Notes under the pieces: generated by a model
The model's input: the letters and a program-made list of their open reading frames with translations, nothing else
Database searches by the model: none
What the model was told of the DNA's origin: nothing
From: Calditrichota bacterium
GTDB lineage: Bacteria; CLD3
Length of the DNA stretch: 64,000 nucleotides
Reading direction: 5' to 3'
Assembly (NCBI GenBank): GCA_008501735.1
Contig: QQUF01000008.1
Coordinates: 186,001 to 250,000 of the forward strand
Shown here: positions 1 through 64,000 of the stretch, in pieces
How the letters are laid out: each line of letters opens with the position of its first letter
Position numbering within the stretch: position 1 is the first letter of the stretch
Program-made: the position numbers and the translations under genes

Positions 1-1
1 T

Positions 2-2482
2 TTACGTTACGGCACAATAGGAACAGAGGAAAAATTTTATCTCAAATGGAAAGAAGATGTTGAAGATATTAGTCGAAACCAATTGGACAAATACCTCTTA
101 AAAATGTGTAACAAGGAGAGATTTCTTGAAATCATTTTCGACTTTATTGTTTTCGATGGTGGTAGGAAGAAACTACCAAGAGTTCATCAGTATTTTGGAG
201 TCAAAGAAGCACAAAAATACGTAAGAAGAAAAGAAAGCGGAATCATTTGGCACACACAAGGAAGTGGGAAAAGTATTGTAATGGTAATTCTTGCCAAGTG
301 GATTTTAGAAAATAACCCAAACGCAAGAGTTGTCGTTCTAACTGACCGAGATGAATTAGATAAACAGATAGAAGGAGTCTTTAAAGACGCTGGTGAAGAA
401 ATTTACCGTACCAAAAGCGGTAAAGATTTAATGAGCCAATTAGGACAAGCAGCTCCTCGACTTTTGTGTTCGTTAATCCATAAATTTGGTAATAGAGATG
501 TTAGTGATTTTAATCAGTTTATTAAAGATTTAAAGAGCCAACCACAACAAGCTGTTGGAGAGCTTTTTATTTTTGTTGATGAGTGCCACCGAACTCAAAG
601 TGGAAAATTAAACCGAGCAATGAAAGCAATTTTACCTGATGCAGTTTTTATTGGTTTTACAGGAACACCACTTCTCAAGAAAGACAAAGAAACCAGTCTT
701 GAAGTTTTCGGAAGCTACATACACACTTACAAATTTAACGAAGGCGTTGATGATGGAGTAATCTTGGATTTGGTCTATGAAGCAAGAGATATTGACCAAA
801 AACTAACTTCACAAAAAAGGATAGACGAGTGGTTTGAAGCCAAAACAAAAGGCTTGAATGAGTATAAAAAGAATGCTCTCAAACGTCAATGGGGAACGAT
901 GCAAAAGGTTTTGAGTAGTCGCTCCCGAATGAGTAAAGTCGTTTCTGATATAATTTTTGATTTTAGCACAAAGCCAATTTTGGATTCTGATTCAGGAAAT
1001 GCCATTTTGGTGGCAAATTCAATTTATGAAGCTTGTAAATATTACGAGTTATTTCAACAAACACCTTTGAAAGGTAAATCAGCAATTGTTACCTCTTACA
1101 ATCCTCAAACAGGTGATATTTCTACCGAAGATACTGGAGCAAATACCGAGACAGATAAAGAGTTTATGTATAATTTATACGAAAATATCTTGAAGGATGT
1201 AAAACAAGAGGCAAATAAATCTAAAACAGAAAGCTATGAAGATTGGGCTAAAAATAAATTCATTAACGAGCCAGTAAATATGAAATTACTAATTGTAGTT
1301 TCAAAATTACTAACAGGCTTTGATGCTCCAAGTTGTTCCTATTTATACATTGACAAAAGTATGCAAGACCACGGGCTTTTTCAAGCGATTTGCAGGGTAA
1401 ACCGATTAGATGGTGAGGATAAACAATTCGGTTACATTGTTGATTACAAAGACTTGTTTAAAAAAGTAGAAACTGCGATTTCTGTTTACACTTCCGATTT
1501 AGATTACGATGAATTTGAAGCAGAAGACATTGATGTTATGCTAAAAGACCGTTTGAAAGCAGGGAAAGAAAGACTTGATAATGCTTTGGAAGAAATTGCA
1601 TTACTTTGTGAAAAAGTTGAAACACCAAAAGATACAATGGCTTATATCAGATTCTTTTGTGGTAATCCTGAAATAGAATCAGAATTAAAAGCAAAAGAAA
1701 CACATCGAACTTCACTTTACAAAAAAGCAGTTTCATTAATTCGGGCTTATGCAAATATTGCAGATGAAATGGAATCAGCAGGTTATACTTTGACCGAAAT
1801 AGAAAACATCAAAGAAGAGGTAAATCATTACCTTAATGTGCGTGAAGAGATTAGAAATGCCAGTGGAGAAACATTAGATTTAAAAACGTATGAAGCCGAT
1901 ATGCGTCATTTGATTGATACATATATTGAAGCAGACGAACCCGAAAAAATTTCACCTTTCGATGATATGTCGCTCTTAGATATAATTGTTAAAACTGGAA
2001 TTTCTGATGCAATTGGAAAATTACCAAATGGAATTAAGGGTAGTCAAGAAGCAGTTGCAGAAACCATAGAAAATAATGTCCGAAGAAAAATCTTAAAAGA
2101 GCATTTGAACGACCCTGCATTTTTTAAAGATATGTCAAAATTACTTGCAGATATTATCGAGGCAAGAAAAGCAAAAGCAATAAACTATGAGAAGTATCTT
2201 CAAAAGATAGCCAAACTTGCTAAAGATGTAAATGATGGTAAAACTGATGAAACACCAAAGATTTTAAAAACCATTGCCCAAAGAGCTTTGTATAACAATT
2301 TGGGAAAAGATGAAAATTTGGCGATGCAAGTTGACGAAGCTGTAATGACTTCCAAAAGAGATAGTTGGCGAGGGAATTTGGCTAAAGAAAGAGAAATACA
2401 ACAATCTCTTTATCAAATATTAAATGACGTAGAAAAGGTGGAAGCAATTTTTTCAATAATCCGAGAGCAAACAGAATACTAA
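2..2482 (+). CDS. hsdR: Type I restriction enzyme R subunit (HsdR), 5' end outside window
   Basis: This is the ATP-dependent translocase and nuclease subunit of a type I restriction complex. The reading frame is open from base 2, so the gene starts left of the window and the N-terminal nuclease domain is not seen. Superfamily 2 helicase motifs are present: Walker A GSGKS (about 260-274), DECH (578-589), TGTP (about 662-670) and the motif VI stretch QAICRVNR (1382-1405). The C-terminal third is the helical region typical of HsdR. The stop overlaps the next start (TAATG at 2480-2484), so the two are translationally coupled. The hsdM and hsdS partners must lie to the left if the system is intact. 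Asn, Asp and His codons look more NAT-biased than in the core genes to the right, by eye. Confidence 0.95.
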   Translation, partial: LRYGTIGTEEKFYLKWKEDVEDISRNQLDKYLLKMCNKERFLEIIFDFIVFDGGRKKLPRVHQYFGVKEAQKYVRRKESGIIWHTQGSGKSIVMVILAKWILENNPNARVVVLTDRDELDKQIEGVFKDAGEEIYRTKSGKDLMSQLGQAAPRLLCSLIHKFGNRDVSDFNQFIKDLKSQPQQAVGELFIFVDECHRTQSGKLNRAMKAILPDAVFIGFTGTPLLKKDKETSLEVFGSYIHTYKFNEGVDDGVILDLVYEARDIDQKLTSQKRIDEWFEAKTKGLNEYKKNALKRQWGTMQKVLSSRSRMSKVVSDIIFDFSTKPILDSDSGNAILVANSIYEACKYYELFQQTPLKGKSAIVTSYNPQTGDISTEDTGANTETDKEFMYNLYENILKDVKQEANKSKTESYEDWAKNKFINEPVNMKLLIVVSKLLTGFDAPSCSYLYIDKSMQDHGLFQAICRVNRLDGEDKQFGYIVDYKDLFKKVETAISVYTSDLDYDEFEAEDIDVMLKDRLKAGKERLDNALEEIALLCEKVETPKDTMAYIRFFCGNPEIESELKAKETHRTSLYKKAVSLIRAYANIADEMESAGYTLTEIENIKEEVNHYLNVREEIRNASGETLDLKTYEADMRHLIDTYIEADEPEKISPFDDMSLLDIIVKTGISDAIGKLPNGIKGSQEAVAETIENNVRRKILKEHLNDPAFFKDMSKLLADIIEARKAKAINYEKYLQKIAKLAKDVNDGKTDETPKILKTIAQRALYNNLGKDENLAMQVDEAVMTSKRDSWRGNLAKEREIQQSLYQILNDVEKVEAIFSIIREQTEY

Positions 2483-3195
2483 TGCAAAAAATTGAATTAG
2501 GAAATATTACGATTGAAGTCGTTCAAAAGGACATAATAAACATTCATTTGAGTGTTTACCCTCCTGATGGAAAGGTAAAAATAGCAGCACCAACAAGAAT
2601 TGATTTAGAAACAATTAGAGTGTTTGCGATAAATAAATTGCAGTGGATAAAAAAACAGCAAGAAGCATTTAGGAATCAGGAAAGGGAAACTCCAAGAGAA
2701 TATATTTCAATGGAAAGTCATTATTTCAAAGGCAAAAGGTATTTGCTAAAAATAATTGAACAAGAATCCAAGCCGAAAATAGTCCTTAGACATAGCAAAA
2801 TAGAACTTTATGTAAGACCTAACACTTCAACCGAGAAAAGAAAAGAATTGATTGAAGAATGGTACAGAGACGAAATGAAAATTACAATTCCCAAAATGAT
2901 AAAAAAATGGGAAAAGAAAATTGGAGTCGAAGTCAATGAATTTGGAGTAAAGAAGATGCGAACTAAATGGGGAACTTGTAACCCAGTAGCAAAACGCATT
3001 TGGCTAAATCTTGAATTGGCTAAAAAACCATTAATATGCTTAGAATACATAGTTGTTCACGAAATGATACATCTTTTGGAAAGGAAGCATAATGATAGAT
3101 TTATAAAATTAATGAATGATTTTATGCCGAAGTGGAGATTTTACAGAGAAGAGCTTAATCGGTTGCCTTTTAGACATACAGAGTGGAAATACTAA
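2482..3195 (+). CDS. YgjP-like (DUF45/M48-type) zinc metallopeptidase
   Basis: This 237-residue protein has the SprT/YgjP-like zinc motif H193-E-M-I-H197 followed by more His near 203, preceded by the family signature KMRTKWGTC around residues 158-166. The family is small, soluble metal-dependent hydrolases of unclear substrate, often encoded directly after hsdR in type I restriction loci. Here the start codon overlaps the hsdR stop by one base (TAATG), which implies coupled translation and a linked role such as processing or regulating the restriction complex. That role is inference. Its length matches the usual family size and no frameshift is seen. Confidence 0.85.
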   Translation: MQKIELGNITIEVVQKDIINIHLSVYPPDGKVKIAAPTRIDLETIRVFAINKLQWIKKQQEAFRNQERETPREYISMESHYFKGKRYLLKIIEQESKPKIVLRHSKIELYVRPNTSTEKRKELIEEWYRDEMKITIPKMIKKWEKKIGVEVNEFGVKKMRTKWGTCNPVAKRIWLNLELAKKPLICLEYIVVHEMIHLLERKHNDRFIKLMNDFMPKWRFYREELNRLPFRHTEWKY

Positions 3196-3304
3196 AATCC
3201 ATCGTTTATAAATAAGATTTTTGCAAAGAAATAAAGCCTGTGCAACATTAGAAAAAAAATTCTATATAATATGTATATGGGAAGTGTAGGTATGGTAAAA
3301 AATA

Positions 3305-3353
3305 CTCCAACTTCTCCAACTTAATCACTAAGGACAGGTTGGAAAAGTTGGAG
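3305..3353. repeat. Inverted repeat with TTGGA units between convergent genes
   Basis: The left arm CTCCAACTTCTCCAAC (3305-3320) and the right arm GTTGGAAAAGTTGGAG (3338-3353) pair with one mismatch over 16 bases around a 17-base loop. Each arm contains two TTGGA units nine bases apart. It lies between the convergent metallopeptidase and primase genes and could terminate transcription from either side, although the T-runs are short. The same unit pattern recurs at 5685-5700 and 6303-6349. Apart from this, the 182-base gap shows only AT-rich sequence. Confidence 0.6.
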
Positions 3354-3377
3354 GTTTTAAGTTAATTTAGAAGAAAT

Positions 3378-5600
3378 TTATCTCACTTCTTCAATTTGAT
3401 TAAGTTCGACCAATTCCTTAATTGCCTTGTCAATTTCTATGGCAGGAATCTTGGTTGCCTCTTGAAGCTCTTTAGAGTTGCGTTGACCGTTATTTTCTAA
3501 ATTGCTAAGAATCTTTCTCTGATTTTTGTCTCCTGTCTTTTTACAAAACTCATCAAAGATTAAACCTAAATTCGATTTGAAATATTCGGCTAACAGAATA
3601 CCACGATTAAGGTTTGTTGGTGTTAAGATGTTATCATTCTCCCTTCCATCATCTGAGAAGTTCTCAATAAGTTGAAGTAAAATAGCAAATTTCATTGCAT
3701 TTGTCTCAATTCTTGTGTAAAAGGAATTTTTTTTGTCGTCTATTGATTTATTTGCTGTATAACAATCAATTTTATACTTCCTCCACATTTCTTTTGCTTC
3801 ATCAGAAGGTTCAAAAAGTATTTTGTTATCATCAGAAAAATAACTGTAAACCTTTAGTAAGAAATCATCAATTAATTTACTATTAAAGGGTTTATTTTGA
3901 GCAAAATCGTCATTAACCGCTCTTTGCAATTTAATTTGATTTTCTTCTTCCTTAGTAGCAACTTCAAAAAGAAACCTTTGTAGGAAACCACTATCAGAAT
4001 CAACAGCAGACAGATTACTTGTAAATGCTTCTTTTGTAGATGGTGCAACAAGTGAAACAAAAGGATTTTTGACTTCAATATCACCAGAATTTTGGTAAGA
4101 AACTCTTTCGGTTTCGCCATCAAAGAATGATGTAAATAATGGTTTCAATTTCCCATCAGAGCCTTTGCTAAGTGTCCTAAGAAAGGTTTCAAGTTCTGTT
4201 GTAACAAATGCTAGACCAAACCCTCTTTGGCTAAGAATCCGCATTAAACGTTCAAAAGATGTTGACATTGGTAAATTGTAATCTACCGTATCAACAAACC
4301 TTGTTGCATCAAATTGTTTCTCTTCGGACTCCAATTTTGCAATAAATTTTTCTTTCTTGATTTTAGAATCCATTTGCATTTGCTCATCTAGCTTATTTGT
4401 AAGCTGATTAACAATTCTTAAAGATTCTGTTTTGCCAGTGCCAGAAGAAGCCAACAGAGTATAGTAGAAATTAGGTTTTGTTTTATTGCCTCTAATGCTA
4501 GTACCTGCCTTCCCTCGAGTCAAAGCACCTATTTTGATAAGTAAAGGAATAATTGCCCAATTCGGTGGTATTGGAGTTTTGCCTTTCAAAAGATTCACAA
4601 CCTCGTTAGTGATTTCTAACTCATTCCAAAAGTCTATTTTTTGTTTTCCCGAAGAGTATTTTTTACTTAAAGAGATTCGATAGAATTTATCCTTTTTAAG
4701 TTTAGGCGATACTTCTTCAAGTGTTTCTGACTTGAAAGTATCAATTACGTTTCTATCAGTGCATAGTCCTTTATTGAACCATTCAGATAAGTCTTTAAAT
4801 TCAGTTGGAGGCTTCCCAAAACAGATTGATGATTTCTTTTTTACTTCTAACCTATTTCGCATTTCTTCTTCCGAATCGTCGGAGTCTAAAAGAAAATAAT
4901 ACTCACCTCCTGTAAGTTGAAATTTACAGGCTTTGTTAAATCTTGAATAGATACCAAATTCTCTATCAAATCCCATTTCAACTGCTGTTAGAAAATCAGT
5001 TCTTCCTTCAACAACTATGAAAGAGGTTTTCTTGTTTGGGTTGAAAAGGAAATTATCATTTTTCATAAACGCAATTGCGTATGGATATTGAGAAATTTTA
5101 ACAAATTTTTTTAATTCAAGAAATGTGGAAAGAGAATATTTCTTTCCAAGATTCTCTATAATATTTTGTAAATCCTCTTGGGTTGTAGTCTTGAATGAAC
5201 ATTCATTGGAAAATTTGTGAGTAAATCTATTCTCATTTGAATTTGAAATCAACCTAAGTTGAATTTTGGAATCAGATTTTATACCATAAATTTCTTCTAC
5301 CTTACCGTAAATATCTTTTGGTTCTGAAAGATTTTCCTTTAAAGAAACCAAATCGTATGCATTACCGCTTAACTCACAAACATCGCAGTAATGAACCCAC
5401 TTTTCAGTGTTGATACGTAGCGACGGATTTTTATCTCCGTTTGTATGTAATTCAGGTCTCATACATCGAACAAATGTTTCTTTTTTGTTAAAAGACTCGT
5501 TACCAAAATAATGCCTATAAACCTTATCAGGTTGAATATTTAGCATATCTTTTGCGTTATAGTTATTAGGATAATTAATAGAATTTTGTTGGTTAGTCAT
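3378..5600 (-). CDS. Zinc-finger/TOPRIM primase fused to DUF3987-type P-loop ATPase
   Basis: This is a putative replication protein of a mobile element, 740 residues from the chosen start. In order: a CHC2-type primase zinc ribbon (C46, H52, C72, C75), a TOPRIM domain (E198-G-R around 198-200, then D239-x-D241), and a C-terminal ATPase with Walker A ASSGTGKT (384-391) like the DUF3987 family found in phage and plasmid primase-helicases. An upstream in-frame start would add 14 residues. I prefer the ATG at 5600 because it has a strong GGAGG site and because the small upstream gene ends on it (TAATG overlap). Primase plus helicase in one chain is typical of satellites, integrative elements and plasmids. 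The native origin and partner proteins are unknown. Confidence 0.82.
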   Translation of the reverse strand: MTNQQNSINYPNNYNAKDMLNIQPDKVYRHYFGNESFNKKETFVRCMRPELHTNGDKNPSLRINTEKWVHYCDVCELSGNAYDLVSLKENLSEPKDIYGKVEEIYGIKSDSKIQLRLISNSNENRFTHKFSNECSFKTTTQEDLQNIIENLGKKYSLSTFLELKKFVKISQYPYAIAFMKNDNFLFNPNKKTSFIVVEGRTDFLTAVEMGFDREFGIYSRFNKACKFQLTGGEYYFLLDSDDSEEEMRNRLEVKKKSSICFGKPPTEFKDLSEWFNKGLCTDRNVIDTFKSETLEEVSPKLKKDKFYRISLSKKYSSGKQKIDFWNELEITNEVVNLLKGKTPIPPNWAIIPLLIKIGALTRGKAGTSIRGNKTKPNFYYTLLASSGTGKTESLRIVNQLTNKLDEQMQMDSKIKKEKFIAKLESEEKQFDATRFVDTVDYNLPMSTSFERLMRILSQRGFGLAFVTTELETFLRTLSKGSDGKLKPLFTSFFDGETERVSYQNSGDIEVKNPFVSLVAPSTKEAFTSNLSAVDSDSGFLQRFLFEVATKEEENQIKLQRAVNDDFAQNKPFNSKLIDDFLLKVYSYFSDDNKILFEPSDEAKEMWRKYKIDCYTANKSIDDKKNSFYTRIETNAMKFAILLQLIENFSDDGRENDNILTPTNLNRGILLAEYFKSNLGLIFDEFCKKTGDKNQRKILSNLENNGQRNSKELQEATKIPAIEIDKAIKELVELNQIEEVR

Positions 5601-5842
5601 TATGACCCTCCTTTTAAATTGAAAATTCGATTGGAAAGGCACTGCCCATTTTTAGTGCCTTTTTTAATTGAAGTATTTACCACCTTCTCCAACTTTTGAA
5701 GAAATTGGTTTCCTCCTATTAGAGCGATAAAAACATAGCTAATGAGTACAAAATATTTCCGACTCTTAACTTTCTCATTTATTAGATTTAACAAACTATT
5801 CAGTAAATAGATGTTGAACCCAATACTAAACAGACTTCTCAT
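5600..5842 (-). CDS. Small membrane protein coupled to the primase gene
   Basis: This 80-residue hypothetical protein has one likely membrane segment in the middle (roughly residues 30-46, KYFVLISYVFIALIGG). The start has a GAAGGA site just upstream. Its stop TAA overlaps the primase ATG by one base (TAATG), and the primase ribosome site GGAGG lies within its last codons (ending KGGS). That arrangement is the main argument that the frame is real, because coupling of this kind rarely arises by chance. A TTGGAGAAGGTGG repeat unit falls inside its coding sequence. No family was recognised. It could instead act only as a leader that couples translation of the primase. Confidence 0.5.
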   Translation of the reverse strand: MRSLFSIGFNIYLLNSLLNLINEKVKSRKYFVLISYVFIALIGGNQFLQKLEKVVNTSIKKGTKNGQCLSNRIFNLKGGS

Positions 5843-5856
5843 AATCTATCCTTCTT

Positions 5857-6189
5857 TTAATACTTTGAAAAAATTTCCTCATTACTGCAATTTCTTTCTC
5901 TTAGTCTTACAATAATATCTTGAGTTACTTGTTTAGCAGTCTTTTTACAAAGCGAACAAATCCGTTGGATTTTTTCTTCTGCTAACCCCCAAACCAAAAA
6001 CTCCAAATTTTTTGGAATTTCGCAACCAAGTTCGTTTTTTGAACCTGAGAGTGTAGATTCTTGAGTTGTTTTACCTCCTTCTCGTATTAACTCCCAAAAT
6101 CTTTTTTCGATTTTATTCGTAATTTCAGTTATAGAAACTTCATACAAATATCCTCTGTTTTCTTTCCTGTTAATCCTATTATGGAACAT
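5857..6189 (-). CDS. Hypothetical small protein of the island
   Basis: This 110-residue protein of unknown family has a strong GGAGGTGAG ribosome site upstream of its ATG. It is mostly charged and helical, with a CSLCKK pair of cysteines near residue 80 that is too short to call a zinc finger. It precedes the small membrane protein by 14 bases and the primase after that, all on the minus strand, so the three probably form one transcription unit. Position and size fit accessory or regulatory proteins that precede primase genes in integrative elements. The function is not assigned. Confidence 0.6.
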   Translation of the reverse strand: MFHNRINRKENRGYLYEVSITEITNKIEKRFWELIREGGKTTQESTLSGSKNELGCEIPKNLEFLVWGLAEEKIQRICSLCKKTAKQVTQDIIVRLRERNCSNEEIFSKY

Positions 6190-6302
6190 ATATTTTTCTC
6201 ACCTCCTTTCTCTGTTTTTAAAGGTTTAAAGCTTCGATAATCTCATTTCTAACAAAATTTGTTTGGTGTATAATACGAAAAGAAAAGGGGATTTATTCGA
6301 TG

Positions 6303-6349
6303 ATTGGAAAGCATTGGAAAATCATATTTTTTTCCAATTTTTTTCCAAT
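6303..6349. repeat. Paired ATTGGAAA / TTTCCAAT repeats upstream of the island operon
   Basis: Two direct ATTGGAAA units (6303-6310 and 6313-6320) are followed by two TTTTCCAAT units (ending at 6338 and 6349). The cluster reads as both a direct and an inverted repeat. It lies between the 322-residue gene and the 110-residue gene, upstream of the latter. It could be an operator, an iteron array for replication, or part of a weak terminator. No long U-run follows on either strand. The remaining part of this 184-base gap shows no gene. Confidence 0.5.
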
Positions 6350-6373
6350 TCTATTGACAAAGAAAATATAAGA

Positions 6374-7342
6374 TTAATACCTAATAATTTTGGAGAGATG
6401 CTCTTTTGCATATTTTTTAGTAATAAGAATATTACGAATTGTTCTATCAGAAACACTGTAAGATTTAGCCAAAACTTTATATGCTTGACATTTCCCAAAT
6501 TTGTTAGAGTCCATTAGCTCAACATACTTTTTAGGAATCTCACACTTCTTTTTGTAGGTTAAAATAGATTTTTTCACTTTTGGTGATTTATATACATCTT
6601 TTTTAGATTTTTCATCTTTTGACTTAATTTCCTCATAGTAATCCAATAAGAATTGATTGTGCTTTTCAACTCTCTGCTTTTCATCATTAAGATTTTCAAT
6701 CTTATTTGAAAGAATTAGGATTTCTTCATTAGCCTCATTAACCTCTTTCTTAATATATTCTTTGTCAAATAGTGAATCAAAGGTTAGAAGTTTACTTGAA
6801 ACCCTTTCAATTAGATTGATTAAATCAGGTTGAATTTCTCCACTAATGGAAAGTATAATTTTCTTTTTAGTAAAACTCATTAATGCATTGTAAACTATAC
6901 AGGGGAATACTCTTAGCAAATAATTTGGGTTGCTTAATCCATCACAAGTTTCCTTTAGAAATAAAAATGTATCGGAGTTTTCTGTTTCTTGTAGCAGATG
7001 AATAGATTTAATTAAAGGGAAGTAAACATTCAATAAGAATAACTTATAGATTTTCAATCTAGCTTTTGGGTTAGTTTTAATCGTTCTTGATAATATGAGA
7101 TATGATAATTTTAAAGAATGAAGTTGGCTTTTCTTATTCTCATCTAATCTTATTCCCAAGTAGATTTCATTAAAACTTCTATTTGGAATCTTATTTAAAG
7201 AAACTGCGTGAATATCAAGGTAATATTCAAAATATAACGGAGATAACACCTCATTTTCTTCATTTGTATCCATTAATAAATCAAAATCTTTAATAAATCT
7301 AGAAAGACCTTTAAATTTGAAATCGTGGCTGATAGAGTTCAA
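6374..7342 (-). CDS. Hypothetical protein with coiled coil and C-terminal helix-turn-helix
   Basis: This 322-residue protein was not recognised as a family. Residues about 200-245 form a charged coiled coil (repeated Asn/Glu/Lys heptads). The C-terminus (about 282-305, QAYKVLAKSYSVSDRTIRNIL) looks like a helix-turn-helix of the kind found in transposase- and phage-type regulators. It starts at TTG, with AAAGGA about ten bases upstream. No ATG gives a better start before residue 23. It is the gene nearest the tRNA edge of the island and may be its regulator or a replication-initiator-like DNA-binding protein. Both are inference from the HTH and position. Confidence 0.65.
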   Translation of the reverse strand: MNSISHDFKFKGLSRFIKDFDLLMDTNEENEVLSPLYFEYYLDIHAVSLNKIPNRSFNEIYLGIRLDENKKSQLHSLKLSYLILSRTIKTNPKARLKIYKLFLLNVYFPLIKSIHLLQETENSDTFLFLKETCDGLSNPNYLLRVFPCIVYNALMSFTKKKIILSISGEIQPDLINLIERVSSKLLTFDSLFDKEYIKKEVNEANEEILILSNKIENLNDEKQRVEKHNQFLLDYYEEIKSKDEKSKKDVYKSPKVKKSILTYKKKCEIPKKYVELMDSNKFGKCQAYKVLAKSYSVSDRTIRNILITKKYAKEHLSKIIRY

Positions 7343-7460
7343 TTGAATTAATCCTTTGCAATTTATAGAATCAAAGTTTTTATTCTGAAAAAAGGTAGTA
7401 GCTACATACTAAATACATACCAATAGTAAGAAATCAAAGAGGAAAAGAATGATTGCAAAC

Positions 7461-7494
7461 AAAAAAAGCTATTCCAAATGTGCTTTAGAATAGC
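7461..7494 (-). terminator. Rho-independent terminator after tRNA-Pro
   Basis: On the minus strand the stem GCTATTC / GAATAGC (7468-7474 with 7488-7494) is followed by a run of seven T. It lies just downstream of the tRNA gene and ends its transcription before the island genes. Confidence 0.8.
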
Positions 7495-7501
7495 CCAAAA
7501 A

Positions 7502-7575
7502 TCGGGACGACTGGATTTGAACCAGCGACCACTTGACCCCCAGTCAAGTACGCTACCGAACTGCGCCACGTCCCG
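7502..7575 (-). tRNA. tRNA-Pro (anticodon GGG)
   Basis: A complete cloverleaf reads on the minus strand. The acceptor stem CGGGACG pairs with CGTCCCG plus discriminator A. The anticodon arm is CTTGA-CTGGGGG-TCAAG with anticodon GGG, and the T-arm contains GGTTCAAATCC. The CCA end is not encoded. The 3' end points toward the island at 1-7500, the usual orientation when a tRNA gene 3' end serves as attachment site for a tyrosine-recombinase element. Confidence 0.95.
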
Positions 7576-7740
7576 AAAATTGCGAATCGAAATTAAGTAA
7601 AATTTTCCAAAACTTCAACTCTAATAAAATTTTCCAATTCCTTCACTTTTCAAAAAGATTTGTTGCTTTTAGAACAAAACTGTTTACTTTTCTCATTGAA
7701 AAAACTTGTATTTAATTTTTGAAAATAAAGTCCTTAAAGA

Positions 7741-9561
7741 ATGGGTAAAATCAAATTACTACCTCCTAATCTCTCTAACAAAATTGCTGCTGGTGAAGTC
7801 GTTGAACGTCCTGCTTCAATAATCAAAGAATTAATTGAAAACTCGATTGATTCGGGTGCAAAGACGATTACGATTACTTTTGAAGACGGCGGAAAAAGAC
7901 TAATCCGAATCACTGACGACGGTTGTGGAATGACCGAAGAAGATTTGATGATGGCTTTCCAAAGGCACGCAACAAGCAAAATCGCAACAGTTGACGATTT
8001 GATGAACATTCGCACAATGGGATTTCGTGGCGAAGCTCTGGCAAGTATTGCGTCAGTTGCAAAAATTGAAGCAAAAACAGCATTGCAAGGCTCAACCGAA
8101 GGGCATTTCTTGCGAATTGACGGAGGAGAGATTCAAACTTCTCAAAAAGTGATTTCTGTTCCTGGTACGACTTTCACGATTAAAAACTTGTTCTTCAACA
8201 TTCCTGCAAGACGTAAATTTTTACGTAGCAAGTCTGCCGAGACAAGGCACATTTTGAACGTTATTAAAAAGTTTACGATTGCTTACCCTGAAGTTAGCTT
8301 TCTTGTCTTTGACGAGAGTGAAAGAGTTCTTGTTTATCCAATTCAGACTTTGCAAGAAAGGCTTGAAGAAATTTTTGGTAAAAGAACTTTCTCAACTTTA
8401 ATTCCTGTTGAAAACAAAATCGGTGAAGTTCAAATTACAGGTTTTGTTGAAAAGCCCGAACTTGTAAGAAAGAGTTTTGGCGAACAACATTTGCTTTTGA
8501 ACAAAAGGTCTGTTACAAGCCGAGTGCTTAACAAAGCAGTTTTTTCTGCTTACGGAAGTTTGATTTCAAAAGGCGATTACCCACTTTTCGTGATTTCTCT
8601 TGAAATGCCAGCAACAGAATTTGACATAAATGTTCACCCTGCGAAACTTGAAGTGAAGTTTGCAGAAGAACAAGAAATCTTTGATGCAATTTACAAAACA
8701 ATTCGTGAAGTTTTTACTTCGGATATGGCAATTCCAAGTATGCACGAAACTTCATTAAAACCTGCTCACAGAACTAAAATTAAACCGAACCAGTTTACTT
8801 TAGACCACCAAAAACCTTTCCTCTTCAAAGAAGCACCAACAAACAAACATTTGGAATCACCAACTTTTGTCAAACCTCAAGCACCAACTCAATCACGTTT
8901 GAACTTGACCGAAAATATGAGCGATGACGAGTTTGAAGAAGAAGTAATTTCAAAAGCACAAGAACCCGAAACGCCAAAACAAGTTCACAATTCGATGAGT
9001 GGAAAGTTTTGGCAAGTTCACAATACTTACATTTTTTCCCAAATAAAAAGCGGACTTGTAATTATTGACCAACACGTTGCTCACGAAAGAATTCTTTACG
9101 AGAAAGCACTTCGGTGTTTTGACGATTTTACTTTGCCTTCACAAAAATTACTTTTCCCGCAAACAGTTCAGCTTTCAAAAGAAGATTATTTAATTTTGCT
9201 TGAGATTTTGCCTTGGCTCGAAAAGATTGGATTTGAAATCAAAAATTATGGCGATAATTCGATTTTGCTTGAAGGAATTCCTGCCGATGTTAGGCTTCAA
9301 GACGAAGCGTCAATTCTGGTAAAAATGCTTGAGTTTTACAAAGAAAATGAGTTCAAGGAATCTGACGTGAAGAAAAATGTTGCAGCTTCTTTTGCTTGCC
9401 ATTCAGCGATTAAAGCTGGTGACAAACTAACCGAAGACGAGATGAGAGTTTTAGTTGACGAACTTTTTGGAACAGAATTTCCTTACTTCTGTCCACACGG
9501 AAGACCGATTGTAATTAACTTAAGCACAAAAGAACTTGGTAAAAAATTCCACAGAACTTAA
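7741..9561 (+). CDS. mutL: DNA mismatch repair protein MutL
   Basis: This 606-residue protein receives the signal from MutS. The N-terminal GHKL ATPase shows the expected motifs ENSIDSGA, DDGCGM and FRGEALASI in the first 100 residues. The C-terminal domain carries the endonuclease motif D443-Q-H-V-A-H-E449-R-I-L-Y-E454, a close variant of DQHA(x)2E(x)4E, along with ACHSAIKAG and CPHGRP. This MutL is therefore predicted to nick DNA itself, as in most bacteria without MutH. The middle linker (about 340-420) is low in conservation, as usual. It starts at the ATG that gives the standard N-terminus (MGKIKLLPPNLSNKIAAGEV). hflX follows 52 bases downstream. Confidence 0.97.
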   Translation: MGKIKLLPPNLSNKIAAGEVVERPASIIKELIENSIDSGAKTITITFEDGGKRLIRITDDGCGMTEEDLMMAFQRHATSKIATVDDLMNIRTMGFRGEALASIASVAKIEAKTALQGSTEGHFLRIDGGEIQTSQKVISVPGTTFTIKNLFFNIPARRKFLRSKSAETRHILNVIKKFTIAYPEVSFLVFDESERVLVYPIQTLQERLEEIFGKRTFSTLIPVENKIGEVQITGFVEKPELVRKSFGEQHLLLNKRSVTSRVLNKAVFSAYGSLISKGDYPLFVISLEMPATEFDINVHPAKLEVKFAEEQEIFDAIYKTIREVFTSDMAIPSMHETSLKPAHRTKIKPNQFTLDHQKPFLFKEAPTNKHLESPTFVKPQAPTQSRLNLTENMSDDEFEEEVISKAQEPETPKQVHNSMSGKFWQVHNTYIFSQIKSGLVIIDQHVAHERILYEKALRCFDDFTLPSQKLLFPQTVQLSKEDYLILLEILPWLEKIGFEIKNYGDNSILLEGIPADVRLQDEASILVKMLEFYKENEFKESDVKKNVAASFACHSAIKAGDKLTEDEMRVLVDELFGTEFPYFCPHGRPIVINLSTKELGKKFHRT

Positions 9562-9613
9562 ACACAAAGCAACCCTAACTTATCTGCTCTTATAAAAATT
9601 TCTTGGAGAAGAA

Positions 9614-10867
9614 TTGAAAAAAACAATACAAACAGAACCAGAAAAAGCGATTTTAGTTGCAGTCTCTTTACCTAATGACGAACAAATTAACACTGAAGAA
9701 AGCCTTGACGAGTTAGAGTCTCTTGCGACAACTTCGGGAGCGATAACTGTTAGCAAAATTATTCAGAATCGAAAAGCAATTGACAGCGGACATTTTATCG
9801 GGAAGGGAAAAGCGGCAGAATTAAAAAGCCTTGCAAAAGAATTTGGCGTTAAACTCATAATTTTTGACAACGAACTTTCACCTGCACAAGTGAAGAACCT
9901 TGAAAAAGCAACAGAAATTAAAGTTTTAGACCGTTCAGGTTTGATTCTTGACATTTTTGCACTTCACGCAAAAAGTAAAGAGGCTTGCACGCAAGTCGAA
10001 CTTGCACAACTTGAATATTTAATGCCAAGACTGACAAAACAATGGACTCACTTTTCGGAAGGATTTGGTGGAATCGGAACAAAAGGTCCAGGTGAGACAC
10101 AACTTGAAACAGACAGACGTTTAATCAGGACTAGAATTACAAAACTCAAAGATGACCTTGCAAAAATTCAGAGACAAAGAGAAACTCAACGGAAAAGTAG
10201 AAGGGATATTTTTAAAGTTGCACTTGTTGGCTACACAAATGTAGGAAAATCAACGCTTTTTAATGCTCTTTCTGATGCAAAAGTTTTGGTAGAGGATATG
10301 CTTTTTGCGACTTTGGACTCGACAGTTCGAAAGATTGAAATTGGGCAACAAATCGAAGTTCTAATTTCTGATACAGTCGGTTTCATCAAAAAGCTTCCGC
10401 ATAGTCTGGTCGCTTCTTTCAAAAGCACACTTGAAGAAGCTGGTGAAGCTGATTTACTCCTTCACGTTGTTGACATTAGTAGTCCAAATTTTAGAGAGCA
10501 AATCGAAGCTGTAAACACAGTTTTGGACGAAATAAAAATTCGCGACAAACAGACTTTACTGATTTTTAACAAAGTTGATAGGCTTGAAACAACAGGTTTA
10601 ATCGAACAAGTTTCTGAAGAATTTGAAAACTCAATTACAATTTCAGCAGGAAGCCAAATCGGTATTGACGATGTTCGTGAGAAAGTTCATAAAATTATTT
10701 TGGAGAATTTTGTAGTTCGAGAGTTGCAGTTTCCAATTTCTGAATTTGCCTCTGTTCCGAAGGTTTACCAACTTGCAGAGGTTCTTGAAAGAGAAGACAC
10801 AGAGGAATTTGTTTACCTAAAAATTCGAGCTTCAAAAAGTAACTTTAACCTAATTGAAAAATTGTAA
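9614..10867 (+). CDS. hflX: GTPase HflX
   Basis: This is a ribosome-associated GTPase that splits stalled or hibernating ribosomes, mainly under stress. The 417-residue protein has the HflX N-terminal domain, the glycine-rich linker (GGIGTKGPGETQLETDRR around 150-167) and the G domain with P-loop GYTNVGKST (206-214), followed by DTVGFIKKLPH (switch II). It starts at TTG, with GGAGAA six bases upstream, and no ATG lies nearby. It follows mutL on the same strand and may be cotranscribed. The 3' end is two bases from the convergent oxidoreductase gene. Confidence 0.95.
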   Translation: MKKTIQTEPEKAILVAVSLPNDEQINTEESLDELESLATTSGAITVSKIIQNRKAIDSGHFIGKGKAAELKSLAKEFGVKLIIFDNELSPAQVKNLEKATEIKVLDRSGLILDIFALHAKSKEACTQVELAQLEYLMPRLTKQWTHFSEGFGGIGTKGPGETQLETDRRLIRTRITKLKDDLAKIQRQRETQRKSRRDIFKVALVGYTNVGKSTLFNALSDAKVLVEDMLFATLDSTVRKIEIGQQIEVLISDTVGFIKKLPHSLVASFKSTLEEAGEADLLLHVVDISSPNFREQIEAVNTVLDEIKIRDKQTLLIFNKVDRLETTGLIEQVSEEFENSITISAGSQIGIDDVREKVHKIILENFVVRELQFPISEFASVPKVYQLAEVLEREDTEEFVYLKIRASKSNFNLIEKL

Positions 10868-10869
10868 AA

Positions 10870-11898
10870 CTAAATTTTAATCTTTTCAATTAACTCGTAA
10901 GTCGGTTTTAAGTCTTCCAAAGAGGAAAAATTCTTTGCTTTTTGCCCTTCAACCAAATCTGTAAAAGTTTTTATTTCGTTAAAGTAGCCGTGAACGTGAA
11001 TTGAATTAAACTCGCCAATCGGCACAAAGTCAGATTGTTCGTAAAGGATTTCTCTTTTGCGAGGCAACTTCACAACCTTCTCCAAAGGAATTCCTAAGAC
11101 ACTTGGCGACTTTGGAATGAAAGTTAGTTTTCGAGTTCCTTCTGTTTCAAAAATCCCTTTTTCAGTATTCACGACAAGAGTTTCTTTTGCTTCTGTCCAA
11201 GAGTAATCGGTTGAAAGTTCGAGATTTCCGAGAGTTCCGTTTGCGTGTTCAAGAATTGCAAAAAGTGTTTTGTTACCTTCTGCTCCAACTGATTTTGTTT
11301 CAATATTTTTTACTTCACCAAAAAGAAAAATTGCTAAGTCCAAAGGGTGAATGAACAAATCCCAAATTGGATTTCCCTCTGGAAAACTGCCTGTCAAGTA
11401 ACGCAAGTTGTAAGAATTTGCCTTACCAATCTTTTGCTTCAAAATTGAGTTTACGACTGCGTAACGCTTTTGAAGTCCGACAACACAGTTTGAGTTTTGC
11501 GAAATTGAAATTAGTTCTTCGAGTTCTTTGAGTGAAGTGCAGGGTGGTTTTTCTACAAAAATATTTTTACCCGCTGAGAGAAATTTCTTGCAAAGTTCAA
11601 AGTGGATCTTAGGATTTGAGCAAATGAAAACACCTTTTACTTCGTCGTCTTTTGCAATTTTTTCGAGGTCGTTTGTTCCTTCGGCGTTGTAACGTTTTGC
11701 CATTTTCGTTGAGTTTGCAATACCTTTTGTGCAAACGTATTTCAGCGGAACTGCGAGAAAGTCAAGTACAGGATAAAGGTTGTTGACGCTGTGATTTCCG
11801 ACTCCAACGAAGGCGTATTTTCCTTTGTAACTTTCGGGTAGATTTAGATGGTGTTGTTTTTTGTAGTTTTTGTATTTTTCAATTAAATTTTTTATCAT
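10870..11898 (-). CDS. Gfo/Idh/MocA-family oxidoreductase
   Basis: This NAD(P)-dependent dehydrogenase of the Gfo/Idh/MocA family usually acts on sugars, sugar acids or cyclitols. The N-terminal Rossmann fold begins near residue 28 (FVGVGNHSV), and the family motif EKPPC follows at about residue 115. The second half is the alpha/beta dimer domain with the HPLDLAIFLFG stretch. The substrate cannot be told. I chose the ATG at 11898 (342 residues). A TTG further upstream would add 20 residues of unlikely sequence and run close to the divergent clpS. Neither start has a strong ribosome site. Confidence 0.85.
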   Translation of the reverse strand: MIKNLIEKYKNYKKQHHLNLPESYKGKYAFVGVGNHSVNNLYPVLDFLAVPLKYVCTKGIANSTKMAKRYNAEGTNDLEKIAKDDEVKGVFICSNPKIHFELCKKFLSAGKNIFVEKPPCTSLKELEELISISQNSNCVVGLQKRYAVVNSILKQKIGKANSYNLRYLTGSFPEGNPIWDLFIHPLDLAIFLFGEVKNIETKSVGAEGNKTLFAILEHANGTLGNLELSTDYSWTEAKETLVVNTEKGIFETEGTRKLTFIPKSPSVLGIPLEKVVKLPRKREILYEQSDFVPIGEFNSIHVHGYFNEIKTFTDLVEGQKAKNFSSLEDLKPTYELIEKIKI

Positions 11899-11979
11899 TT
11901 GTTTTGCTCGAATTTTAAAATTTGCATAAAAGTTAGTTACGTTCACTCGAAGGCACAAACATTTTTTTAAGGATTGCTC

Positions 11980-12324
11980 TTGCCAACAGTTACAAAAGAA
12001 AAATCTAAAACTAAACCTAAAGTCCAGAAAAAAAGAAAACCACTTTTAATCCCGCAGTACAACGTGATTTTGTTGAATGACGAAACTCACACTTACGATT
12101 ACGTGATTGAAATGCTCCAAAGGTTGTTTCAACATTCTTACGAAATGGCTTTTTTGATGGCTTGTGAAGTTGACACTTTCGGACGAGTAATTGTTTGCAC
12201 AACTCACAAAGAGAGAGCAGAGTTCAAACGTGACCAAATTCGTTCTTTCGGACCTGACCATCGAATGTCAATTTCAAAATCTTCGATGCAAGCAATAATT
12301 GAACCTGTCGGAAAATCCGAATAA
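11980..12324 (+). CDS. clpS: ClpS, ATP-dependent Clp protease adaptor
   Basis: ClpS delivers N-degron proteins to ClpAP/ClpCP. The ClpS core begins near residue 28 with YNVILLNDETHTYDYV and contains the conserved LMACEVDTFGRVIV segment. The charged N-terminal tail (KEKSKTKPKVQKKRK) matches the flexible N-terminal extension of ClpS proteins. Two TTG codons are possible starts (11974 and 11980). The second sits at a better distance from AAGGA at 11969-11973. It is divergent from the oxidoreductase gene. Confidence 0.93.
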   Translation: MPTVTKEKSKTKPKVQKKRKPLLIPQYNVILLNDETHTYDYVIEMLQRLFQHSYEMAFLMACEVDTFGRVIVCTTHKERAEFKRDQIRSFGPDHRMSISKSSMQAIIEPVGKSE

Positions 12325-12360
12325 AAATGTTAGGATTACACAACAAAATCTATTTAGCCA

Positions 12361-12386
12361 ACGAAACACACGAAAAAACACGAAAT
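12361..12386. repeat. Dispersed ACGAAACACACG-type repeat fragment
   Basis: The stretch ACGAAACACACG followed by AAAAAACACGAAAT recurs in reverse orientation at 53152-53165 (CACGAAACACACGG when read on the minus strand). It appears to be a remnant of a dispersed intergenic repeat. It lies in the clpS to M48-peptidase gap. Confidence 0.45.
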
Positions 12387-12393
12387 TTTGTAA

Positions 12394-12415
12394 GGGCAAA
12401 TTCTTGTAATTGCCC
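12394..12415. repeat. Short hairpin repeat GGGCAAATT / AATTGCCC
   Basis: An imperfect inverted repeat (GGGCAAATT, loop CTTGT, AATTGCCC) sits between clpS and the M48 peptidase. No second copy was found in this window. It resembles small intergenic palindromes common in Bacteroidota-like genomes and may also end the clpS transcript. Confidence 0.5.
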
Positions 12416-12428
12416 CAAAAGTTAAAAA

Positions 12429-13457
12429 ATGTCTTATCAAATTTCCCAAATTAAAGCAAGGCTTTCTCAATCTATTTTTAGTCTTGGAATCCTTTTTACA
12501 TTCACAAATGAAGAAATTAGACAGTTTTTTCTCAAACCTTTTTCACTCCCGCCGAACAGTTTTGAATCACTTTTTGTCCTATTACTAATAATTTTCGTTA
12601 CAATTTTTGTTTTGATTTTTCCTTTTAAAATTTGGTCTAATTTTTATTTAGAACAAAAGTTTGGTGATTTTGAAATTGATTTCTTCCAATTTCTTTTTCA
12701 AGAACTAAAAAGTTTTGTCTTGAGTTTCTTTCTAGTAAGTATTTTTTCTTGGATTTTGGTTTGGTGTATTTTTGAATTTAGCAAAGCTTGGTTTTTGGTT
12801 CTTAGCGTGATTTTAGGAAGTCTGAATTTATTTTTCGCAAAAATTTTTCCTGCTTTGCTTATGCCATTTTTTTATGAATTGAAACCTTTTGAGAACCATT
12901 CTTTAAAAACTAAAATTAAAGAATTTTTAAAAATAAATTTGGAAATTTTTGTTGCAAAAGGGGCAAAAGTTGAAGCAAAAATTTATGGCTTTGGTGGAAC
13001 AAGCCGTAAGATTTTGCTTTCCGAAGGTTTGTTGGAAAGGTTGGACGAAAATGAAATTTTGGCTGTTCTGAGCCACGAGCTTGGACATTTGAAGAAGTAT
13101 CACAACCTAAAGAAAATTATTTACGAAAATTATTGGACGATTTTTATACTTTTTTGTGCAGATTTTATTTTAGGTGAATTTCTCGAATTTGAATTTTTAC
13201 TTGAACAAGGTTTGGTTTACCTGTTGATTTTGGTTTTCATTTTTCATTCTTTGGTTTCTGTGGTTGAAAATTACACTTCGAGAAAGTTTGAATTGGAAGC
13301 TGACCTTTTAGCTGTTAAATTCAGCGGGAAAAATTCGCTGAAGTCTGCGTTGTTAAAAATCGAAGAAACAGAGACTTTGCCAAAGTGGATTGAGTTTTTA
13401 TTTTTGAGTCATCCGACTTTGGAAAGAAGGCTCAAAGCAATTGAAAATTTTGAATAA
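12429..13457 (+). CDS. Membrane M48-family zinc metallopeptidase
   Basis: This 342-residue Ste24/HtpX-like peptidase is anchored in the inner membrane. The zinc-binding motif is H216-E-L-G-H220 and the third ligand is E290 in the segment FELEADLLA. The C-terminal SHPTLERRLKAIE is the usual M48 ending. Hydrophobic segments lie at about 45-65, 92-115, 120-142 and 230-275. The family handles membrane-protein quality control or CAAX-type processing, and the exact role cannot be told. rimO follows 15 bases downstream, so cotranscription is likely. Confidence 0.9.
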   Translation: MSYQISQIKARLSQSIFSLGILFTFTNEEIRQFFLKPFSLPPNSFESLFVLLLIIFVTIFVLIFPFKIWSNFYLEQKFGDFEIDFFQFLFQELKSFVLSFFLVSIFSWILVWCIFEFSKAWFLVLSVILGSLNLFFAKIFPALLMPFFYELKPFENHSLKTKIKEFLKINLEIFVAKGAKVEAKIYGFGGTSRKILLSEGLLERLDENEILAVLSHELGHLKKYHNLKKIIYENYWTIFILFCADFILGEFLEFEFLLEQGLVYLLILVFIFHSLVSVVENYTSRKFELEADLLAVKFSGKNSLKSALLKIEETETLPKWIEFLFLSHPTLERRLKAIENFE

Positions 13458-13472
13458 AAAGAAAGAAAATAA

Positions 13473-14753
13473 ATGAAAAAAGTCAGTGTAGTTACAATGG
13501 GTTGCTCGAAAAATCTAGTTGATTCAGAAGTGATAATGAGCGTTGTGCAAGGCGATAAATATGAAATTACTGAAAATGCCTACGAATCAGACATTGTAAT
13601 CGTGAACACTTGCGGTTTCATTGAATCGGCAAAAGACGAGTCAGTTGACGCAATTCTTGAAGCAACTGAACTTAAGAAAAGTGGAAAAGTTGAAAAAGTA
13701 ATTGTTGCAGGTTGCCTTTCAGGTCGTTACAAAGAAGAGTTGCAAAGGGAAATTCCTGACGTTGATGTTTTTTTAGGACCTCAAGATTACAGTGGAGTTC
13801 AAAAGGCTTTGGATTTGCCCGAAAGACCTTTTTACAGAAGAATTCTCACAACACCTTCACACTTTGCGTATATGAAAATTTCGGAAGGTTGCAACAATCC
13901 TTGCACCTTTTGTGCGATTCCGAAAATGCGAGGTAAGCACACTTCGACTCCAATCAGAGATTTAATTATCGAAGCAGAATCTTTGGCAGAACAAGGCGTG
14001 AAAGAAATTATTCTTTTAGCACAAGATTCGACAATGTACGGACTTGACACTCACGGAGAAATGATTTTACCACAACTGATTCGTGATTTGAACAAAGTTC
14101 ACGGAATTGAGTGGTACAGATTAATGTACACTTATCCGGCTTTCTATACTGACGAAGTTACTCACGCAATTGCCGAATCCGAAAAATTTGCAAAATACAT
14201 TGATTTTCCTGTTCAACACGTGAACGACAGAATTTTGGCAAAAATGCAAAGAAATGTAACCAAAGACGACCTTCGCAAAAAAATAAACCAAATGCGTTCA
14301 GTGATGCCTGAACTAACTTTGCGAACAACAATGATTACAGGCTTCCCAAGTGAAACAGAAGCAGAATTTCAAGAAATGCTCGATTTTATGGAAGAAATGC
14401 AATTCGACAGACTTGGGGCTTTTTCTTACTCAGTCGAAGACCACACGAAAGCCGCAAGAATGGAAGACCAAATTCCCGAAGAAGTTCGCGAGGAAAGACG
14501 TGCTGCAGTTATGGAATTGCAAACTGAGATTTCTTTTCAGAAAAACTTAGACTCAATCGGGAAAGAATTTGACGTTTTGATTGATGATTACAACAAAGAA
14601 TCAGACGTTTTCATTGGCAGAACTTACAAAGACGCTCCTGAAATTGATAACGAAGTTTACGTTAGTGGCAAAGACTTGGAGATTGGTAAGTTTTACAAAG
14701 TTGAAATTAACGACGCAACCGAGTTCGACCTTTACGGCTCAGTAAAAAAGTGA
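13473..14753 (+). CDS. rimO: Ribosomal protein S12 methylthiotransferase RimO
   Basis: This radical SAM enzyme adds a methylthio group to an aspartate of ribosomal protein S12. The N-terminal UPF0004 domain starts MGCSKNLVDSE and has VNTCGFIESAKDES. The radical SAM cluster motif is CNNPCTFC (C-x3-C-x2-C) around residue 140. A TRAM domain occupies roughly the last 65 residues. The full-length size is 426 residues. SKNLVDSE and FIESAKDES distinguish RimO from the tRNA enzyme MiaB. Confidence 0.96.
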   Translation: MKKVSVVTMGCSKNLVDSEVIMSVVQGDKYEITENAYESDIVIVNTCGFIESAKDESVDAILEATELKKSGKVEKVIVAGCLSGRYKEELQREIPDVDVFLGPQDYSGVQKALDLPERPFYRRILTTPSHFAYMKISEGCNNPCTFCAIPKMRGKHTSTPIRDLIIEAESLAEQGVKEIILLAQDSTMYGLDTHGEMILPQLIRDLNKVHGIEWYRLMYTYPAFYTDEVTHAIAESEKFAKYIDFPVQHVNDRILAKMQRNVTKDDLRKKINQMRSVMPELTLRTTMITGFPSETEAEFQEMLDFMEEMQFDRLGAFSYSVEDHTKAARMEDQIPEEVREERRAAVMELQTEISFQKNLDSIGKEFDVLIDDYNKESDVFIGRTYKDAPEIDNEVYVSGKDLEIGKFYKVEINDATEFDLYGSVKK

Positions 14754-14764
14754 ATTTTAAAAAA

Positions 14765-14794
14765 AGTCGTTTTAATTTCTTAGGACGATTTTTC
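14765..14794 (+). terminator. Possible weak terminator after rimO
   Basis: AGTCGT (14765-14770) can pair with ACGATT (14785-14790), including one G-T pair, and is followed by T residues. The stem is short and the loop is 14 bases, so this is a tentative call. Confidence 0.35.
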
Positions 14795-14876
14795 ACTTCC
14801 TCAAAATTTTTTCAAAAAAATCTAAACGAATCTAAACTTTCTGTGTAGTTGCTTTAATTTAACTTGATGGATAAAA

Positions 14877-15458
14877 ATGTTAGAGAACGAAGCAGAAATT
14901 GTTTCAAAAGCAAAAAACGGTGATTCCGTTGCTTTTAAGAAACTTTTTGACTTTTACAGCGACCTCGTTTTTAGAGTTTCGATTCAAATTGTAAGAAACA
15001 CAGAAGATGCAAAAGATGTAACTCAAGAAGTTTTTATAAGAGTCTTTAGGTTTTTTCACACCTTTGACGAGGAAAAATCTTTTTTTACTTGGCTTTACAA
15101 AATCGTGATGAACGCAAGTTATGACCAAGTGAAAAAGCAAAAACGCTCTGCAAAAATTTCGATTGATGAGCGAAAAGAAGAAGAATATCCGGATATGCCT
15201 GACACAAAACAGGTTGAACCTGATGCTCCTTTGTTGAAAAAAGAACTTAGAGAAGTTGTAATGGAGTTAGTCGAAGATTTAACGAACCAACAAAAGACTG
15301 TTTTTGTTCTCCACGATTTACAAGCAATATCTCACGAAGAAGTAGCAAATATTCTGAGATGTAGTCAGGGAAATGTAAGAAGCCATCTCTTTTCTGCGAG
15401 AAAATCAATCAGAGAAGCGTTGGAAAAAAATTATCCTGAACTTTTGGAAAGCATCTAA
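14877..15458 (+). CDS. ECF-type RNA polymerase sigma factor
   Basis: This 193-residue sigma-70-family protein has only regions 2 and 4. Region 2 spans about 22-90 (FYSDLVFRVSIQIV, DAKDVTQEVFIRVFR, TWLYKIVMNASYD). Region 4 spans about 128-185 with the HTH ISHEEVANILRCSQGNVRSHLFSARKS. It probably directs an extracytoplasmic stress or envelope regulon. The next gene begins one base after the stop and encodes a membrane protein, the usual place for an anti-sigma partner. A 120-base gap upstream leaves room for its own promoter, which I could not define. Confidence 0.93.
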   Translation: MLENEAEIVSKAKNGDSVAFKKLFDFYSDLVFRVSIQIVRNTEDAKDVTQEVFIRVFRFFHTFDEEKSFFTWLYKIVMNASYDQVKKQKRSAKISIDERKEEEYPDMPDTKQVEPDAPLLKKELREVVMELVEDLTNQQKTVFVLHDLQAISHEEVANILRCSQGNVRSHLFSARKSIREALEKNYPELLESI

Positions 15459-15459
15459 A

Positions 15460-16278
15460 ATGACGATGAAAAACGAAAATAAAAATTCTTTTGAAGATTT
15501 TTCTTCACTCTTTCTCAAAAGAAATTTGAGCAAAGATGACAAAGATAAAATTTGGCAAAATTTAGTAAAAACTTTGAACCTCGATGAAGTAGAGTCGAAC
15601 GAGAATTCAGAGGAACTTTTAGTCAAATTTTCAGAGGAAAAGTTGAACTCAAAAGAAAAAGAACAGCTTTGGGAAAACATTTGTAACGAACTCAGGCTCG
15701 ATGAGCAAGTCGAAGGTTGGGAAAAAGTTTCAGAGTCTTTTATACAAGAAGAACTTAAAGAATCAGATAAAAGTCAGCTTTGGGAAAACATTTGTTCTGA
15801 ACTTCAACTTGATGAAAAAGTTGAAAGTTGGAATCAAGTTTCCGAAAGTCTTTCTTCTGAGACTTTGGATTCGGAATCAAAATCTGAAATTTGGAACGCC
15901 TTGAACGAAGAACTTTTCACAGAAGAAAAGCCTTCAAACGTGATTGAGTTCAAACCACAAACTTTCGAAGCTAAAACAGTAGAAGAACAGCCAAAGAAAA
16001 ATAACATTTGGCGTTACGCAAGCATCGCTGTTGCAGCATCTTTTGCAGTATTTTTTGTTGCAAACAATTGGGACTCTGAAACAGGAGTTTCGCCACAAAA
16101 TTCTGCTGACAATGGAAACTCAATGGAAATTCAAGTCCCTGAATCACAGCACGAGAAACTCAAAAAACTGTCGAAAATTAATGCGGCAATTATTTTGACT
16201 GATTCACTTGAAGAGGCTGAAAAAGATAGTCTGAAAGATGACAGCACAAACACGACCAAACAAAAACCTCAAGAATAA
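15460..16278 (+). CDS. Putative anti-sigma membrane protein with four tandem repeats
   Basis: This 272-residue protein is encoded one base downstream of the ECF sigma gene. Residues about 9-150 hold four degenerate repeats of roughly 36-40 residues. Each has a pattern like (L/F)S...L....K..IW.NI..EL.LDE.VE.W, seen as KIWQNLVKTLNLDE, QLWENICNELRLDE, QLWENICSELQLDE and EIWNALNEELFTEE. A single membrane segment follows at about 185-203 (WRYASIAVAASFAVFFVA), then a polar tail. The topology (N-terminus inside) and gene order suggest an anti-sigma factor, but the classical zinc motif HxxxCxxC is absent. I did not recognise the repeat. Confidence 0.75.
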   Translation: MTMKNENKNSFEDFSSLFLKRNLSKDDKDKIWQNLVKTLNLDEVESNENSEELLVKFSEEKLNSKEKEQLWENICNELRLDEQVEGWEKVSESFIQEELKESDKSQLWENICSELQLDEKVESWNQVSESLSSETLDSESKSEIWNALNEELFTEEKPSNVIEFKPQTFEAKTVEEQPKKNNIWRYASIAVAASFAVFFVANNWDSETGVSPQNSADNGNSMEIQVPESQHEKLKKLSKINAAIILTDSLEEAEKDSLKDDSTNTTKQKPQE

Positions 16279-16280
16279 AA

Positions 16281-16310
16281 AGAAGGCACTCAACTTAGAG
16301 TGCCTTTTCT
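16281..16310. terminator. Bidirectional terminator
   Basis: The stem AAGGCACTC (16283-16291) / GAGTGCCTT (16298-16306) has A-rich sequence on one side and TTTTCT on the other. It separates the convergent sigma/anti-sigma operon and the DUF2721 gene. Confidence 0.85.
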
Positions 16311-16313
16311 ATT

Positions 16314-16718
16314 TTATAACTTTTTAATAAAATCTTCGACGTGTTCTTCAATAATTTTGAGTGAAAGAAAAGATTCAAGAATTAGAATTACTGTCGCCAC
16401 AAAAAGAAAAATTATTCCCGCACAAGTCAAAATAATTATCCAAGTCTTATCAGCTTCGTAAGCACTCATAATTCCACCTATTAAACCACTTACCACCAGA
16501 ACTCCAATCGCACAGTAAAGACAAACAAGAGCATTCCGAAACATTTTTGAACGTCTAAAAAGATGTTGTAAAATTTCCTTTGTGTGTTCGTTTTGATTAT
16601 TTATCAAATGGTGGATTTCGTTGTGGATTTGTGAAAACCTTGCTGAAGTCGACGAAACTAACATTCCAATTCCAGGAATTAAAAGTAATGGGCTTAGCCA
16701 AATTCCAATTGAGTCCAT
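16314..16718 (-). CDS. DUF2721-like membrane protein
   Basis: This 134-residue protein begins with a hydrophobic segment (LSPLLLIPGIGMLVSSTSARF), then a helical stretch and two further membrane segments (about 62-84 and 90-114). The pattern and length fit the DUF2721 family, whose function is unknown. The call rests on topology and the N-terminal SxxxRxxxI pattern. It is flanked by terminators on both sides and is probably transcribed alone. Confidence 0.65.
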   Translation of the reverse strand: MDSIGIWLSPLLLIPGIGMLVSSTSARFSQIHNEIHHLINNQNEHTKEILQHLFRRSKMFRNALVCLYCAIGVLVVSGLIGGIMSAYEADKTWIIILTCAGIIFLFVATVILILESFLSLKIIEEHVEDFIKKL

Positions 16719-16744
16719 TTTTTACCTAAAAAATTTTGTAAACA

Positions 16745-16775
16745 AAAAAGGGCACTCAAAATTTGAGTACCCTTT
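16745..16775 (-). terminator. Terminator of the C25/T9SS gene
   Basis: On the minus strand AAAGGGTACTCAAA pairs with TTTGAGTGCCCTTT, with one mismatch in the stem, followed by a T-run. It lies just after the stop of the large secreted-protein gene. Confidence 0.8.
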
Positions 16776-16797
16776 AAAATCTAAACTGAAATAAAAA

Positions 16798-19700
16798 CTA
16801 TTTCAAGAAAACCATTTTTCGAGTTTGAGAAAATTCGCCTGCTGTGAGTTTGTAGAAATAAACTCCACTTGAAACTAATTTTCCACTTTCATCAGTTCCG
16901 TTCCAAGTTGCAGTAAAGTTTCCTGCTTGTAATTTTTCCGAAACAAGAGATTTTACTTTTTGACCGAGAATGTTGAAGATTTGTAATTCAACTTGTCCTT
17001 GTTCAGGAACAGCAAATTCAATGTTTGTGCTTGGATTGAAAGGATTAGGGAAGTTTTGGTTTAATTTGTAATCCTTAGCAATTTGAGAATTTGAATTCTC
17101 TTCTAAATCTGTAGTTAAAGTAGGTGTTTTTGTTGTGAACAAAATTGCTTTATTGTTCAAAAGACCTTCAGATGAATTAGCGATTACATTTCTTCCTTTG
17201 TACATTAATGCATCTGTTTGAGTTCCATTTTCGATTCCAACAGTAACATATTCTTGTCTGATTGGGTCAATGTCTTGGTATTGGAAAATAATTTCTCCAT
17301 CTCCAGTTGGAGTAGAGTGGAAAGCTGGGTCTTTAAGAATCATTTGGAAAGTTTCGTAAGGATTTGGGTCGCCACTGTAATGTTGGAGAGCATTCCATTG
17401 AACAATGTAAAGATGATTTACTGTATCGTAATAGTTGTAAATTCTTCCACTTTCACCACCATTTTTTCCAAGGTCAGTCCAGAAAGGACAAATCATATTT
17501 GATAAATTGTCTTGGAAAGGAAGGTTTTCATTCTTCCATTGAGTAGCATTGTTTGAGCCCATCATTGCAAAACCGTCTGAACTAATTGAAATGTGGGTAA
17601 AACTATTTCCATAGAAGGTGAAGTTAAAAGGCATTGGAACAGTTAAAGTGTAATCAGAAATAGATGCTGGGAAACTCATTTGAGTCCCAAGTCCTTGTGC
17701 AAGCTCAACCCAATTGTAAGTTGGTGCTTCCAAAACTTGGTCACCATTTTCAATTGCATAATAACCATAAGCATCTGACATTGAAGGATCTTCAGGGAAG
17801 AGTTTTCCGACTGTCATTGTAAATGGAATTGCAAAAGAGTAAGGGTAAGAACTGCTTGCTCCACTTGTGATGTAAAGAATGAATTCGACTGGAGTTTCAA
17901 CAGGGAAGTTTGCAGGAACGCTTACTTCAAAAGCATCAGAAATTAAAGCTCCACCAGTTGAGTCAGGTTCAAGAGTTATGTTATAAGTCGCATTAAAATC
18001 TGTAATTGTAACATTTGGATTACCTGTTGTAAGAATCCCGTTGAAATTCTCAGCAACTCCCCAACCTTTGTTTTGAAGAGTAATTCTCATTTCAGCAATT
18101 TCACCTGGATCTAAACTATTAGGGTGAAAAGTACTGTTGTCTTCAATTAAAACTTCTTGGTAAGTTAAACTTGGAGTTCCAAGAGGCATATTTAAAGGTT
18201 CTGTCCAAGTATTTCCGAGTCCATCAGAAATTGTAAGAAGCATAGTAATTGCGTGAAATTCTACAAATTCTGAATCAAGTTGTAATTGGAAACTTGTTGG
18301 AGGTTGTGCAGTCGCACCTGAAGCAATGTTTCCATAGCTGATTGAGTTCTGAACAATTGTAACAAGTGTGTCAGAAGTTGAGATTGTTGCCGTTACATTT
18401 GAAGCTGATTGAGTTCCAAAATTATGTAAAACAAGTCCAACATCAACAGTCTCACCTGGATTTACTTTACCGTTACCGTTACCGTTAGCAGTATCGTCAA
18501 TTAGAATATTTTCAAAAGTTACAAACTGATTTGGGTTTGAGATTGTGTAGTTTTGTTGGTCAGGAATTATATTTCTTCCCGCAACTGTAAGGTGTAAAGT
18601 TGTACCAATAGTTCCGTTTCCAATTTGGACCGGAATTTGTCCAACTACATCTGTTTCGCCAACAAAGAAAACACTTTGGTCGTCAGTGTAAGCACAAACT
18701 GTAATTCCACCAAGAGGCGAACCAGTGTTTACGTCAGTTACTACAACATTCAAAGTTGAATTAGGAACAACAGATGAAGATGCTAAAACAGTAACTGGTT
18801 TAGGAGTTGTTGTTCTCATATTAATTTCAGCGTCGCCAAAGATTATGTACTGGTCAAATGCAGTTTTCATAGTTTCATCAGCATTACTTCCAATTGGTCC
18901 ACCATAAATTCCGTACATATACATTTGTCCGTGAAGGAAAGCAGTAGCTAAATGTTCGTGTTCAAGTTGGAAAATTGCATCGTAGAGACCTAAATCATTT
19001 TTGTTGTTTAAACCTGTGTGAGTGTTCCAAGTTGGACCAACAAAAGCAACTGTTCCACCAAAACTACTTGTTCCGCCATTAAAAATTAATGCCTGTCCAA
19101 GGCATTCACTAGAACTTTTGTATTGAGTAACTCCACAACCAATACTTGTTGCAATTGGAGTCATATTTGTGTTTGCAAGTCCGGAAGCAGAGCTTGTTCC
19201 AAAACTCATTGCACTCCAACCAGTCACCCAACCTTCTCCACGATAATTTACAAAAGCAGCTCCAGCTTCAAAAGCTTGGACAAATTCGTTTTGCTGAGCT
19301 CCTCCGTCAACGAAAAAAGTATCAACGTTTACATAGTCTCCAACTGCGTACATTTCATCGCGGATTTTACGTTTCGTATCTTTTTGTGATACGTAAGCAT
19401 CATTTGCAGCAACAATTCCTCTGCGATACCAATCAACATTTGGATTGATGTAAGGATTTTTTTCGTATTGGATAAGTTTGTTAATTGCTCTTTGTACTTT
19501 TTGCAAATTTGTAGAACCAGTTACACTTGTTGGAATCCTGCTGTGAAAAATGTCAGGAAAGTAGTCGTTTCCAGCAACGTAATAAAAATAGCTTTCATTT
19601 GAAAAATTCCCTGGCAAAGTTGCAGCACCTGGATAAGGAGGCGGGTCATTTGTATAATCTTCGAAAGTTGTATTTGAGACATTTTCATCACCAATAACCA

Positions 19701-20652
19701 TTGCGAAGTCAGGAGGAGTTGAAGAGTTAAATCTTGCTTCAAGGTCTTCTCTGAGTCCACCTTTTGGATTTGGAGTTTGTGTAATTGATTGTGGATAGCT
19801 AACAGGACTTCCAACATTTTGAAAAGGTGTTGAGTCAACAATTGTTGTTAAAACACCTTTTTGGTTTTTCCAATCAACGAAGGGTTGGAGAACATTAGTT
19901 AAACCTGGATTAGAAGAAAGAGGAGCGTAAATTACATAATAACTTACTGTAGCTGTTTGAGTTCCAAGTGTTTCGTAGTTAATGATTGTATTCTTATAAA
20001 GTGGAGCAAAAGCTTTAGATACAGTTGTCGGCTCTTTGTCAAGTGCATTTGTTAAATCTGTTGAGCTATAGTCCAAAACAATTTCAAGGTCTTTTGCAAT
20101 TGTGAGTTCTTTGCTTTGTGGGTCGTAAGTGTAAGGGTAAACACGAAGGCTGACAATTCTAAAATCACGAAGAACAGAAGGTGAACTTAAGTAACTCTCA
20201 TTTTCAGGATAAATTCTTCCATTGTTATAAAATTCTTGGTCAAATTCAAAACCTGGACTTAAAAGCCCTCCTTCTCTTTCATTTACTTCTTCGTTTTGTG
20301 AAGGATAAACAACTACATTTTTCATCGTTTCTGCGTAGTTAACGTTTACACTCACTTCAACTCCAGCACGAGCAGGAATTGCAACAAAAGTTGTGATGAA
20401 AGGAAGTTCTGGTTTACCGAATTCTACAGTTAAAGGGAACTCATCTTCTTCAAATTTAATGAAGTCAGTTCCTGCTTCGTTGACCTGATGAAAGGGAATT
20501 TCAGGCATATTAAAATGGATTCTTGTTTCTCTTGAATTAGAAACCGTTACGTTTGCGTAATCCGCATAAGTCATATCTGTAGCAGATACTAAAGAAGCGG
20601 AAAGTGTTATCGCCGTACCAAATAAAAAGAGGGCAATAGGAGTTTTGTTCAT
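16798..20652 (-). CDS. Secreted C25 (gingipain-like) protein with T9SS type A sorting domain
   Basis: This is a large exported protein of 1,284 residues. It has a signal peptide (MNKTPIALFLFGTAITLSAS), a propeptide-like region and a peptidase C25 domain (about 250-640). Ig/CARDB-like repeats follow (about 650-1000). The T9SS type A sorting domain fills the last 80 residues (FPNPFNPSTNIEF, GQKVKSLV, ending RKMVFLK). C506 (in SIGCGVTQY) matches the catalytic Cys of gingipains. The residue 33 positions before it, where gingipains have His in GHG, is E473 (YRGEGW). The ATG at 20652 has GGAGG seven bases upstream, and a longer frame to 20706 lacks a signal peptide. It is exported by Sec and then T9SS to the surface. 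Peptidase activity is uncertain. Confidence 0.9.
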   Translation of the reverse strand: MNKTPIALFLFGTAITLSASLVSATDMTYADYANVTVSNSRETRIHFNMPEIPFHQVNEAGTDFIKFEEDEFPLTVEFGKPELPFITTFVAIPARAGVEVSVNVNYAETMKNVVVYPSQNEEVNEREGGLLSPGFEFDQEFYNNGRIYPENESYLSSPSVLRDFRIVSLRVYPYTYDPQSKELTIAKDLEIVLDYSSTDLTNALDKEPTTVSKAFAPLYKNTIINYETLGTQTATVSYYVIYAPLSSNPGLTNVLQPFVDWKNQKGVLTTIVDSTPFQNVGSPVSYPQSITQTPNPKGGLREDLEARFNSSTPPDFAMVIGDENVSNTTFEDYTNDPPPYPGAATLPGNFSNESYFYYVAGNDYFPDIFHSRIPTSVTGSTNLQKVQRAINKLIQYEKNPYINPNVDWYRRGIVAANDAYVSQKDTKRKIRDEMYAVGDYVNVDTFFVDGGAQQNEFVQAFEAGAAFVNYRGEGWVTGWSAMSFGTSSASGLANTNMTPIATSIGCGVTQYKSSSECLGQALIFNGGTSSFGGTVAFVGPTWNTHTGLNNKNDLGLYDAIFQLEHEHLATAFLHGQMYMYGIYGGPIGSNADETMKTAFDQYIIFGDAEINMRTTTPKPVTVLASSSVVPNSTLNVVVTDVNTGSPLGGITVCAYTDDQSVFFVGETDVVGQIPVQIGNGTIGTTLHLTVAGRNIIPDQQNYTISNPNQFVTFENILIDDTANGNGNGKVNPGETVDVGLVLHNFGTQSASNVTATISTSDTLVTIVQNSISYGNIASGATAQPPTSFQLQLDSEFVEFHAITMLLTISDGLGNTWTEPLNMPLGTPSLTYQEVLIEDNSTFHPNSLDPGEIAEMRITLQNKGWGVAENFNGILTTGNPNVTITDFNATYNITLEPDSTGGALISDAFEVSVPANFPVETPVEFILYITSGASSSYPYSFAIPFTMTVGKLFPEDPSMSDAYGYYAIENGDQVLEAPTYNWVELAQGLGTQMSFPASISDYTLTVPMPFNFTFYGNSFTHISISSDGFAMMGSNNATQWKNENLPFQDNLSNMICPFWTDLGKNGGESGRIYNYYDTVNHLYIVQWNALQHYSGDPNPYETFQMILKDPAFHSTPTGDGEIIFQYQDIDPIRQEYVTVGIENGTQTDALMYKGRNVIANSSEGLLNNKAILFTTKTPTLTTDLEENSNSQIAKDYKLNQNFPNPFNPSTNIEFAVPEQGQVELQIFNILGQKVKSLVSEKLQAGNFTATWNGTDESGKLVSSGVYFYKLTAGEFSQTRKMVFLK

Positions 20653-20888
20653 CTGATTCCTCCAGGAACATTTTAGGTTAACTGTTAATTTCTTTTGGGT
20701 TAACAATTGGTTCAGAAAAGGGTCGAATAATTTAAAGGAACATTAAATCTTAAGCAAGTATTTTATTTTGAGTTAACACTTGCAATTTTTTAGTTTAACC
20801 TATAAAAATGGCTTTTATTCCAATAAGGATTTTGCTAATTTTAAAACCTAATTTTTAACTTAAAAACATAGGAGCTTTGCAACTTAAA

Positions 20889-21269
20889 ATGAGTAACATT
20901 CCTGAAAACTTAAAATATACAGCTGAACACGAATGGGTAAAAATTGATGGAGACATTGCAACAATCGGAATTACTGATTTTGCACAAAGTGAACTTGGCG
21001 ACATTGTTTTTGTCGAATTACCTGATATCGGAACACATCTTGAAGGAAACAGCACTTTTGGAACAATTGAAGCAATCAAAGCAGTTGCCGACCTTTTTGC
21101 TCCGCTTTCTGGTGAAGTAACAGAAATTAATGAATCACTTGAAGATGAGCCTGAACAAATTAACCAAGACGCTTACGAAGGTTGGATTTTGAAAATGAAA
21201 ATTTCAGATGTTTCAGAAGTTGACAACCTCCTTTCTTCAGATAAGTATTCTGAAATTGTTGCAAGTTAA
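20889..21269 (+). CDS. gcvH: Glycine cleavage system H protein
   Basis: This 127-residue lipoyl carrier shuttles the aminomethyl group between the P, T and L proteins of glycine cleavage. The typical start SNIPENLKYTAEHEWVK and the lipoyl site E61-A-I-K64 (usually ESVKA) are present. I chose the ATG at 20889 for this N-terminus. A TTG at 20877 sits too near the AGGAG site. gcvP and gcvT are not in the window, so the gene stands alone between two large units. The 236-base upstream gap holds the divergent promoters and nothing else recognisable. Confidence 0.95.
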   Translation: MSNIPENLKYTAEHEWVKIDGDIATIGITDFAQSELGDIVFVELPDIGTHLEGNSTFGTIEAIKAVADLFAPLSGEVTEINESLEDEPEQINQDAYEGWILKMKISDVSEVDNLLSSDKYSEIVAS

Positions 21270-21302
21270 TTTCTAAACAACTTTGAAATTTCTTTAATTT
21301 TA

Positions 21303-21337
21303 AATCCCCAAAAAATTGCCTTTGGGGATTTTTTTTA
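21303..21337 (+). terminator. Terminator after gcvH
   Basis: A strong stem AATCCCCAAA / TTTGGGGATT is followed by eight T. Confidence 0.92.
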
Positions 21338-21430
21338 CCTTTAAAAAATTAATTTTGAATTTCAGGTAAAACTTTGCGTTGAATCGCAAGAAATTATTTT
21401 TTGAAAACTTTAAATTTTAGGAAGAATAAA

Positions 21431-22372
21431 ATGTCAGATGAAATCAAAAATGTAATAATTCTCGGTTCAGGTCCTGCAGGACTTACAGCGGCAATTTATG
21501 CTGCAAGAGCAAATTTAAATCCAGTTGTTGTTGAAGGAATTCAACCCGGAGGACAACTTACAATCACAACTGATGTTGAAAATTACCCTGGATTCCCAAA
21601 AGGAGTTATGGGACCGGAATTAATGGCTGAGTTTAGAGCTCAAGCTGCAAGATTCGGAACAGAATTCGTTAGCGGAAATGTTGTTAAAGCTGAGTTGTCA
21701 AACCAACCTTTTGAACTTCACACCGAAGACGGAAGAATTTTAAAAACTAAAAGCCTTATCATTTCAACAGGTGCTTCTGCTAAACTTCTTGGTTTGGACT
21801 CAGAAACAAAATATATGGGAAAAGGCGTTTCAGCTTGTGCAACTTGTGACGGGTTTTTTTACAGAGGGCTGAAAGTTCTTGTTGTTGGTGGAGGAGATAC
21901 AGCAATGGAAGAAGCAACTTACCTAACAAGATTTGCTTCAAATGTAACTCTTGTTCACAGGCGTGAAGAATTTAGAGCTTCAAAAATTATGGAAGACAGA
22001 GCAAGAAAGAATGAAAAAATAGACTTTCTTTTAAATGCAACAATTGATGAAGTAATAGGAAATGAAAATGGTTTGGTAGTTGGTGCGAATATGAAAAACA
22101 CTGTTACAGGTGAAGTGAATTACGTTGATGCTGACGGAATTTTTATCGCAATTGGACACAGACCAAACACTGACCTTTTTGTTGACCAACTTGAACTTGA
22201 CGAAAACGGCTACATAATTACAAAACCCGATTCAACTTACACAAGCATTGATGGAGTTTTTGCTTGTGGTGATGTTCAAGACCACGTTTACAGACAAGCA
22301 GTTACAGCAGCAGGAACAGGTTGTATGGCAGCAATTGATGCTGAAAGATGGTTGGAAAACCAAGAAGGTTAA
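21431..22372 (+). CDS. trxB: Thioredoxin reductase
   Basis: This NADPH-dependent flavoenzyme reduces thioredoxin. It has 313 residues, the usual length. The FAD-binding [15 protein letters not shown] lies near the N-terminus, the redox pair CATC ([13 protein letters not shown]) near residue 135, the NADPH site [14 protein letters not shown] next, and the C-terminal FAD site GVFACGDV. The ATG at 21431 has AGGAAG upstream. An in-frame start ten codons earlier lacks one. The ATPase gene follows 26 bases downstream. Confidence 0.96.
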
Positions 22373-22398
22373 TTTTCCTAACTTGAAAGAAAAAATTA

Positions 22399-23886
22399 AT
22401 GACTCTCCCAAAAACTTTTGGAGAACTTAAAGAAAGTGGCTACGAAGTCCTTTCTGTAAAAGATGAAGTTCGTAAAAATCTCATCAAAAAAATCAAAAAC
22501 AACGAAACGGTTTTTGAAGGAATTATAGGTTACGAAGAAACTGTAATTCCTGAAATTGAAAATGCGATTCTTTCCAAACACGATTTTATTTTGCTCGGAC
22601 TTCGAGGGCAGGCGAAAACGAAAATTTTGAGAAGCCTGACAAATCTTTTAGACGAGAGAATTCCAATCATCAAAGGCTCGGAAGTGAACGACAATCCGTT
22701 TGCACCGATTAGTAAGTTTGGAAAAGACCAAATCGAAGAATGGGGAAATGCTACTGAAATAGAATGGATTCCAAGAGATTTCCGATACAATGAAAAACTT
22801 GCAACTCCTGACGTTACAATTGCAGATTTAATCGGAGACATTGACCCGATAAAAGCTGCTTCACAACGACTTCATTACTCACACGAAGGAGCGATTCATT
22901 TTGGGATTTTGCCAAGAACAAATCGCGGGATTTTTGCGATAAATGAAATTCCTGATTTACAACAGAGAATCCAAGTTGGTTTGCTGAATCTTTTGGAAGA
23001 AAAAGATATTCAAATTCGTGGGTTTCCAATTCGTTTTCCGATTGATGCGATGATTGTTTTTTCTGCAAATCCGGAAGATTACACAAGTCGCGGAAGTATA
23101 ATTACGCCTTTAAAAGACCGAATTTCTTCACAAATTATTACGCATTATCCACACAAACTTGAAGATGCAATTCAAATTTCAGACCAAGAATCTTGGTTAG
23201 AGCGTGAAAATTTAGGTGAACCTAATTTTCCACAGGTTTTGCGGGAGGTTATTGAACTTGTAGCTTTTGAAGCAAGACAAAGTGAGTTCATTGACCAAAA
23301 ATCAGGTGTCAGCTCGCGAATGGTAATTTCTTGTCTTGAAAATGTTGTTAGCAATTCTGAAAGAAGAGTTGCAAGAGGTCTTTCAGAAGAGATTTCAATC
23401 AGAACTTCTGACCTTTGGGCAATGGTTTCTGCTATCACTGGAAAAATTGAATTGGTTTACGAAGGTGAAGAGCAAGGAGTCGAACAAGTCGCAAAAGGCT
23501 TAATCGGAAAAGCAATTCAAACTGCTTTCACAGAAATCTTTCCACTTGTAAACCCAACTAAGAGTGAAAAGTCACAGCACTTACTTTACAACGAAATTGT
23601 TCACTGGTTTGGACAAGGAAATTCTGTTGAAGTCAATGACTTGATGAGCTCGGAAGATTACTTTGAAATTTTGGATAAAATTCCAACCTTGAAGTCAATC
23701 GCAAGGAAATATTTTTTCAAACAAGGTGAACAGGCTTCACAAGAAAATCTTGCTTCTGGAATGGAATTTGTTCTTGAAGGACTTTTCCAATCTTCAAAAA
23801 TTGGAAAGTTTGAAATGAGAAGAGGTTCTAAGTTCAGAGATTTGGCAGGAAGTTATTTCGACAACATTGATTTCGATTTAAATTAA
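22399..23886 (+). CDS. AAA+ ATPase related to magnesium chelatase subunit I (ChlI/MoxR group)
   Basis: This 495-residue protein has Walker A GLRGQAKT (67-74), a Walker B-like segment GIFAINEIPDL (about 178-188) and sensor residues around FSANPEDYTSRG, matching the ChlI-type AAA+ group (COG1239-like). Such ATPases normally work with a von Willebrand factor A partner as metal-insertion or remodelling complexes. No chlorophyll or cobalamin genes are nearby and no VWA gene follows, so the target is unknown. A BatA-like VWA protein at 50994-53078 is far away and not linked. A palindromic repeat follows the stop. Confidence 0.82.
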   Translation: MTLPKTFGELKESGYEVLSVKDEVRKNLIKKIKNNETVFEGIIGYEETVIPEIENAILSKHDFILLGLRGQAKTKILRSLTNLLDERIPIIKGSEVNDNPFAPISKFGKDQIEEWGNATEIEWIPRDFRYNEKLATPDVTIADLIGDIDPIKAASQRLHYSHEGAIHFGILPRTNRGIFAINEIPDLQQRIQVGLLNLLEEKDIQIRGFPIRFPIDAMIVFSANPEDYTSRGSIITPLKDRISSQIITHYPHKLEDAIQISDQESWLERENLGEPNFPQVLREVIELVAFEARQSEFIDQKSGVSSRMVISCLENVVSNSERRVARGLSEEISIRTSDLWAMVSAITGKIELVYEGEEQGVEQVAKGLIGKAIQTAFTEIFPLVNPTKSEKSQHLLYNEIVHWFGQGNSVEVNDLMSSEDYFEILDKIPTLKSIARKYFFKQGEQASQENLASGMEFVLEGLFQSSKIGKFEMRRGSKFRDLAGSYFDNIDFDLN

Positions 23887-23891
23887 AGAAA

Positions 23892-23938
23892 GTAGGGAAC
23901 AAAAATTTTTGTTCCCTACAAATTTGTTCCCTACAAAT
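23892..23938. repeat. Palindromic repeat family A, copy 1
   Basis: A 28-bp perfect palindrome (arm GTAGGGAACAAAAA, 23892-23919) is followed by an extra right arm (TTTGTTCCCTACAAAT). It lies between the convergent ATPase and sodN genes and may end both transcripts. Copies 2 and 3 are at 36550 and 53109, all followed by AAATT. Confidence 0.9.
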
Positions 23939-23940
23939 TA

Positions 23941-24411
23941 TTAATGCTTGTGTCCTTCAAAGTATGCTTTCTCAAAACTATCAATCAAACTATTAAGTTT
24001 TTTGACGTTAGCTAAGTCAGTAGTTTGTTTAGCTTTCATTGAGTAAACAATCATTTCGTGGAGCATTGTAATCTTTTCTAAATATTTTGCGTGAGCTTCT
24101 TTTTTACTTGAATCACTTGGTTTGATTCTTTGTGCTAAAAAGTATTCAGTTACAATTTTTTCTAACTCGTCAGCGTGTTCGTCTTTGTTACTCACCCAAC
24201 GGACAATTTGGTTGTAATTTTTTGCGTCTTTTGCAGAAAGTTCCAAAATTTGGTTCATTCCTTTTTCGATTGTTTTCACGTGTTCACGCATCAAGGAAAT
24301 TCTAACTTCGTCGTCATAAATCCCACAAGGAATTTGGCAGTGAGCGAAAGCTTGAGAAATTGCAAAAGCACTAATTAAAACAAAACTAAATAACGATTTT
24401 TTCAAGTTCAT
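23941..24411 (-). CDS. sodN: Nickel superoxide dismutase with N-terminal signal peptide
   Basis: This enzyme converts superoxide to oxygen and hydrogen peroxide using nickel. The 156-residue precursor starts with a Sec signal (MNLKKSLFSFVLISAFAISQ, then AFA) and the next residues are H24-C25-Q-I-P-C29-G-I-Y. This is the nickel hook HCxxPCGxY, in which the new N-terminal His and both Cys bind the metal. The mature form of about 133 residues is close to known enzymes. Cleavage after AFA by signal peptidase would expose His1 directly, so a dedicated SodX peptidase would not be needed, and the enzyme would act outside the cytoplasm. AGGAG lies upstream of the ATG. A Mn/Fe-type SOD is at 53247. 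Confidence 0.92.
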   Translation of the reverse strand: MNLKKSLFSFVLISAFAISQAFAHCQIPCGIYDDEVRISLMREHVKTIEKGMNQILELSAKDAKNYNQIVRWVSNKDEHADELEKIVTEYFLAQRIKPSDSSKKEAHAKYLEKITMLHEMIVYSMKAKQTTDLANVKKLNSLIDSFEKAYFEGHKH

Positions 24412-24521
24412 TTTTAAACTCCTGTAAAGTTTGGTTATTTGAAAAATTTAGCGTCCAAGTTACAAACTAAAAACTTTTCGTTCAATTAAATTATCTTCTC
24501 AAAATTATTGAGTGTTAAGGG

Positions 24522-25244
24522 TTATTTGGAAACCACTAAATTTATTCTTGTTGTAGAAAGGACTTTAGAATCAGCGGTTGGAGATTGGTTAACAACTGTG
24601 TTTGGTAAGATTTCATTGTCGTGGATTTTGCTTACTCTGCCGAGTTTCAAACCTGCTTTTGCGATTCTTGTTTCAGCTGTGTTTAGTGGCAAACTTATTA
24701 AATTTGGAACAATGAATTGACCTTCTGGAGTTCCCAAACTAACTGTGATTTCGATTTCTGTCTGAGGTAAGACTTTCATTCCTACTTTCAAAGTCTGTCC
24801 TGAAACAACTCCATTTGGGAAAATTGTTGAGTAATCTCTTTTGATTTCTTTTAGGTTAAGATTCAAACTTTTGATTCTGATTTGAGCATCTCTTTCCGAG
24901 ATGCCTTTTAGGTTCGGAATCTCAACAGGTTTCATTCCGCTACTGACTGTTAAGTAAATCCTTCTACCACTTTTGGTTTTCGTTCCTGCTTTGGGCACTT
25001 GGTGAAGAACAATTCCTGTGTCCAAAACACTAAATCTTTCTTCAGCTTTAATTCCCTTAAATCCTGTCGTTTGGAGTAAAGAATCGGCTTCTTCAAAGGT
25101 GAGTTTTTCGACTTCGGGAACAATCACTGTTTCGTTTTGTCTAACGTACTCTGGAAGTGCAAATTTATCTGTAATAAAAAAACTTAGCACTCCAATTAGG
25201 ACAAAAAATAAAACTACAGTAAATAATTCTAAAAATTTTCTCAA
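24522..25244 (-). CDS. Membrane-anchored PASTA-domain protein
   Basis: This 240-residue protein has one N-terminal membrane helix (about 8-29) and three PASTA domains (about 40-105, 107-172, 174-240; repeated pattern VPNL...A...I...GL). PASTA domains bind cell-wall precursors or assemble division proteins and usually sit on Ser/Thr kinases or penicillin-binding proteins. Here no kinase or transpeptidase domain is attached. It starts at TTG with no clear ribosome site and lies 18 bases after rsmB, so translation may depend on the upstream gene. Confidence 0.88.
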   Translation of the reverse strand: MRKFLELFTVVLFFVLIGVLSFFITDKFALPEYVRQNETVIVPEVEKLTFEEADSLLQTTGFKGIKAEERFSVLDTGIVLHQVPKAGTKTKSGRRIYLTVSSGMKPVEIPNLKGISERDAQIRIKSLNLNLKEIKRDYSTIFPNGVVSGQTLKVGMKVLPQTEIEITVSLGTPEGQFIVPNLISLPLNTAETRIAKAGLKLGRVSKIHDNEILPNTVVNQSPTADSKVLSTTRINLVVSK

Positions 25245-25262
25245 AACTTAACCAAAAATTTT

Positions 25263-26549
25263 CTAAGCAGTTTTAACAAGTTTTGCGGCAAAAGAGCCGT
25301 CGAAATTAGATTGGTACTGAAATGTTCTTACAAAACCTTCTTCGGTCAAAAATTCTTTTGGAACTTTTCCCTTAGCAGATTCAATTTCAAATTCAGGGTG
25401 TTTCACTAAAAATTTATGAACGATTTCTTCATTTTCACGGGAGTCAATTGAACAAGTGCAGTAAACTAAAACTCCACCTTTTTTCAAATTCTTTGCAAGG
25501 TTTTCAAGGATTGCAGATTGAACTTTTGTGATTTTTTCAACATCTTCATTCTTACGTTTCCAACGCATATCAACTCTTTTGTTCAAAACTCCAAGTCCTG
25601 AGCAAGGAACATCAGCAATAATTTTGTCAAATTTATCTTTGTAACTAAACTCTGTAGCATTTCCAGCAACAAGAGCAATGTTTGACAAACCAAGTCTTTT
25701 GATGTTTTGGTTAATCAATTTTTGTTTTGCTTCAAATTTGTCTAAGCCGATAATTTCCGCTTCACAATTTGAAAGCTCAGCAATGTGTGTGAGTTTTCCG
25801 CCCGGAGCACAACAAGCGTCCAAAATTCTTTCGCCTTTTTGTGGGTCAAGTAAAATGCTCGGAATTCCTGCACTTGTGTTTTGGATTGAAGCTAAGCCTT
25901 TGATGAGAAAAGGTTTAATTTGTCTAAAAGTGAAGACTTCGTAAAAATCTTTGATTTCAGTTTTTTTGCAAAAATCTCTACTGAGTTCAAGGAAAAGCTG
26001 TTCTTCTGTGAAAATAGTTTTGTTGAGCCTAAAAGTAATTTTTGGTCTTTCGTTGTCAACTTTGCAAAGGTCAATTGTCTTGAGTTCGCCGAATTCTGAA
26101 AGCCATCTTTCAACTATCCATTCAGGATGCGAATGTTCAATACTAATTCTTCTAACAACGTCTTTCGGGTAGTCAGTGTTTTCCTCAAAATTTCTAAGAA
26201 CAGCATTGACAAAATTTCCCCAGTGTGAACCAAGTTCCTTTTTCGCAAGGTTTACGGATTCGTTCACGATTACTTCTTTTTCCAAACTTTCGATAAAAAG
26301 TAGTTGGTAAATTCCAAGCCTTAAAATGATTCTTAGTTTGGTTTGGAGCTTATTAATTTTCTTGTGAATCGAATTTTGGATTTGCCAATCGAGTCTTAAT
26401 TGCCAACGAATTGTTCCGTTGACTAATTCGGTAATAAAAGGCAAATTCACAAGACTTCCGCCACGAAGATTTTCGAGAAGTTTGTCTGCGTATGCTTTTT
26501 CTTTTTCCACTTTGAGCAGAATTCTAAAAGCCGTTTGTATTGATTTCAT
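25263..26549 (-). CDS. rsmB: 16S rRNA (cytosine-967-C5)-methyltransferase RsmB
   Basis: This enzyme methylates C967 of 16S rRNA. The 428-residue protein has an N-terminal NusB-like RNA-binding domain (about 1-140) and a C-terminal Rossmann methyltransferase domain with the SAM motif DACCAPGGKLTH, the DVPCSGLGVLNK segment and the catalytic Cys in YCTCSI. Its ATG follows the mqnC stop with no gap (TAA then ATG), so the two genes are cotranscribed and probably coupled. Confidence 0.95.
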   Translation of the reverse strand: MKSIQTAFRILLKVEKEKAYADKLLENLRGGSLVNLPFITELVNGTIRWQLRLDWQIQNSIHKKINKLQTKLRIILRLGIYQLLFIESLEKEVIVNESVNLAKKELGSHWGNFVNAVLRNFEENTDYPKDVVRRISIEHSHPEWIVERWLSEFGELKTIDLCKVDNERPKITFRLNKTIFTEEQLFLELSRDFCKKTEIKDFYEVFTFRQIKPFLIKGLASIQNTSAGIPSILLDPQKGERILDACCAPGGKLTHIAELSNCEAEIIGLDKFEAKQKLINQNIKRLGLSNIALVAGNATEFSYKDKFDKIIADVPCSGLGVLNKRVDMRWKRKNEDVEKITKVQSAILENLAKNLKKGGVLVYCTCSIDSRENEEIVHKFLVKHPEFEIESAKGKVPKEFLTEEGFVRTFQYQSNFDGSFAAKLVKTA

Positions 26550-27611
26550 TTAATTTATTAACTCGTAATCCATTTTGCGGAGTTTCGGAACGTAACCTGC
26601 TTCTTTGATGTTTCGTTCAATTTCTTCGACTGTAAGATGAAATGAAGTTCCAGCAGTGCTAACTACATTTTCTTCCATCATCAAACTACCAAAGTCGTTG
26701 ATTCCAAATTGTAAAGAAACCTGACCGATTTTCGGTCCTTGAGTTACCCAAGAGGCTTGCATATTGTCAATGTTGTCAAGCATTAAACGACAAATTGCAG
26801 TTGTTTTCAAATATTCAAAACCTGTTACTTCTTGCAAGTGTGAAAGTAAGTGAGTAGGTTGAAGGGGCCAACAAATGAAAGCTGTAAATCCACCTGTTCT
26901 GTCTTGGACTTCGCGAAGTCTGAACAAGTGTTCAAGTCTTTCTTCGAGAGTTTCGATGTGTCCAAACATCATTGTTGCAGTTGTTCTCATTCCGACTTCG
27001 TGAGCAGCTTCCATAACTCCGAGCCATTCGTCAGTTGTGCATTTCCCAAGAGTTAAAGCATTACGAACTCTGTCAACGAGAATTTCTCCGCCTCCTCCAG
27101 GAACCGAATCCAAACCTGCTTCGTGCAAAGTTGAAAGAATTTCTGTGTAAGATTTTTTTTCGATTTTTGCCAAGTAGTGAACTTCCGGAGGGCTTAAAGC
27201 GTGAATGTGAATTTGAGGGTAATTTTCTTTAATGTAACGGAAAAGTTGAACGTAAAAATCAGTTCTTAATGAAGGGTTCATTCCACCTTGCATTAAAATT
27301 TGGTAACCGCCAACTTCTATTAACTCTTCAATCTTTTTACCAATTTCTTCGTTAGCTAGAACGTAGGTGTCAGTATCTTTGATTTTTCGGTAAAAAGAAC
27401 AAAAATCGCAGTGAGCAATGCAAACATTTGTGTAATTAATATTTCTGTCAATGATGTAAGTAACATTGTTGTCAGGGTGTTTTCTTTGTCTTACAAAATT
27501 CGCCATTTGTCCAATTGTCAGCAAGTCGTTTGAGCGAAAAAGCTCCATTCCATCTTCAAAGTTGAGTCGTTCTTCACGTTTGATTTTGTCAAAAATTCTG
27601 TTTAAAGACAT
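26550..27611 (-). CDS. mqnC: Cyclic dehypoxanthinyl futalosine synthase MqnC
   Basis: This radical SAM enzyme closes the second ring in the futalosine route to menaquinone. The 353-residue protein carries the cluster motif C64-IAH-C68-DF-C71 and the family stretches LMQGGMNPSLRTDFYV and SVPGGGGEILVDRVR. mqnA lies upstream on the same strand, 82 bases before it. Menaquinone is the likely electron donor for the quinol-type NO reductase at 29980. mqnB and mqnD are not in the window. Confidence 0.95.
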   Translation of the reverse strand: MSLNRIFDKIKREERLNFEDGMELFRSNDLLTIGQMANFVRQRKHPDNNVTYIIDRNINYTNVCIAHCDFCSFYRKIKDTDTYVLANEEIGKKIEELIEVGGYQILMQGGMNPSLRTDFYVQLFRYIKENYPQIHIHALSPPEVHYLAKIEKKSYTEILSTLHEAGLDSVPGGGGEILVDRVRNALTLGKCTTDEWLGVMEAAHEVGMRTTATMMFGHIETLEERLEHLFRLREVQDRTGGFTAFICWPLQPTHLLSHLQEVTGFEYLKTTAICRLMLDNIDNMQASWVTQGPKIGQVSLQFGINDFGSLMMEENVVSTAGTSFHLTVEEIERNIKEAGYVPKLRKMDYELIN

Positions 27612-27693
27612 TTTAAAACCTTTGTTGATTTTTCTAAATTAACGAGTCGGAATTTACTCAAAAAAGCCCAAAGCCCAAAGCATTAACAATTGT

Positions 27694-28488
27694 TTAGCCA
27701 AAAAAATCTAAATCTGGAATATCTTGAATTAAACCGTGATAAAATGCTAATTCGTAAAAAGTAGTCAAGCCTTTAATTTCTTCTTCCGTCATTTCGTAAA
27801 AGATGTTTTCCGTAAAATAATTTTCATAAAATTCAGGAGTGAAATTAGGGTTCTGTTTGCTACAAATTTGGGCAATTGCACTTTTGTTTCTAATTCCGAA
27901 GTCTTTTGATTTTTGCAAAACCTCAACGTCTTCTTTTGTTACCAAATCGCTAATTCCTGCCCAAAAAGCAAAAACAAAAGGAGAACCTGTTAACGAAACC
28001 CAGTCTTCTGCAAGGTCATAGCGAAGATGTCTTTTGTCGTGTTCGTAAAGTGCTTTGTCTCCGATTACCAAAGCAGCGTCGGCGACTTTGAGCATTTCTG
28101 AAAGGTTTGGTTCGTGTTCGATAAATTCGGGTTCGATTTCGTAAAGTTCTCTGCAAAGAATTCTGAGCAAAGCAACAGAGGTTCTTGAGCTTGAATCAAC
28201 TGCAATTTTTTGAATACCTTGAATGTCTTCGTTGAAAAAAAGTTCAACGCTTTTTACGTATTCTTTTGAGGAAATGCAAAGTTTTGGAACGATTTTAAGG
28301 TTTTTGATTCGTGCAAATTCGATTGAAGGAATCAATCCAAGTGAGATTTCTTGCTTAGAAAGTTTTTCCGCACAAACTCTTGGAATGTCGAAAGAAAGTT
28401 GAAAATCGTTTGGTGGATTTTTTTGTAAAAGCCCAAAAACTAAAGGTAAAGAATTGACGTAACCAACTACGCCGACATTTTTTTGCAT
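27694..28488 (-). CDS. mqnA: Chorismate dehydratase MqnA
   Basis: MqnA performs the first step of the futalosine pathway, turning chorismate into 3-enolpyruvylbenzoate. The 264-residue protein has the periplasmic-binding-like fold of this family. It starts VGVVGYVNSLPLVFG, with SLGLIPSIEFAR near 50-62, VDSSSRTSVALLRI near 95-110 and ALVIGDKAL near 137-146. It points in the same direction as mqnC. Confidence 0.94.
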   Translation of the reverse strand: MQKNVGVVGYVNSLPLVFGLLQKNPPNDFQLSFDIPRVCAEKLSKQEISLGLIPSIEFARIKNLKIVPKLCISSKEYVKSVELFFNEDIQGIQKIAVDSSSRTSVALLRILCRELYEIEPEFIEHEPNLSEMLKVADAALVIGDKALYEHDKRHLRYDLAEDWVSLTGSPFVFAFWAGISDLVTKEDVEVLQKSKDFGIRNKSAIAQICSKQNPNFTPEFYENYFTENIFYEMTEEEIKGLTTFYELAFYHGLIQDIPDLDFFG

Positions 28489-28555
28489 CAGTTTCCTCTG
28501 TAAAAATGAGTCGCCAATTTACCCAAACTTAGCTTTCTTGTCAACTGCTGAAACT

Positions 28556-29161
28556 TTAGCGGATTTCAACAACTTCGTAGCTCTCAACAACTTTCATTTC
28601 ACCTGTCGGAAACTGAACTTCTTGGTTTCTTTGAATCGGTAAATTTGTCTCTTCGTTAATCCAAAGCGTTGCTTCCCCAGAAGGTTGTCCTGCAACAAAA
28701 ATCTCAAAACTTATAGGTTTTGCCAAAGTTCCATTGATTTCTTTTTTCTCACCAAATTTATGATTTTTGGTTTGAACCCAATCTTTTGCAGTTCCGTCAG
28801 TTCTGTCAGGTGGAGAACTTGTGGATAACATTGCAAAATTGTGCAAAAACCCCATTCCCATTGCACCAACTAAAATTCCGTTTAAAAGAAATTCAGGTGT
28901 TTTCATCTCAAATTGTTTGTCTTGGTTTCCTCCTTTCATAATTTTCCCGTCGGAATCTAAAAATAATTCTACACCCGATTTTACAAAAGTTCCTGAAACT
29001 TTGATTTGGACTTTATTTCCTTTTTTCAGAAAAATCTCACCTTCTAAATCTGTCGGAAAAATTCCTTCTGCAACGATTTTGCATTTCATTTTTATAGAAT
29101 TGGCTTTGAGTAAATTTTCTTGAATTTCTATAAATTCACCTGATGCCGATTTTTGTATCAT
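28556..29161 (-). CDS. Hypothetical LolA-like protein
   Basis: This 201-residue protein was not recognised as a named family. The alternating strands, the phrase VQIKVSG...GVELFLDSDGKIMKGG and the late segment LWINEETNLPIQRNQEV resemble the half-open beta-barrel fold of LolA/LolB-type lipid carriers and DUF4292-like proteins. No signal peptide is obvious. The start has AGGACG upstream and lies 14 bases after the gene at 29176-29835, so the two are one transcription unit. Confidence 0.5.
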   Translation of the reverse strand: MIQKSASGEFIEIQENLLKANSIKMKCKIVAEGIFPTDLEGEIFLKKGNKVQIKVSGTFVKSGVELFLDSDGKIMKGGNQDKQFEMKTPEFLLNGILVGAMGMGFLHNFAMLSTSSPPDRTDGTAKDWVQTKNHKFGEKKEINGTLAKPISFEIFVAGQPSGEATLWINEETNLPIQRNQEVQFPTGEMKVVESYEVVEIR

Positions 29162-29175
29162 TTTCGTCCTAACTT

Positions 29176-29835
29176 TTATGGGCTTACTGAGAGTCCAACA
29201 CTAAAGTGTTTATAGTAACCGTCTTCACCCGGATTTATTAAGAACCCAATCTCAGGTCTGATTGCATACTTTTGCAAATTAGAACTTATACCTAAACCTA
29301 AATTAAATGCAACTAAAATATCTGAATCATCTTGGTTTAGTGGAATTAGAAATTTTCCTGAAGGGTTAATCTCAAAGTTATTGCTAATTGGAATTGTTGC
29401 TAAGAAAGTTGGGTGAAATTGCCAAGATTTTGAAGTTCTGATATCGTCACCAAAAGCAAAACCTACAGGAAAGTAAACAGCGGTTTTACCTTCAAGGATT
29501 TCTATCTTTGGACCAAAACCCAAAACAGAAACATCTAATTCCTCAGTCCCTTCAACACTAATTTGCTCGAATCGAACTCTGAAATCTGCCCTCCCACCAA
29601 TTCCAATTGCTGTTTGAATTCCGTAATGGTCTTGAATACTATCTCCTTCATAATCAACAGAAGAATAACTTGGAGTAATTTCTAATTTCCCTTTTTCAAT
29701 TGTTCTTGCACTTTGTAACTCTGAGAAAGTCGGAGCACAACTAGACATAAAATTTGAAGCGACTAAAAAAAATCCAAAATATTTAAGCAATGAATAAATG
29801 TTTTTTTTCAATGGAATTGTAGCTTTTTGCATCAT
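29176..29835 (-). CDS. Putative lipoprotein with beta-barrel-like body
   Basis: This 219-residue protein has a basic N-terminus, a hydrophobic segment and C33 in FMSSC, an imperfect lipobox. The rest alternates polar and aromatic strands (YSSVDYEGD, ADFRVRFEQ, VYFPVGFAFGDD) and ends SVGLSVSP, suggesting a small outer-membrane barrel or barrel-like lipoprotein. The substrate and function are unknown. AAAGGT precedes the ATG. The gene downstream (28556) also looks envelope-related. Confidence 0.55.
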   Translation of the reverse strand: MMQKATIPLKKNIYSLLKYFGFFLVASNFMSSCAPTFSELQSARTIEKGKLEITPSYSSVDYEGDSIQDHYGIQTAIGIGGRADFRVRFEQISVEGTEELDVSVLGFGPKIEILEGKTAVYFPVGFAFGDDIRTSKSWQFHPTFLATIPISNNFEINPSGKFLIPLNQDDSDILVAFNLGLGISSNLQKYAIRPEIGFLINPGEDGYYKHFSVGLSVSP

Positions 29836-29916
29836 AACACCTTTATTATAAATTGAGTAAAAATTTGTTTTAGCCTACTTCAGAAATAATTTTCTGTTTA
29901 ATATTTTTTTGACCAA

Positions 29917-29948
29917 TAAAAAACCCGTTTCATAAAAGCAAAACGGGT
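29917..29948 (-). terminator. Terminator after norZ
   Basis: On the minus strand the stem ACCCGTTT / AAACGGGT (29941-29948 with 29923-29930) is followed by six T. It closes the ric-norZ unit. Confidence 0.88.
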
Positions 29949-29979
29949 AATTGTTCTATACTAAATCTAAAGGAGGTAG

Positions 29980-32274
29980 TTATTTTTGAAAAGCTAATTT
30001 GCCTTTAACTTTTGTCTTTGGTGAATGGCTTTCTACAAAGCTCCAACCGAATTTTAAACCTACTACAAAGTAAGCGAGAACTAAAACACCGTAAATGAAA
30101 ACTGCATCGCCGATAAGTCGCATCCAACGTAAAGTTTCGATAATGTCTGTTTGTAAAAATTCTGAGCTTCTTGCAAACCACAAACCTGTTTCAACACTTG
30201 CCCAAGTTTGCATCAAACCGATTGGTAACAAGCTCAAACCAATCATTAATCCCAATCCAATGTTCATGCTCCAAAACGAAACTGTAACCAAAGATTCTTT
30301 CCAGACGCCTTGTGGTTGAAGTCTTCGCAAGACTAATAAAACCAAACCAAGTGAAAGTAAGCCGTAAACTCCGAAAGTTGCTGCGTGTGCGTGAACTGCT
30401 GTTGTATTGAGACCTTGCATATAGTAAAGAGCGATTGGAGGATTAATTAAAAATCCGAATATTCCTGCTCCAACTAAGTTCCAAAATGCAACGCCGATGA
30501 AAAATTTTATTGGTGAAGCGTACTTTTGCATCCAAGCGACTTTGTCTCGCATTGCCAAAGTTTCTTTTGCTTCCAAACCAATCAAAAGTAAAGGCACGAC
30601 TTCCAAAGCACTAAAACAAGCTCCGACTGCTGTAATCGCAATTGGTGTTCCACTAAAGTAAAGGTGATGAAAAGTCCCAGGAATTCCGCCGACCAAAAAT
30701 ATTGAAGTCGAAGCTAAAGCTGAACGAACCGCACTTTTTGGGTTAATCAAACCTAATTTTGTAAAAATGAAAGCAAGTGCGACTGTTGCGAAGACTTCAA
30801 AAAATCCTTCAACCCAAAGATGAACAACCCACCAACGCCAGTATTCCATAACTGAAAGATGAGTTTTTGCACCGTAGAAAAATCCTGCTCCGTAAAAAAG
30901 CCCGATTGCTGTCGCAGAAAGTGTGAAAAGTATTAAAAGGCTTCTGCCTTGTTCATTTTTTTTGAGTGCAGGAACAATTGCGTTTAGCATCAAACTTAAC
31001 CACACGAGCAAACCTGTGAATAATCCAATTTGCCAAACTCTTCCTAAATCAATGTATTCGTAACCTTGGTGTCCAATTAGGAAACTCCATTCGAGGTCTA
31101 ATTTTTGGTGAATTGCAAAATATTCTCCTGTAAGCGAACCGCCAACGACTACCAACAAAGCACCAAAAAGAATGTTCACACCGAGTTTTTGGAATTTCGG
31201 GTCTTTGCCACCATTTATCACAGGAGCTAAAAATAAACCTGCTGTCAAAAATGAGGTTGCAATCCAAAAGAGAGCAGTTTGCAAATGCCAAGTTCTTGCA
31301 AGTGAATAAGGTAGAAATTCGGCAAGAGCAATTCCGTAAAACTCCTGTCCTTCAACAGTGTAATGTGCCAAAGCTGCTCCAAGAAATACTTGGACGAGAA
31401 ACAAAGCAATAATTACAAAACAATATTTCCAAAGTGCTTTCATCGAAGGTGTTAGTTTGAAATTGTCGAAAGGGTCTGTTTTTGGAGCAACAGTTTCTTC
31501 GTCTTCTTTTTTCTTGAAAGACAAGTACCAAACTAAAGAACCAATTCCGATTAAAAGTATAATTATGCTAATTATCGACCAGAATAGATTTGCAGTAGTT
31601 GGGACGTTCCCGATAAGTTCTTCGTGAGGCCAATTATTTGTGTAAGTAACGTCTTGGTTTGGTCGATTTGTCGCACAAGCCCAAGAAGCCCAGTAAAAGA
31701 AAGCCATCATTTTTTCACGTCTTTCGAGACTCGGAATAATGTTTTCTTGAATTGCGTAATTTTCGCGTAAATCTTGAAGTTCCGGAGTGTTTCCAAAAAG
31801 GCTTAAGTAATGTCCGGAAACTACTTCAATTGCTTTAACTCTTTCTTCGGAAATGACTAAGTTTTCTGTTGCTGAGTTGTAAGTGTTTTCTTTGTAATCT
31901 TTTTCCAAACCTGCTTTAAGAGAGGCTTTTTGTGAGTCATTCAAAGAGTCAAAATCAACTCCAAACGCTTTTTGACTGCGAAAATTCAAAACTGTTACAA
32001 GTTCTCTGTGCAACCAATCTGCACTCCAATCTGGAGCTTGGTAAGCTCCGTGTCCCCAAATTGAACCAACTTGTTGTCCGCCCATTGATTGCCAAACCAT
32101 TTGACCTGTTTCGATGTCGGATTTCGTAAAAATTGTTTCTCCGTTTTCACTAACGATTTTCTCTGGAATTGGAGGAGCTTGTCGGTAAACTTCTCTTCCA
32201 AAAAATCCAAAAATTGTAAAGGTTACTACAAGGACTCCGACAAGAGTCATCCATAATTTCTTTTCTTTAGTCAT
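29980..32274 (-). CDS. norZ: Quinol-dependent nitric oxide reductase (qNOR)
   Basis: This inner-membrane enzyme reduces two NO to N2O with electrons from menaquinol. The 764-residue single-chain form fuses the NorC-like extension (residues 1-240, with GQMVWQSMGGQQVGSIWGHGAYQAPDWS-type sequence) to the NorB catalytic core of 12 membrane helices. The core has its usual conserved histidines (for example HLWVEGFFEVF and HAHAATFGVYG). The length fits the family. The stop is followed by a terminator, and ric lies ten bases upstream. It probably serves NO detoxification, since no nitrite reductase is seen nearby. Control is likely by NorR (33892). Confidence 0.96.
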   Translation of the reverse strand: MTKEKKLWMTLVGVLVVTFTIFGFFGREVYRQAPPIPEKIVSENGETIFTKSDIETGQMVWQSMGGQQVGSIWGHGAYQAPDWSADWLHRELVTVLNFRSQKAFGVDFDSLNDSQKASLKAGLEKDYKENTYNSATENLVISEERVKAIEVVSGHYLSLFGNTPELQDLRENYAIQENIIPSLERREKMMAFFYWASWACATNRPNQDVTYTNNWPHEELIGNVPTTANLFWSIISIIILLIGIGSLVWYLSFKKKEDEETVAPKTDPFDNFKLTPSMKALWKYCFVIIALFLVQVFLGAALAHYTVEGQEFYGIALAEFLPYSLARTWHLQTALFWIATSFLTAGLFLAPVINGGKDPKFQKLGVNILFGALLVVVGGSLTGEYFAIHQKLDLEWSFLIGHQGYEYIDLGRVWQIGLFTGLLVWLSLMLNAIVPALKKNEQGRSLLILFTLSATAIGLFYGAGFFYGAKTHLSVMEYWRWWVVHLWVEGFFEVFATVALAFIFTKLGLINPKSAVRSALASTSIFLVGGIPGTFHHLYFSGTPIAITAVGACFSALEVVPLLLIGLEAKETLAMRDKVAWMQKYASPIKFFIGVAFWNLVGAGIFGFLINPPIALYYMQGLNTTAVHAHAATFGVYGLLSLGLVLLVLRRLQPQGVWKESLVTVSFWSMNIGLGLMIGLSLLPIGLMQTWASVETGLWFARSSEFLQTDIIETLRWMRLIGDAVFIYGVLVLAYFVVGLKFGWSFVESHSPKTKVKGKLAFQK

Positions 32275-32284
32275 TTTAGTTCAC

Positions 32285-32947
32285 CTAATGATTTAATGCT
32301 CTTGGGAAAAGCACGTTGTTTTCGAGTGAAATGTGGTTCATCAAGTCATCAATTAAATTTCTGACTCCAAGGTAACAAGCTCTCCAAGTGTTACAAGCAT
32401 CTGAAGGAAGTTCAAAATTGTGAACGATTTTTTCTAATTTTTCAATATTTTTGCCGTGTTCGTCGTGTTCTTGCTTCATTACTTCGATTGGTCCGGCGAC
32501 AAAGTGAAACATTCCGTTGTTAATTGCAGGAAACAGAATTTGTTCTTCTTTTTGCATATGGCTTTCGAGTTCGCCTTCCATTTTTACCAAAAATTCCATC
32601 AAACCTGTTGGGCAAAGTTCTTTGTTTCCGTGAACAATTTCAATTCTTTGAGCAAGTTTGATTAATTCTGGTAAATCGTAGCGATGTTTTTCGTGGAAGT
32701 TTTTGAGAATGTGTTCAATTAAAATGTTTAAATCTTTGTTCTGCCAATCAGGGTTTTCTGTTTCATTTTGTTCTAATTCCTTAAGCTCGCAAACGATTGT
32801 GTCAAAATCCAAACCCTTTGCACTTGCTGCTTCTGTTAATAAAACTCCGCCACCACAGCAAAAGTCTAATTTATTTTTTCTAAAAACTTTTGTAGCTCCT
32901 GAAAGTTGAACTGCAATGTCACCTACTGTTTTATTTTGATAGTCCAT
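32285..32947 (-). CDS. ric: RIC di-iron protein (iron-sulfur cluster repair)
   Basis: This 220-residue YtfE/ScdA-type protein repairs iron-sulfur clusters or handles iron damaged by NO and oxidants. The N-terminal ScdA domain has DFCCGGG (29-34 region). The C-terminal hemerythrin-like four-helix bundle carries the di-iron His/Glu set (HILKNFHEKHRYDL, HGNKEL, ESHMQKEEQILFP, QEHDEHG, NHISLENNVLFP). It is the first gene of the ric-norZ unit. The TAA of ric is ten bases from the norZ start. Confidence 0.94.
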   Translation of the reverse strand: MDYQNKTVGDIAVQLSGATKVFRKNKLDFCCGGGVLLTEAASAKGLDFDTIVCELKELEQNETENPDWQNKDLNILIEHILKNFHEKHRYDLPELIKLAQRIEIVHGNKELCPTGLMEFLVKMEGELESHMQKEEQILFPAINNGMFHFVAGPIEVMKQEHDEHGKNIEKLEKIVHNFELPSDACNTWRACYLGVRNLIDDLMNHISLENNVLFPRALNH

Positions 32948-32998
32948 TTTTAAATCTCCTGAAAAATTGTTGAGTGTTTTCGTTTTTTACTTTCCTTT

Positions 32999-33016
32999 AG
33001 TCAAAGAGAATGCCAA
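32999..33016 (-). promoter_or_regulatory. Candidate sigma-54 promoter of ric-norZ
   Basis: The minus strand reads TTGGCATTCTCTTTGACT, with GG and GA at the exact spacing of the -24/-12 element (consensus YTGGCACG-N4-TTGC). It departs from consensus at positions 7-9 and at the -12 C. The start of ric is about 52 bases downstream, leaving a 5' leader of roughly 40 bases. NorR-type activators use this promoter class. Confidence 0.5.
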
Positions 33017-33084
33017 TTGAGTTAGAACCTTTAAACTGCATTTTTATTAAAAATGTTATAAAATTCACAACTGTCTCTGTTGTT

Positions 33085-33117
33085 AAAGTTATAACTTGTT
33101 ATGAAAGTTATAACTTT
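33085..33117 (-). promoter_or_regulatory. Twin palindromic operator upstream of ric-norZ
   Basis: AAGTTATAACTT occurs twice as a perfect 12-bp palindrome (33086-33097 and 33105-33116, the second extending to 14 bp), with centres 19 bases apart. A degraded third unit (GTTATAAA) lies at 33055-33062. The pair is about 100-130 bases upstream of the predicted sigma-54 start, the usual distance for enhancer sites. GT-N4-AC spacing differs from the E. coli NorR GT-N7-AC pattern, so the binding protein is inferred. The rest of this 247-base gap is AT-rich with no other feature. Confidence 0.65.
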
Positions 33118-33194
33118 AGTGTTTGCAGTTTTTGATTTCTTTGTTAGTTTTGCCGAAATTTTGTTTGAAAACTTTTATCTAACTGAAAGTCAAA

Positions 33195-33827
33195 ATGGAA
33201 ATTTATTTAGAATACGCCTTGCTTGTCTTTACTTCGCTTTTTGCGATGATGAATCCGATTGGAGTAATTCCTGTTTATATGTCTATGACTTCAAAACTTC
33301 CGAGTGAAGAGGCAAAACGAGTTGCTTTTAAGAGTTCGCTCACTGCTTGTCTGACACTTTTCTTTTTTGCTTTTTCGGGGAAATTCATTTTTGATTTCTT
33401 TGCGATTTCCGTCAATTCTCTAAAGGTTGTCGGTGGCATAATTTTTTTCATAACAGGCTACGATATGCTTCAAGCAAGATTTGTCCGAACTAAAAGCGAA
33501 AATGAAACAGAAGTCGAATTTGCAAACGATGTGGCAATTACTCCTTTAGCAATTCCGATAATTTGTGGTCCAGGAGCAATTACTGTTGTCATAATTTATA
33601 TGCAAGAGGGTTTAACAATTGTTCACAATTCAATTCTTCTCTTTTGTGTCTTCGGTATTTGTTCGCTCACTTGGATTACTCTTCTTAGCTCGCGAAAAAT
33701 CTTTCAGTTCCTCGGTGCAAACGGTAACAAAGTGATGATGAGAATTATGGGATTGATTGTGATGGTAATTGCTGTGGAATTTTTCTTTAGTGGCTTAAAA
33801 CCGATAATTCAAGGGATAATTCACTAA
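33195..33827 (+). CDS. MarC-family integral membrane protein
   Basis: This 210-residue protein has six hydrophobic segments and the MarC/UPF0056 signatures near the start (FTSLFAMMNPIGVIPVYMSMT) and middle (ITPLAIPIICGPGAITVV). The family is a set of inner-membrane proteins of uncertain transport function, and E. coli MarC is not needed for multidrug resistance. It is divergent from ric and shares the operator region, so NO or redox control is possible. norR begins 65 bases after the stop, separated by a palindromic repeat. Confidence 0.9.
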   Translation: MEIYLEYALLVFTSLFAMMNPIGVIPVYMSMTSKLPSEEAKRVAFKSSLTACLTLFFFAFSGKFIFDFFAISVNSLKVVGGIIFFITGYDMLQARFVRTKSENETEVEFANDVAITPLAIPIICGPGAITVVIIYMQEGLTIVHNSILLFCVFGICSLTWITLLSSRKIFQFLGANGNKVMMRIMGLIVMVIAVEFFFSGLKPIIQGIIH

Positions 33828-33839
33828 ACTGCTAAAACT

Positions 33840-33867
33840 GTAGAGACGTAATGCATTGCGTCTCTAC
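33840..33867. repeat. Palindromic repeat family B, copy 1
   Basis: A 28-bp palindrome (left arm GTAGAGACGTAATG, right arm CATTGCGTCTCTAC) has one mismatch and lies between marC and norR. It is related to the copies at 39093, 49363 and 53977. Confidence 0.85.
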
Positions 33868-33891
33868 GAACGAACAAAACAGGAAAATAAA

Positions 33892-35451
33892 ATGTCAGAC
33901 CTTTCTTACTTATTAAAAATCGCTGTTGACCTAAACGCAACTTTGAGCAATTCCGACCGATACGAAAGAATTCTTGAAGTTGTAAAAAAAATCATTCCTT
34001 GTGATGCCGCCTCAATTTTGATTAAAGACGGAAATTCACTAATTCCACTTTCTGCTTTTGGACTTTGTCCCGAAGCCTTGACGAAAGATTATCCGATTGA
34101 AAAAAATCCTCGTTTGCAAATAATTTTGAATTCCCAAAAACCGATTTTGTTTCCACTTGACACTAAATTACCTGACCCTTTTGACGGTTTGGTTGAAGGA
34201 GACCCAAACGCTCTCGAACACGTTCACGCTTGTTTCGGTTGTCCTTTAATTGTTGAAAATGAAGTCATTGGAGTTTTAACAGCCGATTCGCTTGAACCTC
34301 ACGCTTTCGACAATTTGGATTTTGAAATTTTAGAAGCTCTCGGAGCTTTGGCAGGAGCAAGTTTACGGACTTCAAAGCTCATCGAAACTTTAGAAAAATT
34401 CTCACAACGTCAAACTCGAATTGTTGAAGATTTGGTTCAGACAACAAAACTTTCACGCGGAATCGAAATTTCAGGCGAATCAAAACCAATCAAAGAACTT
34501 AAAGAAAAGATTAAATTAGTCGCAAAATCCGACCTTTCGGTTTTGGTAACAGGCGAAACGGGTTCGGGAAAAGAACTCGTTGCAAGGTCAATTCATCACT
34601 ACTCGAATCGCGGAAACAATCCTATGATTTACGTGAATTGTGCCGCTTTGCCCGAAAGTGTCGCAGAAAGTGAACTTTTCGGACACACAAAAGGAGCGTT
34701 CACAGGAGCGGACAGAGAACGTTCCGGGAAATTTGAAATTGCAGATGGAGGAACGATTTTCTTAGACGAAATTGGTGAACTTCCGCTGACACTTCAACCG
34801 AAACTTTTACGGATTTTGCAAGAAGGCGAAATTCAAAGAGTTGGCTCTGATAAAACGCTAAAAGTTGACGTGAGAGTAATTGCAGCGACAAACAGAGATT
34901 TGGAAGAAGAGGTGAAAAACAAAAGATTCAGAGCAGACCTTTTTCATAGGCTGAATGTTTTTCCAATCAAAGCTCCGCCACTTCGAGAGCGTTTGGAAGA
35001 CATTCCTTTGCTTGTTGGAATGTTTTGCTACCAAAACCAAAGCAAGTACGGTTATCCGAACATTCGCTTGAGTCAAAGTTCTTACGAGAAACTGAAAAAT
35101 TACTCTTGGTACGGAAATGTTCGCGAGTTGAAAAACGTAATTTCTGCGGCGATTTTGAAAGCAAATTTCCGAACTCCGAATGAGGAAATTTTGATGATTG
35201 AACCACAGGATTTGGGTGAAGAATTTTTGAAAGAAGGCGGAAGTTTGGGAACAGACTTACAACCAAAAGAGAAAGCCGAAACTAACACTTTGCCCGATTT
35301 ACCTTTGAGTGAAGCAACAAAAGAATTTCAGAAAAACTTGATTCTACAAGCAGTCGAAAAAGCCGAAGGAAACTGGGCACAAGCCTCAAATCTTCTCGGA
35401 ATCCACAGAAGCAATTTATTCAATTTGGCGAAGAGATTGGGCTTGAAGTGA
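33892..35451 (+). CDS. norR: Nitric oxide-responsive sigma-54 activator NorR
   Basis: This 519-residue transcription activator has a GAF sensor (about 1-165), an AAA+ domain (Walker A GETGSGKE 221-228, sigma-54 contact loop GAFTGA 268-273) and a Fis-type HTH at the C-terminus. Residues that hold or sense the iron in E. coli NorR are kept here: R74 (R75), D98 (D99), H112 (H111), C114 (C113) and D132 (D131). Y98 is F97. It should sense NO and switch on ric-norZ through the sigma-54 promoter at 32999. The start at 33892 has AGGA upstream. A longer frame to 33856 runs into a repeat. Confidence 0.94.
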
Positions 35452-35520
35452 ATTTTAATTTAATCCTTTTGAATTTGCGTGCGTTATTACGTACCTTATG
35501 AAAAATCAAAGGAAAATTTT

Positions 35521-35763
35521 ATGAAAACAATAAATGCAACTCAAGCTCGTTCAAGTTTGTACAAATTAATTGATGATGCTTTTGAATCAAGTGAGCCAAT
35601 TCAAATTACAGGAAAAAGAACAAATGCAGTTTTAGTTTCCGAAGAAAATTGGCGTGCAATTCAAGAGACACTTTATCTTCTTTCGATTCCAAAAATGAGA
35701 GAATCAATAATTGAAGGAATGAACACACCAATTGAAGATTGTTCAGAGGAAATTGATTGGTGA
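35521..35763 (+). CDS. yefM: Antitoxin YefM (Phd/YefM family)
   Basis: This 80-residue antitoxin neutralises YoeB and represses its own promoter. The N-terminal Phd/YefM DNA-binding fold is recognisable (NATQARSSLYKLIDDAFESSEPIQITGKRTNAVLVS). The acidic C-terminus (PIEDCSEEIDW) wraps the toxin. AAAGGAAAA lies before the ATG. An in-frame longer start at 35479 lacks support. An imperfect palindrome GTGCGTTATTACGTAC just upstream (about 35479-35494) may be the operator. Confidence 0.92.
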   Translation: MKTINATQARSSLYKLIDDAFESSEPIQITGKRTNAVLVSEENWRAIQETLYLLSIPKMRESIIEGMNTPIEDCSEEIDW

Positions 35764-36023
35764 GTTGGAAAGTTATTTTTACAAAGCAAGCAAAAAAAGA
35801 TGCTAAGAAGTTGACTTCAGCAGGTTTAAAACCCAAAGCGGAAATGCTAATAAAAATTCTCAAGGAAAACCCTTACCAAAATCCACCTCCTTACGAAAAA
35901 CTTATTGGTGACCTTTTAGGAGCTTACTCAAGAAGAATAAATATTCAACATCGAATTGTTTACCAAATTTTTGAAGAGCAAAAAGTAGTTAAAGTGATTC
36001 GGCTTTGGACTCATTACGAATGA
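35760..36023 (+). CDS. yoeB: Toxin YoeB (Txe/YoeB family)
   Basis: This ribosome-dependent mRNA interferase has 87 residues. It starts at GTG, overlapping the antitoxin stop by three bases (GTGA at 35760-35763). Catalytic residues of E. coli YoeB match in position: E46 and R65 exactly, and the His-Tyr pair near the end (H85-Y86, versus H83-Y84). The toxin is therefore predicted to be active and to be kept in check by YefM. Confidence 0.93.
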   Translation: MSWKVIFTKQAKKDAKKLTSAGLKPKAEMLIKILKENPYQNPPPYEKLIGDLLGAYSRRINIQHRIVYQIFEEQKVVKVIRLWTHYE

Positions 36024-36048
36024 ATATTTTCGGAGTAAAACTTTATTG

Positions 36049-36477
36049 CTAAGATTTCTCCGTAAACCCTTTCAAACTACCCAAAAGAAAATCCCAAACA
36101 TTGAGCATTACGGCGTGCATTTCTTCGGATTTGAAATTTGTGTGTTCGACTTTGAGTAAAGTGCCATTTTCTGAACTTGAAATTGTATAGCAAATTGTCA
36201 AATGATTTTCAGGAAGTCTTTCCGTTCCGTGATTTGTACTCCAATAAGTGTACTGAAATTTCTCATTTGGTTCTAAAATGTCAATCGTTCCAAAATCTGT
36301 AAAAGGAATGCCTTCAAGTTCACCTTTGTAAAGAACTTCGTCTCCGACTTTCCAATCAGAAACTACTTCTTTGAGTGGCAAATACTGAATGATTTTTTCC
36401 GAGTTTGTCAATGCTTCAAACACGACACTTGGTTTGGCATTAATTAAAATTTCTTTTTCAATCGATAAGTTTTTCAT
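36049..36477 (-). CDS. SRPBCC/AHSA1-domain protein
   Basis: This 142-residue protein has the Aha1/START-like helix-grip fold: KEILINAKPSVVFEALT at the start, WKVGDEVLYKG and FTDFGTIDILEPNEKFQYTYW in the sheet, and a long C-terminal helix (MLNVWDFLLGSLKGF). Such proteins bind hydrophobic ligands. The ligand cannot be inferred. I chose the ATG at 36477, because a frame running further upstream gives a non-family N-terminus. It converges with yoeB. Confidence 0.75.
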   Translation of the reverse strand: MKNLSIEKEILINAKPSVVFEALTNSEKIIQYLPLKEVVSDWKVGDEVLYKGELEGIPFTDFGTIDILEPNEKFQYTYWSTNHGTERLPENHLTICYTISSSENGTLLKVEHTNFKSEEMHAVMLNVWDFLLGSLKGFTEKS

Positions 36478-36549
36478 TTCTCTAAAATCTCTGTTTTTGG
36501 TATAAAAAAAGTTCCAACGCAAGAGCTTTGGAACTGGAAAATTTATGCT

Positions 36550-36577
36550 GTAGGGAACAAAAATTTTTGTTCCCTAC
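36550..36577. repeat. Palindromic repeat family A, copy 2
   Basis: A 28-bp perfect palindrome identical to that at 23892 is followed by AAATT. It lies between nuoF and the SRPBCC gene, both on the minus strand, and could act as a terminator for nuoEF. Confidence 0.9.
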
Positions 36578-36592
36578 AAATTCAAATCTAAT

Positions 36593-37957
36593 TTAAGTCG
36601 CAACAACTTCCGCAATTGCATTTTTTGGTGTTTTGATTGATTTGTCGCGTTTGATTAATGGCTCGTGGTTTTTGCAAAAATGCTCGAATTCGTCTCTGTA
36701 TTTTTTAATCAAAGCGATTGTGGGCCAACTTCCTGCTTCACCGAGAGCACAAATTGTTTTGCCGAGTTTTCCACGACTAAAATCAATGTCGCCACCAACG
36801 TAATCTGCAACATTTAAAACCAATTCGATGTCTTCGGGTCTTCCTTCACCACTTTTGATTCTTTGTAACATTCTTGCCATCCAAGGCATTCCTTCACGAC
36901 AAGGAGTACATTGCCCACAAGATTCGTGAGCGTAAAATTTCAAGAGATTCAAGCAAACGTCAACCATACAAGTTGTTTCATCCATCACAATTACTCCACC
37001 TGAACCAAGACTCGAACCTGCATTTTTGAGAGCGTCGAAATCCATATCGACATCGCATTCTTCGGCTTTGAGAACAGGCATTGAAGAACCGCCCGGAATT
37101 ACAGCTTTAAGTTTGTGTCCGTCACGAATTCCACCACAGTAATCGTTTATCAAAGTCATTAGGTTTAGCCCAAGAGGAACTTCGTAAACTCCGGGTAAAT
37201 TCACGTGACCGCTAACGGAAAGTAATTTTGTACCTGTGTTGTTTGGCTTTCCAATTTCTGAAAATGCTTCGCCACCGTTTTCGATAATCCAAGGAACATT
37301 GGCAATTGTCTCAACATTGTTTACCAAAGTTGGACACATAAAAACTCCGATTGCCGCAGGAAAATAAGGTGGTTTGATTCTCGGATAACCTCTTCGTCCT
37401 TCGAGAGAATTGAGCAGTGCAGTTTCTTCACCACAAATGTAAGCTCCGGCTCCTCTGTGAACTGTGAGTTCAAGGTCAAAACCTGAACCTAAAATATTTT
37501 TGCCCAAGAAACCTTTTGCGTAGGCTTCTTCGATGGCTTTTTCTAAAATTAATGCTTGTTTGTAATATTCACCACGAATATAAATGTATGCGACGTGAGC
37601 CTCAACAGCATAAGAAGTAATGATAATTCCTTCAATCAACATATGAGGATCTTTTTCGATTAACCAACGGTCTTTGAAAGTTCCGGGTTCTGATTCGTCA
37701 GCATTTACAACAACGTAATTTGGCTTTTTCTTTCTGTCACCAATTGGCATAAATCCCCATTTAATTCCTGCGGGAAAACCGGCTCCTCCACGACCTCTAA
37801 CTCCGGAAGTTTTGACTTCGGAAGTGATTGCAGTGTTTTCCATTTTGAGGGCTTTTTTGAGAGCAGAGTAAGCTCCGTGTTTCATTGCAACATCGATTTG
37901 GTGTGAATTTTCGATGCCGTCTTTTGCCATTAAAATTTTTATGTCGTTCTTAGCCAT
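36593..37957 (-). CDS. nuoF: NADH-quinone oxidoreductase subunit F
   Basis: This 454-residue subunit holds the NADH and FMN sites and a 4Fe-4S cluster of complex I. The NADH-binding glycine-rich stretch is GRGGAGFPAGIKW and the FMN region is ADESEPGTFKDR. The cluster motif is SCGQCTPCREG, with a further Cys downstream in TICALGEAGSWP. It overlaps nuoE by one base at 37957. The same subunit type occurs in NAD-linked hydrogenases and formate dehydrogenases, so complex I is the likely but not proven home. Confidence 0.93.
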   Translation of the reverse strand: MAKNDIKILMAKDGIENSHQIDVAMKHGAYSALKKALKMENTAITSEVKTSGVRGRGGAGFPAGIKWGFMPIGDRKKKPNYVVVNADESEPGTFKDRWLIEKDPHMLIEGIIITSYAVEAHVAYIYIRGEYYKQALILEKAIEEAYAKGFLGKNILGSGFDLELTVHRGAGAYICGEETALLNSLEGRRGYPRIKPPYFPAAIGVFMCPTLVNNVETIANVPWIIENGGEAFSEIGKPNNTGTKLLSVSGHVNLPGVYEVPLGLNLMTLINDYCGGIRDGHKLKAVIPGGSSMPVLKAEECDVDMDFDALKNAGSSLGSGGVIVMDETTCMVDVCLNLLKFYAHESCGQCTPCREGMPWMARMLQRIKSGEGRPEDIELVLNVADYVGGDIDFSRGKLGKTICALGEAGSWPTIALIKKYRDEFEHFCKNHEPLIKRDKSIKTPKNAIAEVVAT

Positions 37958-38442
37958 TACGCTTTTTCTCTTAGTAAATCAATTATTTTGTCAAGTTTGT
38001 CTGCATTCAAATTTTCGTAGTAATCAAAGTTTACTCGCATCATTGGAGCAGTTCCGCAAGAACCAAGACATTCACCTTTGCGAAGTGAAAAAAGCCCATC
38101 GTCTGATGTTTCGCCCATTTTGATTCCGAGCTTGTTTTCCAAATGGTCAACAACAGTTGAAGCTCCCATAAGTTCACAACTCAAAGTGTGACAAACTTCA
38201 ACTACAAATTTTCCCATTGGCTGATTGTAATACATTGTGTAAAACGACATAGTGTCGTGAACATCGAGCTCCGTTAAATCCAAAAGTTCTGCAATGTATT
38301 TGATTGCTTCGGGAGAAACCCAACCGCCAAATTCTGCTTGTGCAAGGTGCAAAACAGGTAAAAGAGCAGCACGTTTGTTTGGGTAACGAGTTAAAAGGTG
38401 GTCAAATTTTTCTTTAGCTTTGTCTGAAAATTCTACAGTCAT
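37957..38442 (-). CDS. nuoE: NADH-quinone oxidoreductase subunit E
   Basis: This 161-residue subunit has a thioredoxin-like fold and a 2Fe-2S cluster bound by C84, C89, C125 and C129 (VCHTLSC and CLGSCG). It passes electrons with NuoF, encoded directly downstream with a one-base overlap. nuoG and other complex I genes are not in the window. It is divergent from the PAP2 gene, and the 120-base gap between them holds the promoters. Confidence 0.93.
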   Translation of the reverse strand: MTVEFSDKAKEKFDHLLTRYPNKRAALLPVLHLAQAEFGGWVSPEAIKYIAELLDLTELDVHDTMSFYTMYYNQPMGKFVVEVCHTLSCELMGASTVVDHLENKLGIKMGETSDDGLFSLRKGECLGSCGTAPMMRVNFDYYENLNADKLDKIIDLLREKA

Positions 38443-38562
38443 TTTTTTATTTCGATAATTTTATCAGTTTTTTACAACAGAGTGTTTTTTTATAAAATAA
38501 CTCTGCCTAAATTAAGGTGCGAATTTAAAATATTTTAAATAAAATCCCTAATCTTTTTACAA

Positions 38563-39096
38563 TTGATTGAAGCACTCCAAATTTTCGACGAAACAGTTTT
38601 CCGATTCTGCAATTCTACACTGCAAAATCCATTTTTTGATTTTCTGATGCCTTTGTTTTCAGATTTTAAGATGTGGATTCCTGTCGTTCTGCTCCTGTTT
38701 TGGAAACCGATTAAAGAAAAAGATAAAAGCTTGTTAATTTATCTTTTTGCAATTGCTGTTTTTGTTGGCTTTACTGATTTCTTAACGAGTAAGGTTCTAA
38801 AAGAATTTTTCGCAAGACCAAGACCTTACAATTTTTTGGAAAACGTGAACTTGTTAGCAGTTGCAAAACAGTCATTTTCGTTCCCTTCTTCTCACGCAGT
38901 AAATCTTAGTGTTGCTGTTTTTCTTTTGTCTAAGAAGTTTGAGAAATTGAAAATTTTACTTTTTGTTCTTTTGGCTTTAGTGTGTTTCTCAAGAATTTAT
39001 ATCGGAGTTCATTACTTTTTAGATGTTTTTTGCGGAGTAGTTTTAGGATTTATTTTGTCTAAAATTTTTGAGAAAGGAATGAAGAAAATCGAGTAG
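38563..39096 (+). CDS. PAP2-family membrane phosphatase
   Basis: This 177-residue protein probably dephosphorylates a lipid pyrophosphate such as undecaprenyl diphosphate. The three PAP2 motifs are present: K-x6-RP (KEFFARPRPY), PSSH in FPSSHAVNLS and SRIYIGVHYFLD. It has several hydrophobic segments. It starts at TTG (MIEALQIFDE) without a clear ribosome site. The stop TAG lies inside a family-B palindromic repeat, which begins at the last codon, so the original 3' end may have been altered by the repeat. Confidence 0.88.
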   Translation: MIEALQIFDETVFRFCNSTLQNPFFDFLMPLFSDFKMWIPVVLLLFWKPIKEKDKSLLIYLFAIAVFVGFTDFLTSKVLKEFFARPRPYNFLENVNLLAVAKQSFSFPSSHAVNLSVAVFLLSKKFEKLKILLFVLLALVCFSRIYIGVHYFLDVFCGVVLGFILSKIFEKGMKKIE

Positions 39097-39120
39097 AGAC
39101 GCAATGCATTGCGTCTCTAC
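39093..39120. repeat. Palindromic repeat family B, copy 2
   Basis: A 28-bp perfect palindrome with arm GTAGAGACGCAATG lies between the convergent PAP2 and tpiA genes. Its second to fourth bases (TAG) are the stop codon of the PAP2 gene. Confidence 0.9.
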
Positions 39121-39129
39121 ATTAAAAAT

Positions 39130-39891
39130 CTAAAATCCTTCTGCGACTTCAATTAAGTCTCTGAAAGAATCCGGTTCCAAACAAGCTCCACCAATCAAAC
39201 CACCGTCAATGTCAGGTTGTGAAAGAAGTTCTTTAGCGTTTGCAGCTTTCATACTTCCACCGTACTGAATTCTGACAGATTGAGCAAGATTATTTGAGTA
39301 GAGTTCAGCCATTAAATTTCTGATGAATGCGTGAACTTCTTGTGCTTGTTCAGGACTTGCAACTTTTCCTGTTCCGATTGCCCAAACAGGCTCGTAAGCG
39401 AGAACGAGTTTTGATGCTTGTTCTTCAGAAAGCCCTGCAAAAAGTGCTCTTACTTGTCTTTCAATTACATTCATCGTTTGGTTGTCTTCACGTTCTTCAA
39501 GAAGTTCGCCAATACAAACGATTGGTTTCAAGCCTTTTTCAAGTGCTTTGTGGACTTTTTGGTTTACAGTTTGGTCTGTTTCGTTGAAGTATTGTCTGCG
39601 TTCTGAATGTCCGATAATCACAAATTCACAACCTGCAGAAAGAAGCATTTCAGCAGAAATTTCGCCTGTGAAAGCACCTTTGTCTTCGTAGTGCAAATTT
39701 TGAGCTCCAACTCCGATGTTTGTTGAATCTAAAATTTGGCTCACTTGTGAAAGTGATGTGAAAGTCGGGCAGACAACAATGTCTGTTTTTTTGAAATTGA
39801 TGAGTTTAACCTTGAGCATTTTAACAAACTGAATCGCTTCCGAGTTTGTTTTGTGCATCTTCCAGTTACCTGCAATTATTTTTCTACGCAT
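39130..39891 (-). CDS. tpiA: Triosephosphate isomerase
   Basis: This glycolytic enzyme interconverts dihydroxyacetone phosphate and glyceraldehyde 3-phosphate. It is a TIM barrel of 253 residues with start AGNWKMHKT (Lys active site), catalytic His in FVIIGHSERR and catalytic Glu in LAYEPVWAIGTGK. The phosphate loop GGSMKAAN and GGLIGGACL follow. pgk and a lipoprotein gene lie upstream on the same strand. Confidence 0.97.
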   Translation of the reverse strand: MRRKIIAGNWKMHKTNSEAIQFVKMLKVKLINFKKTDIVVCPTFTSLSQVSQILDSTNIGVGAQNLHYEDKGAFTGEISAEMLLSAGCEFVIIGHSERRQYFNETDQTVNQKVHKALEKGLKPIVCIGELLEEREDNQTMNVIERQVRALFAGLSEEQASKLVLAYEPVWAIGTGKVASPEQAQEVHAFIRNLMAELYSNNLAQSVRIQYGGSMKAANAKELLSQPDIDGGLIGGACLEPDSFRDLIEVAEGF

Positions 39892-39958
39892 TGTTTTTTC
39901 CTCTGAAATTTATTTTTGTAAAGCGTGAAGCCCACTGAGAGCGTTCAACCCGCAAAAT

Positions 39959-40387
39959 CTATTTTTTTCTTTTGATTGCAAAACCTGTGATTTTGTAACC
40001 ATCTCTGTTAATTTTTGCTTTTTTGTTTTCTCTTATTTCTCGGGAAACGTAAAATTGTGTTAAAGCATCAGCTCCCATTTTACTCGCTTTATCGTAAGCG
40101 ACTTTAAGTAAAACTTGTGGAGAAATTGGTTCATGTACCCATCTAAGAACTCTATTTGTAGTTTTTGTCTCAAATGGTTTAAGGTTTGCTTCGGGAAAAT
40201 ACTTGATTTCTAACAAACCAACTGATTCATAATCTCCAGCGTAAATATTTGGAGTAAACATAAAACCTTTTGCAGAAAACTCTGAAAAGTCGAAAGCAAT
40301 CATTTCAGTTTCCTCAGGAATCTGAGTAAGTTGTGTACAACTCAAAAAAACCACTGCTAAAAGAGAAAGTAAAATTAATCTTCTCAT
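39959..40387 (-). CDS. Hypothetical lipoprotein
   Basis: This 142-residue protein has a short signal peptide and lipobox (LAVVFLSC, Cys near residue 17). The body ends in a basic tail (FAIKRKK) and includes KVAYDKASKMGADALTQFYV, similar to YbjQ/heavy-metal-binding-like and SIMPL-like small folds, but no family is certain. It lies between pgk and tpiA on the same strand with short gaps, which probably reflects operon position rather than a glycolytic role. Confidence 0.65.
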   Translation of the reverse strand: MRRLILLSLLAVVFLSCTQLTQIPEETEMIAFDFSEFSAKGFMFTPNIYAGDYESVGLLEIKYFPEANLKPFETKTTNRVLRWVHEPISPQVLLKVAYDKASKMGADALTQFYVSREIRENKKAKINRDGYKITGFAIKRKK

Positions 40388-40476
40388 CTCGAAAAATCCT
40401 CAATTTGAAATTATTCCACTCAGAGCCTCACTAAAAGTGAGAATCTGAGTTTTTATTAGTCATTAATAATTAATCA

Positions 40477-41676
40477 TTATTCATTAGAAAGTGCTTCGAC
40501 TCCGGGTAGTTTCTTGCCTTCTAAAAATTCTAAAGAAGCTCCACCGCCAGTTGAAATATGAGTCATTTGTGAAGCAAGTCCGGATTTTTTTACAGCAGAA
40601 GCAGAGTCGCCACCACCAATGATTGTAATTCCGCCATTTTCGGTGCATTCTGCTAAAGCTTCTGCGATTTTGTTTGTTCCCAATGCAAAATTTGACATTT
40701 CGAAAACTCCCATTGGTCCGTTCCAAACAACTGTTTTGCTTTCTGTAATTGCTTTTGAAAAAGCTGAAATACTTTCGTCTCCGATGTCAAGTCCCATCCA
40801 ACCGTTAGGAATTTCGTTGACTGAAACTGATTTTCTGTTGGCTTCGTTGTCGAATTTGTCAGCAACAACAACGTCTGTTGGAAGCATAAAATTTACGCCT
40901 TTGGATTTTGCTTTTTCAAGAATTTCTTTTGCCATTTCGATTTTGTCTTCTTCGACCAAAGAACCACCGATTGAAAGACCTTGTGCTTTGTAAAAAGTAA
41001 AAATCATTCCACCGCCGACAAGCAAATTGTCAACTTTGTCGAGTAAAGAATCCATCACGTCGATTTTACCTGAAATTTTTGAACCGCCAATAATTGCCGT
41101 AAAAGGTCTTTTAGGAACTGTTAAAGCACTTCCGAGGTAATCCAATTCTTTTTTCATTAAGTAACCGCTTGCACAAGTTTCAAAAAAATCTGTTACTCCT
41201 TGAGTCGAAGCGTGAGCTCTGTGAGCTGCTCCAAAAGCGTCGTTTACGTAAATGTCTCCGAGTTCAGCGAGTTGTCGTGCAAAATTTGAATCGTTTTTTG
41301 TCTCTTCTCCGTGGAAGCGTAAATTTTCAAGAATTAGAATTTCTCCATTTTGGAGTGAAGAGGCTAATCTTTTTGTTTCTTCGCCGATGCAGTTGTTTGA
41401 AAATTTGACTTCTTTATTAAGGATTTCGCAAAGCCTTTGTGCAACAGGGCTCAAAGACATCTCAGGAACAACACTTCCTTTTGGTCTTCCCAAATGGCTC
41501 ATCAAAATCACTTTTGCACCTTCGGAAACGAGTTTGTTGATTGTTGGAAGAGTCGCTTGGATTCTTTTGTCATCAGTTATATTTTGGTTTTCGTCTAACG
41601 GAACGTTAAAATCAACTCTAACAAGAACGCGTTTCCCATTTAAATTTTTTATGTTATCAATTGAAAGTTTTTTCAT
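40477..41676 (-). CDS. pgk: Phosphoglycerate kinase
   Basis: This glycolytic enzyme makes ATP from 1,3-bisphosphoglycerate. The 399-residue protein has the signature [14 protein letters not shown] near the start, [10 protein letters not shown], and the C-terminal nucleotide segment GGGDSASAV with [17 protein letters not shown]. The size and motifs are those of the standard enzyme. It starts at the ATG at 41676, with AAGGAG upstream. It is divergent from the TPR gene. Confidence 0.97.
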
Positions 41677-41757
41677 TTAAGTGTTCTCCTTGAGAAAAAT
41701 TTTTCTTAAAGTTCAACTTTTAGTGTAAAATCAGAATTTACTAAAGCATTCAAAATT

Positions 41758-43272
41758 ATGTTAAAAACTGTATTTTTAAAAGCATTTTCTTTAATTTGGC
41801 TACTTAATTTCGGTTTAATTTACGGAAGTGAGAGACTTTCGGTTGAGGCTCAAAAGCAAATTGAAAGAGGAATCGACAAGACTTACCGAATGGACTTTCA
41901 AAATGCGATTTCCTGTTTCGATTCGACGATTAAAGATTTTCCTGAAAGACCTGAAGGTTACTTCTTCAAGTCCGCAAATTATTTTTGGCAAACTTCCGTC
42001 AACCTCAAAGACGAAGACCGAATCGAAAAATTCAGAATAAATACTGAACTCACAATCGAAAAAGCCGAAGAACTCGAAGAAACTAAAGATTTAAAATTTT
42101 TTCTTGGAGCGAGTTACGGAAATCTTGGTCGTTACCACGCTTTGAAAGCAAATTGGATTCGAGCTTATTGGTACGGCAAAAAAGGTAAAAATTATCTCGA
42201 AGAGCTTGTAGAAATGGATTCGACTTACTACGACGCTTACCTTGGACTTGGGATTTTTCATTACTACGCAGATATTTTACCATCTTTCGTTAAAGTTTTA
42301 AGTGGAATTCTAGGAGTTAAAGGAGACAGAGAAAGAGGACTCTACGAACTAAAACTTGCCGCAGAAAAAGGAACTTACAGCAGAGTAGAAGCGATTTACA
42401 TTTTGACAGACCTTTATGTTGACCTCGAAGGAGAATACACAAAAGCTGAGCAACTTTGCCATCAAATTCAAAAAGAATTTCCGCAAAATTATGGTTTCCT
42501 TTACAATCTTGGAAAAGCATACCAATTTCGTGGCGAAGCAAACAAAGCTATCGCTGTTTACTCCGAAATGATTTCACGAATTGACACAACTTTAGCACCT
42601 GAAATTTACATTGTCGGTTATTACCAAAAAGCTGAAACTTACGCTTCGATTGACGAATATGAAAATGCGATTAAGGCTTACGAGACTCTTCGGAATTTTC
42701 CTTACTCACAAGGAACTTGGCAAGGGCTTTGGGGAAAATTGCGTTTGGGAGAAGCCTATGAAATTCTTGGACAAAGAGAAAAGGCTGTCGAAATTTACAA
42801 ACAAGTTGAAGACTCAGACAAGTTTGAAAAACCTCGTAAAGAAGCTAAAAGGCGAATCAAAAATCCGATGAGTGAATTAGAAATTTTGTCTCTAAGAACA
42901 ACAAATTTGGAGCAAGGTGAAAAGCATCAAAAAGTAGTAAAACTTTCAGAAGAATATTTCTCAAAGAATCCGAAAATAGGAAAAGACCAAGAAGAACTTT
43001 TTGGCGAAGTTCACTACCGTTTGGGAAAATCTTACACAGCAATCGAAAACTACGGCAAAGCAAAAACTACTTTTGAAAAAGTGCTAAAATTCGACAAAGT
43101 TTCTTCTGCACGCAAAGGTTGGGCTTACTTCTTCCTTGGAAAAGTGAATTACATTCTCGGAAACGATTCTTTGGCAAAAGAGAATTTTCAAAAAAGTTTG
43201 AAAGAGGACACAACCGAATGGCTTCTTGTCAGAGAAATCGAAAAAATTTATCCGAACTTTTTTAAGGGTTGA
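41758..43272 (+). CDS. Exported TPR-repeat protein
   Basis: This 504-residue protein has an N-terminal signal segment (LKAFSLIWLLNFGLIYG) and about eight tetratricopeptide repeats across its length (for example AISCFDSTIKDFPERPEGYFFK, NYGFLYNLGKAYQFRGEANKA and KAKTTFEKVLKFDK-type helices). TPR arrays bind other proteins. It is probably periplasmic or outer-membrane associated. The gene just downstream is a restriction endonuclease, 12 bases away, so a shared transcript is possible but probably not functional. Confidence 0.82.
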   Translation: MLKTVFLKAFSLIWLLNFGLIYGSERLSVEAQKQIERGIDKTYRMDFQNAISCFDSTIKDFPERPEGYFFKSANYFWQTSVNLKDEDRIEKFRINTELTIEKAEELEETKDLKFFLGASYGNLGRYHALKANWIRAYWYGKKGKNYLEELVEMDSTYYDAYLGLGIFHYYADILPSFVKVLSGILGVKGDRERGLYELKLAAEKGTYSRVEAIYILTDLYVDLEGEYTKAEQLCHQIQKEFPQNYGFLYNLGKAYQFRGEANKAIAVYSEMISRIDTTLAPEIYIVGYYQKAETYASIDEYENAIKAYETLRNFPYSQGTWQGLWGKLRLGEAYEILGQREKAVEIYKQVEDSDKFEKPRKEAKRRIKNPMSELEILSLRTTNLEQGEKHQKVVKLSEEYFSKNPKIGKDQEELFGEVHYRLGKSYTAIENYGKAKTTFEKVLKFDKVSSARKGWAYFFLGKVNYILGNDSLAKENFQKSLKEDTTEWLLVREIEKIYPNFFKG

Positions 43273-43284
43273 GAAGATAATATT

Positions 43285-44358
43285 ATGGTTGAAATTGAAG
43301 CAAAAATTACGGGGCTTGAATACAAAATTTTATTCAAGCCGACTTTGAAAGAAGTGAGTTTTGAAAACTTAGACGTAAATGAAATGCCTTCTTGCTGTTT
43401 CCTTAAAGAAAAGAAATTGGCGGTTAGTAAATGGGTTTCGCCTAAAAGAACTCGTTCTTACCCTTTTGAAAGGATTTACAACACTCTTTCATTTTCAAAA
43501 AAGATTACGATAATTCCTGTTGTCAAAGACGAAGGTAAAAATGGTGATAGAGATTTCATTCAATGGGATACAATTTCGTTGATGAGTCTTTTAGACGTTT
43601 ACGTAATTTTGGCTTACTACTCAGAAGCAGAAAAAAATCCGAACCGCGAAAATAAAATTACAAACCAAAAATTTGATAATGATTTTATTTTGGCAAAAAT
43701 CGAAGAAATTGAAAATTACCACAGTTCTGCTTTGCACTGGAACATTAAAGAAGTGGAGCAATTGGAAAGTGTTTTGAGTAAAGCGACTGATTCTTACGCG
43801 AAAATTCAAAATGAACTTGGTGTTGAATTGCACTCGGAAAAAGGGCTTGAGAATTTTAAACAAAAGTTGGATTCTAACCTTAAAAATTTCATTGCATTTT
43901 CACGAGAAAAAGCCCAAAGTGCTCAAGAAAGGGAAGTTCAAACAATCCAACCTAAAGAGCTTCTTGGGAATTTTCCGAAAGCAAAAATCACAATTACAAA
44001 TTTTCTTGGTGGAAAATATTTTCTAACGGTTGACGAAGTAATTATTTTAGAAAATGAAATTATTTTAATGGAATCGAAGCACACAAAATCAAACTTACTT
44101 CCGAGTCTTAGAGACATTAAAGACGGTCTGATAAAAATGATTTTGTATTCTAACTTTAAGAGTGTTTCTTTGAATGGGAAAAAGTTCAAGGTTAGTTTGG
44201 TTCTAAAATTAACTTCTCAAAAAGAAAATTTCTCTTACAATTCACAAAAAAATGATTTTATGAATTTCAACAAAATGCAGTCAGAATTACTTTTGAAATT
44301 ATTTAAAGAAGCCCAAACAAACGGATTTGTTGTCGAACTTGAAGGAAAGAAAAAATGA
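43285..44358 (+). CDS. Putative type II restriction endonuclease
   Basis: This 357-residue protein is identified mainly by context, as the next gene encodes a DNA adenine methyltransferase and overlaps it. A PD-(D/E)xK-like site can be proposed: D250 in FLTVDEVII and E263-S-K265 in IILMESKHTK, with the required spacing. The N-terminal part contains KWVSPKRTRSYPFERIYNTL and IIPVVKDEGKNGDRDF, and residues 140-215 form a helical section. I do not recognise a named enzyme family, and the cleaved sequence is unknown. The stop TGA overlaps the methyltransferase ATG (ATGA at 44355-44358). Confidence 0.7.
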   Translation: MVEIEAKITGLEYKILFKPTLKEVSFENLDVNEMPSCCFLKEKKLAVSKWVSPKRTRSYPFERIYNTLSFSKKITIIPVVKDEGKNGDRDFIQWDTISLMSLLDVYVILAYYSEAEKNPNRENKITNQKFDNDFILAKIEEIENYHSSALHWNIKEVEQLESVLSKATDSYAKIQNELGVELHSEKGLENFKQKLDSNLKNFIAFSREKAQSAQEREVQTIQPKELLGNFPKAKITITNFLGGKYFLTVDEVIILENEIILMESKHTKSNLLPSLRDIKDGLIKMILYSNFKSVSLNGKKFKVSLVLKLTSQKENFSYNSQKNDFMNFNKMQSELLLKLFKEAQTNGFVVELEGKKK

Positions 44359-45203
44359 TAAAAAGTCCTTTGCGTTATCCGGGTGGAAAAAGCCGAGCAA
44401 TAAAAATAATTTCGGAATTAATTCCCGATTTTGATGAATTTAGAGAGCCTTTTGTCGGTGGTGGCTCGGTTTTCATTTTTCTAAAACAAAGATTCCCAAA
44501 CAAAGAATTTTGGATAAACGACATTTACTTTGAGCTTTTCAAATTTTGGGAAATGGCTCAGAAAAATTTAGACTTAGTAATTGAGCAAGTTGAAACTTGG
44601 AAAAGTGAATTTGAAAATGGAAAAGAACTTCACAAATTTCTAAAAGTAAACATTCAAGATTTTGACGACCTGAGAACGGCAAGTGCATTTTTTGTTTTCA
44701 ACCGAATAACTTTTTCAGGAACAACCGAATCAGGTGGCTTTTCAGAACAGGCTTTTACAGGACGATTCACGGAATCAAGTATTGAAAGATTAAGACCTTT
44801 GGAAAGACTTCTAAAAAATGTAAAAGTTACAAACCTTGACTTTGAAGAGGTAATTAAGGCGGAAGGTGAAAATGTTTTTCTTTTTCTTGACCCTCCTTAT
44901 TTTTCAGCCACAAAATCCGCTTTGTACGGCAAAAATGGAAATTTACACAAAGGTTTCGACCACTTAAGGTTTGCCAAAACAATGAAAAATTGCCAACACA
45001 AATGGCTAATCACTTACGATGATTCGCCTTACATTCGGGAATTATTTTCATTTGCAAGCATCTTCTCTTGGGACTTAACTTACGGAATGCGAAACATCAC
45101 TTCCAAATCAAACCAAGTCGGAAAAGAAATTTTTATCTCAAATTACCTTGAAAAATTACCAGAAAAAACACAACTAAGAATGTTTGAAGAAAGCATCTTC
45201 TAA
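44355..45203 (+). CDS. D12-class (Dam-type) N6-adenine DNA methyltransferase
   Basis: This 282-residue methyltransferase modifies adenine in its recognition site and protects the host from the upstream endonuclease. It shows the D12 signature LRYPGGKS (6-13), the SAM-binding PFVGGGSVF (32-40) and the catalytic D179-P-P-Y182. It overlaps the endonuclease gene by four bases, so methyltransferase translation may depend on that of the nuclease. This order is less common than methyltransferase first. No controller protein is visible. Confidence 0.88.
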   Translation: MIKSPLRYPGGKSRAIKIISELIPDFDEFREPFVGGGSVFIFLKQRFPNKEFWINDIYFELFKFWEMAQKNLDLVIEQVETWKSEFENGKELHKFLKVNIQDFDDLRTASAFFVFNRITFSGTTESGGFSEQAFTGRFTESSIERLRPLERLLKNVKVTNLDFEEVIKAEGENVFLFLDPPYFSATKSALYGKNGNLHKGFDHLRFAKTMKNCQHKWLITYDDSPYIRELFSFASIFSWDLTYGMRNITSKSNQVGKEIFISNYLEKLPEKTQLRMFEESIF

Positions 45204-45216
45204 AATAGGAGTTCAA

Positions 45217-46821
45217 ATGAACATTTCTAAAATTCTAATTCTACCGATTTTGGCAAGTTTCCTTTTTGCTTGCGGAGCCGAAGAGAAACAAACTGAAACG
45301 AAGAGAATTGATTTGTCAAAACCAAAAACAGGCGGAGTTTTGGTCTTCGGTCGTGGAGGAGATTCAGTCGGACTTGACCCATCGAAGGAAACTGACGGCG
45401 AATCAATGAAAGTTTGCGACAACATTTACGAAAACCTTGTTACTTACGTCAAAGAAGGAACGGAAATTATTCCTTCGCTTGCAACTTCTTGGCAAATTTC
45501 GGAAGACGGCTTGGAATACGTTTTTACACTCAGGCAAGGTGTAAAATTCCACGATGGAACTGATTTTAATGCAGAAGCAGTACTTTTCAATTTCAACAGA
45601 ATGTACGACAAAAATCACCCGTTTTACAATGTTGGCGGAACGAACAAGTATTGGGATAATATGGGAATGTCAAAAATTATTAAAGAAATTTCTAAAGTGG
45701 ACGAGTTCACTGTGAAATTCACTTTGAATTTCCCCGAGGCTCCTTTCTTGGCAAACCTTGGAATGAACTTCGCTTCAATTTCAAGTCCGACTGCAATTCA
45801 AAAATTTGGTGACGATTACAATAAAAATCCTGTTGGAACAGGACCTTTCAAATTTGTCGAATGGGTTAAAGACGCAAGAATTGTGATTGACGCAAACGAA
45901 AATCATTGGAACGGAAGACCTTACCTCGACAGAGTGATTTTTAGAACAATTCCTGAAAATAATGTGCGTTTCCTCGAACTAAAAAAAGGAACCATTGCGA
46001 TTATGGATTTACCGAATCCTGACGACATTCCTTTGATGGAAAAAGACTCTAAAATTAAAGTCCAAAAAGCACCGGGTCTGAACGTTGGTTACTTTGCGTT
46101 GAACTGTGAGAAAAAGCCTTTCGACGACGTTCGTGTTAGAAGAGCTATGAATTATGCGATTAACAAAAAAAATATTGTCGAATACCTTTACGGCGGACTT
46201 GGAGTTGTTGCAAAAAATCCGCTTCCTCCAACAATGTGGGGTTACAACGACTTGGTTGTTGACTACGAATACAATCCTGAAAAAGCTAAAGAACTACTCG
46301 CCGAAGCAGGTGTAAAAGATTTGACAATTTCACTTTACGCAATGCCAGTTCCTCGTCCTTATATGCCGGAAGGTGTGAAAGTTGCTCAAGCGATTCAATC
46401 GGATTTGCAGAAAGTCGGAATCAATTCTGAAATAGTTCAGCGAGAATGGGGAACTTACCTTGATGAAACTGAACACGGAAAACACGATGCTTGCTTGCTC
46501 GGTTGGAGCGGAGACAACGGAGACCCTGACAATTTCCTTTACATTTTGTTAGACAAAACTGCCACAACTCCTCCTGCACAAAATGTTGCATTTTACAAAA
46601 GCGACGAGTTGCACGAAGTTTTGGTAAAAGCGAAAAGAGAAACCGACCCGAAAGTTCGTGCAGAACTTTACAAAGAGGCTTGTTTAATTGTTAAAAAAGA
46701 TGCTCCTTGGGTTCCGATTGCTCATTCACTCGTTGTTGTTCCAATGCAGAATTTTGTTCAAGGTTTTACGATTCACCCTCTGAATAAAGTTTATTTGAGA
46801 GACGTTTGGCTCGCTAAATAA
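45217..46821 (+). CDS. Peptide/oligosaccharide ABC transporter substrate-binding lipoprotein (family 5)
   Basis: This periplasmic or membrane-tethered binding protein for peptides or similar solutes has 534 residues. The start at 45217 gives a lipobox (LASFLFAC, then G) and has AGGAG upstream. A longer start at 45184 lies inside the methyltransferase gene. The body shows the SBP_bac_5 signature (YVFTLRQGVKFHDGTDFNAEAVLFNFNRM, then VRRAMNYAINKKNI). No permease or ATPase genes follow, so it is an orphan in this window. Confidence 0.9.
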   Translation: MNISKILILPILASFLFACGAEEKQTETKRIDLSKPKTGGVLVFGRGGDSVGLDPSKETDGESMKVCDNIYENLVTYVKEGTEIIPSLATSWQISEDGLEYVFTLRQGVKFHDGTDFNAEAVLFNFNRMYDKNHPFYNVGGTNKYWDNMGMSKIIKEISKVDEFTVKFTLNFPEAPFLANLGMNFASISSPTAIQKFGDDYNKNPVGTGPFKFVEWVKDARIVIDANENHWNGRPYLDRVIFRTIPENNVRFLELKKGTIAIMDLPNPDDIPLMEKDSKIKVQKAPGLNVGYFALNCEKKPFDDVRVRRAMNYAINKKNIVEYLYGGLGVVAKNPLPPTMWGYNDLVVDYEYNPEKAKELLAEAGVKDLTISLYAMPVPRPYMPEGVKVAQAIQSDLQKVGINSEIVQREWGTYLDETEHGKHDACLLGWSGDNGDPDNFLYILLDKTATTPPAQNVAFYKSDELHEVLVKAKRETDPKVRAELYKEACLIVKKDAPWVPIAHSLVVVPMQNFVQGFTIHPLNKVYLRDVWLAK

Positions 46822-46855
46822 TTACGAATTAGAAATTACGAATTACGAATAATTC
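46821..46855. repeat. Tandem ATTACGAATT-type units
   Basis: Three near-copies of AATTACGAAT lie just after the substrate-binding protein gene. They look like low-complexity intergenic repeat debris, similar to AT-rich repeat tracts often found in such genomes. Confidence 0.4.
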
Positions 46856-46894
46856 TAAACTCAATTCTGTATCGTGGGTTTTTAGATGAAGATT

Positions 46895-46951
46895 AGGAGC
46901 ACAGCCTTTAGGCTGTAAGTGTAAAAAAAACAGCCTAAAGGCTGTGCTCCT
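46895..46951. repeat. Long inverted repeat (family C)
   Basis: Two perfect 22-bp arms (46895-46916 and 46930-46951) surround a 13-base loop. Each arm contains a near-palindrome ACAGCC-TTTA-GGCTGT, so alternative hairpins are possible. It lies in the 198-base gap before the 47020 gene. No other copy was found in the window. Confidence 0.8.
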
Positions 46952-46987
46952 GTAAGCTACTTTTCTTTTTTTACCGAATTGAGTTTC

Positions 46988-47004
46988 AAGCTATCCGATA
47001 GCTT
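46988..47004. repeat. Short hairpin AAGCTATC / GATAGCTT
   Basis: A perfect 8-bp stem with a one-base spacer is followed by TTTAGG. It sits 16 bases before the start of the next gene, so it could affect that gene's expression or be another small intergenic palindrome. Confidence 0.5.
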
Positions 47005-47019
47005 TTAGGTTTTGATTTT

Positions 47020-47568
47020 ATGGAATTTTTGTTGGAATTACTTTTTGTTTTAGTGCTGCTTTCCTCACTTTTTTTGAGTGCAAGTGTCAGAAGTCTTTTT
47101 AAAAAAGTAAAACCTGTTTACGTTCTCTTCTTTGCAATTTTCCTTGTTCTGGTTTTGGGCGGTCAGTTTGGAAAAGGTAAATTTTTCGACTTTCCTTTTC
47201 CAAGTTGGACGATGTATGGAAAAGTCAAAAAAGACCAAAACCTAGTTTTTTACGAATACTTTGCGGAATTGCCAAATGGAAGCGAAGTAAAACTCAACCC
47301 TTCAAGTCTTGTGCTAAGCCTTTCAAACTCACAAATCGAAACGAAATTGCGTGACCAAATTAATTCTTTGCTTGTAAAAGATGAGCAAAGAAAAAGAACA
47401 AAGCACGAAAAACTTATGCTTTCTTTAGCAAAAATTTTTCAAAAAGATTCAGGTAAAAGAATTGAAAAAATCAAAGTTTACAAATCAATTTTAAATTTTG
47501 CAGAATTTCAAAATACAGCGAAAATTCACAACGAATTACTTTGGGAAATTCCAATGAGGAAATTTTGA
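47020..47568 (+). CDS. Membrane protein of unknown function
   Basis: This 182-residue protein has two hydrophobic segments near the start (about 3-22 and 32-48) and a soluble C-terminal part (about 55-182) with a basic stretch (DEQRKRTKHEK). No family was recognised. Its stop overlaps the next start by one base (TGATG), so the two products are likely made together. The soluble part contains DFPFPSWTMYGKVKK, a short aromatic segment that may help find homologues. Confidence 0.6.
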   Translation: MEFLLELLFVLVLLSSLFLSASVRSLFKKVKPVYVLFFAIFLVLVLGGQFGKGKFFDFPFPSWTMYGKVKKDQNLVFYEYFAELPNGSEVKLNPSSLVLSLSNSQIETKLRDQINSLLVKDEQRKRTKHEKLMLSLAKIFQKDSGKRIEKIKVYKSILNFAEFQNTAKIHNELLWEIPMRKF

Positions 47569-48458
47569 TGCTTTACTCAAATGCCGACGAAAATGTTTTG
47601 GGATTTGTCAGAGCCTTTGTCTTTGGAATTTGGTTTTTAGCGATTCTTTTTGACCCGATTCAACAACTCGCAGAACTTCCGATAGAAATTTTTGAACCTG
47701 TTGGTTTGCTTAGCTTTTTACCAGACGGTTTTTGGGAAATTGCTCTAACGGAAAATTTTCTTTTAGGGCTGAAAATTACACTTTTGGTTCTTTTACTTCT
47801 TGCGAGTTTGGGTACAAAATTTTTCCAACCGATTGCAACTTTTGTGGCTTTGCTTCTGACTTTAGAACAAGGAATAATTCGTGGATTTGGTTTTGTGAAT
47901 CACAAAGAATTGGCGATTCTGTACGCTGTTTACATTTTGGCAATTTTCCCTTCTGCCGACGGATTCTCTTTGCAAAAGTCAAAACCCAAATCTCAAGAAA
48001 CTTACGCCTTCGCGATGTTTTTCATAACTTCGGTAATTCTTTTGGCTTACTCAATTATTGCTATTCACAGAGTTACAAACGCAGGTTTTGAGATTTTTGA
48101 AGGAGAAAGCATTCGGTTTTACATTGCAAAACTTACCTTCACAGGAAGTCTTTACGAAAACAAATTCGGCATTTTGGTTTTGATTAACGAGTTCCTAAAT
48201 TCTTTAGTCAATTTCGGTTTTGTTTTGACGACAGTTTTAGAAATTCTTTCACCGCTTTGTTTATTTTATAAAAAAATTAGGTGGTTTTGGTTAGTTGTAA
48301 TCGGTGTTTTTCATTTTGCAACTTTATTTCTAATGAACATTTTTTTCTGGCAAAATCTTTTACTTTTGATAGTTTTACTCACCGAAATTTCTCAAAATTT
48401 TATCACTCAAAAAGAAACTTCTCATCCGATGGTTTCGAGCTCATCTGATGAGTTTTGA
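47568..48458 (+). CDS. Multi-pass membrane protein (possibly HTTM/DoxX-like)
   Basis: This 296-residue protein has about seven hydrophobic segments. The first helices and the pattern FVNHKELAILYAVYILAIFP resemble the HTTM (vitamin K-dependent carboxylase-like) and DoxX groups, but that is a weak match by eye. The ATG at 47568 has GAGGA upstream and overlaps the previous stop. An earlier in-frame start nine codons upstream lies inside that gene. The next gene starts 15 bases after the stop. Confidence 0.55.
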   Translation: MLYSNADENVLGFVRAFVFGIWFLAILFDPIQQLAELPIEIFEPVGLLSFLPDGFWEIALTENFLLGLKITLLVLLLLASLGTKFFQPIATFVALLLTLEQGIIRGFGFVNHKELAILYAVYILAIFPSADGFSLQKSKPKSQETYAFAMFFITSVILLAYSIIAIHRVTNAGFEIFEGESIRFYIAKLTFTGSLYENKFGILVLINEFLNSLVNFGFVLTTVLEILSPLCLFYKKIRWFWLVVIGVFHFATLFLMNIFFWQNLLLLIVLLTEISQNFITQKETSHPMVSSSSDEF

Positions 48459-48472
48459 CACAAAGGGTTCAA

Positions 48473-49342
48473 ATGGCAAATCATAAATTAGCACTTAAAG
48501 AAAACGTTGAAGGAAACTTTTTTGTTGATACAACTTGCATAGATTGTGGTGCTTGCAGACATTTCTCACCTGAAAATTTCGGTGCTTTGGGTGGATATTC
48601 TTACGTCCACAAACAGCCTGAAAACGAAGCGGAAATTTTAACTTCCAAACAGGCTCTTTTAGCTTGTCCTGTCGGCTGTATCGGAACAACTGAAAAAACT
48701 GAACTAAAGTCTGCGATAAATTCTTTACCTCGAAAAATGGCGGAAAATATTTTCATCAACGGCTTTAACCACGAAAACTCTTTTGGAGCTCACAGTTACT
48801 TCATTCGCTCAGAAGATGGAAATTGGCTTGCCGATTCACCACGTTTTACGAAACACTTAGTCAAGAAATTTGAAGAACTTGGCGGAATAAAATACATTTG
48901 GCTTAGCCACAGAGACGATGTTGCAGACGCAAAAAAATATGCAGAGCATTTCGGAGCAAAAAGAATCATTCACAAATTCGACTCAAAAGCACAACCTGAC
49001 GCAGAAATTATTCTTGAAGACGATGATTTTACAAGTTTCAAAAATGCGAGAATTTTTTACGTTCCCGGACACACGAAAGGTCATTTGACTTTACTTTGGA
49101 AAGACAAATTCCTTTTTACGGGAGACCATTTTGCTTGGCTAACAAGTAAAAAAATGTTTGGATCATTCCGAACTGCTTGTTGGTATTCTTGGGAAGAACA
49201 AATCAAATCTGTTGAAAGACTTAAAGTCTGTGAAAAAGTCGAACACGTTTTTCCCGGACACGGAATGTGGGGCGAAGTCGGAACAGGAAAATTTCCCGAA
49301 GTAATCGAAAAAGCAGTAAATTGGATGATTAGTGTTAAGTAA
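48473..49342 (+). CDS. Ferredoxin and metallo-beta-lactamase fusion protein
   Basis: This 289-residue protein has an N-terminal 4Fe-4S ferredoxin-like part (C22, C25, C28, then C65 and C69) followed by a metallo-beta-lactamase-fold hydrolase (about 90-289). The metal-site histidines are incomplete at the first position: SHRDD replaces HxHxDH, while PGHTKGH, FTGDHF and PGHGMW are present. The natural substrate is unknown. The ATG at 48473 follows AAAGGG, and a longer frame lacks a ribosome site. It is the third gene of an operon with two membrane proteins, which suggests a membrane-associated redox role. Confidence 0.78.
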   Translation: MANHKLALKENVEGNFFVDTTCIDCGACRHFSPENFGALGGYSYVHKQPENEAEILTSKQALLACPVGCIGTTEKTELKSAINSLPRKMAENIFINGFNHENSFGAHSYFIRSEDGNWLADSPRFTKHLVKKFEELGGIKYIWLSHRDDVADAKKYAEHFGAKRIIHKFDSKAQPDAEIILEDDDFTSFKNARIFYVPGHTKGHLTLLWKDKFLFTGDHFAWLTSKKMFGSFRTACWYSWEEQIKSVERLKVCEKVEHVFPGHGMWGEVGTGKFPEVIEKAVNWMISVK

Positions 49343-49362
49343 TTTAATTACTTGAATGACAA

Positions 49363-49386
49363 GTAGAGACGCACGACTGTGCGTCT
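49363..49386. repeat. Palindromic repeat family B, copy 3 (degenerate)
   Basis: GTAGAGACGCAC followed by GTGCGTCT is an incomplete, mutated version of the family. It lies after the ferredoxin/MBL fusion gene. Confidence 0.65.
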
Positions 49387-49413
49387 TAGAATTTTAAAAA
49401 TCGCAGAGATAAA

Positions 49414-49608
49414 ATGAAAAAAGTAGTTTACGATTTGGTCGGGATTGACTCAAGCAAAAAAATGACAGAGTTAACAAGTGAACTTTTTACGCTTGAAGGA
49501 ATTATGAATCTTTCAATTGCAGAAACGGAAGTTGAAATTGAATTTGACCCGAAAATTACACGAGAAAAAGAAATTGTTGCAATTTTAGATGCTTTTGAAA
49601 AGAAGTAG
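49414..49608 (+). CDS. Small HMA-like protein without metal-binding cysteines
   Basis: This 64-residue protein has the beta-alpha-beta-beta-alpha pattern of heavy-metal-associated (copper chaperone-type) domains (YDLVGIDSSKKMTELTSEL, then VEIEFDPKITREKEIVAILDAFEKK), but the CxxC metal motif is absent. The fold call is from pattern only. The stop codon is directly followed by the ATG of the photolyase gene, so the two are cotranscribed and may be coupled. A functional link is not known. Confidence 0.55.
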   Translation: MKKVVYDLVGIDSSKKMTELTSELFTLEGIMNLSIAETEVEIEFDPKITREKEIVAILDAFEKK

Positions 49609-50988
49609 ATGAAAAGGCACAAACTTTCGATTTTTGTTTTCAGAAGGGCTTTGAGGCTCGAAGATAACACAGGCTTGCTGCGAGCTTTAGAATTTTCAGA
49701 AAAGGTAATTCCTTGTTTCATTTTCGATAAAAGGCAAGTCAGAGAAAATTCTTACAAAAGCCAAAACTCACTACAATTTTTGATTAATTCCTTAAAAGAA
49801 CTTGACTCCAAACTTCGTAAGAAAAGCTCAAGGTTGTTTCTTTTTTACGGCATTCAAGAAGAAATTTTGGAGAACCTTTTAACTTCGCAGAAAATTGAGG
49901 CGATTTTTTGTAACCGAGATTACACACCTTTTGCGATTCAGCGAGACGAAAAAATCAAAAACCTGTGTGAGAAAAAGGGAGTTGAGTTTTACAAATTTGC
50001 CGACTACTTGTTAAGCGAGCCTGAAAATGCACTCAAAAAAGACGGAACTCCTTACTCCATTTTTACACCTTTTTTTAGAAATGCTTCTTGGAAACAAGTG
50101 AACATTCCCGAGAAAATTTCTACAAATAATTTTTTTTCAGGCAAAATTGATTCGGAAGTTGATTTTGCAGTAACCGAAAAATTTCTTGAAAAAGAAAATC
50201 CTAATATTTTTGTAAAAGGAGGAAGAAAAGAGGCTTTGGGGATTTTGACCAACCTTGAAAAATTTCACAACTACGAGGAAGAAAGGAATTTTCCTTCACT
50301 TTCAAAGACAACAGGGCTTTCTGCTCACCTGAAATTTGGGACGGTTTCGGTGCGAGAAGTTTATTACAAATTTTTCACAAAGCTTGGCGATTCTCACCCT
50401 TTGATTCGTCAACTTTATTGGCGAGATTTTTTCACTCACATTGCTTTTCACTTCCCGCAAGTTTTCGGAAATTCTTTTCACAAAAAATACGACCAAATCG
50501 AATGGAAAAATGATGAGAAGAATTTCAAACTTTGGTGTGAAGGGAAAACAGGATTTCCGATTGTCGATGCAGGAATGCGAGAACTAAGCGAAACCGGTTT
50601 TATGCACAACAGAGTGCGAATGATTGTTGCTTCATTTTTGGTGAAAGATTTGCACATTGATTGGCGTTGGGGCGAGAAATATTTCGCTAAAAAATTGGTT
50701 GATTACGACCCTTCTGTGAACAACGGAAGTTGGCAATGGGCAGCTTCGACAGGTTGTGATGCACAACCTTACTTTCGGATTTTTAGTCCTTGGAGTCAGC
50801 AGGAAAAGTTTGATTCGGATTGCCTTTACATCAAAAAATGGATTCCTGAACTTAGGAACTTGGAGCCAAAGGAAATTCACAAAATTTGGAAAGAATCTTC
50901 ACTTTTTGCTTCGGATTACCCAAGACAAATTGTCGAACACAAAGAAGCTTCAAGTTTCGCAAAAGAAATGTTCAAAAATTGTAAGTGA
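49609..50988 (+). CDS. phrB: DNA photolyase (cryptochrome/photolyase family)
   Basis: This 459-residue flavoenzyme uses light to repair cyclobutane pyrimidine dimers. The N-terminal antenna-binding domain (1-130, FVFRRALRLEDNTGL) and the C-terminal FAD domain are both present. The FAD domain has the characteristic string FPIVDAGMRELSETGFMHNR, followed by WRWGEKYFAKKLVDYDPSVN and NGSWQWAASTGCDAQPYFR. It looks complete. It abuts the small HMA-like gene upstream and converges with the BatA-like gene at 50994. Confidence 0.94.
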   Translation: MKRHKLSIFVFRRALRLEDNTGLLRALEFSEKVIPCFIFDKRQVRENSYKSQNSLQFLINSLKELDSKLRKKSSRLFLFYGIQEEILENLLTSQKIEAIFCNRDYTPFAIQRDEKIKNLCEKKGVEFYKFADYLLSEPENALKKDGTPYSIFTPFFRNASWKQVNIPEKISTNNFFSGKIDSEVDFAVTEKFLEKENPNIFVKGGRKEALGILTNLEKFHNYEEERNFPSLSKTTGLSAHLKFGTVSVREVYYKFFTKLGDSHPLIRQLYWRDFFTHIAFHFPQVFGNSFHKKYDQIEWKNDEKNFKLWCEGKTGFPIVDAGMRELSETGFMHNRVRMIVASFLVKDLHIDWRWGEKYFAKKLVDYDPSVNNGSWQWAASTGCDAQPYFRIFSPWSQQEKFDSDCLYIKKWIPELRNLEPKEIHKIWKESSLFASDYPRQIVEHKEASSFAKEMFKNCK

Positions 50989-50993
50989 TAAAC

Positions 50994-53078
50994 TTAAGCC
51001 TGAACAGCTTCCAACTTTCTGTTTCTGCCAATCAAGGTTTCGGCGACGAGTAAAATTAAAGTTAGAATCAAAAAGTATTTCCAAAGTTCAAAACCGAATC
51101 TCGACTGTAAAATCGAGTCTTCCAAAGAAGCGTCTTCGACAACCCACAAAAATTCGCCGTCAACCAAATTTTCCAAATCACTTTGGGACAGAAATTCCAA
51201 ATTACTTTCTGTCGGTGGAAAGTTCACAGCGAAAGATTTTAGAGGTTTTTCATTGACTAAAAATCTGTAAAATCCTTTTTGTTCAACTTGTTCAAAAGTA
51301 AGTTTGAGTTCGCTTCCACGAAGTTGAGGATTGATTCTGACAATTTTTTCCGAAGGAGTCAGAACGCTTGAGTTGATTTGTTCCTCTTTGGTTGTTCCGA
51401 TGAATTGGAGTTCCGAATCAGAAGTTAAGTAGGAAATTTTCTCACTTCCTTTGTAAAAAGAAAGGTAAGAAACACTGCGAGAAAGCAAAGGTGGGAAAAT
51501 TCCTTTTACAGGCAAATCCGACCATTGCAAATCAAGTGCAGAAGCGAAAAACAGAACCTTTCCTTTACCTCTCGAAATCTCTTCTAAAAATGTGTCGCTG
51601 TTGGAAAACTTTATGACTTGGTCGTTTTCGACTTTGCTTCCAAGTCTGTAAGCGTAGTAAAATTTTGGTGAATCAATAGTCGGTTTTTTTCGGTCAAAAA
51701 CGCCTTCAAAAATTGGGTGTTCAAAAGAAATTTCACGTAAAGTTAAGTAAGACTCAAATTGACCTGCGTTTCCAAGCGGGTTCAAAATTTCGGGTAATTT
51801 CAGCTCTTTCAGTAAACCACTGTTGTAATTTTTGATGTCAACTCTGTCTCCGAGAAAAAGAACTAAACCTCCGCCATTTTCAACAAAAGATTTTAGTTTT
51901 GACTGAACTGAAGCTGAAAATTCTGCAACATTTGAAAGAATTACTGTGTTGTAATCAGCAAAATTTTCAGAATTTATCAAGTCAGCAGAAATGACTTTAG
52001 GGAAAATTCCTGCTTGGTTTTCAGAGGCTTCCAAAAGAATTTTCAAAAAGTCAGGTTTAAGTTTTTCTGTGTTTGTAACGGCAAGAACTTTTGCTTTGTC
52101 AGGAACTTCAAAAGCAAAAAATGTTTTGTTGTCTTCAAGCAAAGCATCGTCAGGAATTTCGATGTAGCCTTCGTGAATTCCCGATTTTTCAAGGTTAAAA
52201 ATAAATTCAACAGGCGAACTTGAATTTTCTGCAATGTTTAAAGTTTGGTGTCCAACTCTTTTGCCATTGATGAAAATTTGCACGAAAAAATCGGCTAACA
52301 AATTTGGTGAAAAGTTATTCACTTTTGCACTGACTTTGACTTTCTTGCCTTTTGTGAGAATTTGTGAATCAAGGTTTACGTCGCTAATCGAAACATTTTC
52401 GGCTGCTGACTTTACGGACAAAAAGTAAAGTTTAGTTTGTTCATCAAGTTTTAGCTTTTCGCCGAAACCATTCTTTTGCAAATCTGAAATTACGTAAATT
52501 TCTTTGTTCAAATTACTTGAGTTTGCAAGAAGTTCGGAAGCTGTTAAAATCGCTTCTGATAAGTTTCCTTCCGCGTCAGAAGAACTTAACAAGTCAACTT
52601 CTGATGAAAGGTTTGTAAAGTTACGAGTTGGGGTTTTAGGAAGAATTTGTGGATTTTTGTTAGGCAAAACGATTTGAACGTCATCGCCTTTTTTCAAAAA
52701 AGAAATAATTTCTTTGGTCTTGTCTTTGATTTTTGAAAGAGCTTTCTCACCTTGAAATTTTGTTGCACTGCTCAAAGAATTATCGAGAACGATTACGACA
52801 GAAGTTTTTGCGTGGCTTTCGATTCCTGTTCCAAAGTAACCTTCGATTGTCGGACGAGCAAAAGCGAAAACCATCGAAAGAATCGCCAAAGTCCGAATCA
52901 AAAGCAAAAGCCATTGCTTTAGCTTCACTTTTCGCATCTTTTGCTTTTGGAGGATTTTCAAAAACTCAACGTTGGAAAAATCAACGATTTGTAATTTTTG
53001 TTTATTGAGCAAGTGAATGAGAATCGGAATTAATCCTGCAAAAAGTCCGAAGAGTAAGCTAAAATTCAAAAATGTCAT
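50994..53078 (-). CDS. BatA-like membrane protein with VWA domain
   Basis: This 694-residue protein has the N-terminal two-helix anchor and basic segment of the BatA family (FGLFAGLIPILIHLLNK), a second membrane stretch (LLLLIRTLAILSMVFAF), a VWA-type domain with the D-x-S-x-S MIDAS (LDNSLSS), an Ig-like middle part and a C-terminal membrane helix. The start at 53078 has AAGGA upstream. Bat proteins help aerotolerance or large-complex maintenance in Bacteroidota, and usually accompany a MoxR ATPase, which is not adjacent here. It converges with the photolyase gene. Confidence 0.82.
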   Translation of the reverse strand: MTFLNFSLLFGLFAGLIPILIHLLNKQKLQIVDFSNVEFLKILQKQKMRKVKLKQWLLLLIRTLAILSMVFAFARPTIEGYFGTGIESHAKTSVVIVLDNSLSSATKFQGEKALSKIKDKTKEIISFLKKGDDVQIVLPNKNPQILPKTPTRNFTNLSSEVDLLSSSDAEGNLSEAILTASELLANSSNLNKEIYVISDLQKNGFGEKLKLDEQTKLYFLSVKSAAENVSISDVNLDSQILTKGKKVKVSAKVNNFSPNLLADFFVQIFINGKRVGHQTLNIAENSSSPVEFIFNLEKSGIHEGYIEIPDDALLEDNKTFFAFEVPDKAKVLAVTNTEKLKPDFLKILLEASENQAGIFPKVISADLINSENFADYNTVILSNVAEFSASVQSKLKSFVENGGGLVLFLGDRVDIKNYNSGLLKELKLPEILNPLGNAGQFESYLTLREISFEHPIFEGVFDRKKPTIDSPKFYYAYRLGSKVENDQVIKFSNSDTFLEEISRGKGKVLFFASALDLQWSDLPVKGIFPPLLSRSVSYLSFYKGSEKISYLTSDSELQFIGTTKEEQINSSVLTPSEKIVRINPQLRGSELKLTFEQVEQKGFYRFLVNEKPLKSFAVNFPPTESNLEFLSQSDLENLVDGEFLWVVEDASLEDSILQSRFGFELWKYFLILTLILLVAETLIGRNRKLEAVQA

Positions 53079-53108
53079 AAAAATTCCTTTTTTCAAAGAA
53101 GTTAGAAA

Positions 53109-53136
53109 GTAGGGAACAAAAATTTTTGTTCCCTAC
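53109..53136. repeat. Palindromic repeat family A, copy 3
   Basis: A 28-bp perfect palindrome, identical to those at 23892 and 36550, is followed by AAATT. It lies between the Mn/Fe SOD and BatA-like genes, both on the minus strand. Confidence 0.9.
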
Positions 53137-53151
53137 AAATTTTCCTGTATT

Positions 53152-53165
53152 CCGTGTGTTTCGTG
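53152..53165. repeat. Dispersed repeat fragment CCGTGTGTTTCGTG
   Basis: The reverse complement of this stretch matches ACGAAACACACG at 12361. It is likely part of the same dispersed intergenic repeat. Confidence 0.4.
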
Positions 53166-53190
53166 ATTAATCTTCTTTTCGAGTTGAAAC

Positions 53191-53222
53191 AAAAAATCCC
53201 TTGCAAAATTTACAAGGGATTT
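53191..53222 (-). terminator. Terminator after Mn/Fe superoxide dismutase
   Basis: On the minus strand AAATCCCTTG pairs with CAAGGGATTT (53213-53222 with 53194-53203), followed by six T. Confidence 0.88.
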
Positions 53223-53246
53223 AAAAATTAAGAAAGCCGAAAAAAA

Positions 53247-53852
53247 TTATTTTGCAGCAGCATAAAGTGCGTTAGCATTTTCCCAGTTTACAACGTTCCA
53301 GAAAGTTGCGATGAAGTCAGGACGACGGTTTTGGAATTGTAAGTAATAAGCGTGTTCCCAAACGTCTAGAGTAAGAATAGGACTTGCTCCGTCCATTAAA
53401 GGAGTGTCTTCGTTACTTGTTGAAGAGACAACGAGTTTTCCGTCTTTTACGCTTAACCAAGCCCAACCACTTCCGAATTGAGTTGCAGCAGCATTGCTAA
53501 ATTGTTCTTTGAAAGCGTCAAAGCTACCGAACTCAGCAGTAATTGCGTCGCCAAGAGCACCAGTTGGATTTCCGCCACCGTTTGGAGAAAGTGATTTCCA
53601 GTAAAGTGAGTGGTTGTAGTGTTGCCCGGCATTTTTGCGAACTCCGCCACGAATGTTTGCAGGAACTTTGTCAAGATTTTTGATTAAATCTTCTAAATCC
53701 ATATCAGCAAATTCAGTTCCTTCTAAAGCTGCATTTAATTTTGCAATGTAACCAGCGTGGTGTTTTCCGTAGTGAATTTCTAAAATACTTGCTTCAAAAT
53801 TTGGTGCAAGGTCATTAAAACCGTAATCAAGAGCATCTTGTGTAAAAGCCAT
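53247..53852 (-). CDS. Superoxide dismutase (Mn/Fe family)
   Basis: This 201-residue cytoplasmic enzyme converts superoxide to oxygen and hydrogen peroxide. The metal ligands are in their usual places (first His in ILEIHYGKHHAGY, second in AGQHYNHSLYW, then Asp and His in LDVWEHAYYLQFQNRRPD). The FQNRRPD sequence is more usual for Mn-type or metal-flexible enzymes than for strict Fe-type. No signal peptide is present, so it differs in location from the predicted exported nickel enzyme at 23941. Confidence 0.96.
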   Translation of the reverse strand: MAFTQDALDYGFNDLAPNFEASILEIHYGKHHAGYIAKLNAALEGTEFADMDLEDLIKNLDKVPANIRGGVRKNAGQHYNHSLYWKSLSPNGGGNPTGALGDAITAEFGSFDAFKEQFSNAAATQFGSGWAWLSVKDGKLVVSSTSNEDTPLMDGASPILTLDVWEHAYYLQFQNRRPDFIATFWNVVNWENANALYAAAK

Positions 53853-53976
53853 TTTTTTACCTTTGTTTTTTTATTGTGTAAGTTTAGTTAAAATCAAAAA
53901 ATTCAAGACAACTAAAATAAAATATTTTACTGAAAATCCAAATTCAAATCACGGATTAGTACGGATTTCTAAAGAA

Positions 53977-54000
53977 GTAGAGATGCAGGGTTGTGCGTCT
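53977..54000. repeat. Palindromic repeat family B, copy 4 (degenerate)
   Basis: GTAGAGATGCAG followed by GTGCGTCT is a degraded member of the family, just downstream of selB. The 155-base gap between the SOD and selB shows no gene. Confidence 0.55.
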
Positions 54001-54007
54001 AAAAAGT

Positions 54008-55906
54008 TTAATTTCTAATTCTAACGTCGCCTTGTCTTTTGGTCAAACCAATTGAATCGAAAAATTCAAGGAGTGGAATTGAATTTTTACGAGAACAATT
54101 TGAAAGCTCTTTGAAATCAGTAACATTTAGAGAATCGTTTGTTTCAAAAAACTTTAAGGTTTTGTTTTTTAGTTCTTCAAGTTTGGATTTAAGCAAATAG
54201 AATTTTGGTGAAATCCAAATTATTTTTCCTTCTTCTGTCAAAAGGTCTAAGAATATTTTTCCTTGTTCGCTTGAGACTCCAACTTCTTTTGAAAAATCTT
54301 CTAAGTTTGGTGTTGAAACTCCGAATTTCTCAAGTGAGACCAAAACCTTATCATAGTTTTTTTGCTCTTCTTCTGAAAGTGTAATTGCAAAACTTAAAAG
54401 TGAAACAGAGTTTTGATTTTGCTTGAGTTTTTTCTCTTCGACTAATTTTTCTAAAGCTAATTCAAGAACAGGTAATGCAATTTGTTTGAGTTTTGAGAAA
54501 AGTTCGGCTTTTTTAATTCCGAGAGATTTTGGGTTTCTTTCGTGAAAAATTCCAACTAAACCAAGCATTTTTCTTTGTGCTGAAATCAAATTTTCCGAGT
54601 GGTAAAAAGCAGTTTTGGATTTCTTACCAAGTCTGAAAATTTTTTCTTCGGCTTCAAGTTCAGTCAAAAATGTTTCTACTTTAGAAATTTCAAAACCACT
54701 TTTGGCAGAAATTTCACTTGTACGAATTGGGTCTAAATTTGAGTGCAAAATTAAGTTTTCGACTAATTCTTGAGGAGTTCCTTTTTCTAGAGTTTTTAGA
54801 GTTTCGATTGATTTTGGAGCAGAAAGTTTTCGTTTTGGTGGATTTGTGTCAACGATTTTTCCACCACCAATTGTAATTTCTGGTGAGTAACGTCGGAGTA
54901 TAAACTTGTCATTTTTTAGGCAAACAACAGGTTCTTCAAGTCTAAGTTGTGCGAATGCTTTTTCTCCAGCTTTGAGTTCTTTTTGTCCGTAAAAATAGAT
55001 TCTTGCAAACACTTCTTTTGTCGCTAACTGAACTCGCAAACGCATTCTGTTTTGCAATGAAATTGGCGAAGATTTTAAAAGCTGAATTTGTGTGTCAAGA
55101 AAAAGGGTCGGTTCTAAGAATTCTGAAATTGAAACAACAGAACCTCTTTTGGTTTCATTTTTTTCTATTCCTGCAAGGTTGAGAGCTGTTCTGTCTCCAG
55201 TCTGAATTTGTGAAACATCTTTTTGGTGAACTTGGATTTTGCGGACTTTTGTTTTTAGCTTTTGCGGGAAAAGCTCGACTTCTTCACCGACTGCCAAACT
55301 TCCTGAAACAACAGTTCCAGTAACAACAGTTCCGAAACCTTTTACAGAAAAACTTCTGTCAACATTGAGCCGAAAAATTCCTAATGAGGGTTTTACTTCC
55401 GAGTTCTTTTCAATCCAACTTAAAATGTGATTTCGGATTTCCCTAATTCCACTTTCGTCAATTGCTGAGAATTCAAAGATTTCAGAATTTTCTAAAAAAG
55501 TGCCTTTGGTTAGGTCTTTTATTTCCTCTTTGACAAGCTCAATCCATTCTTTGTCGGCAAGGTCAGTTTTGGTGAGAACAACAATTCCGTCTTTTATTTC
55601 GAGTAAGTTCAGAATGTCAAAATGTTCACGAGTTTGCGGCATAATTCCGTCGTCTGCAGCAATTATCAAAACAGTAAAGTCAAGGTTGCAAACCCCAGTT
55701 ACCATATTTTTTATAAATTTTTCGTGTCCAGGAACGTCAATAATTGTGATTGAATCTTTCCAGTAGGCAAAACCGATGTCAATTGTGATACCACGTTTCT
55801 TCTCTTCAGGTAAGTAATCAGTGTCAATTCCTGTCAAGGCTCTTACGAATGAAGTTTTTCCGTGGTCGATATGACCAGCTGTTCCGATAATTGTGTGTTT
55901 TTGCAT
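54008..55906 (-). CDS. selB: Selenocysteine-specific elongation factor SelB
   Basis: This GTPase brings selenocysteyl-tRNA to the ribosome at UGA codons with a SECIS hairpin. The 632-residue protein has the EF-Tu-like G domain (AGHIDHGKTS P-loop, DIGFAYW, DVPGHEKF, TKTDLADK), domains 2-3, and the four winged-helix repeats in the C-terminal half (about 370-632) that bind SECIS RNA. selA, selC and selD are not in the window. A separate terminator before this gene means it has its own promoter. Confidence 0.95.
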   Translation of the reverse strand: MQKHTIIGTAGHIDHGKTSFVRALTGIDTDYLPEEKKRGITIDIGFAYWKDSITIIDVPGHEKFIKNMVTGVCNLDFTVLIIAADDGIMPQTREHFDILNLLEIKDGIVVLTKTDLADKEWIELVKEEIKDLTKGTFLENSEIFEFSAIDESGIREIRNHILSWIEKNSEVKPSLGIFRLNVDRSFSVKGFGTVVTGTVVSGSLAVGEEVELFPQKLKTKVRKIQVHQKDVSQIQTGDRTALNLAGIEKNETKRGSVVSISEFLEPTLFLDTQIQLLKSSPISLQNRMRLRVQLATKEVFARIYFYGQKELKAGEKAFAQLRLEEPVVCLKNDKFILRRYSPEITIGGGKIVDTNPPKRKLSAPKSIETLKTLEKGTPQELVENLILHSNLDPIRTSEISAKSGFEISKVETFLTELEAEEKIFRLGKKSKTAFYHSENLISAQRKMLGLVGIFHERNPKSLGIKKAELFSKLKQIALPVLELALEKLVEEKKLKQNQNSVSLLSFAITLSEEEQKNYDKVLVSLEKFGVSTPNLEDFSKEVGVSSEQGKIFLDLLTEEGKIIWISPKFYLLKSKLEELKNKTLKFFETNDSLNVTDFKELSNCSRKNSIPLLEFFDSIGLTKRQGDVRIRN

Positions 55907-55930
55907 AGATTTTAAAGGGGAAGTTTTGGA

Positions 55931-55968
55931 GAAAAAGAAACCTGAAAGACATTCAATCTTTCAGGTTT
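55931..55968 (-). terminator. Terminator between HD-GYP gene and selB
   Basis: On the minus strand the 12-bp stem AAACCTGAAAGA / TCTTTCAGGTTT is followed by CTTTTTC. It separates the HD-GYP gene from selB. Confidence 0.85.
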
Positions 55969-55974
55969 GAAATT

Positions 55975-57774
55975 TTAGTAAGTCGTAACGGTTTTTTCTT
56001 TTAGTCTTTGCTCAATTTGTTTTTGTTTCTCTTCAAAGCACTTTTGAGCGTGTTCTTTGTAAACAGTGTAATCGTAAGTTTTGCCTTCAAACTCGAAAGT
56101 ATCAAGTTGGTTCGGGTGAAGTTCATTTTTTGCGTATTCGGCACAATATCCGGATTCCACAAAGGCTTTTAAAATATCGCCGTCAATGTGTTTGTCTTTT
56201 ACGAAGAATCCTAAAATTCTCATCGCTTCGGACATTTTCTTACCGTCTTTATAAGGTCTGTCTTGAGCGGTTAAGGCTTCAAAAATATCTGCAACCGCCA
56301 TAATTTTTGCTTCTAAAGAAAGTTCGTCTTCTGTCAAACCTTTTGGGTAACCTGTTCCAATCAGAGTTTCGTGATGACCTCCTGCAAACTCAGGAACATT
56401 TCTAAGCTTTTTCGGATAAGGAAGGCTCTCGAGCATATCAATTGTAACCACAATGTGATGGTTAATGACATTTCTTTCCTCTGGTGTTAAAGTTCCTTTA
56501 CGAATTGAAAGGTTGTAAACTTCATTTTCACTAAGGAAGTTCTGGTTCTCACCGTCAACTGTGACTTTATATTTTGTTGCGATTGAATTAATTCTTTCGA
56601 TTTTGTCATCCGAAAGGAATTCACCACCAACGTTTACTTGTTTGATAAAATTACAATCATCTTCGATTTCGCTAATTTTTGATTGAAGTTCAGCCTCTAA
56701 GACTTGAGCCTCATTAGATTTACCTTCAGCGAGAAGTTCAGCTTTTTTCTCAAGAGACTCAATCTTCACATCACGTTTTAGAATTTCGAATCTCGTTACA
56801 ACTGTGTGAACTCTGTCGTAAATCGTTTCCAATTTCGTTGCTTTGTCAACCACGTATTCAGGAGTTGTGATTTTCCCAATGTCGTGTAACCAACCTGCAA
56901 CTTTAAGTTCGTGCATATTTTCAGGTGAGAATTTTACTTTTGCAAAACGTCCTTCTTTAGTTTTGTGAATTGCTTCCGCAATCATCAAAGTTACTTCTGC
57001 AACTCGGCGAATATGACCACCTGTGTAAGGAGATTTTTCATCAATTGCTCCAGCAATAACTTGGATAAATGCTTCGAGTAAATCGCTAAGCCCTTTGATG
57101 AGTTGAGTGTTTGTCAATGCAATTGCTGCTTGAGAAGCCAAAGATTCTATTATTTTTTGCGTTTCTTTGGAGAAAGAAATAATTTCGTTTTCTTTGTCTT
57201 GAGCGTTTAATAGTTGAAGAACGCCAATGATTTCATTTTCGTGGTTTTTGAGAGGAATTACTAACATTGATGTTGAGCGGTAGCCTGTTTTTTGGTCAAA
57301 ACCTTTTGTTCCTTGAAAATCAAATCCACTGACTTCGTAAACATCTGGAATGTTGACAGTTTCTCCTGTAATTGCTACGTAAGCTGCAACTTGCTCGTGG
57401 TTTGGTTTCCCATCAGGAAAAAGTTTAATCGGATAAAATGGACATTCAATACCTGTCGTTCCACCCATTTTGAAGTTGAGCGAAGCAGTACGTAGAATTT
57501 CAAATTTCAAATGTTTGTCGTCGTCAGAAGTTCTGTAAAGCGTTCCTCCGTCTGCGTTTGTAAATTCCATCGCAGCAGTAACGATTAGTTCAAGTAGAAC
57601 ATTTAAATTAGATTCAGCAGAAAGTGCCGTTCCGATTTGATTTAGTTTTGTAAAATTATGTTGTTGAGTCTTAAAAATTGAATCAACGGATTCTCTGAGT
57701 TTATCGAGATTTGCACCAAGTTGTTCTTTTGGGCAACTTTCGAGTTCTTTAAAAATCTTGTTTAAGTTTTGCAT
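55975..57774 (-). CDS. GAF and HD-GYP domain cyclic-di-GMP phosphodiesterase
   Basis: This 599-residue regulator has a GAF domain (about 45-225) and a C-terminal HD-GYP domain. The metal site motifs are present: GGHIRRVAEV, HDIGK and HHET-x2-GTGYPKGL (GYP retained). A helical insertion of about 100 residues (including KKAELLAEGKSNEAQVLEAELQ and MDSIA-like parts) lies between the HDIGK and GYP motifs. It likely lowers cyclic-di-GMP in response to a ligand or redox signal at the GAF domain. The signal is unknown. Confidence 0.9.
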   Translation of the reverse strand: MQNLNKIFKELESCPKEQLGANLDKLRESVDSIFKTQQHNFTKLNQIGTALSAESNLNVLLELIVTAAMEFTNADGGTLYRTSDDDKHLKFEILRTASLNFKMGGTTGIECPFYPIKLFPDGKPNHEQVAAYVAITGETVNIPDVYEVSGFDFQGTKGFDQKTGYRSTSMLVIPLKNHENEIIGVLQLLNAQDKENEIISFSKETQKIIESLASQAAIALTNTQLIKGLSDLLEAFIQVIAGAIDEKSPYTGGHIRRVAEVTLMIAEAIHKTKEGRFAKVKFSPENMHELKVAGWLHDIGKITTPEYVVDKATKLETIYDRVHTVVTRFEILKRDVKIESLEKKAELLAEGKSNEAQVLEAELQSKISEIEDDCNFIKQVNVGGEFLSDDKIERINSIATKYKVTVDGENQNFLSENEVYNLSIRKGTLTPEERNVINHHIVVTIDMLESLPYPKKLRNVPEFAGGHHETLIGTGYPKGLTEDELSLEAKIMAVADIFEALTAQDRPYKDGKKMSEAMRILGFFVKDKHIDGDILKAFVESGYCAEYAKNELHPNQLDTFEFEGKTYDYTVYKEHAQKCFEEKQKQIEQRLKEKTVTTY

Positions 57775-57813
57775 TTTGCTCTTTCTTAAAAATTATGTTG
57801 TCGTTTGCAAAAG

Positions 57814-58380
57814 TTACGACTCATCTTCTCTTTTGTCTGAGTCAGGATTTTGGGCTTGTGGCATAAAATCCTCTTCAGAATATTTTTCTTTGTTTTGTTT
57901 TGTATCTTTTTCTTCGTCTTCCTGTTTAGGAAGTTCTGTTCTTTGGCTTTGTTTTGTTCTTTCTCTTTCTTTTTCGTTAATTTCTCTTCTTACAATTTGT
58001 AAAACTCTTCCTTCATCAAAAGAAGAATTTTCCTGCTTAGGTAAATCGACCTGTGCTTCAAGTTCCAAAGGTCCAATAAAACCCGAAACTAAATTGTAAA
58101 TTACAACTGCAATTGCAACTAAAATTGTTGTAAAGAAACTTGAAAATATCGAAGCAAAAAGTGAAAAAAATGTAGCTGTGAGTGTTCCAAGAGTTGATAA
58201 GTCAGAAACCTGTTGGCTTAAGTTATAATCTAATTCCGAGATTCCTGAAAAAAGGCTTAACAAGAATGAAAAGAAAAACATAAAGTATAGAAAAAAAACA
58301 ATTGTGTTAATCACAAATGCAATTTTTACAACGGGCCAAACTGGGATTCGGTTAAGAGAAATTTTAGTAATTTGGGACAT
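57814..58380 (-). CDS. Membrane protein with DUF3566-like pattern
   Basis: This 188-residue protein has two hydrophobic segments (about 15-42 and 70-103) and a long polar tail (from about 115) rich in Lys/Glu. The N-terminus ISLNRIPVWPVVKIAFVIN fits the DUF3566 family, a weak family-level match by eye. The start has GGAGAA upstream. It lies between surA and the HD-GYP gene on the minus strand. Function unknown. Confidence 0.55.
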   Translation of the reverse strand: MSQITKISLNRIPVWPVVKIAFVINTIVFFLYFMFFFSFLLSLFSGISELDYNLSQQVSDLSTLGTLTATFFSLFASIFSSFFTTILVAIAVVIYNLVSGFIGPLELEAQVDLPKQENSSFDEGRVLQIVRREINEKERERTKQSQRTELPKQEDEEKDTKQNKEKYSEEDFMPQAQNPDSDKREDES

Positions 58381-58425
58381 TTTTTCTCCAAGATTCTACT
58401 ACTGGTTTTAGATAACTACAAAAAA

Positions 58426-59718
58426 CTACTCATTATTCTGTCTAATTTCGATGAAAACATTTTCTTTCAAACTTTCCACCCATTTTTGGTACTCTTTTTC
58501 TTTTTTGAAATTGAGTGCGAAACCTTGAAGTTGCTCCCAATCTTCATCTAAAGACAAATCTCTTGGTGGCTTTCTTTCTTCGAGTCTTAGCAAATGAAAA
58601 CCGAATTCACTTTTAAAAGGCTCGCTAATCTCATTTTCTTTTAATTTCGTGATTTGTTCGCGAAAAGCACCGTTTGTGAGTTTCCCAATTTCAAACCAAC
58701 CTAAGTTTCCACCTTTGAAAGCAGTTTCTTTATCCAAAGAATATTTTTGAGCTAAATCTTCGAAAGTTGTGCTTCCATTTTCGATTCTGTCTTTAAAACT
58801 TTTCAAAGTATCCAAAACAGCTTTTTCATCGTTTGAAGAAGTTCTAAAACCTGAAAGAATGTGTCTTGTGTTGATTTTTTCTCCACGTCTTTCAAGTAGT
58901 TGAATAATGTGAAAACCGAATTGAGTTTCAACAAGGTCAGAAATTTCATTTTGTTCAAGTCCAAAAGCGACTTTTTCAAATTCTTTTACAAAAACACCTC
59001 TTTCAACCCAACCAAGTTCTCCGCCGTTTTGACTTGAACCAGGGTCGTCAGAAAAACTTTCTGCAAGGTCTGCGAAATTCCCGCCTTTTTTAAGAGAGTC
59101 TTGAATTGCAATAATTTTTTGTAAAGCTAATTCTCTTGCTCCACCACCAGCTAAAGCGTCAAGTAAAATGTGGCTTAGTCTTACTGATTCATCAACTTGT
59201 GGCAAACTATCTTTTTCAGCAGCATAAAATCTTTCTACCTCATTTCTTGAGACAGTGAGTTTTGCAAATCTCTCTCGTTGTAATTTTTCTACTTTAAGGT
59301 TTTTCGTGATTTCTTGGCGGTATTTTCGGCGAATTGCTCGTAAGGAGTAACCAAGTTGCTCTATCAATTTGTCTTCGGTTCCGAAGTAACCCATCATTCT
59401 GTCAATTTGTTCTTCAACAGCTTGTTGGACTTGTGCAGCATCAACTTCAACTGTGTCATCAATTGCTTTTGCCAAAATTACTTTTTGACTGATTAGTCTC
59501 TGTAAAACGTCGTTTCTGATTTCTTCAAGTTCGGATTCGCTTTTGTCTAACGAATTGCTTTGGTAAAGCATATTTTGGACAAATTGCTCAATTTCACTTG
59601 CCAAAATTATTTCGTCATCAACAACTGCAATGACTTTGTCTATCACTTCTTGTGCAAAAAGTGTTTTCGCTGAGAAGATTAGTGTAAGCGTAAGAATTAG
59701 TATTTTTAGTGAGTTCAT
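58426..59718 (-). CDS. surA: Periplasmic chaperone/prolyl isomerase SurA-like
   Basis: This 430-residue exported foldase has a signal peptide (ILILTLTLIFSAKTLFA), a SurA N-terminal domain (about 20-165) and two parvulin-type rotamase domains (about 175-275 and 285-380; repeated GGNLGWFEIGKLT and NGGELGWVERGVF signatures). It helps outer-membrane proteins fold. Its ATG overlaps the upstream gene's stop by four bases (ATGA at 59715-59718), so the pair is coupled. Confidence 0.92.
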   Translation of the reverse strand: MNSLKILILTLTLIFSAKTLFAQEVIDKVIAVVDDEIILASEIEQFVQNMLYQSNSLDKSESELEEIRNDVLQRLISQKVILAKAIDDTVEVDAAQVQQAVEEQIDRMMGYFGTEDKLIEQLGYSLRAIRRKYRQEITKNLKVEKLQRERFAKLTVSRNEVERFYAAEKDSLPQVDESVRLSHILLDALAGGGARELALQKIIAIQDSLKKGGNFADLAESFSDDPGSSQNGGELGWVERGVFVKEFEKVAFGLEQNEISDLVETQFGFHIIQLLERRGEKINTRHILSGFRTSSNDEKAVLDTLKSFKDRIENGSTTFEDLAQKYSLDKETAFKGGNLGWFEIGKLTNGAFREQITKLKENEISEPFKSEFGFHLLRLEERKPPRDLSLDEDWEQLQGFALNFKKEKEYQKWVESLKENVFIEIRQNNE

Positions 59719-61529
59719 TTTTTCTTTTCAATGTCCTTGTTTTTTCTGTCGTCTTTTTCAACGTAATTTGTAATTGCTTTTTGCAATGCCTCTTCATTAA
59801 CCTCAATTTTAACATTTTTTTCTACAAGGTCTCTGAATTTTTTTTCTTCAATTTTCTTTTTCTCGTTTTGGTAGTCGTTTCCAACTTTATTTTTGATTTT
59901 TTCTAGGGGAATAAAATCAGGTTCTACTTTCTTGACTATGTAAAAAACTTCAATTCCATTTTTTGCTTCTAAAGGACCAAATGCTTCGCCAGCTTGGTAA
60001 GATTGAGCAAGTTGAACAACATCAAGTTGTGCATCTTGTGGAACAGTTCTGATTTTTACTTTATCGTCTGTAATTTTTAAATCTTTAAGAATTGCTTCTA
60101 GTTTCTCGCCGTCTTTGATTCTTTGAACAATTATATTTCCTTGAATCTCTTCTAAAACAGAAATTTGTCTAAGTTCTAACCAACCACCATCTTTGTAGTT
60201 ATCTTTATTTTTCTCATAATAATCTTTTACTTCTTCTTGAGTAAAAGAAGTTGTGATTCCAAGATTGTTTCTTCTGACTTGTTTGAAAATTTGGTCTTCA
60301 AAAACCGAATCACCTAGATCCAAAAATTCTTGCTTCTGAGCAAAACCTTCGTTCAAAGCTCTTGCAACAAAAAGGTCTTGTTTTACAGCAACATTAATTG
60401 CATCGTAAATTCCTTGCTCTTTTTCAAAAACTGCCTTACGGTTTTCTCTTCTTGCAACAATAAGCAAATCTTTAACAGTAACGTTCCCGTCAAGGTCTTC
60501 CAAAAGGTAGTTGTAGTAAAGTTTTGGTGGAACTTGTTCGGTTTGAATTTGAGGTTTATTGTAAGTCATCAAAACTGTGTCAAGCCATTCAGGAGCTAAA
60601 TCTGTTGTTGGGTCATTAAAATAATCTTTTGCTTCTTGAGAAGGGTTTGCGAGGTTTTTCACAATTTCTTTATGAAGTTTACGAACCATTACGCTATCAA
60701 TTTTCATCTGTGCTTCGCGGTCTATTTTTGCTGAGTAATCGTTTAAGTATTCAGCAATTTCATAACTTTTAGACCTTAGGAGTTCATCAAAAAGTTTGTC
60801 TCTTTCTTCTTGGTAAGGCTTGAGTTTCACAGGGTTACGAGAAAGAAGTTTCATAACGTGAAATCCGTAAGCAGATTGGACAGGTTCAGGAATAATGTCA
60901 GGTTGAAGTTCAAAAGCTGCTTCTTGAAAACCGTCAACCATTTCGCCCCAAACGAATTCGCCAATCTCTCCACCATTTTTTGCAGTCGTTGTGTCTTTGG
61001 AATGTTTTGCTGCTAATTCTGTGAAGTCTTCTCCGTCAATTACTTTTTGACGAATTTCTTGTGCAAGTTCTTTTGTGTCAACGAGAATGTGGGCAACGTT
61101 TACTTTGACTTTTCGCTTTTCATAAAAGGCTTTAATTTCCTCTTCTGTAACGAATTTTTGAAGTTCGGATTTGTAAAGTCCTTTTTCTACCAAAGCTGTT
61201 TTGAGGTTTCTGACAGTTGTTAATTTTACAGGGAAATCTTTCTCTGTTCCAGTTAGTAGTCCGTAAACATAATCCGATTTGTTTTGAATGATTTTGTCAA
61301 ATTCTTTTCTTTTACGCTCTTCTGACAACTTTCCAAAGACACCAAGTCTGTTGTAAAAATCTTGAGTCGTAACTTTGTAAGTGTCAATTGTTGCGAGAAC
61401 TTCGTTTGGGGAATTTGGTTGTTCTGTTGAACTACAACCAAAAAATGTTGCTAAAATTAAACTTAGTATTAGGTTTTTGAACTTTGTTGTTCTGTTTGTG
61501 AAAATTTCTAAAACTCTTCTTGATTCCAT
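59715..61529 (-). CDS. Peptidyl-prolyl isomerase lipoprotein (SurA/PpiD-like)
   Basis: This 604-residue protein has a lipobox-like segment (ILATFFGC, Cys near residue 32) and a SurA/PpiD-type N-terminal domain. A rotamase domain follows around residues 145-230 (NVAHILVDTKELAQ, GGEIGEFVWGEMVDGF), and a weaker second unit is possible downstream. It is probably anchored in the outer or inner membrane, facing the periplasm. It lies 58 bases after mfd and overlaps surA. Together they form an envelope-folding unit. Confidence 0.87.
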   Translation of the reverse strand: MESRRVLEIFTNRTTKFKNLILSLILATFFGCSSTEQPNSPNEVLATIDTYKVTTQDFYNRLGVFGKLSEERKRKEFDKIIQNKSDYVYGLLTGTEKDFPVKLTTVRNLKTALVEKGLYKSELQKFVTEEEIKAFYEKRKVKVNVAHILVDTKELAQEIRQKVIDGEDFTELAAKHSKDTTTAKNGGEIGEFVWGEMVDGFQEAAFELQPDIIPEPVQSAYGFHVMKLLSRNPVKLKPYQEERDKLFDELLRSKSYEIAEYLNDYSAKIDREAQMKIDSVMVRKLHKEIVKNLANPSQEAKDYFNDPTTDLAPEWLDTVLMTYNKPQIQTEQVPPKLYYNYLLEDLDGNVTVKDLLIVARRENRKAVFEKEQGIYDAINVAVKQDLFVARALNEGFAQKQEFLDLGDSVFEDQIFKQVRRNNLGITTSFTQEEVKDYYEKNKDNYKDGGWLELRQISVLEEIQGNIIVQRIKDGEKLEAILKDLKITDDKVKIRTVPQDAQLDVVQLAQSYQAGEAFGPLEAKNGIEVFYIVKKVEPDFIPLEKIKNKVGNDYQNEKKKIEEKKFRDLVEKNVKIEVNEEALQKAITNYVEKDDRKNKDIEKKK

Positions 61530-61587
61530 TAATTTTTCCTTTAAGATTCCATTTTTTACTGAAAGTTTACTCTCTTACGTAAATAAT

Positions 61588-64000
61588 TTAGTTTGTTTTT
61601 TCTTTCCAAAATATTTTCAAAAATTCTTGAACTTTTTCAAATTTTTCTTTCCAAGTTCCTTTTGTTAAGTGTAAAAGAACTCCGAATTTATCGCCCGAAA
61701 GATACTTAAAATGAATTCCTTTTGCTTTAGCTTTTTGCACAAAATCCAAAGCAATTCCTTCGTTAAGCTCTTCCTTTGTCCAAAAGCCTTCTTTTAGGTA
61801 AGCAGTAACTTGTTTATCATTTAAATTTACCTTGTCAAAACCTGCTTTTTGAGCACAAACTTTAACCAAAATTACTGACATCAAACTTTCTGCTTGGCTT
61901 GGAAGCTGTCCGAATCGGTCTCGCAATTCTTCGGCAATTTCGTGAACTTCAAGTTCTTCTTTTGCATCACTAAGTTTGCGGTAAAACTCAAACCGAAGTT
62001 GTGGAACGTCAACGTAACTTTCCGGCAAGTAAGAAATTGCAGTACAGTTTACAGTTGTTTCGATTTTGATTTCAGGTTCTCTGTCTTCGGCAATTGCTTT
62101 GCGCCTCAAAAGTTCTTCTTCAAGCATTTGCAAGTAAAGTTCAAAACCAACGTCTTTCACAAAACCGCTTTGCTGAACACCAAGAATGTTTCCTGCACCG
62201 CGGAGTTCCATATCTTTCATTGCAACTTCGAGTCCTGCTCCTAAGTGCTGAAATTCTTCAATTACTCTTAGTCTTCTTCGCGATTTCTCTTGAATTCCGA
62301 TTAACGAAGGAACAACCAAGTAAGCGAAAGCCTGACGAGTAGAGCGACCAACTCTTCCACGAAGTTGGTAAAGTTCGGCAAGTCCGAGATTTTGTGCGTT
62401 GTGAACGATTAGCGTGTTTGCGTTTGCGATGTCAAGTCCTGACTCAATAATTGTTGTCGCAATCAAAACGTCGTACTTGTGGTCAAGAAAATCAAACATC
62501 ACTTTTTCGAGTTGAGTTCCTGACATTTGTCCGTGTCCGACAATGAATTTTCCTTCGGGAACAAGTTCTTTCAGTTGCTCCGAAATCGAATAAATTGATT
62601 TCACTCTGTTGTGAAGGAAGAAAACCTGTCCGCCTCTTTCGAGTTCAAAACGAATTGCTTCTGCGATTGATTGCGGATTGTAAATTTTTATTTCAGTGTG
62701 AACAGGAAGTCTGTCTTTTGGTGGAGTGTTAATGTTTGAAATGTCTTTGATTCCGACTAAAGTTTGGTGCATTGTTCTTGGAATCGGCGTTGCAGTCATC
62801 ATCAAAATATCGACTTTGTTTTGGTAAGACTTGAGCCTTTCTTTGTGCTTAACTCCAAAACGATGTTCTTCGTCAATTATCAAAAGTCCCAAATTGCCAA
62901 ACTCAATGTCTTTTGAAAGAAGTCTGTGAGTTCCGATTACGATGTCAACTTTGCCGTTTTTCATCAAACCGAGAGTTTCTTTCTGTTCTTGTTTTGTCCG
63001 AGTTCGAGCCATCAGTCTAACTTCAACGGGAAAAGTCTCAAGTCGTTTTTTGAAAGTCAAGTAATGTTGGTTTGCAAGAACAGTTGTCGGAACGAGAATC
63101 GCAACTTGTTTGCCACCACAAACAGCTTTGAAAGCCGCTCTTAAAGCAACTTCCGTTTTTCCGTAACCAACGTCGCCACAAAGCAACCTTTCCATCGGAA
63201 TTATTGATTCCATATCTTTTTTGATTTCGGAAATTACAGTGAGTTGGTCTTCTGTTTCTTCATACTCGAAAGTCGCTTCCATTTGGTTCTGCAAGTCGTT
63301 GTCAGGTGGGAAAGCAAAACCTTTTGAGATTTTCCTTTCTGCTTCAACACGAATTAATTCTTCGGCGATTTCTTCAAGTTTTTTCTGAACTTTTGCTTTT
63401 GTACGAACCCATTCTCTTGTGTGAAGTTTTGAGATTTTCGGAACAGAATCAGGACTGTGTCCGGTGTATTTTTGAATTTTGTTGAATTTCTCAATCGTAA
63501 CGTAAACGTAATCGCTTCCTTCGTAGGCGATTTTCAGACACTCTTTTTCTGTGTCGCCCATTTTTAGTTTTACGAGTCCTTCGTAAATACCAATTCCGTA
63601 ATCCGAGTGAACGACAATTTCACCAAATTCCATTGCTTCGAGTTTTTTGAGAGCAACAGCAGGTGAGATTTTTTTGTGAGAAGCAATTCTGACCCTTTTG
63701 CCCAAAATCTCAAAATTTGTAACAACAAGTTCGTTTGAAGCAAGAATTTCAAAACCTTGCTTGAGTCCTTTTTCGTAGTAAACGACGTTGTTGCAGTCGT
63801 GGAATTGCTCCAAGAATCTTTCTTTGTAGTAGCGGTTTTCGCAGTAAAGATGAACTTTTGAAAAGTTCAAAAATTCTTTTCGTGCCGTTTCAAAATTTCC
63901 TTTGAAAGATTTTGCAGGTTTTAGTCGAAAATCAATTTCGGGCTTTTCGGTCAGAGATTCAACAATCAGTTGAAAAGGTTTGAGAAGTTCTTTCAGTTTT
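61588..64000 (-). CDS. mfd: Transcription-repair coupling factor Mfd, N-terminus outside window
   Basis: Mfd removes RNA polymerase stalled at DNA damage and recruits the UvrABC system. The frame is open to base 64000, so about 300 or more N-terminal residues (the UvrB-like part) lie to the right. Visible are the RNA polymerase-interacting domain (HSDYGIGIYEGLVKL), the RecG-like helicase core with Walker A GDVGYGKTEVALRAA, DEEH in LLIIDEEHRFGV and motif VI QLRGRVGRSTRQAFAYL, and the C-terminal TRCF domain. An internal TTG is not a real start. Confidence 0.96.
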   Translation of the reverse strand, partial: KLKELLKPFQLIVESLTEKPEIDFRLKPAKSFKGNFETARKEFLNFSKVHLYCENRYYKERFLEQFHDCNNVVYYEKGLKQGFEILASNELVVTNFEILGKRVRIASHKKISPAVALKKLEAMEFGEIVVHSDYGIGIYEGLVKLKMGDTEKECLKIAYEGSDYVYVTIEKFNKIQKYTGHSPDSVPKISKLHTREWVRTKAKVQKKLEEIAEELIRVEAERKISKGFAFPPDNDLQNQMEATFEYEETEDQLTVISEIKKDMESIIPMERLLCGDVGYGKTEVALRAAFKAVCGGKQVAILVPTTVLANQHYLTFKKRLETFPVEVRLMARTRTKQEQKETLGLMKNGKVDIVIGTHRLLSKDIEFGNLGLLIIDEEHRFGVKHKERLKSYQNKVDILMMTATPIPRTMHQTLVGIKDISNINTPPKDRLPVHTEIKIYNPQSIAEAIRFELERGGQVFFLHNRVKSIYSISEQLKELVPEGKFIVGHGQMSGTQLEKVMFDFLDHKYDVLIATTIIESGLDIANANTLIVHNAQNLGLAELYQLRGRVGRSTRQAFAYLVVPSLIGIQEKSRRRLRVIEEFQHLGAGLEVAMKDMELRGAGNILGVQQSGFVKDVGFELYLQMLEEELLRRKAIAEDREPEIKIETTVNCTAISYLPESYVDVPQLRFEFYRKLSDAKEELEVHEIAEELRDRFGQLPSQAESLMSVILVKVCAQKAGFDKVNLNDKQVTAYLKEGFWTKEELNEGIALDFVQKAKAKGIHFKYLSGDKFGVLLHLTKGTWKEKFEKVQEFLKIFWKEKTN

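Follow-up and report, generated by a model that had tools for sequence, protein, structure and literature searches.

How does a nickel superoxide dismutase (NiSOD) that carries a signal peptide come to present the histidine of its metal-binding hook as its first residue? The question is raised by a sodN gene in the window analysed here, a 64,000-nucleotide stretch of a contig from a Calditrichota bacterium. An earlier note on this DNA had read the signal peptide as ending in AFA directly before the hook histidine and had proposed that signal peptidase alone might expose the metal-binding N-terminus. The layout itself is confirmed, AFA being followed by His24 of HCQIPCGIY. The features are collected in the table.

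Features of the sodN locus and related elements, in window coordinates
Feature	Position	Strand	Basis
sodN, exported nickel superoxide dismutase, 156 aa	23941..24411	-	Profile, AlphaFold2 model, structure comparison
Sec-type signal peptide, residues 1-23, ending AFA	24343..24411	-	Sequence, hydrophobic core, -3/-1 rule, model helix 5-17
Nickel hook HCQIPCGIY, residues 24-32	24316..24342	-	Sequence; H, C, P, C, G invariant in 81/81
Four-helix bundle of the predicted mature enzyme, helices 34-60, 66-95, 104-129, 133-150	23944..24315	-	AlphaFold2 model
AGGAG, Shine-Dalgarno-like, upstream of the sodN ATG	24419..24423	-	Sequence, by eye
Palindromic repeat and an additional half copy, 3' of sodN, resembling a terminator on either strand	23892..23934		Sequence
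Fe/Mn superoxide dismutase, no signal peptide by eye	53247..53852	-	PF02777 1.9e-41, PF00081 7.2e-25

The reading frame opens with ATG, and its translation begins MNLKKSLFSFVLISAFAISQAFA, followed by the hook HCxxPCGxY in the form HCQIPCGIY. The protein matches Pfam PF09055 (Sod_Ni) with an E-value of 5.1e-31 and 108 bits (cut-off 25) and scores under the cut-off of the NCBIfam sodN equivalog TIGR02753 (49.3 bits versus 90), indicating a divergent NiSOD branch, away from that of the model. Neither the protein nor an 82-row profile matched any PDB sequence at 1e-3, so that a fold search was needed. The AlphaFold2 model, built on 81 aligned sequences (mean pLDDT 90.9), predicts a helix over residues 5-17 and, beyond the hook, four long helices. 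NiSOD chains filled the top 14 rows of a Foldseek comparison with the PDB (best E-value 5.4e-3, none reaching 1e-3), and VIA-align placed NiSOD first at Z 14.3, with an unrelated bundle, FliS, next at 13.2, about one unit lower. The entries 1t6u and 1q0d share the common four-helix fold (Z 14.2-14.3 over 115 residues) at 15-16% identity to the window protein in the VIA-align alignment; both represent the Streptomyces NiSOD, a cytoplasmic enzyme matured by SodX. Taken alone, the predicted fold is moderate evidence for a NiSOD; fold, hook and profile together make the family assignment firm, and the mature enzyme would start at His24. The flanking genes encode a PASTA protein and a 495-aa protein reading as a MoxR-type ATPase, and promoter matches upstream of sodN (two observed, 2.2 expected by chance) are at the chance level.

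The signal peptide contains two lysines and a hydrophobic core that reaches a best 10-residue mean of 2.49, and AFA stands next to His24. A loose -3/-1 rule is satisfied at six bonds of this peptide, those after residues 14, 15, 17, 19, 21 and 23, so that a single sequence does not fix A23/H24 as the cleavage site and relatives are needed. A scan of genome contigs yielded 439 relatives, and the best 80 were taken further; all 80 have the signal-peptide-then-hook layout, and the hydrophobic stretch ahead of the hook reaches a best 10-residue mean of at least 1.95 in each. A -3/-1 site lies right before the histidine in 79 of these 80, against at most 44 for any other shift, and under a strict rule (A at -1; A, S or V at -3) the corresponding counts are 60 and at most 11. 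The residue before the histidine is Ala in 75 and Ser in six of the 81 aligned sequences (74 Ala and six Ser among the 80 relatives), a count that the search itself tilts towards Ala before His, since [FQ]AHC formed part of one of its two patterns. His24, Cys25, Pro28, Cys29 and Gly30 are invariant (81/81), hook position 3 is Glu or Gln throughout (81/81), and the tyrosine at position 9 is kept, with Phe in four of the 81. Because these five hook residues are invariant and position -1 is always Ala or Ser, chance is an unlikely source of this layout. Strong comparative support thus exists for a predicted cut of the precursor at A23/H24.

By record title, 75 of the 80 loci fall into 19 named phyla, the other five being without a phylum. 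To judge from these alignments, the layout is the rule of a large branch spread across many phyla, not a special case, and the sodN of the window is an ordinary member of this widespread exported class. The earlier proposal of maturation by signal peptidase alone is supported at this locus, and the refuting outcome named with it, a predicted site elsewhere than right before His24, is not what the -3/-1 comparison of relatives gave. No relative was confirmed on viral contigs, and no conserved neighbourhood was seen round the exported sodN genes, the largest cluster covering seven of 74 loci in mixed positions (eight of 82 loci were left out of this comparison, sodN having been lost in ORF picking).

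A profile survey with PF09055, free of any [FQ]AHC-type pattern, covered 392 genomes from the phylum of the Planctomycetota locus L054 and gave matches at 58 places in 54 genomes; with two fragments left out (G090 and the second place in G126), 56 NiSODs were read. They are of two kinds. Fourteen have a short pro-sequence that lacks a hydrophobic core, with a peak hydropathy of -1.37 to 1.61, and Asp at hook position 3, whereas 42 are of the exported kind, with Glu or Gln at that position and a peak hydropathy of at least 1.68 in 40; in L157 (0.97) the start is uncertain and the hydrophobic segment lies farther upstream, and the assignment of L162 to the exported kind was made by eye. With its peak of 2.49, the window protein is not of the pro-sequence kind. 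Among the exported NiSODs of this survey (n=41, leaving out L162), the -3/-1 rule holds at the His bond in 35, compared with at most 22 for other shifts, and the strict rule in 23, compared with at most six. L162 itself (45-1466, minus strand) is an exported NiSOD with a C-terminal extension of ~310 residues in one 473-aa frame.

The two kinds also differ in what lies beside them. Scoring SodX adjacency as a TIGR02754 match with E of at most 1e-5 within 500 bases downstream of sodN, we found a match beside 13 of the 14 pro-sequence genes (nine over the curated cut-off, four under it), the remaining gene (G156) standing at a contig end, and beside none of the 42 exported genes of the survey. 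The corresponding Fisher p of 7e-12 takes genes as independent and is overstated, because the pro-sequence kind is one clade and reflects few independent events. Three genomes (G154, G223, G245) carry both kinds, with a SodX match beside the pro-sequence kind only. The SodX matches of eight exported-only genomes and of G090 stay below the cut-off (28 to 35 bits), and the contig that carries sodN has none of them. A tree built from 140 mature sequences groups the pro-sequence kind in a single clade (SH-aLRT 100) and needs one change to account for the label; this tree has few columns, many open forks, an unknown root and long branches for two pro-sequence rows, and its alignment kept in the residue that sets the label. 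The pro-sequences of all 14 SodX-type genes have Ala at -1 and Ala or Val at -3 before the histidine; cleavage chemistry thus seems to be common to both classes, the difference probably being that only one of them uses the upstream segment for export.

Individual systems outside the survey show the same two arrangements. The plasmid-borne NiSOD of Novosphingobium sp. RL4 likewise has a NiSOD hook (HCDIPC) but differs from the window protein in its non-hydrophobic pro-sequence ending AQA|H, with HupE/UreJ upstream and a SodX-like gene directly downstream of sodN. This gene matches signal-peptidase-like families and scores 44 bits against TIGR02754, itself under the strict cut-off of that model, which makes adjacency a better test than the cut-off. 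A NiSOD of Nonomuraea (L087), used as a SodX-type control, has a short pro-sequence and Asp at hook position 3; no SodX-like ORF is found among the downstream ORFs listed for it, so that the expected neighbour was not seen in this control. On the exported side, the NiSOD of Ilyobacter polytropus (WP_013389192.1, plasmid pILYOP01) is 44.8% identical to the window protein by tblastn, and its signal peptide ends in FA followed by HCEVPCGIY, with no SodX match within the 0.96-Mb plasmid record, the part of the genome searched; it differs in being plasmid-borne and in belonging to the Fusobacteriota.

Six of the 42 exported NiSODs in the survey have no signal-peptidase site before the histidine. 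In these spacer forms (L148, L151, L152, L156, L158 and L159, from G421, G085, G257, G250, G433 and G146, respectively), a hydrophobic stretch is followed by a spacer and then by Arg, Trp, Phe or Leu before His. A signal peptidase cut alone therefore cannot mature every exported NiSOD, and the sequences of the spacer forms imply either that another protease acts on them or that their hook stays blocked. Such cases lend some weight to the alternative that in the window protein, too, signal peptidase cuts earlier, for instance at SQA|FA after residue 21, and that an aminopeptidase or second protease trims the product to His24, as does the number of signal-peptide bonds that fit the loose rule. 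We nevertheless consider this improbable, given that the rule holds at the His bond in nearly all of the 80 relatives, versus 28 two residues earlier.

A different objection concerns function rather than maturation: the exported hook protein could be a metal carrier, or a protein of another metal, instead of a superoxide dismutase. The score under the sodN equivalog cut-off and the consistent Glu or Gln at hook position 3, where the 14 pro-sequence genes have Asp, would fit such a role, and exported metal binders with an N-terminal histidine exist, according to the accessible part of PMC12537917. Against it stand the retained hook histidine, both cysteines and, apart from the few Phe-bearing sequences, Tyr9, together with a predicted fold closest to that of NiSOD, and we judge this reading unlikely.

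The remaining question is whether the genome holds a dedicated SodX. A sodX gene near a second sodN copy, which the earlier note had set against its proposal, is not what we found: the genome of the window (4.14 Mb, 59 contigs, rated 100% complete) has a single sodN and no SodX (TIGR02754) over the curated cut-off of 63.25, with two matches below it. Eight other genomes of the same phylum gave no sodN match. One PF10502 peptidase is present, LepB-like by length and motifs. The 140-aa S24-like peptidase on another contig (G000 C36:23234-23653) was rejected as a SodX, and the idea that it is a cytoplasmic SodX substitute, the hydrophobic stretch of sodN being merely a pro-sequence, is in our view less likely still than either alternative above: its match spans positions 2-87 of the 90 of TIGR02754 and the SodX-like gene beside the Novosphingobium sodN also matches PF00717, but its score of 19.6 bits is far below the cut-off, the adjoining ORF reads by eye as rpe and not as sodN, a homologue exists in G001, where there is no sodN match, and SodX-type pro-sequences are not hydrophobic.

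The genomes of the relatives give a similar picture. Among the 47 searched, all had a sodN match (a single one in 45), and TIGR02754 was matched over its cut-off in one, a Holophagae MAG (G031), away from sodN. The protein there (L089, 1297-1806, plus strand) is a SodX-like S26 peptidase that adjoins a sigma-factor-like ORF, with sodN on another contig. Some SodX match at E of at most 1e-3 occurs in 23 of the 47 genomes, all but one under the cut-off; judged as a group rather than one by one, most of these sub-cut-off matches are confined to the final third of the profile and lie in frames about as long as LepB, and similar weak matches occur in four of 14 control genomes.

We therefore regard it as probable, though short of assured, that the window encodes a NiSOD of the exported branch that would be matured by a LepB cut after Ala23, bind nickel outside the cytoplasm and remove periplasmic superoxide. 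Judging by its signal peptide, the precursor would be exported through the inner membrane by Sec, and LepB, the signal peptidase I present in the genome, would cut after Ala23, a step for which the comparative support is strong. The cut would free the amino group of His24, so that the export step could double as maturation, the task performed by SodX in the pro-sequence branch. The HCxxPC hook would then bind nickel outside the cytoplasm, with the protein assembling as a NiSOD. Weighed against this mechanism are the six spacer forms, the weak SodX resemblance of the S24-like peptidase, the SodX matches in 23 of the 47 genomes and the TIGR02753 shortfall; an oxidising periplasm, moreover, could drive both cysteines of the hook into a disulfide ahead of nickel binding, which also counts against it.

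The earlier note had set two possibilities side by side, nickel available outside the cytoplasm or export of a metallated form. The signal peptide contains no arginine and hence no twin-arginine motif, and a twin-arginine-like motif occurs in only one of the 80 relatives (L033) and one of the 41 exported NiSODs of the survey (L138). The lack of arginine points to the Sec route, so nickel binding most likely follows export; of the two possibilities, external nickel is favoured and metallated export is not. NicO and HupE_UreJ_2 gave no match in the genome, which is weak evidence for a lack of nickel importers because the HupE_UreJ_2 control matched one of 14 genomes and never over its cut-off. 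A family 5 solute-binding protein lies elsewhere in the window (45184-46821, plus strand), with no recognised transporter-part ORF adjoining it (ORFs of at least 130 aa); proteins of this family include dipeptide and nickel binders.

The Fe/Mn SOD that the earlier note had read as cytoplasmic is indeed in the window; its protein begins MAFTQDALDYGF and shows no signal peptide by eye. No Cu/Zn SOD match was found in the genome, leaving sodN as the only exported SOD among the families tested (Cu/Zn genome-wide, Fe/Mn within the window). A split by compartment is plausible on this basis, in which the NiSOD would handle periplasmic and the Fe/Mn SOD cytoplasmic superoxide.

The layout itself is already in print. 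In the accessible part of PMC12537917 (2025), a planctomycete NiSOD signal peptide plus His served as BLAST bait and retrieved many NiSODs, and the NiSOD of Roseiconus lacunae (WP_230780104.1), a PF09055 member, likewise runs from its signal peptide directly into the hook His; the main text makes no mention of SodX, and the accessible part does not take up the maturation of this NiSOD. In the open literature, as far as listings and selected passages show, we found no paper describing maturation of NiSOD by signal peptidase. Ubiquitin-NiSOD fusions in algae, reported in the accessible part of PMC6332867, may be a third way to a free N-terminus.

On balance we lean towards two NiSOD maturation classes: a SodX-free exported class, in at least 19 named phyla, in which the general signal peptidase would be the maturase and nickel would be inserted outside, and a SodX-dependent cytoplasmic class that would form one clade derived from one N-terminus switch. 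Strains without sodX have been treated as possibly unable to use NiSOD, as the accessible part of PMC8346466 indicates; if two classes exist, genomes judged in this way for want of sodX may be misjudged where sodN is exported, since signal-peptidase maturation removes one reason to doubt NiSOD function in them. It would also make testable the periplasmic metallation of a thiolate-hook nickel enzyme and the source of its nickel. A class rule, with a hydrophobic signal peptide and Glu or Gln at hook position 3 on one side and a non-hydrophobic pro-sequence, Asp and an adjacent SodX on the other, would let annotators separate both kinds, if valid beyond the surveyed phylum.

Separately, a perfect 28-base palindrome, GTAGGGAACAAAAATTTTTGTTCCCTAC, occurs in three intergenic gaps of the window (23892-23919, 36550-36577 and 53109-53136), and each of the two SOD genes has one of these three copies downstream. 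The pair of 12-base arms, 0-8 bases apart, is found at 35 places in the genome, compared with none for a reversed control pattern, and the palindrome is probably a dispersed repeat or a terminator-like element.
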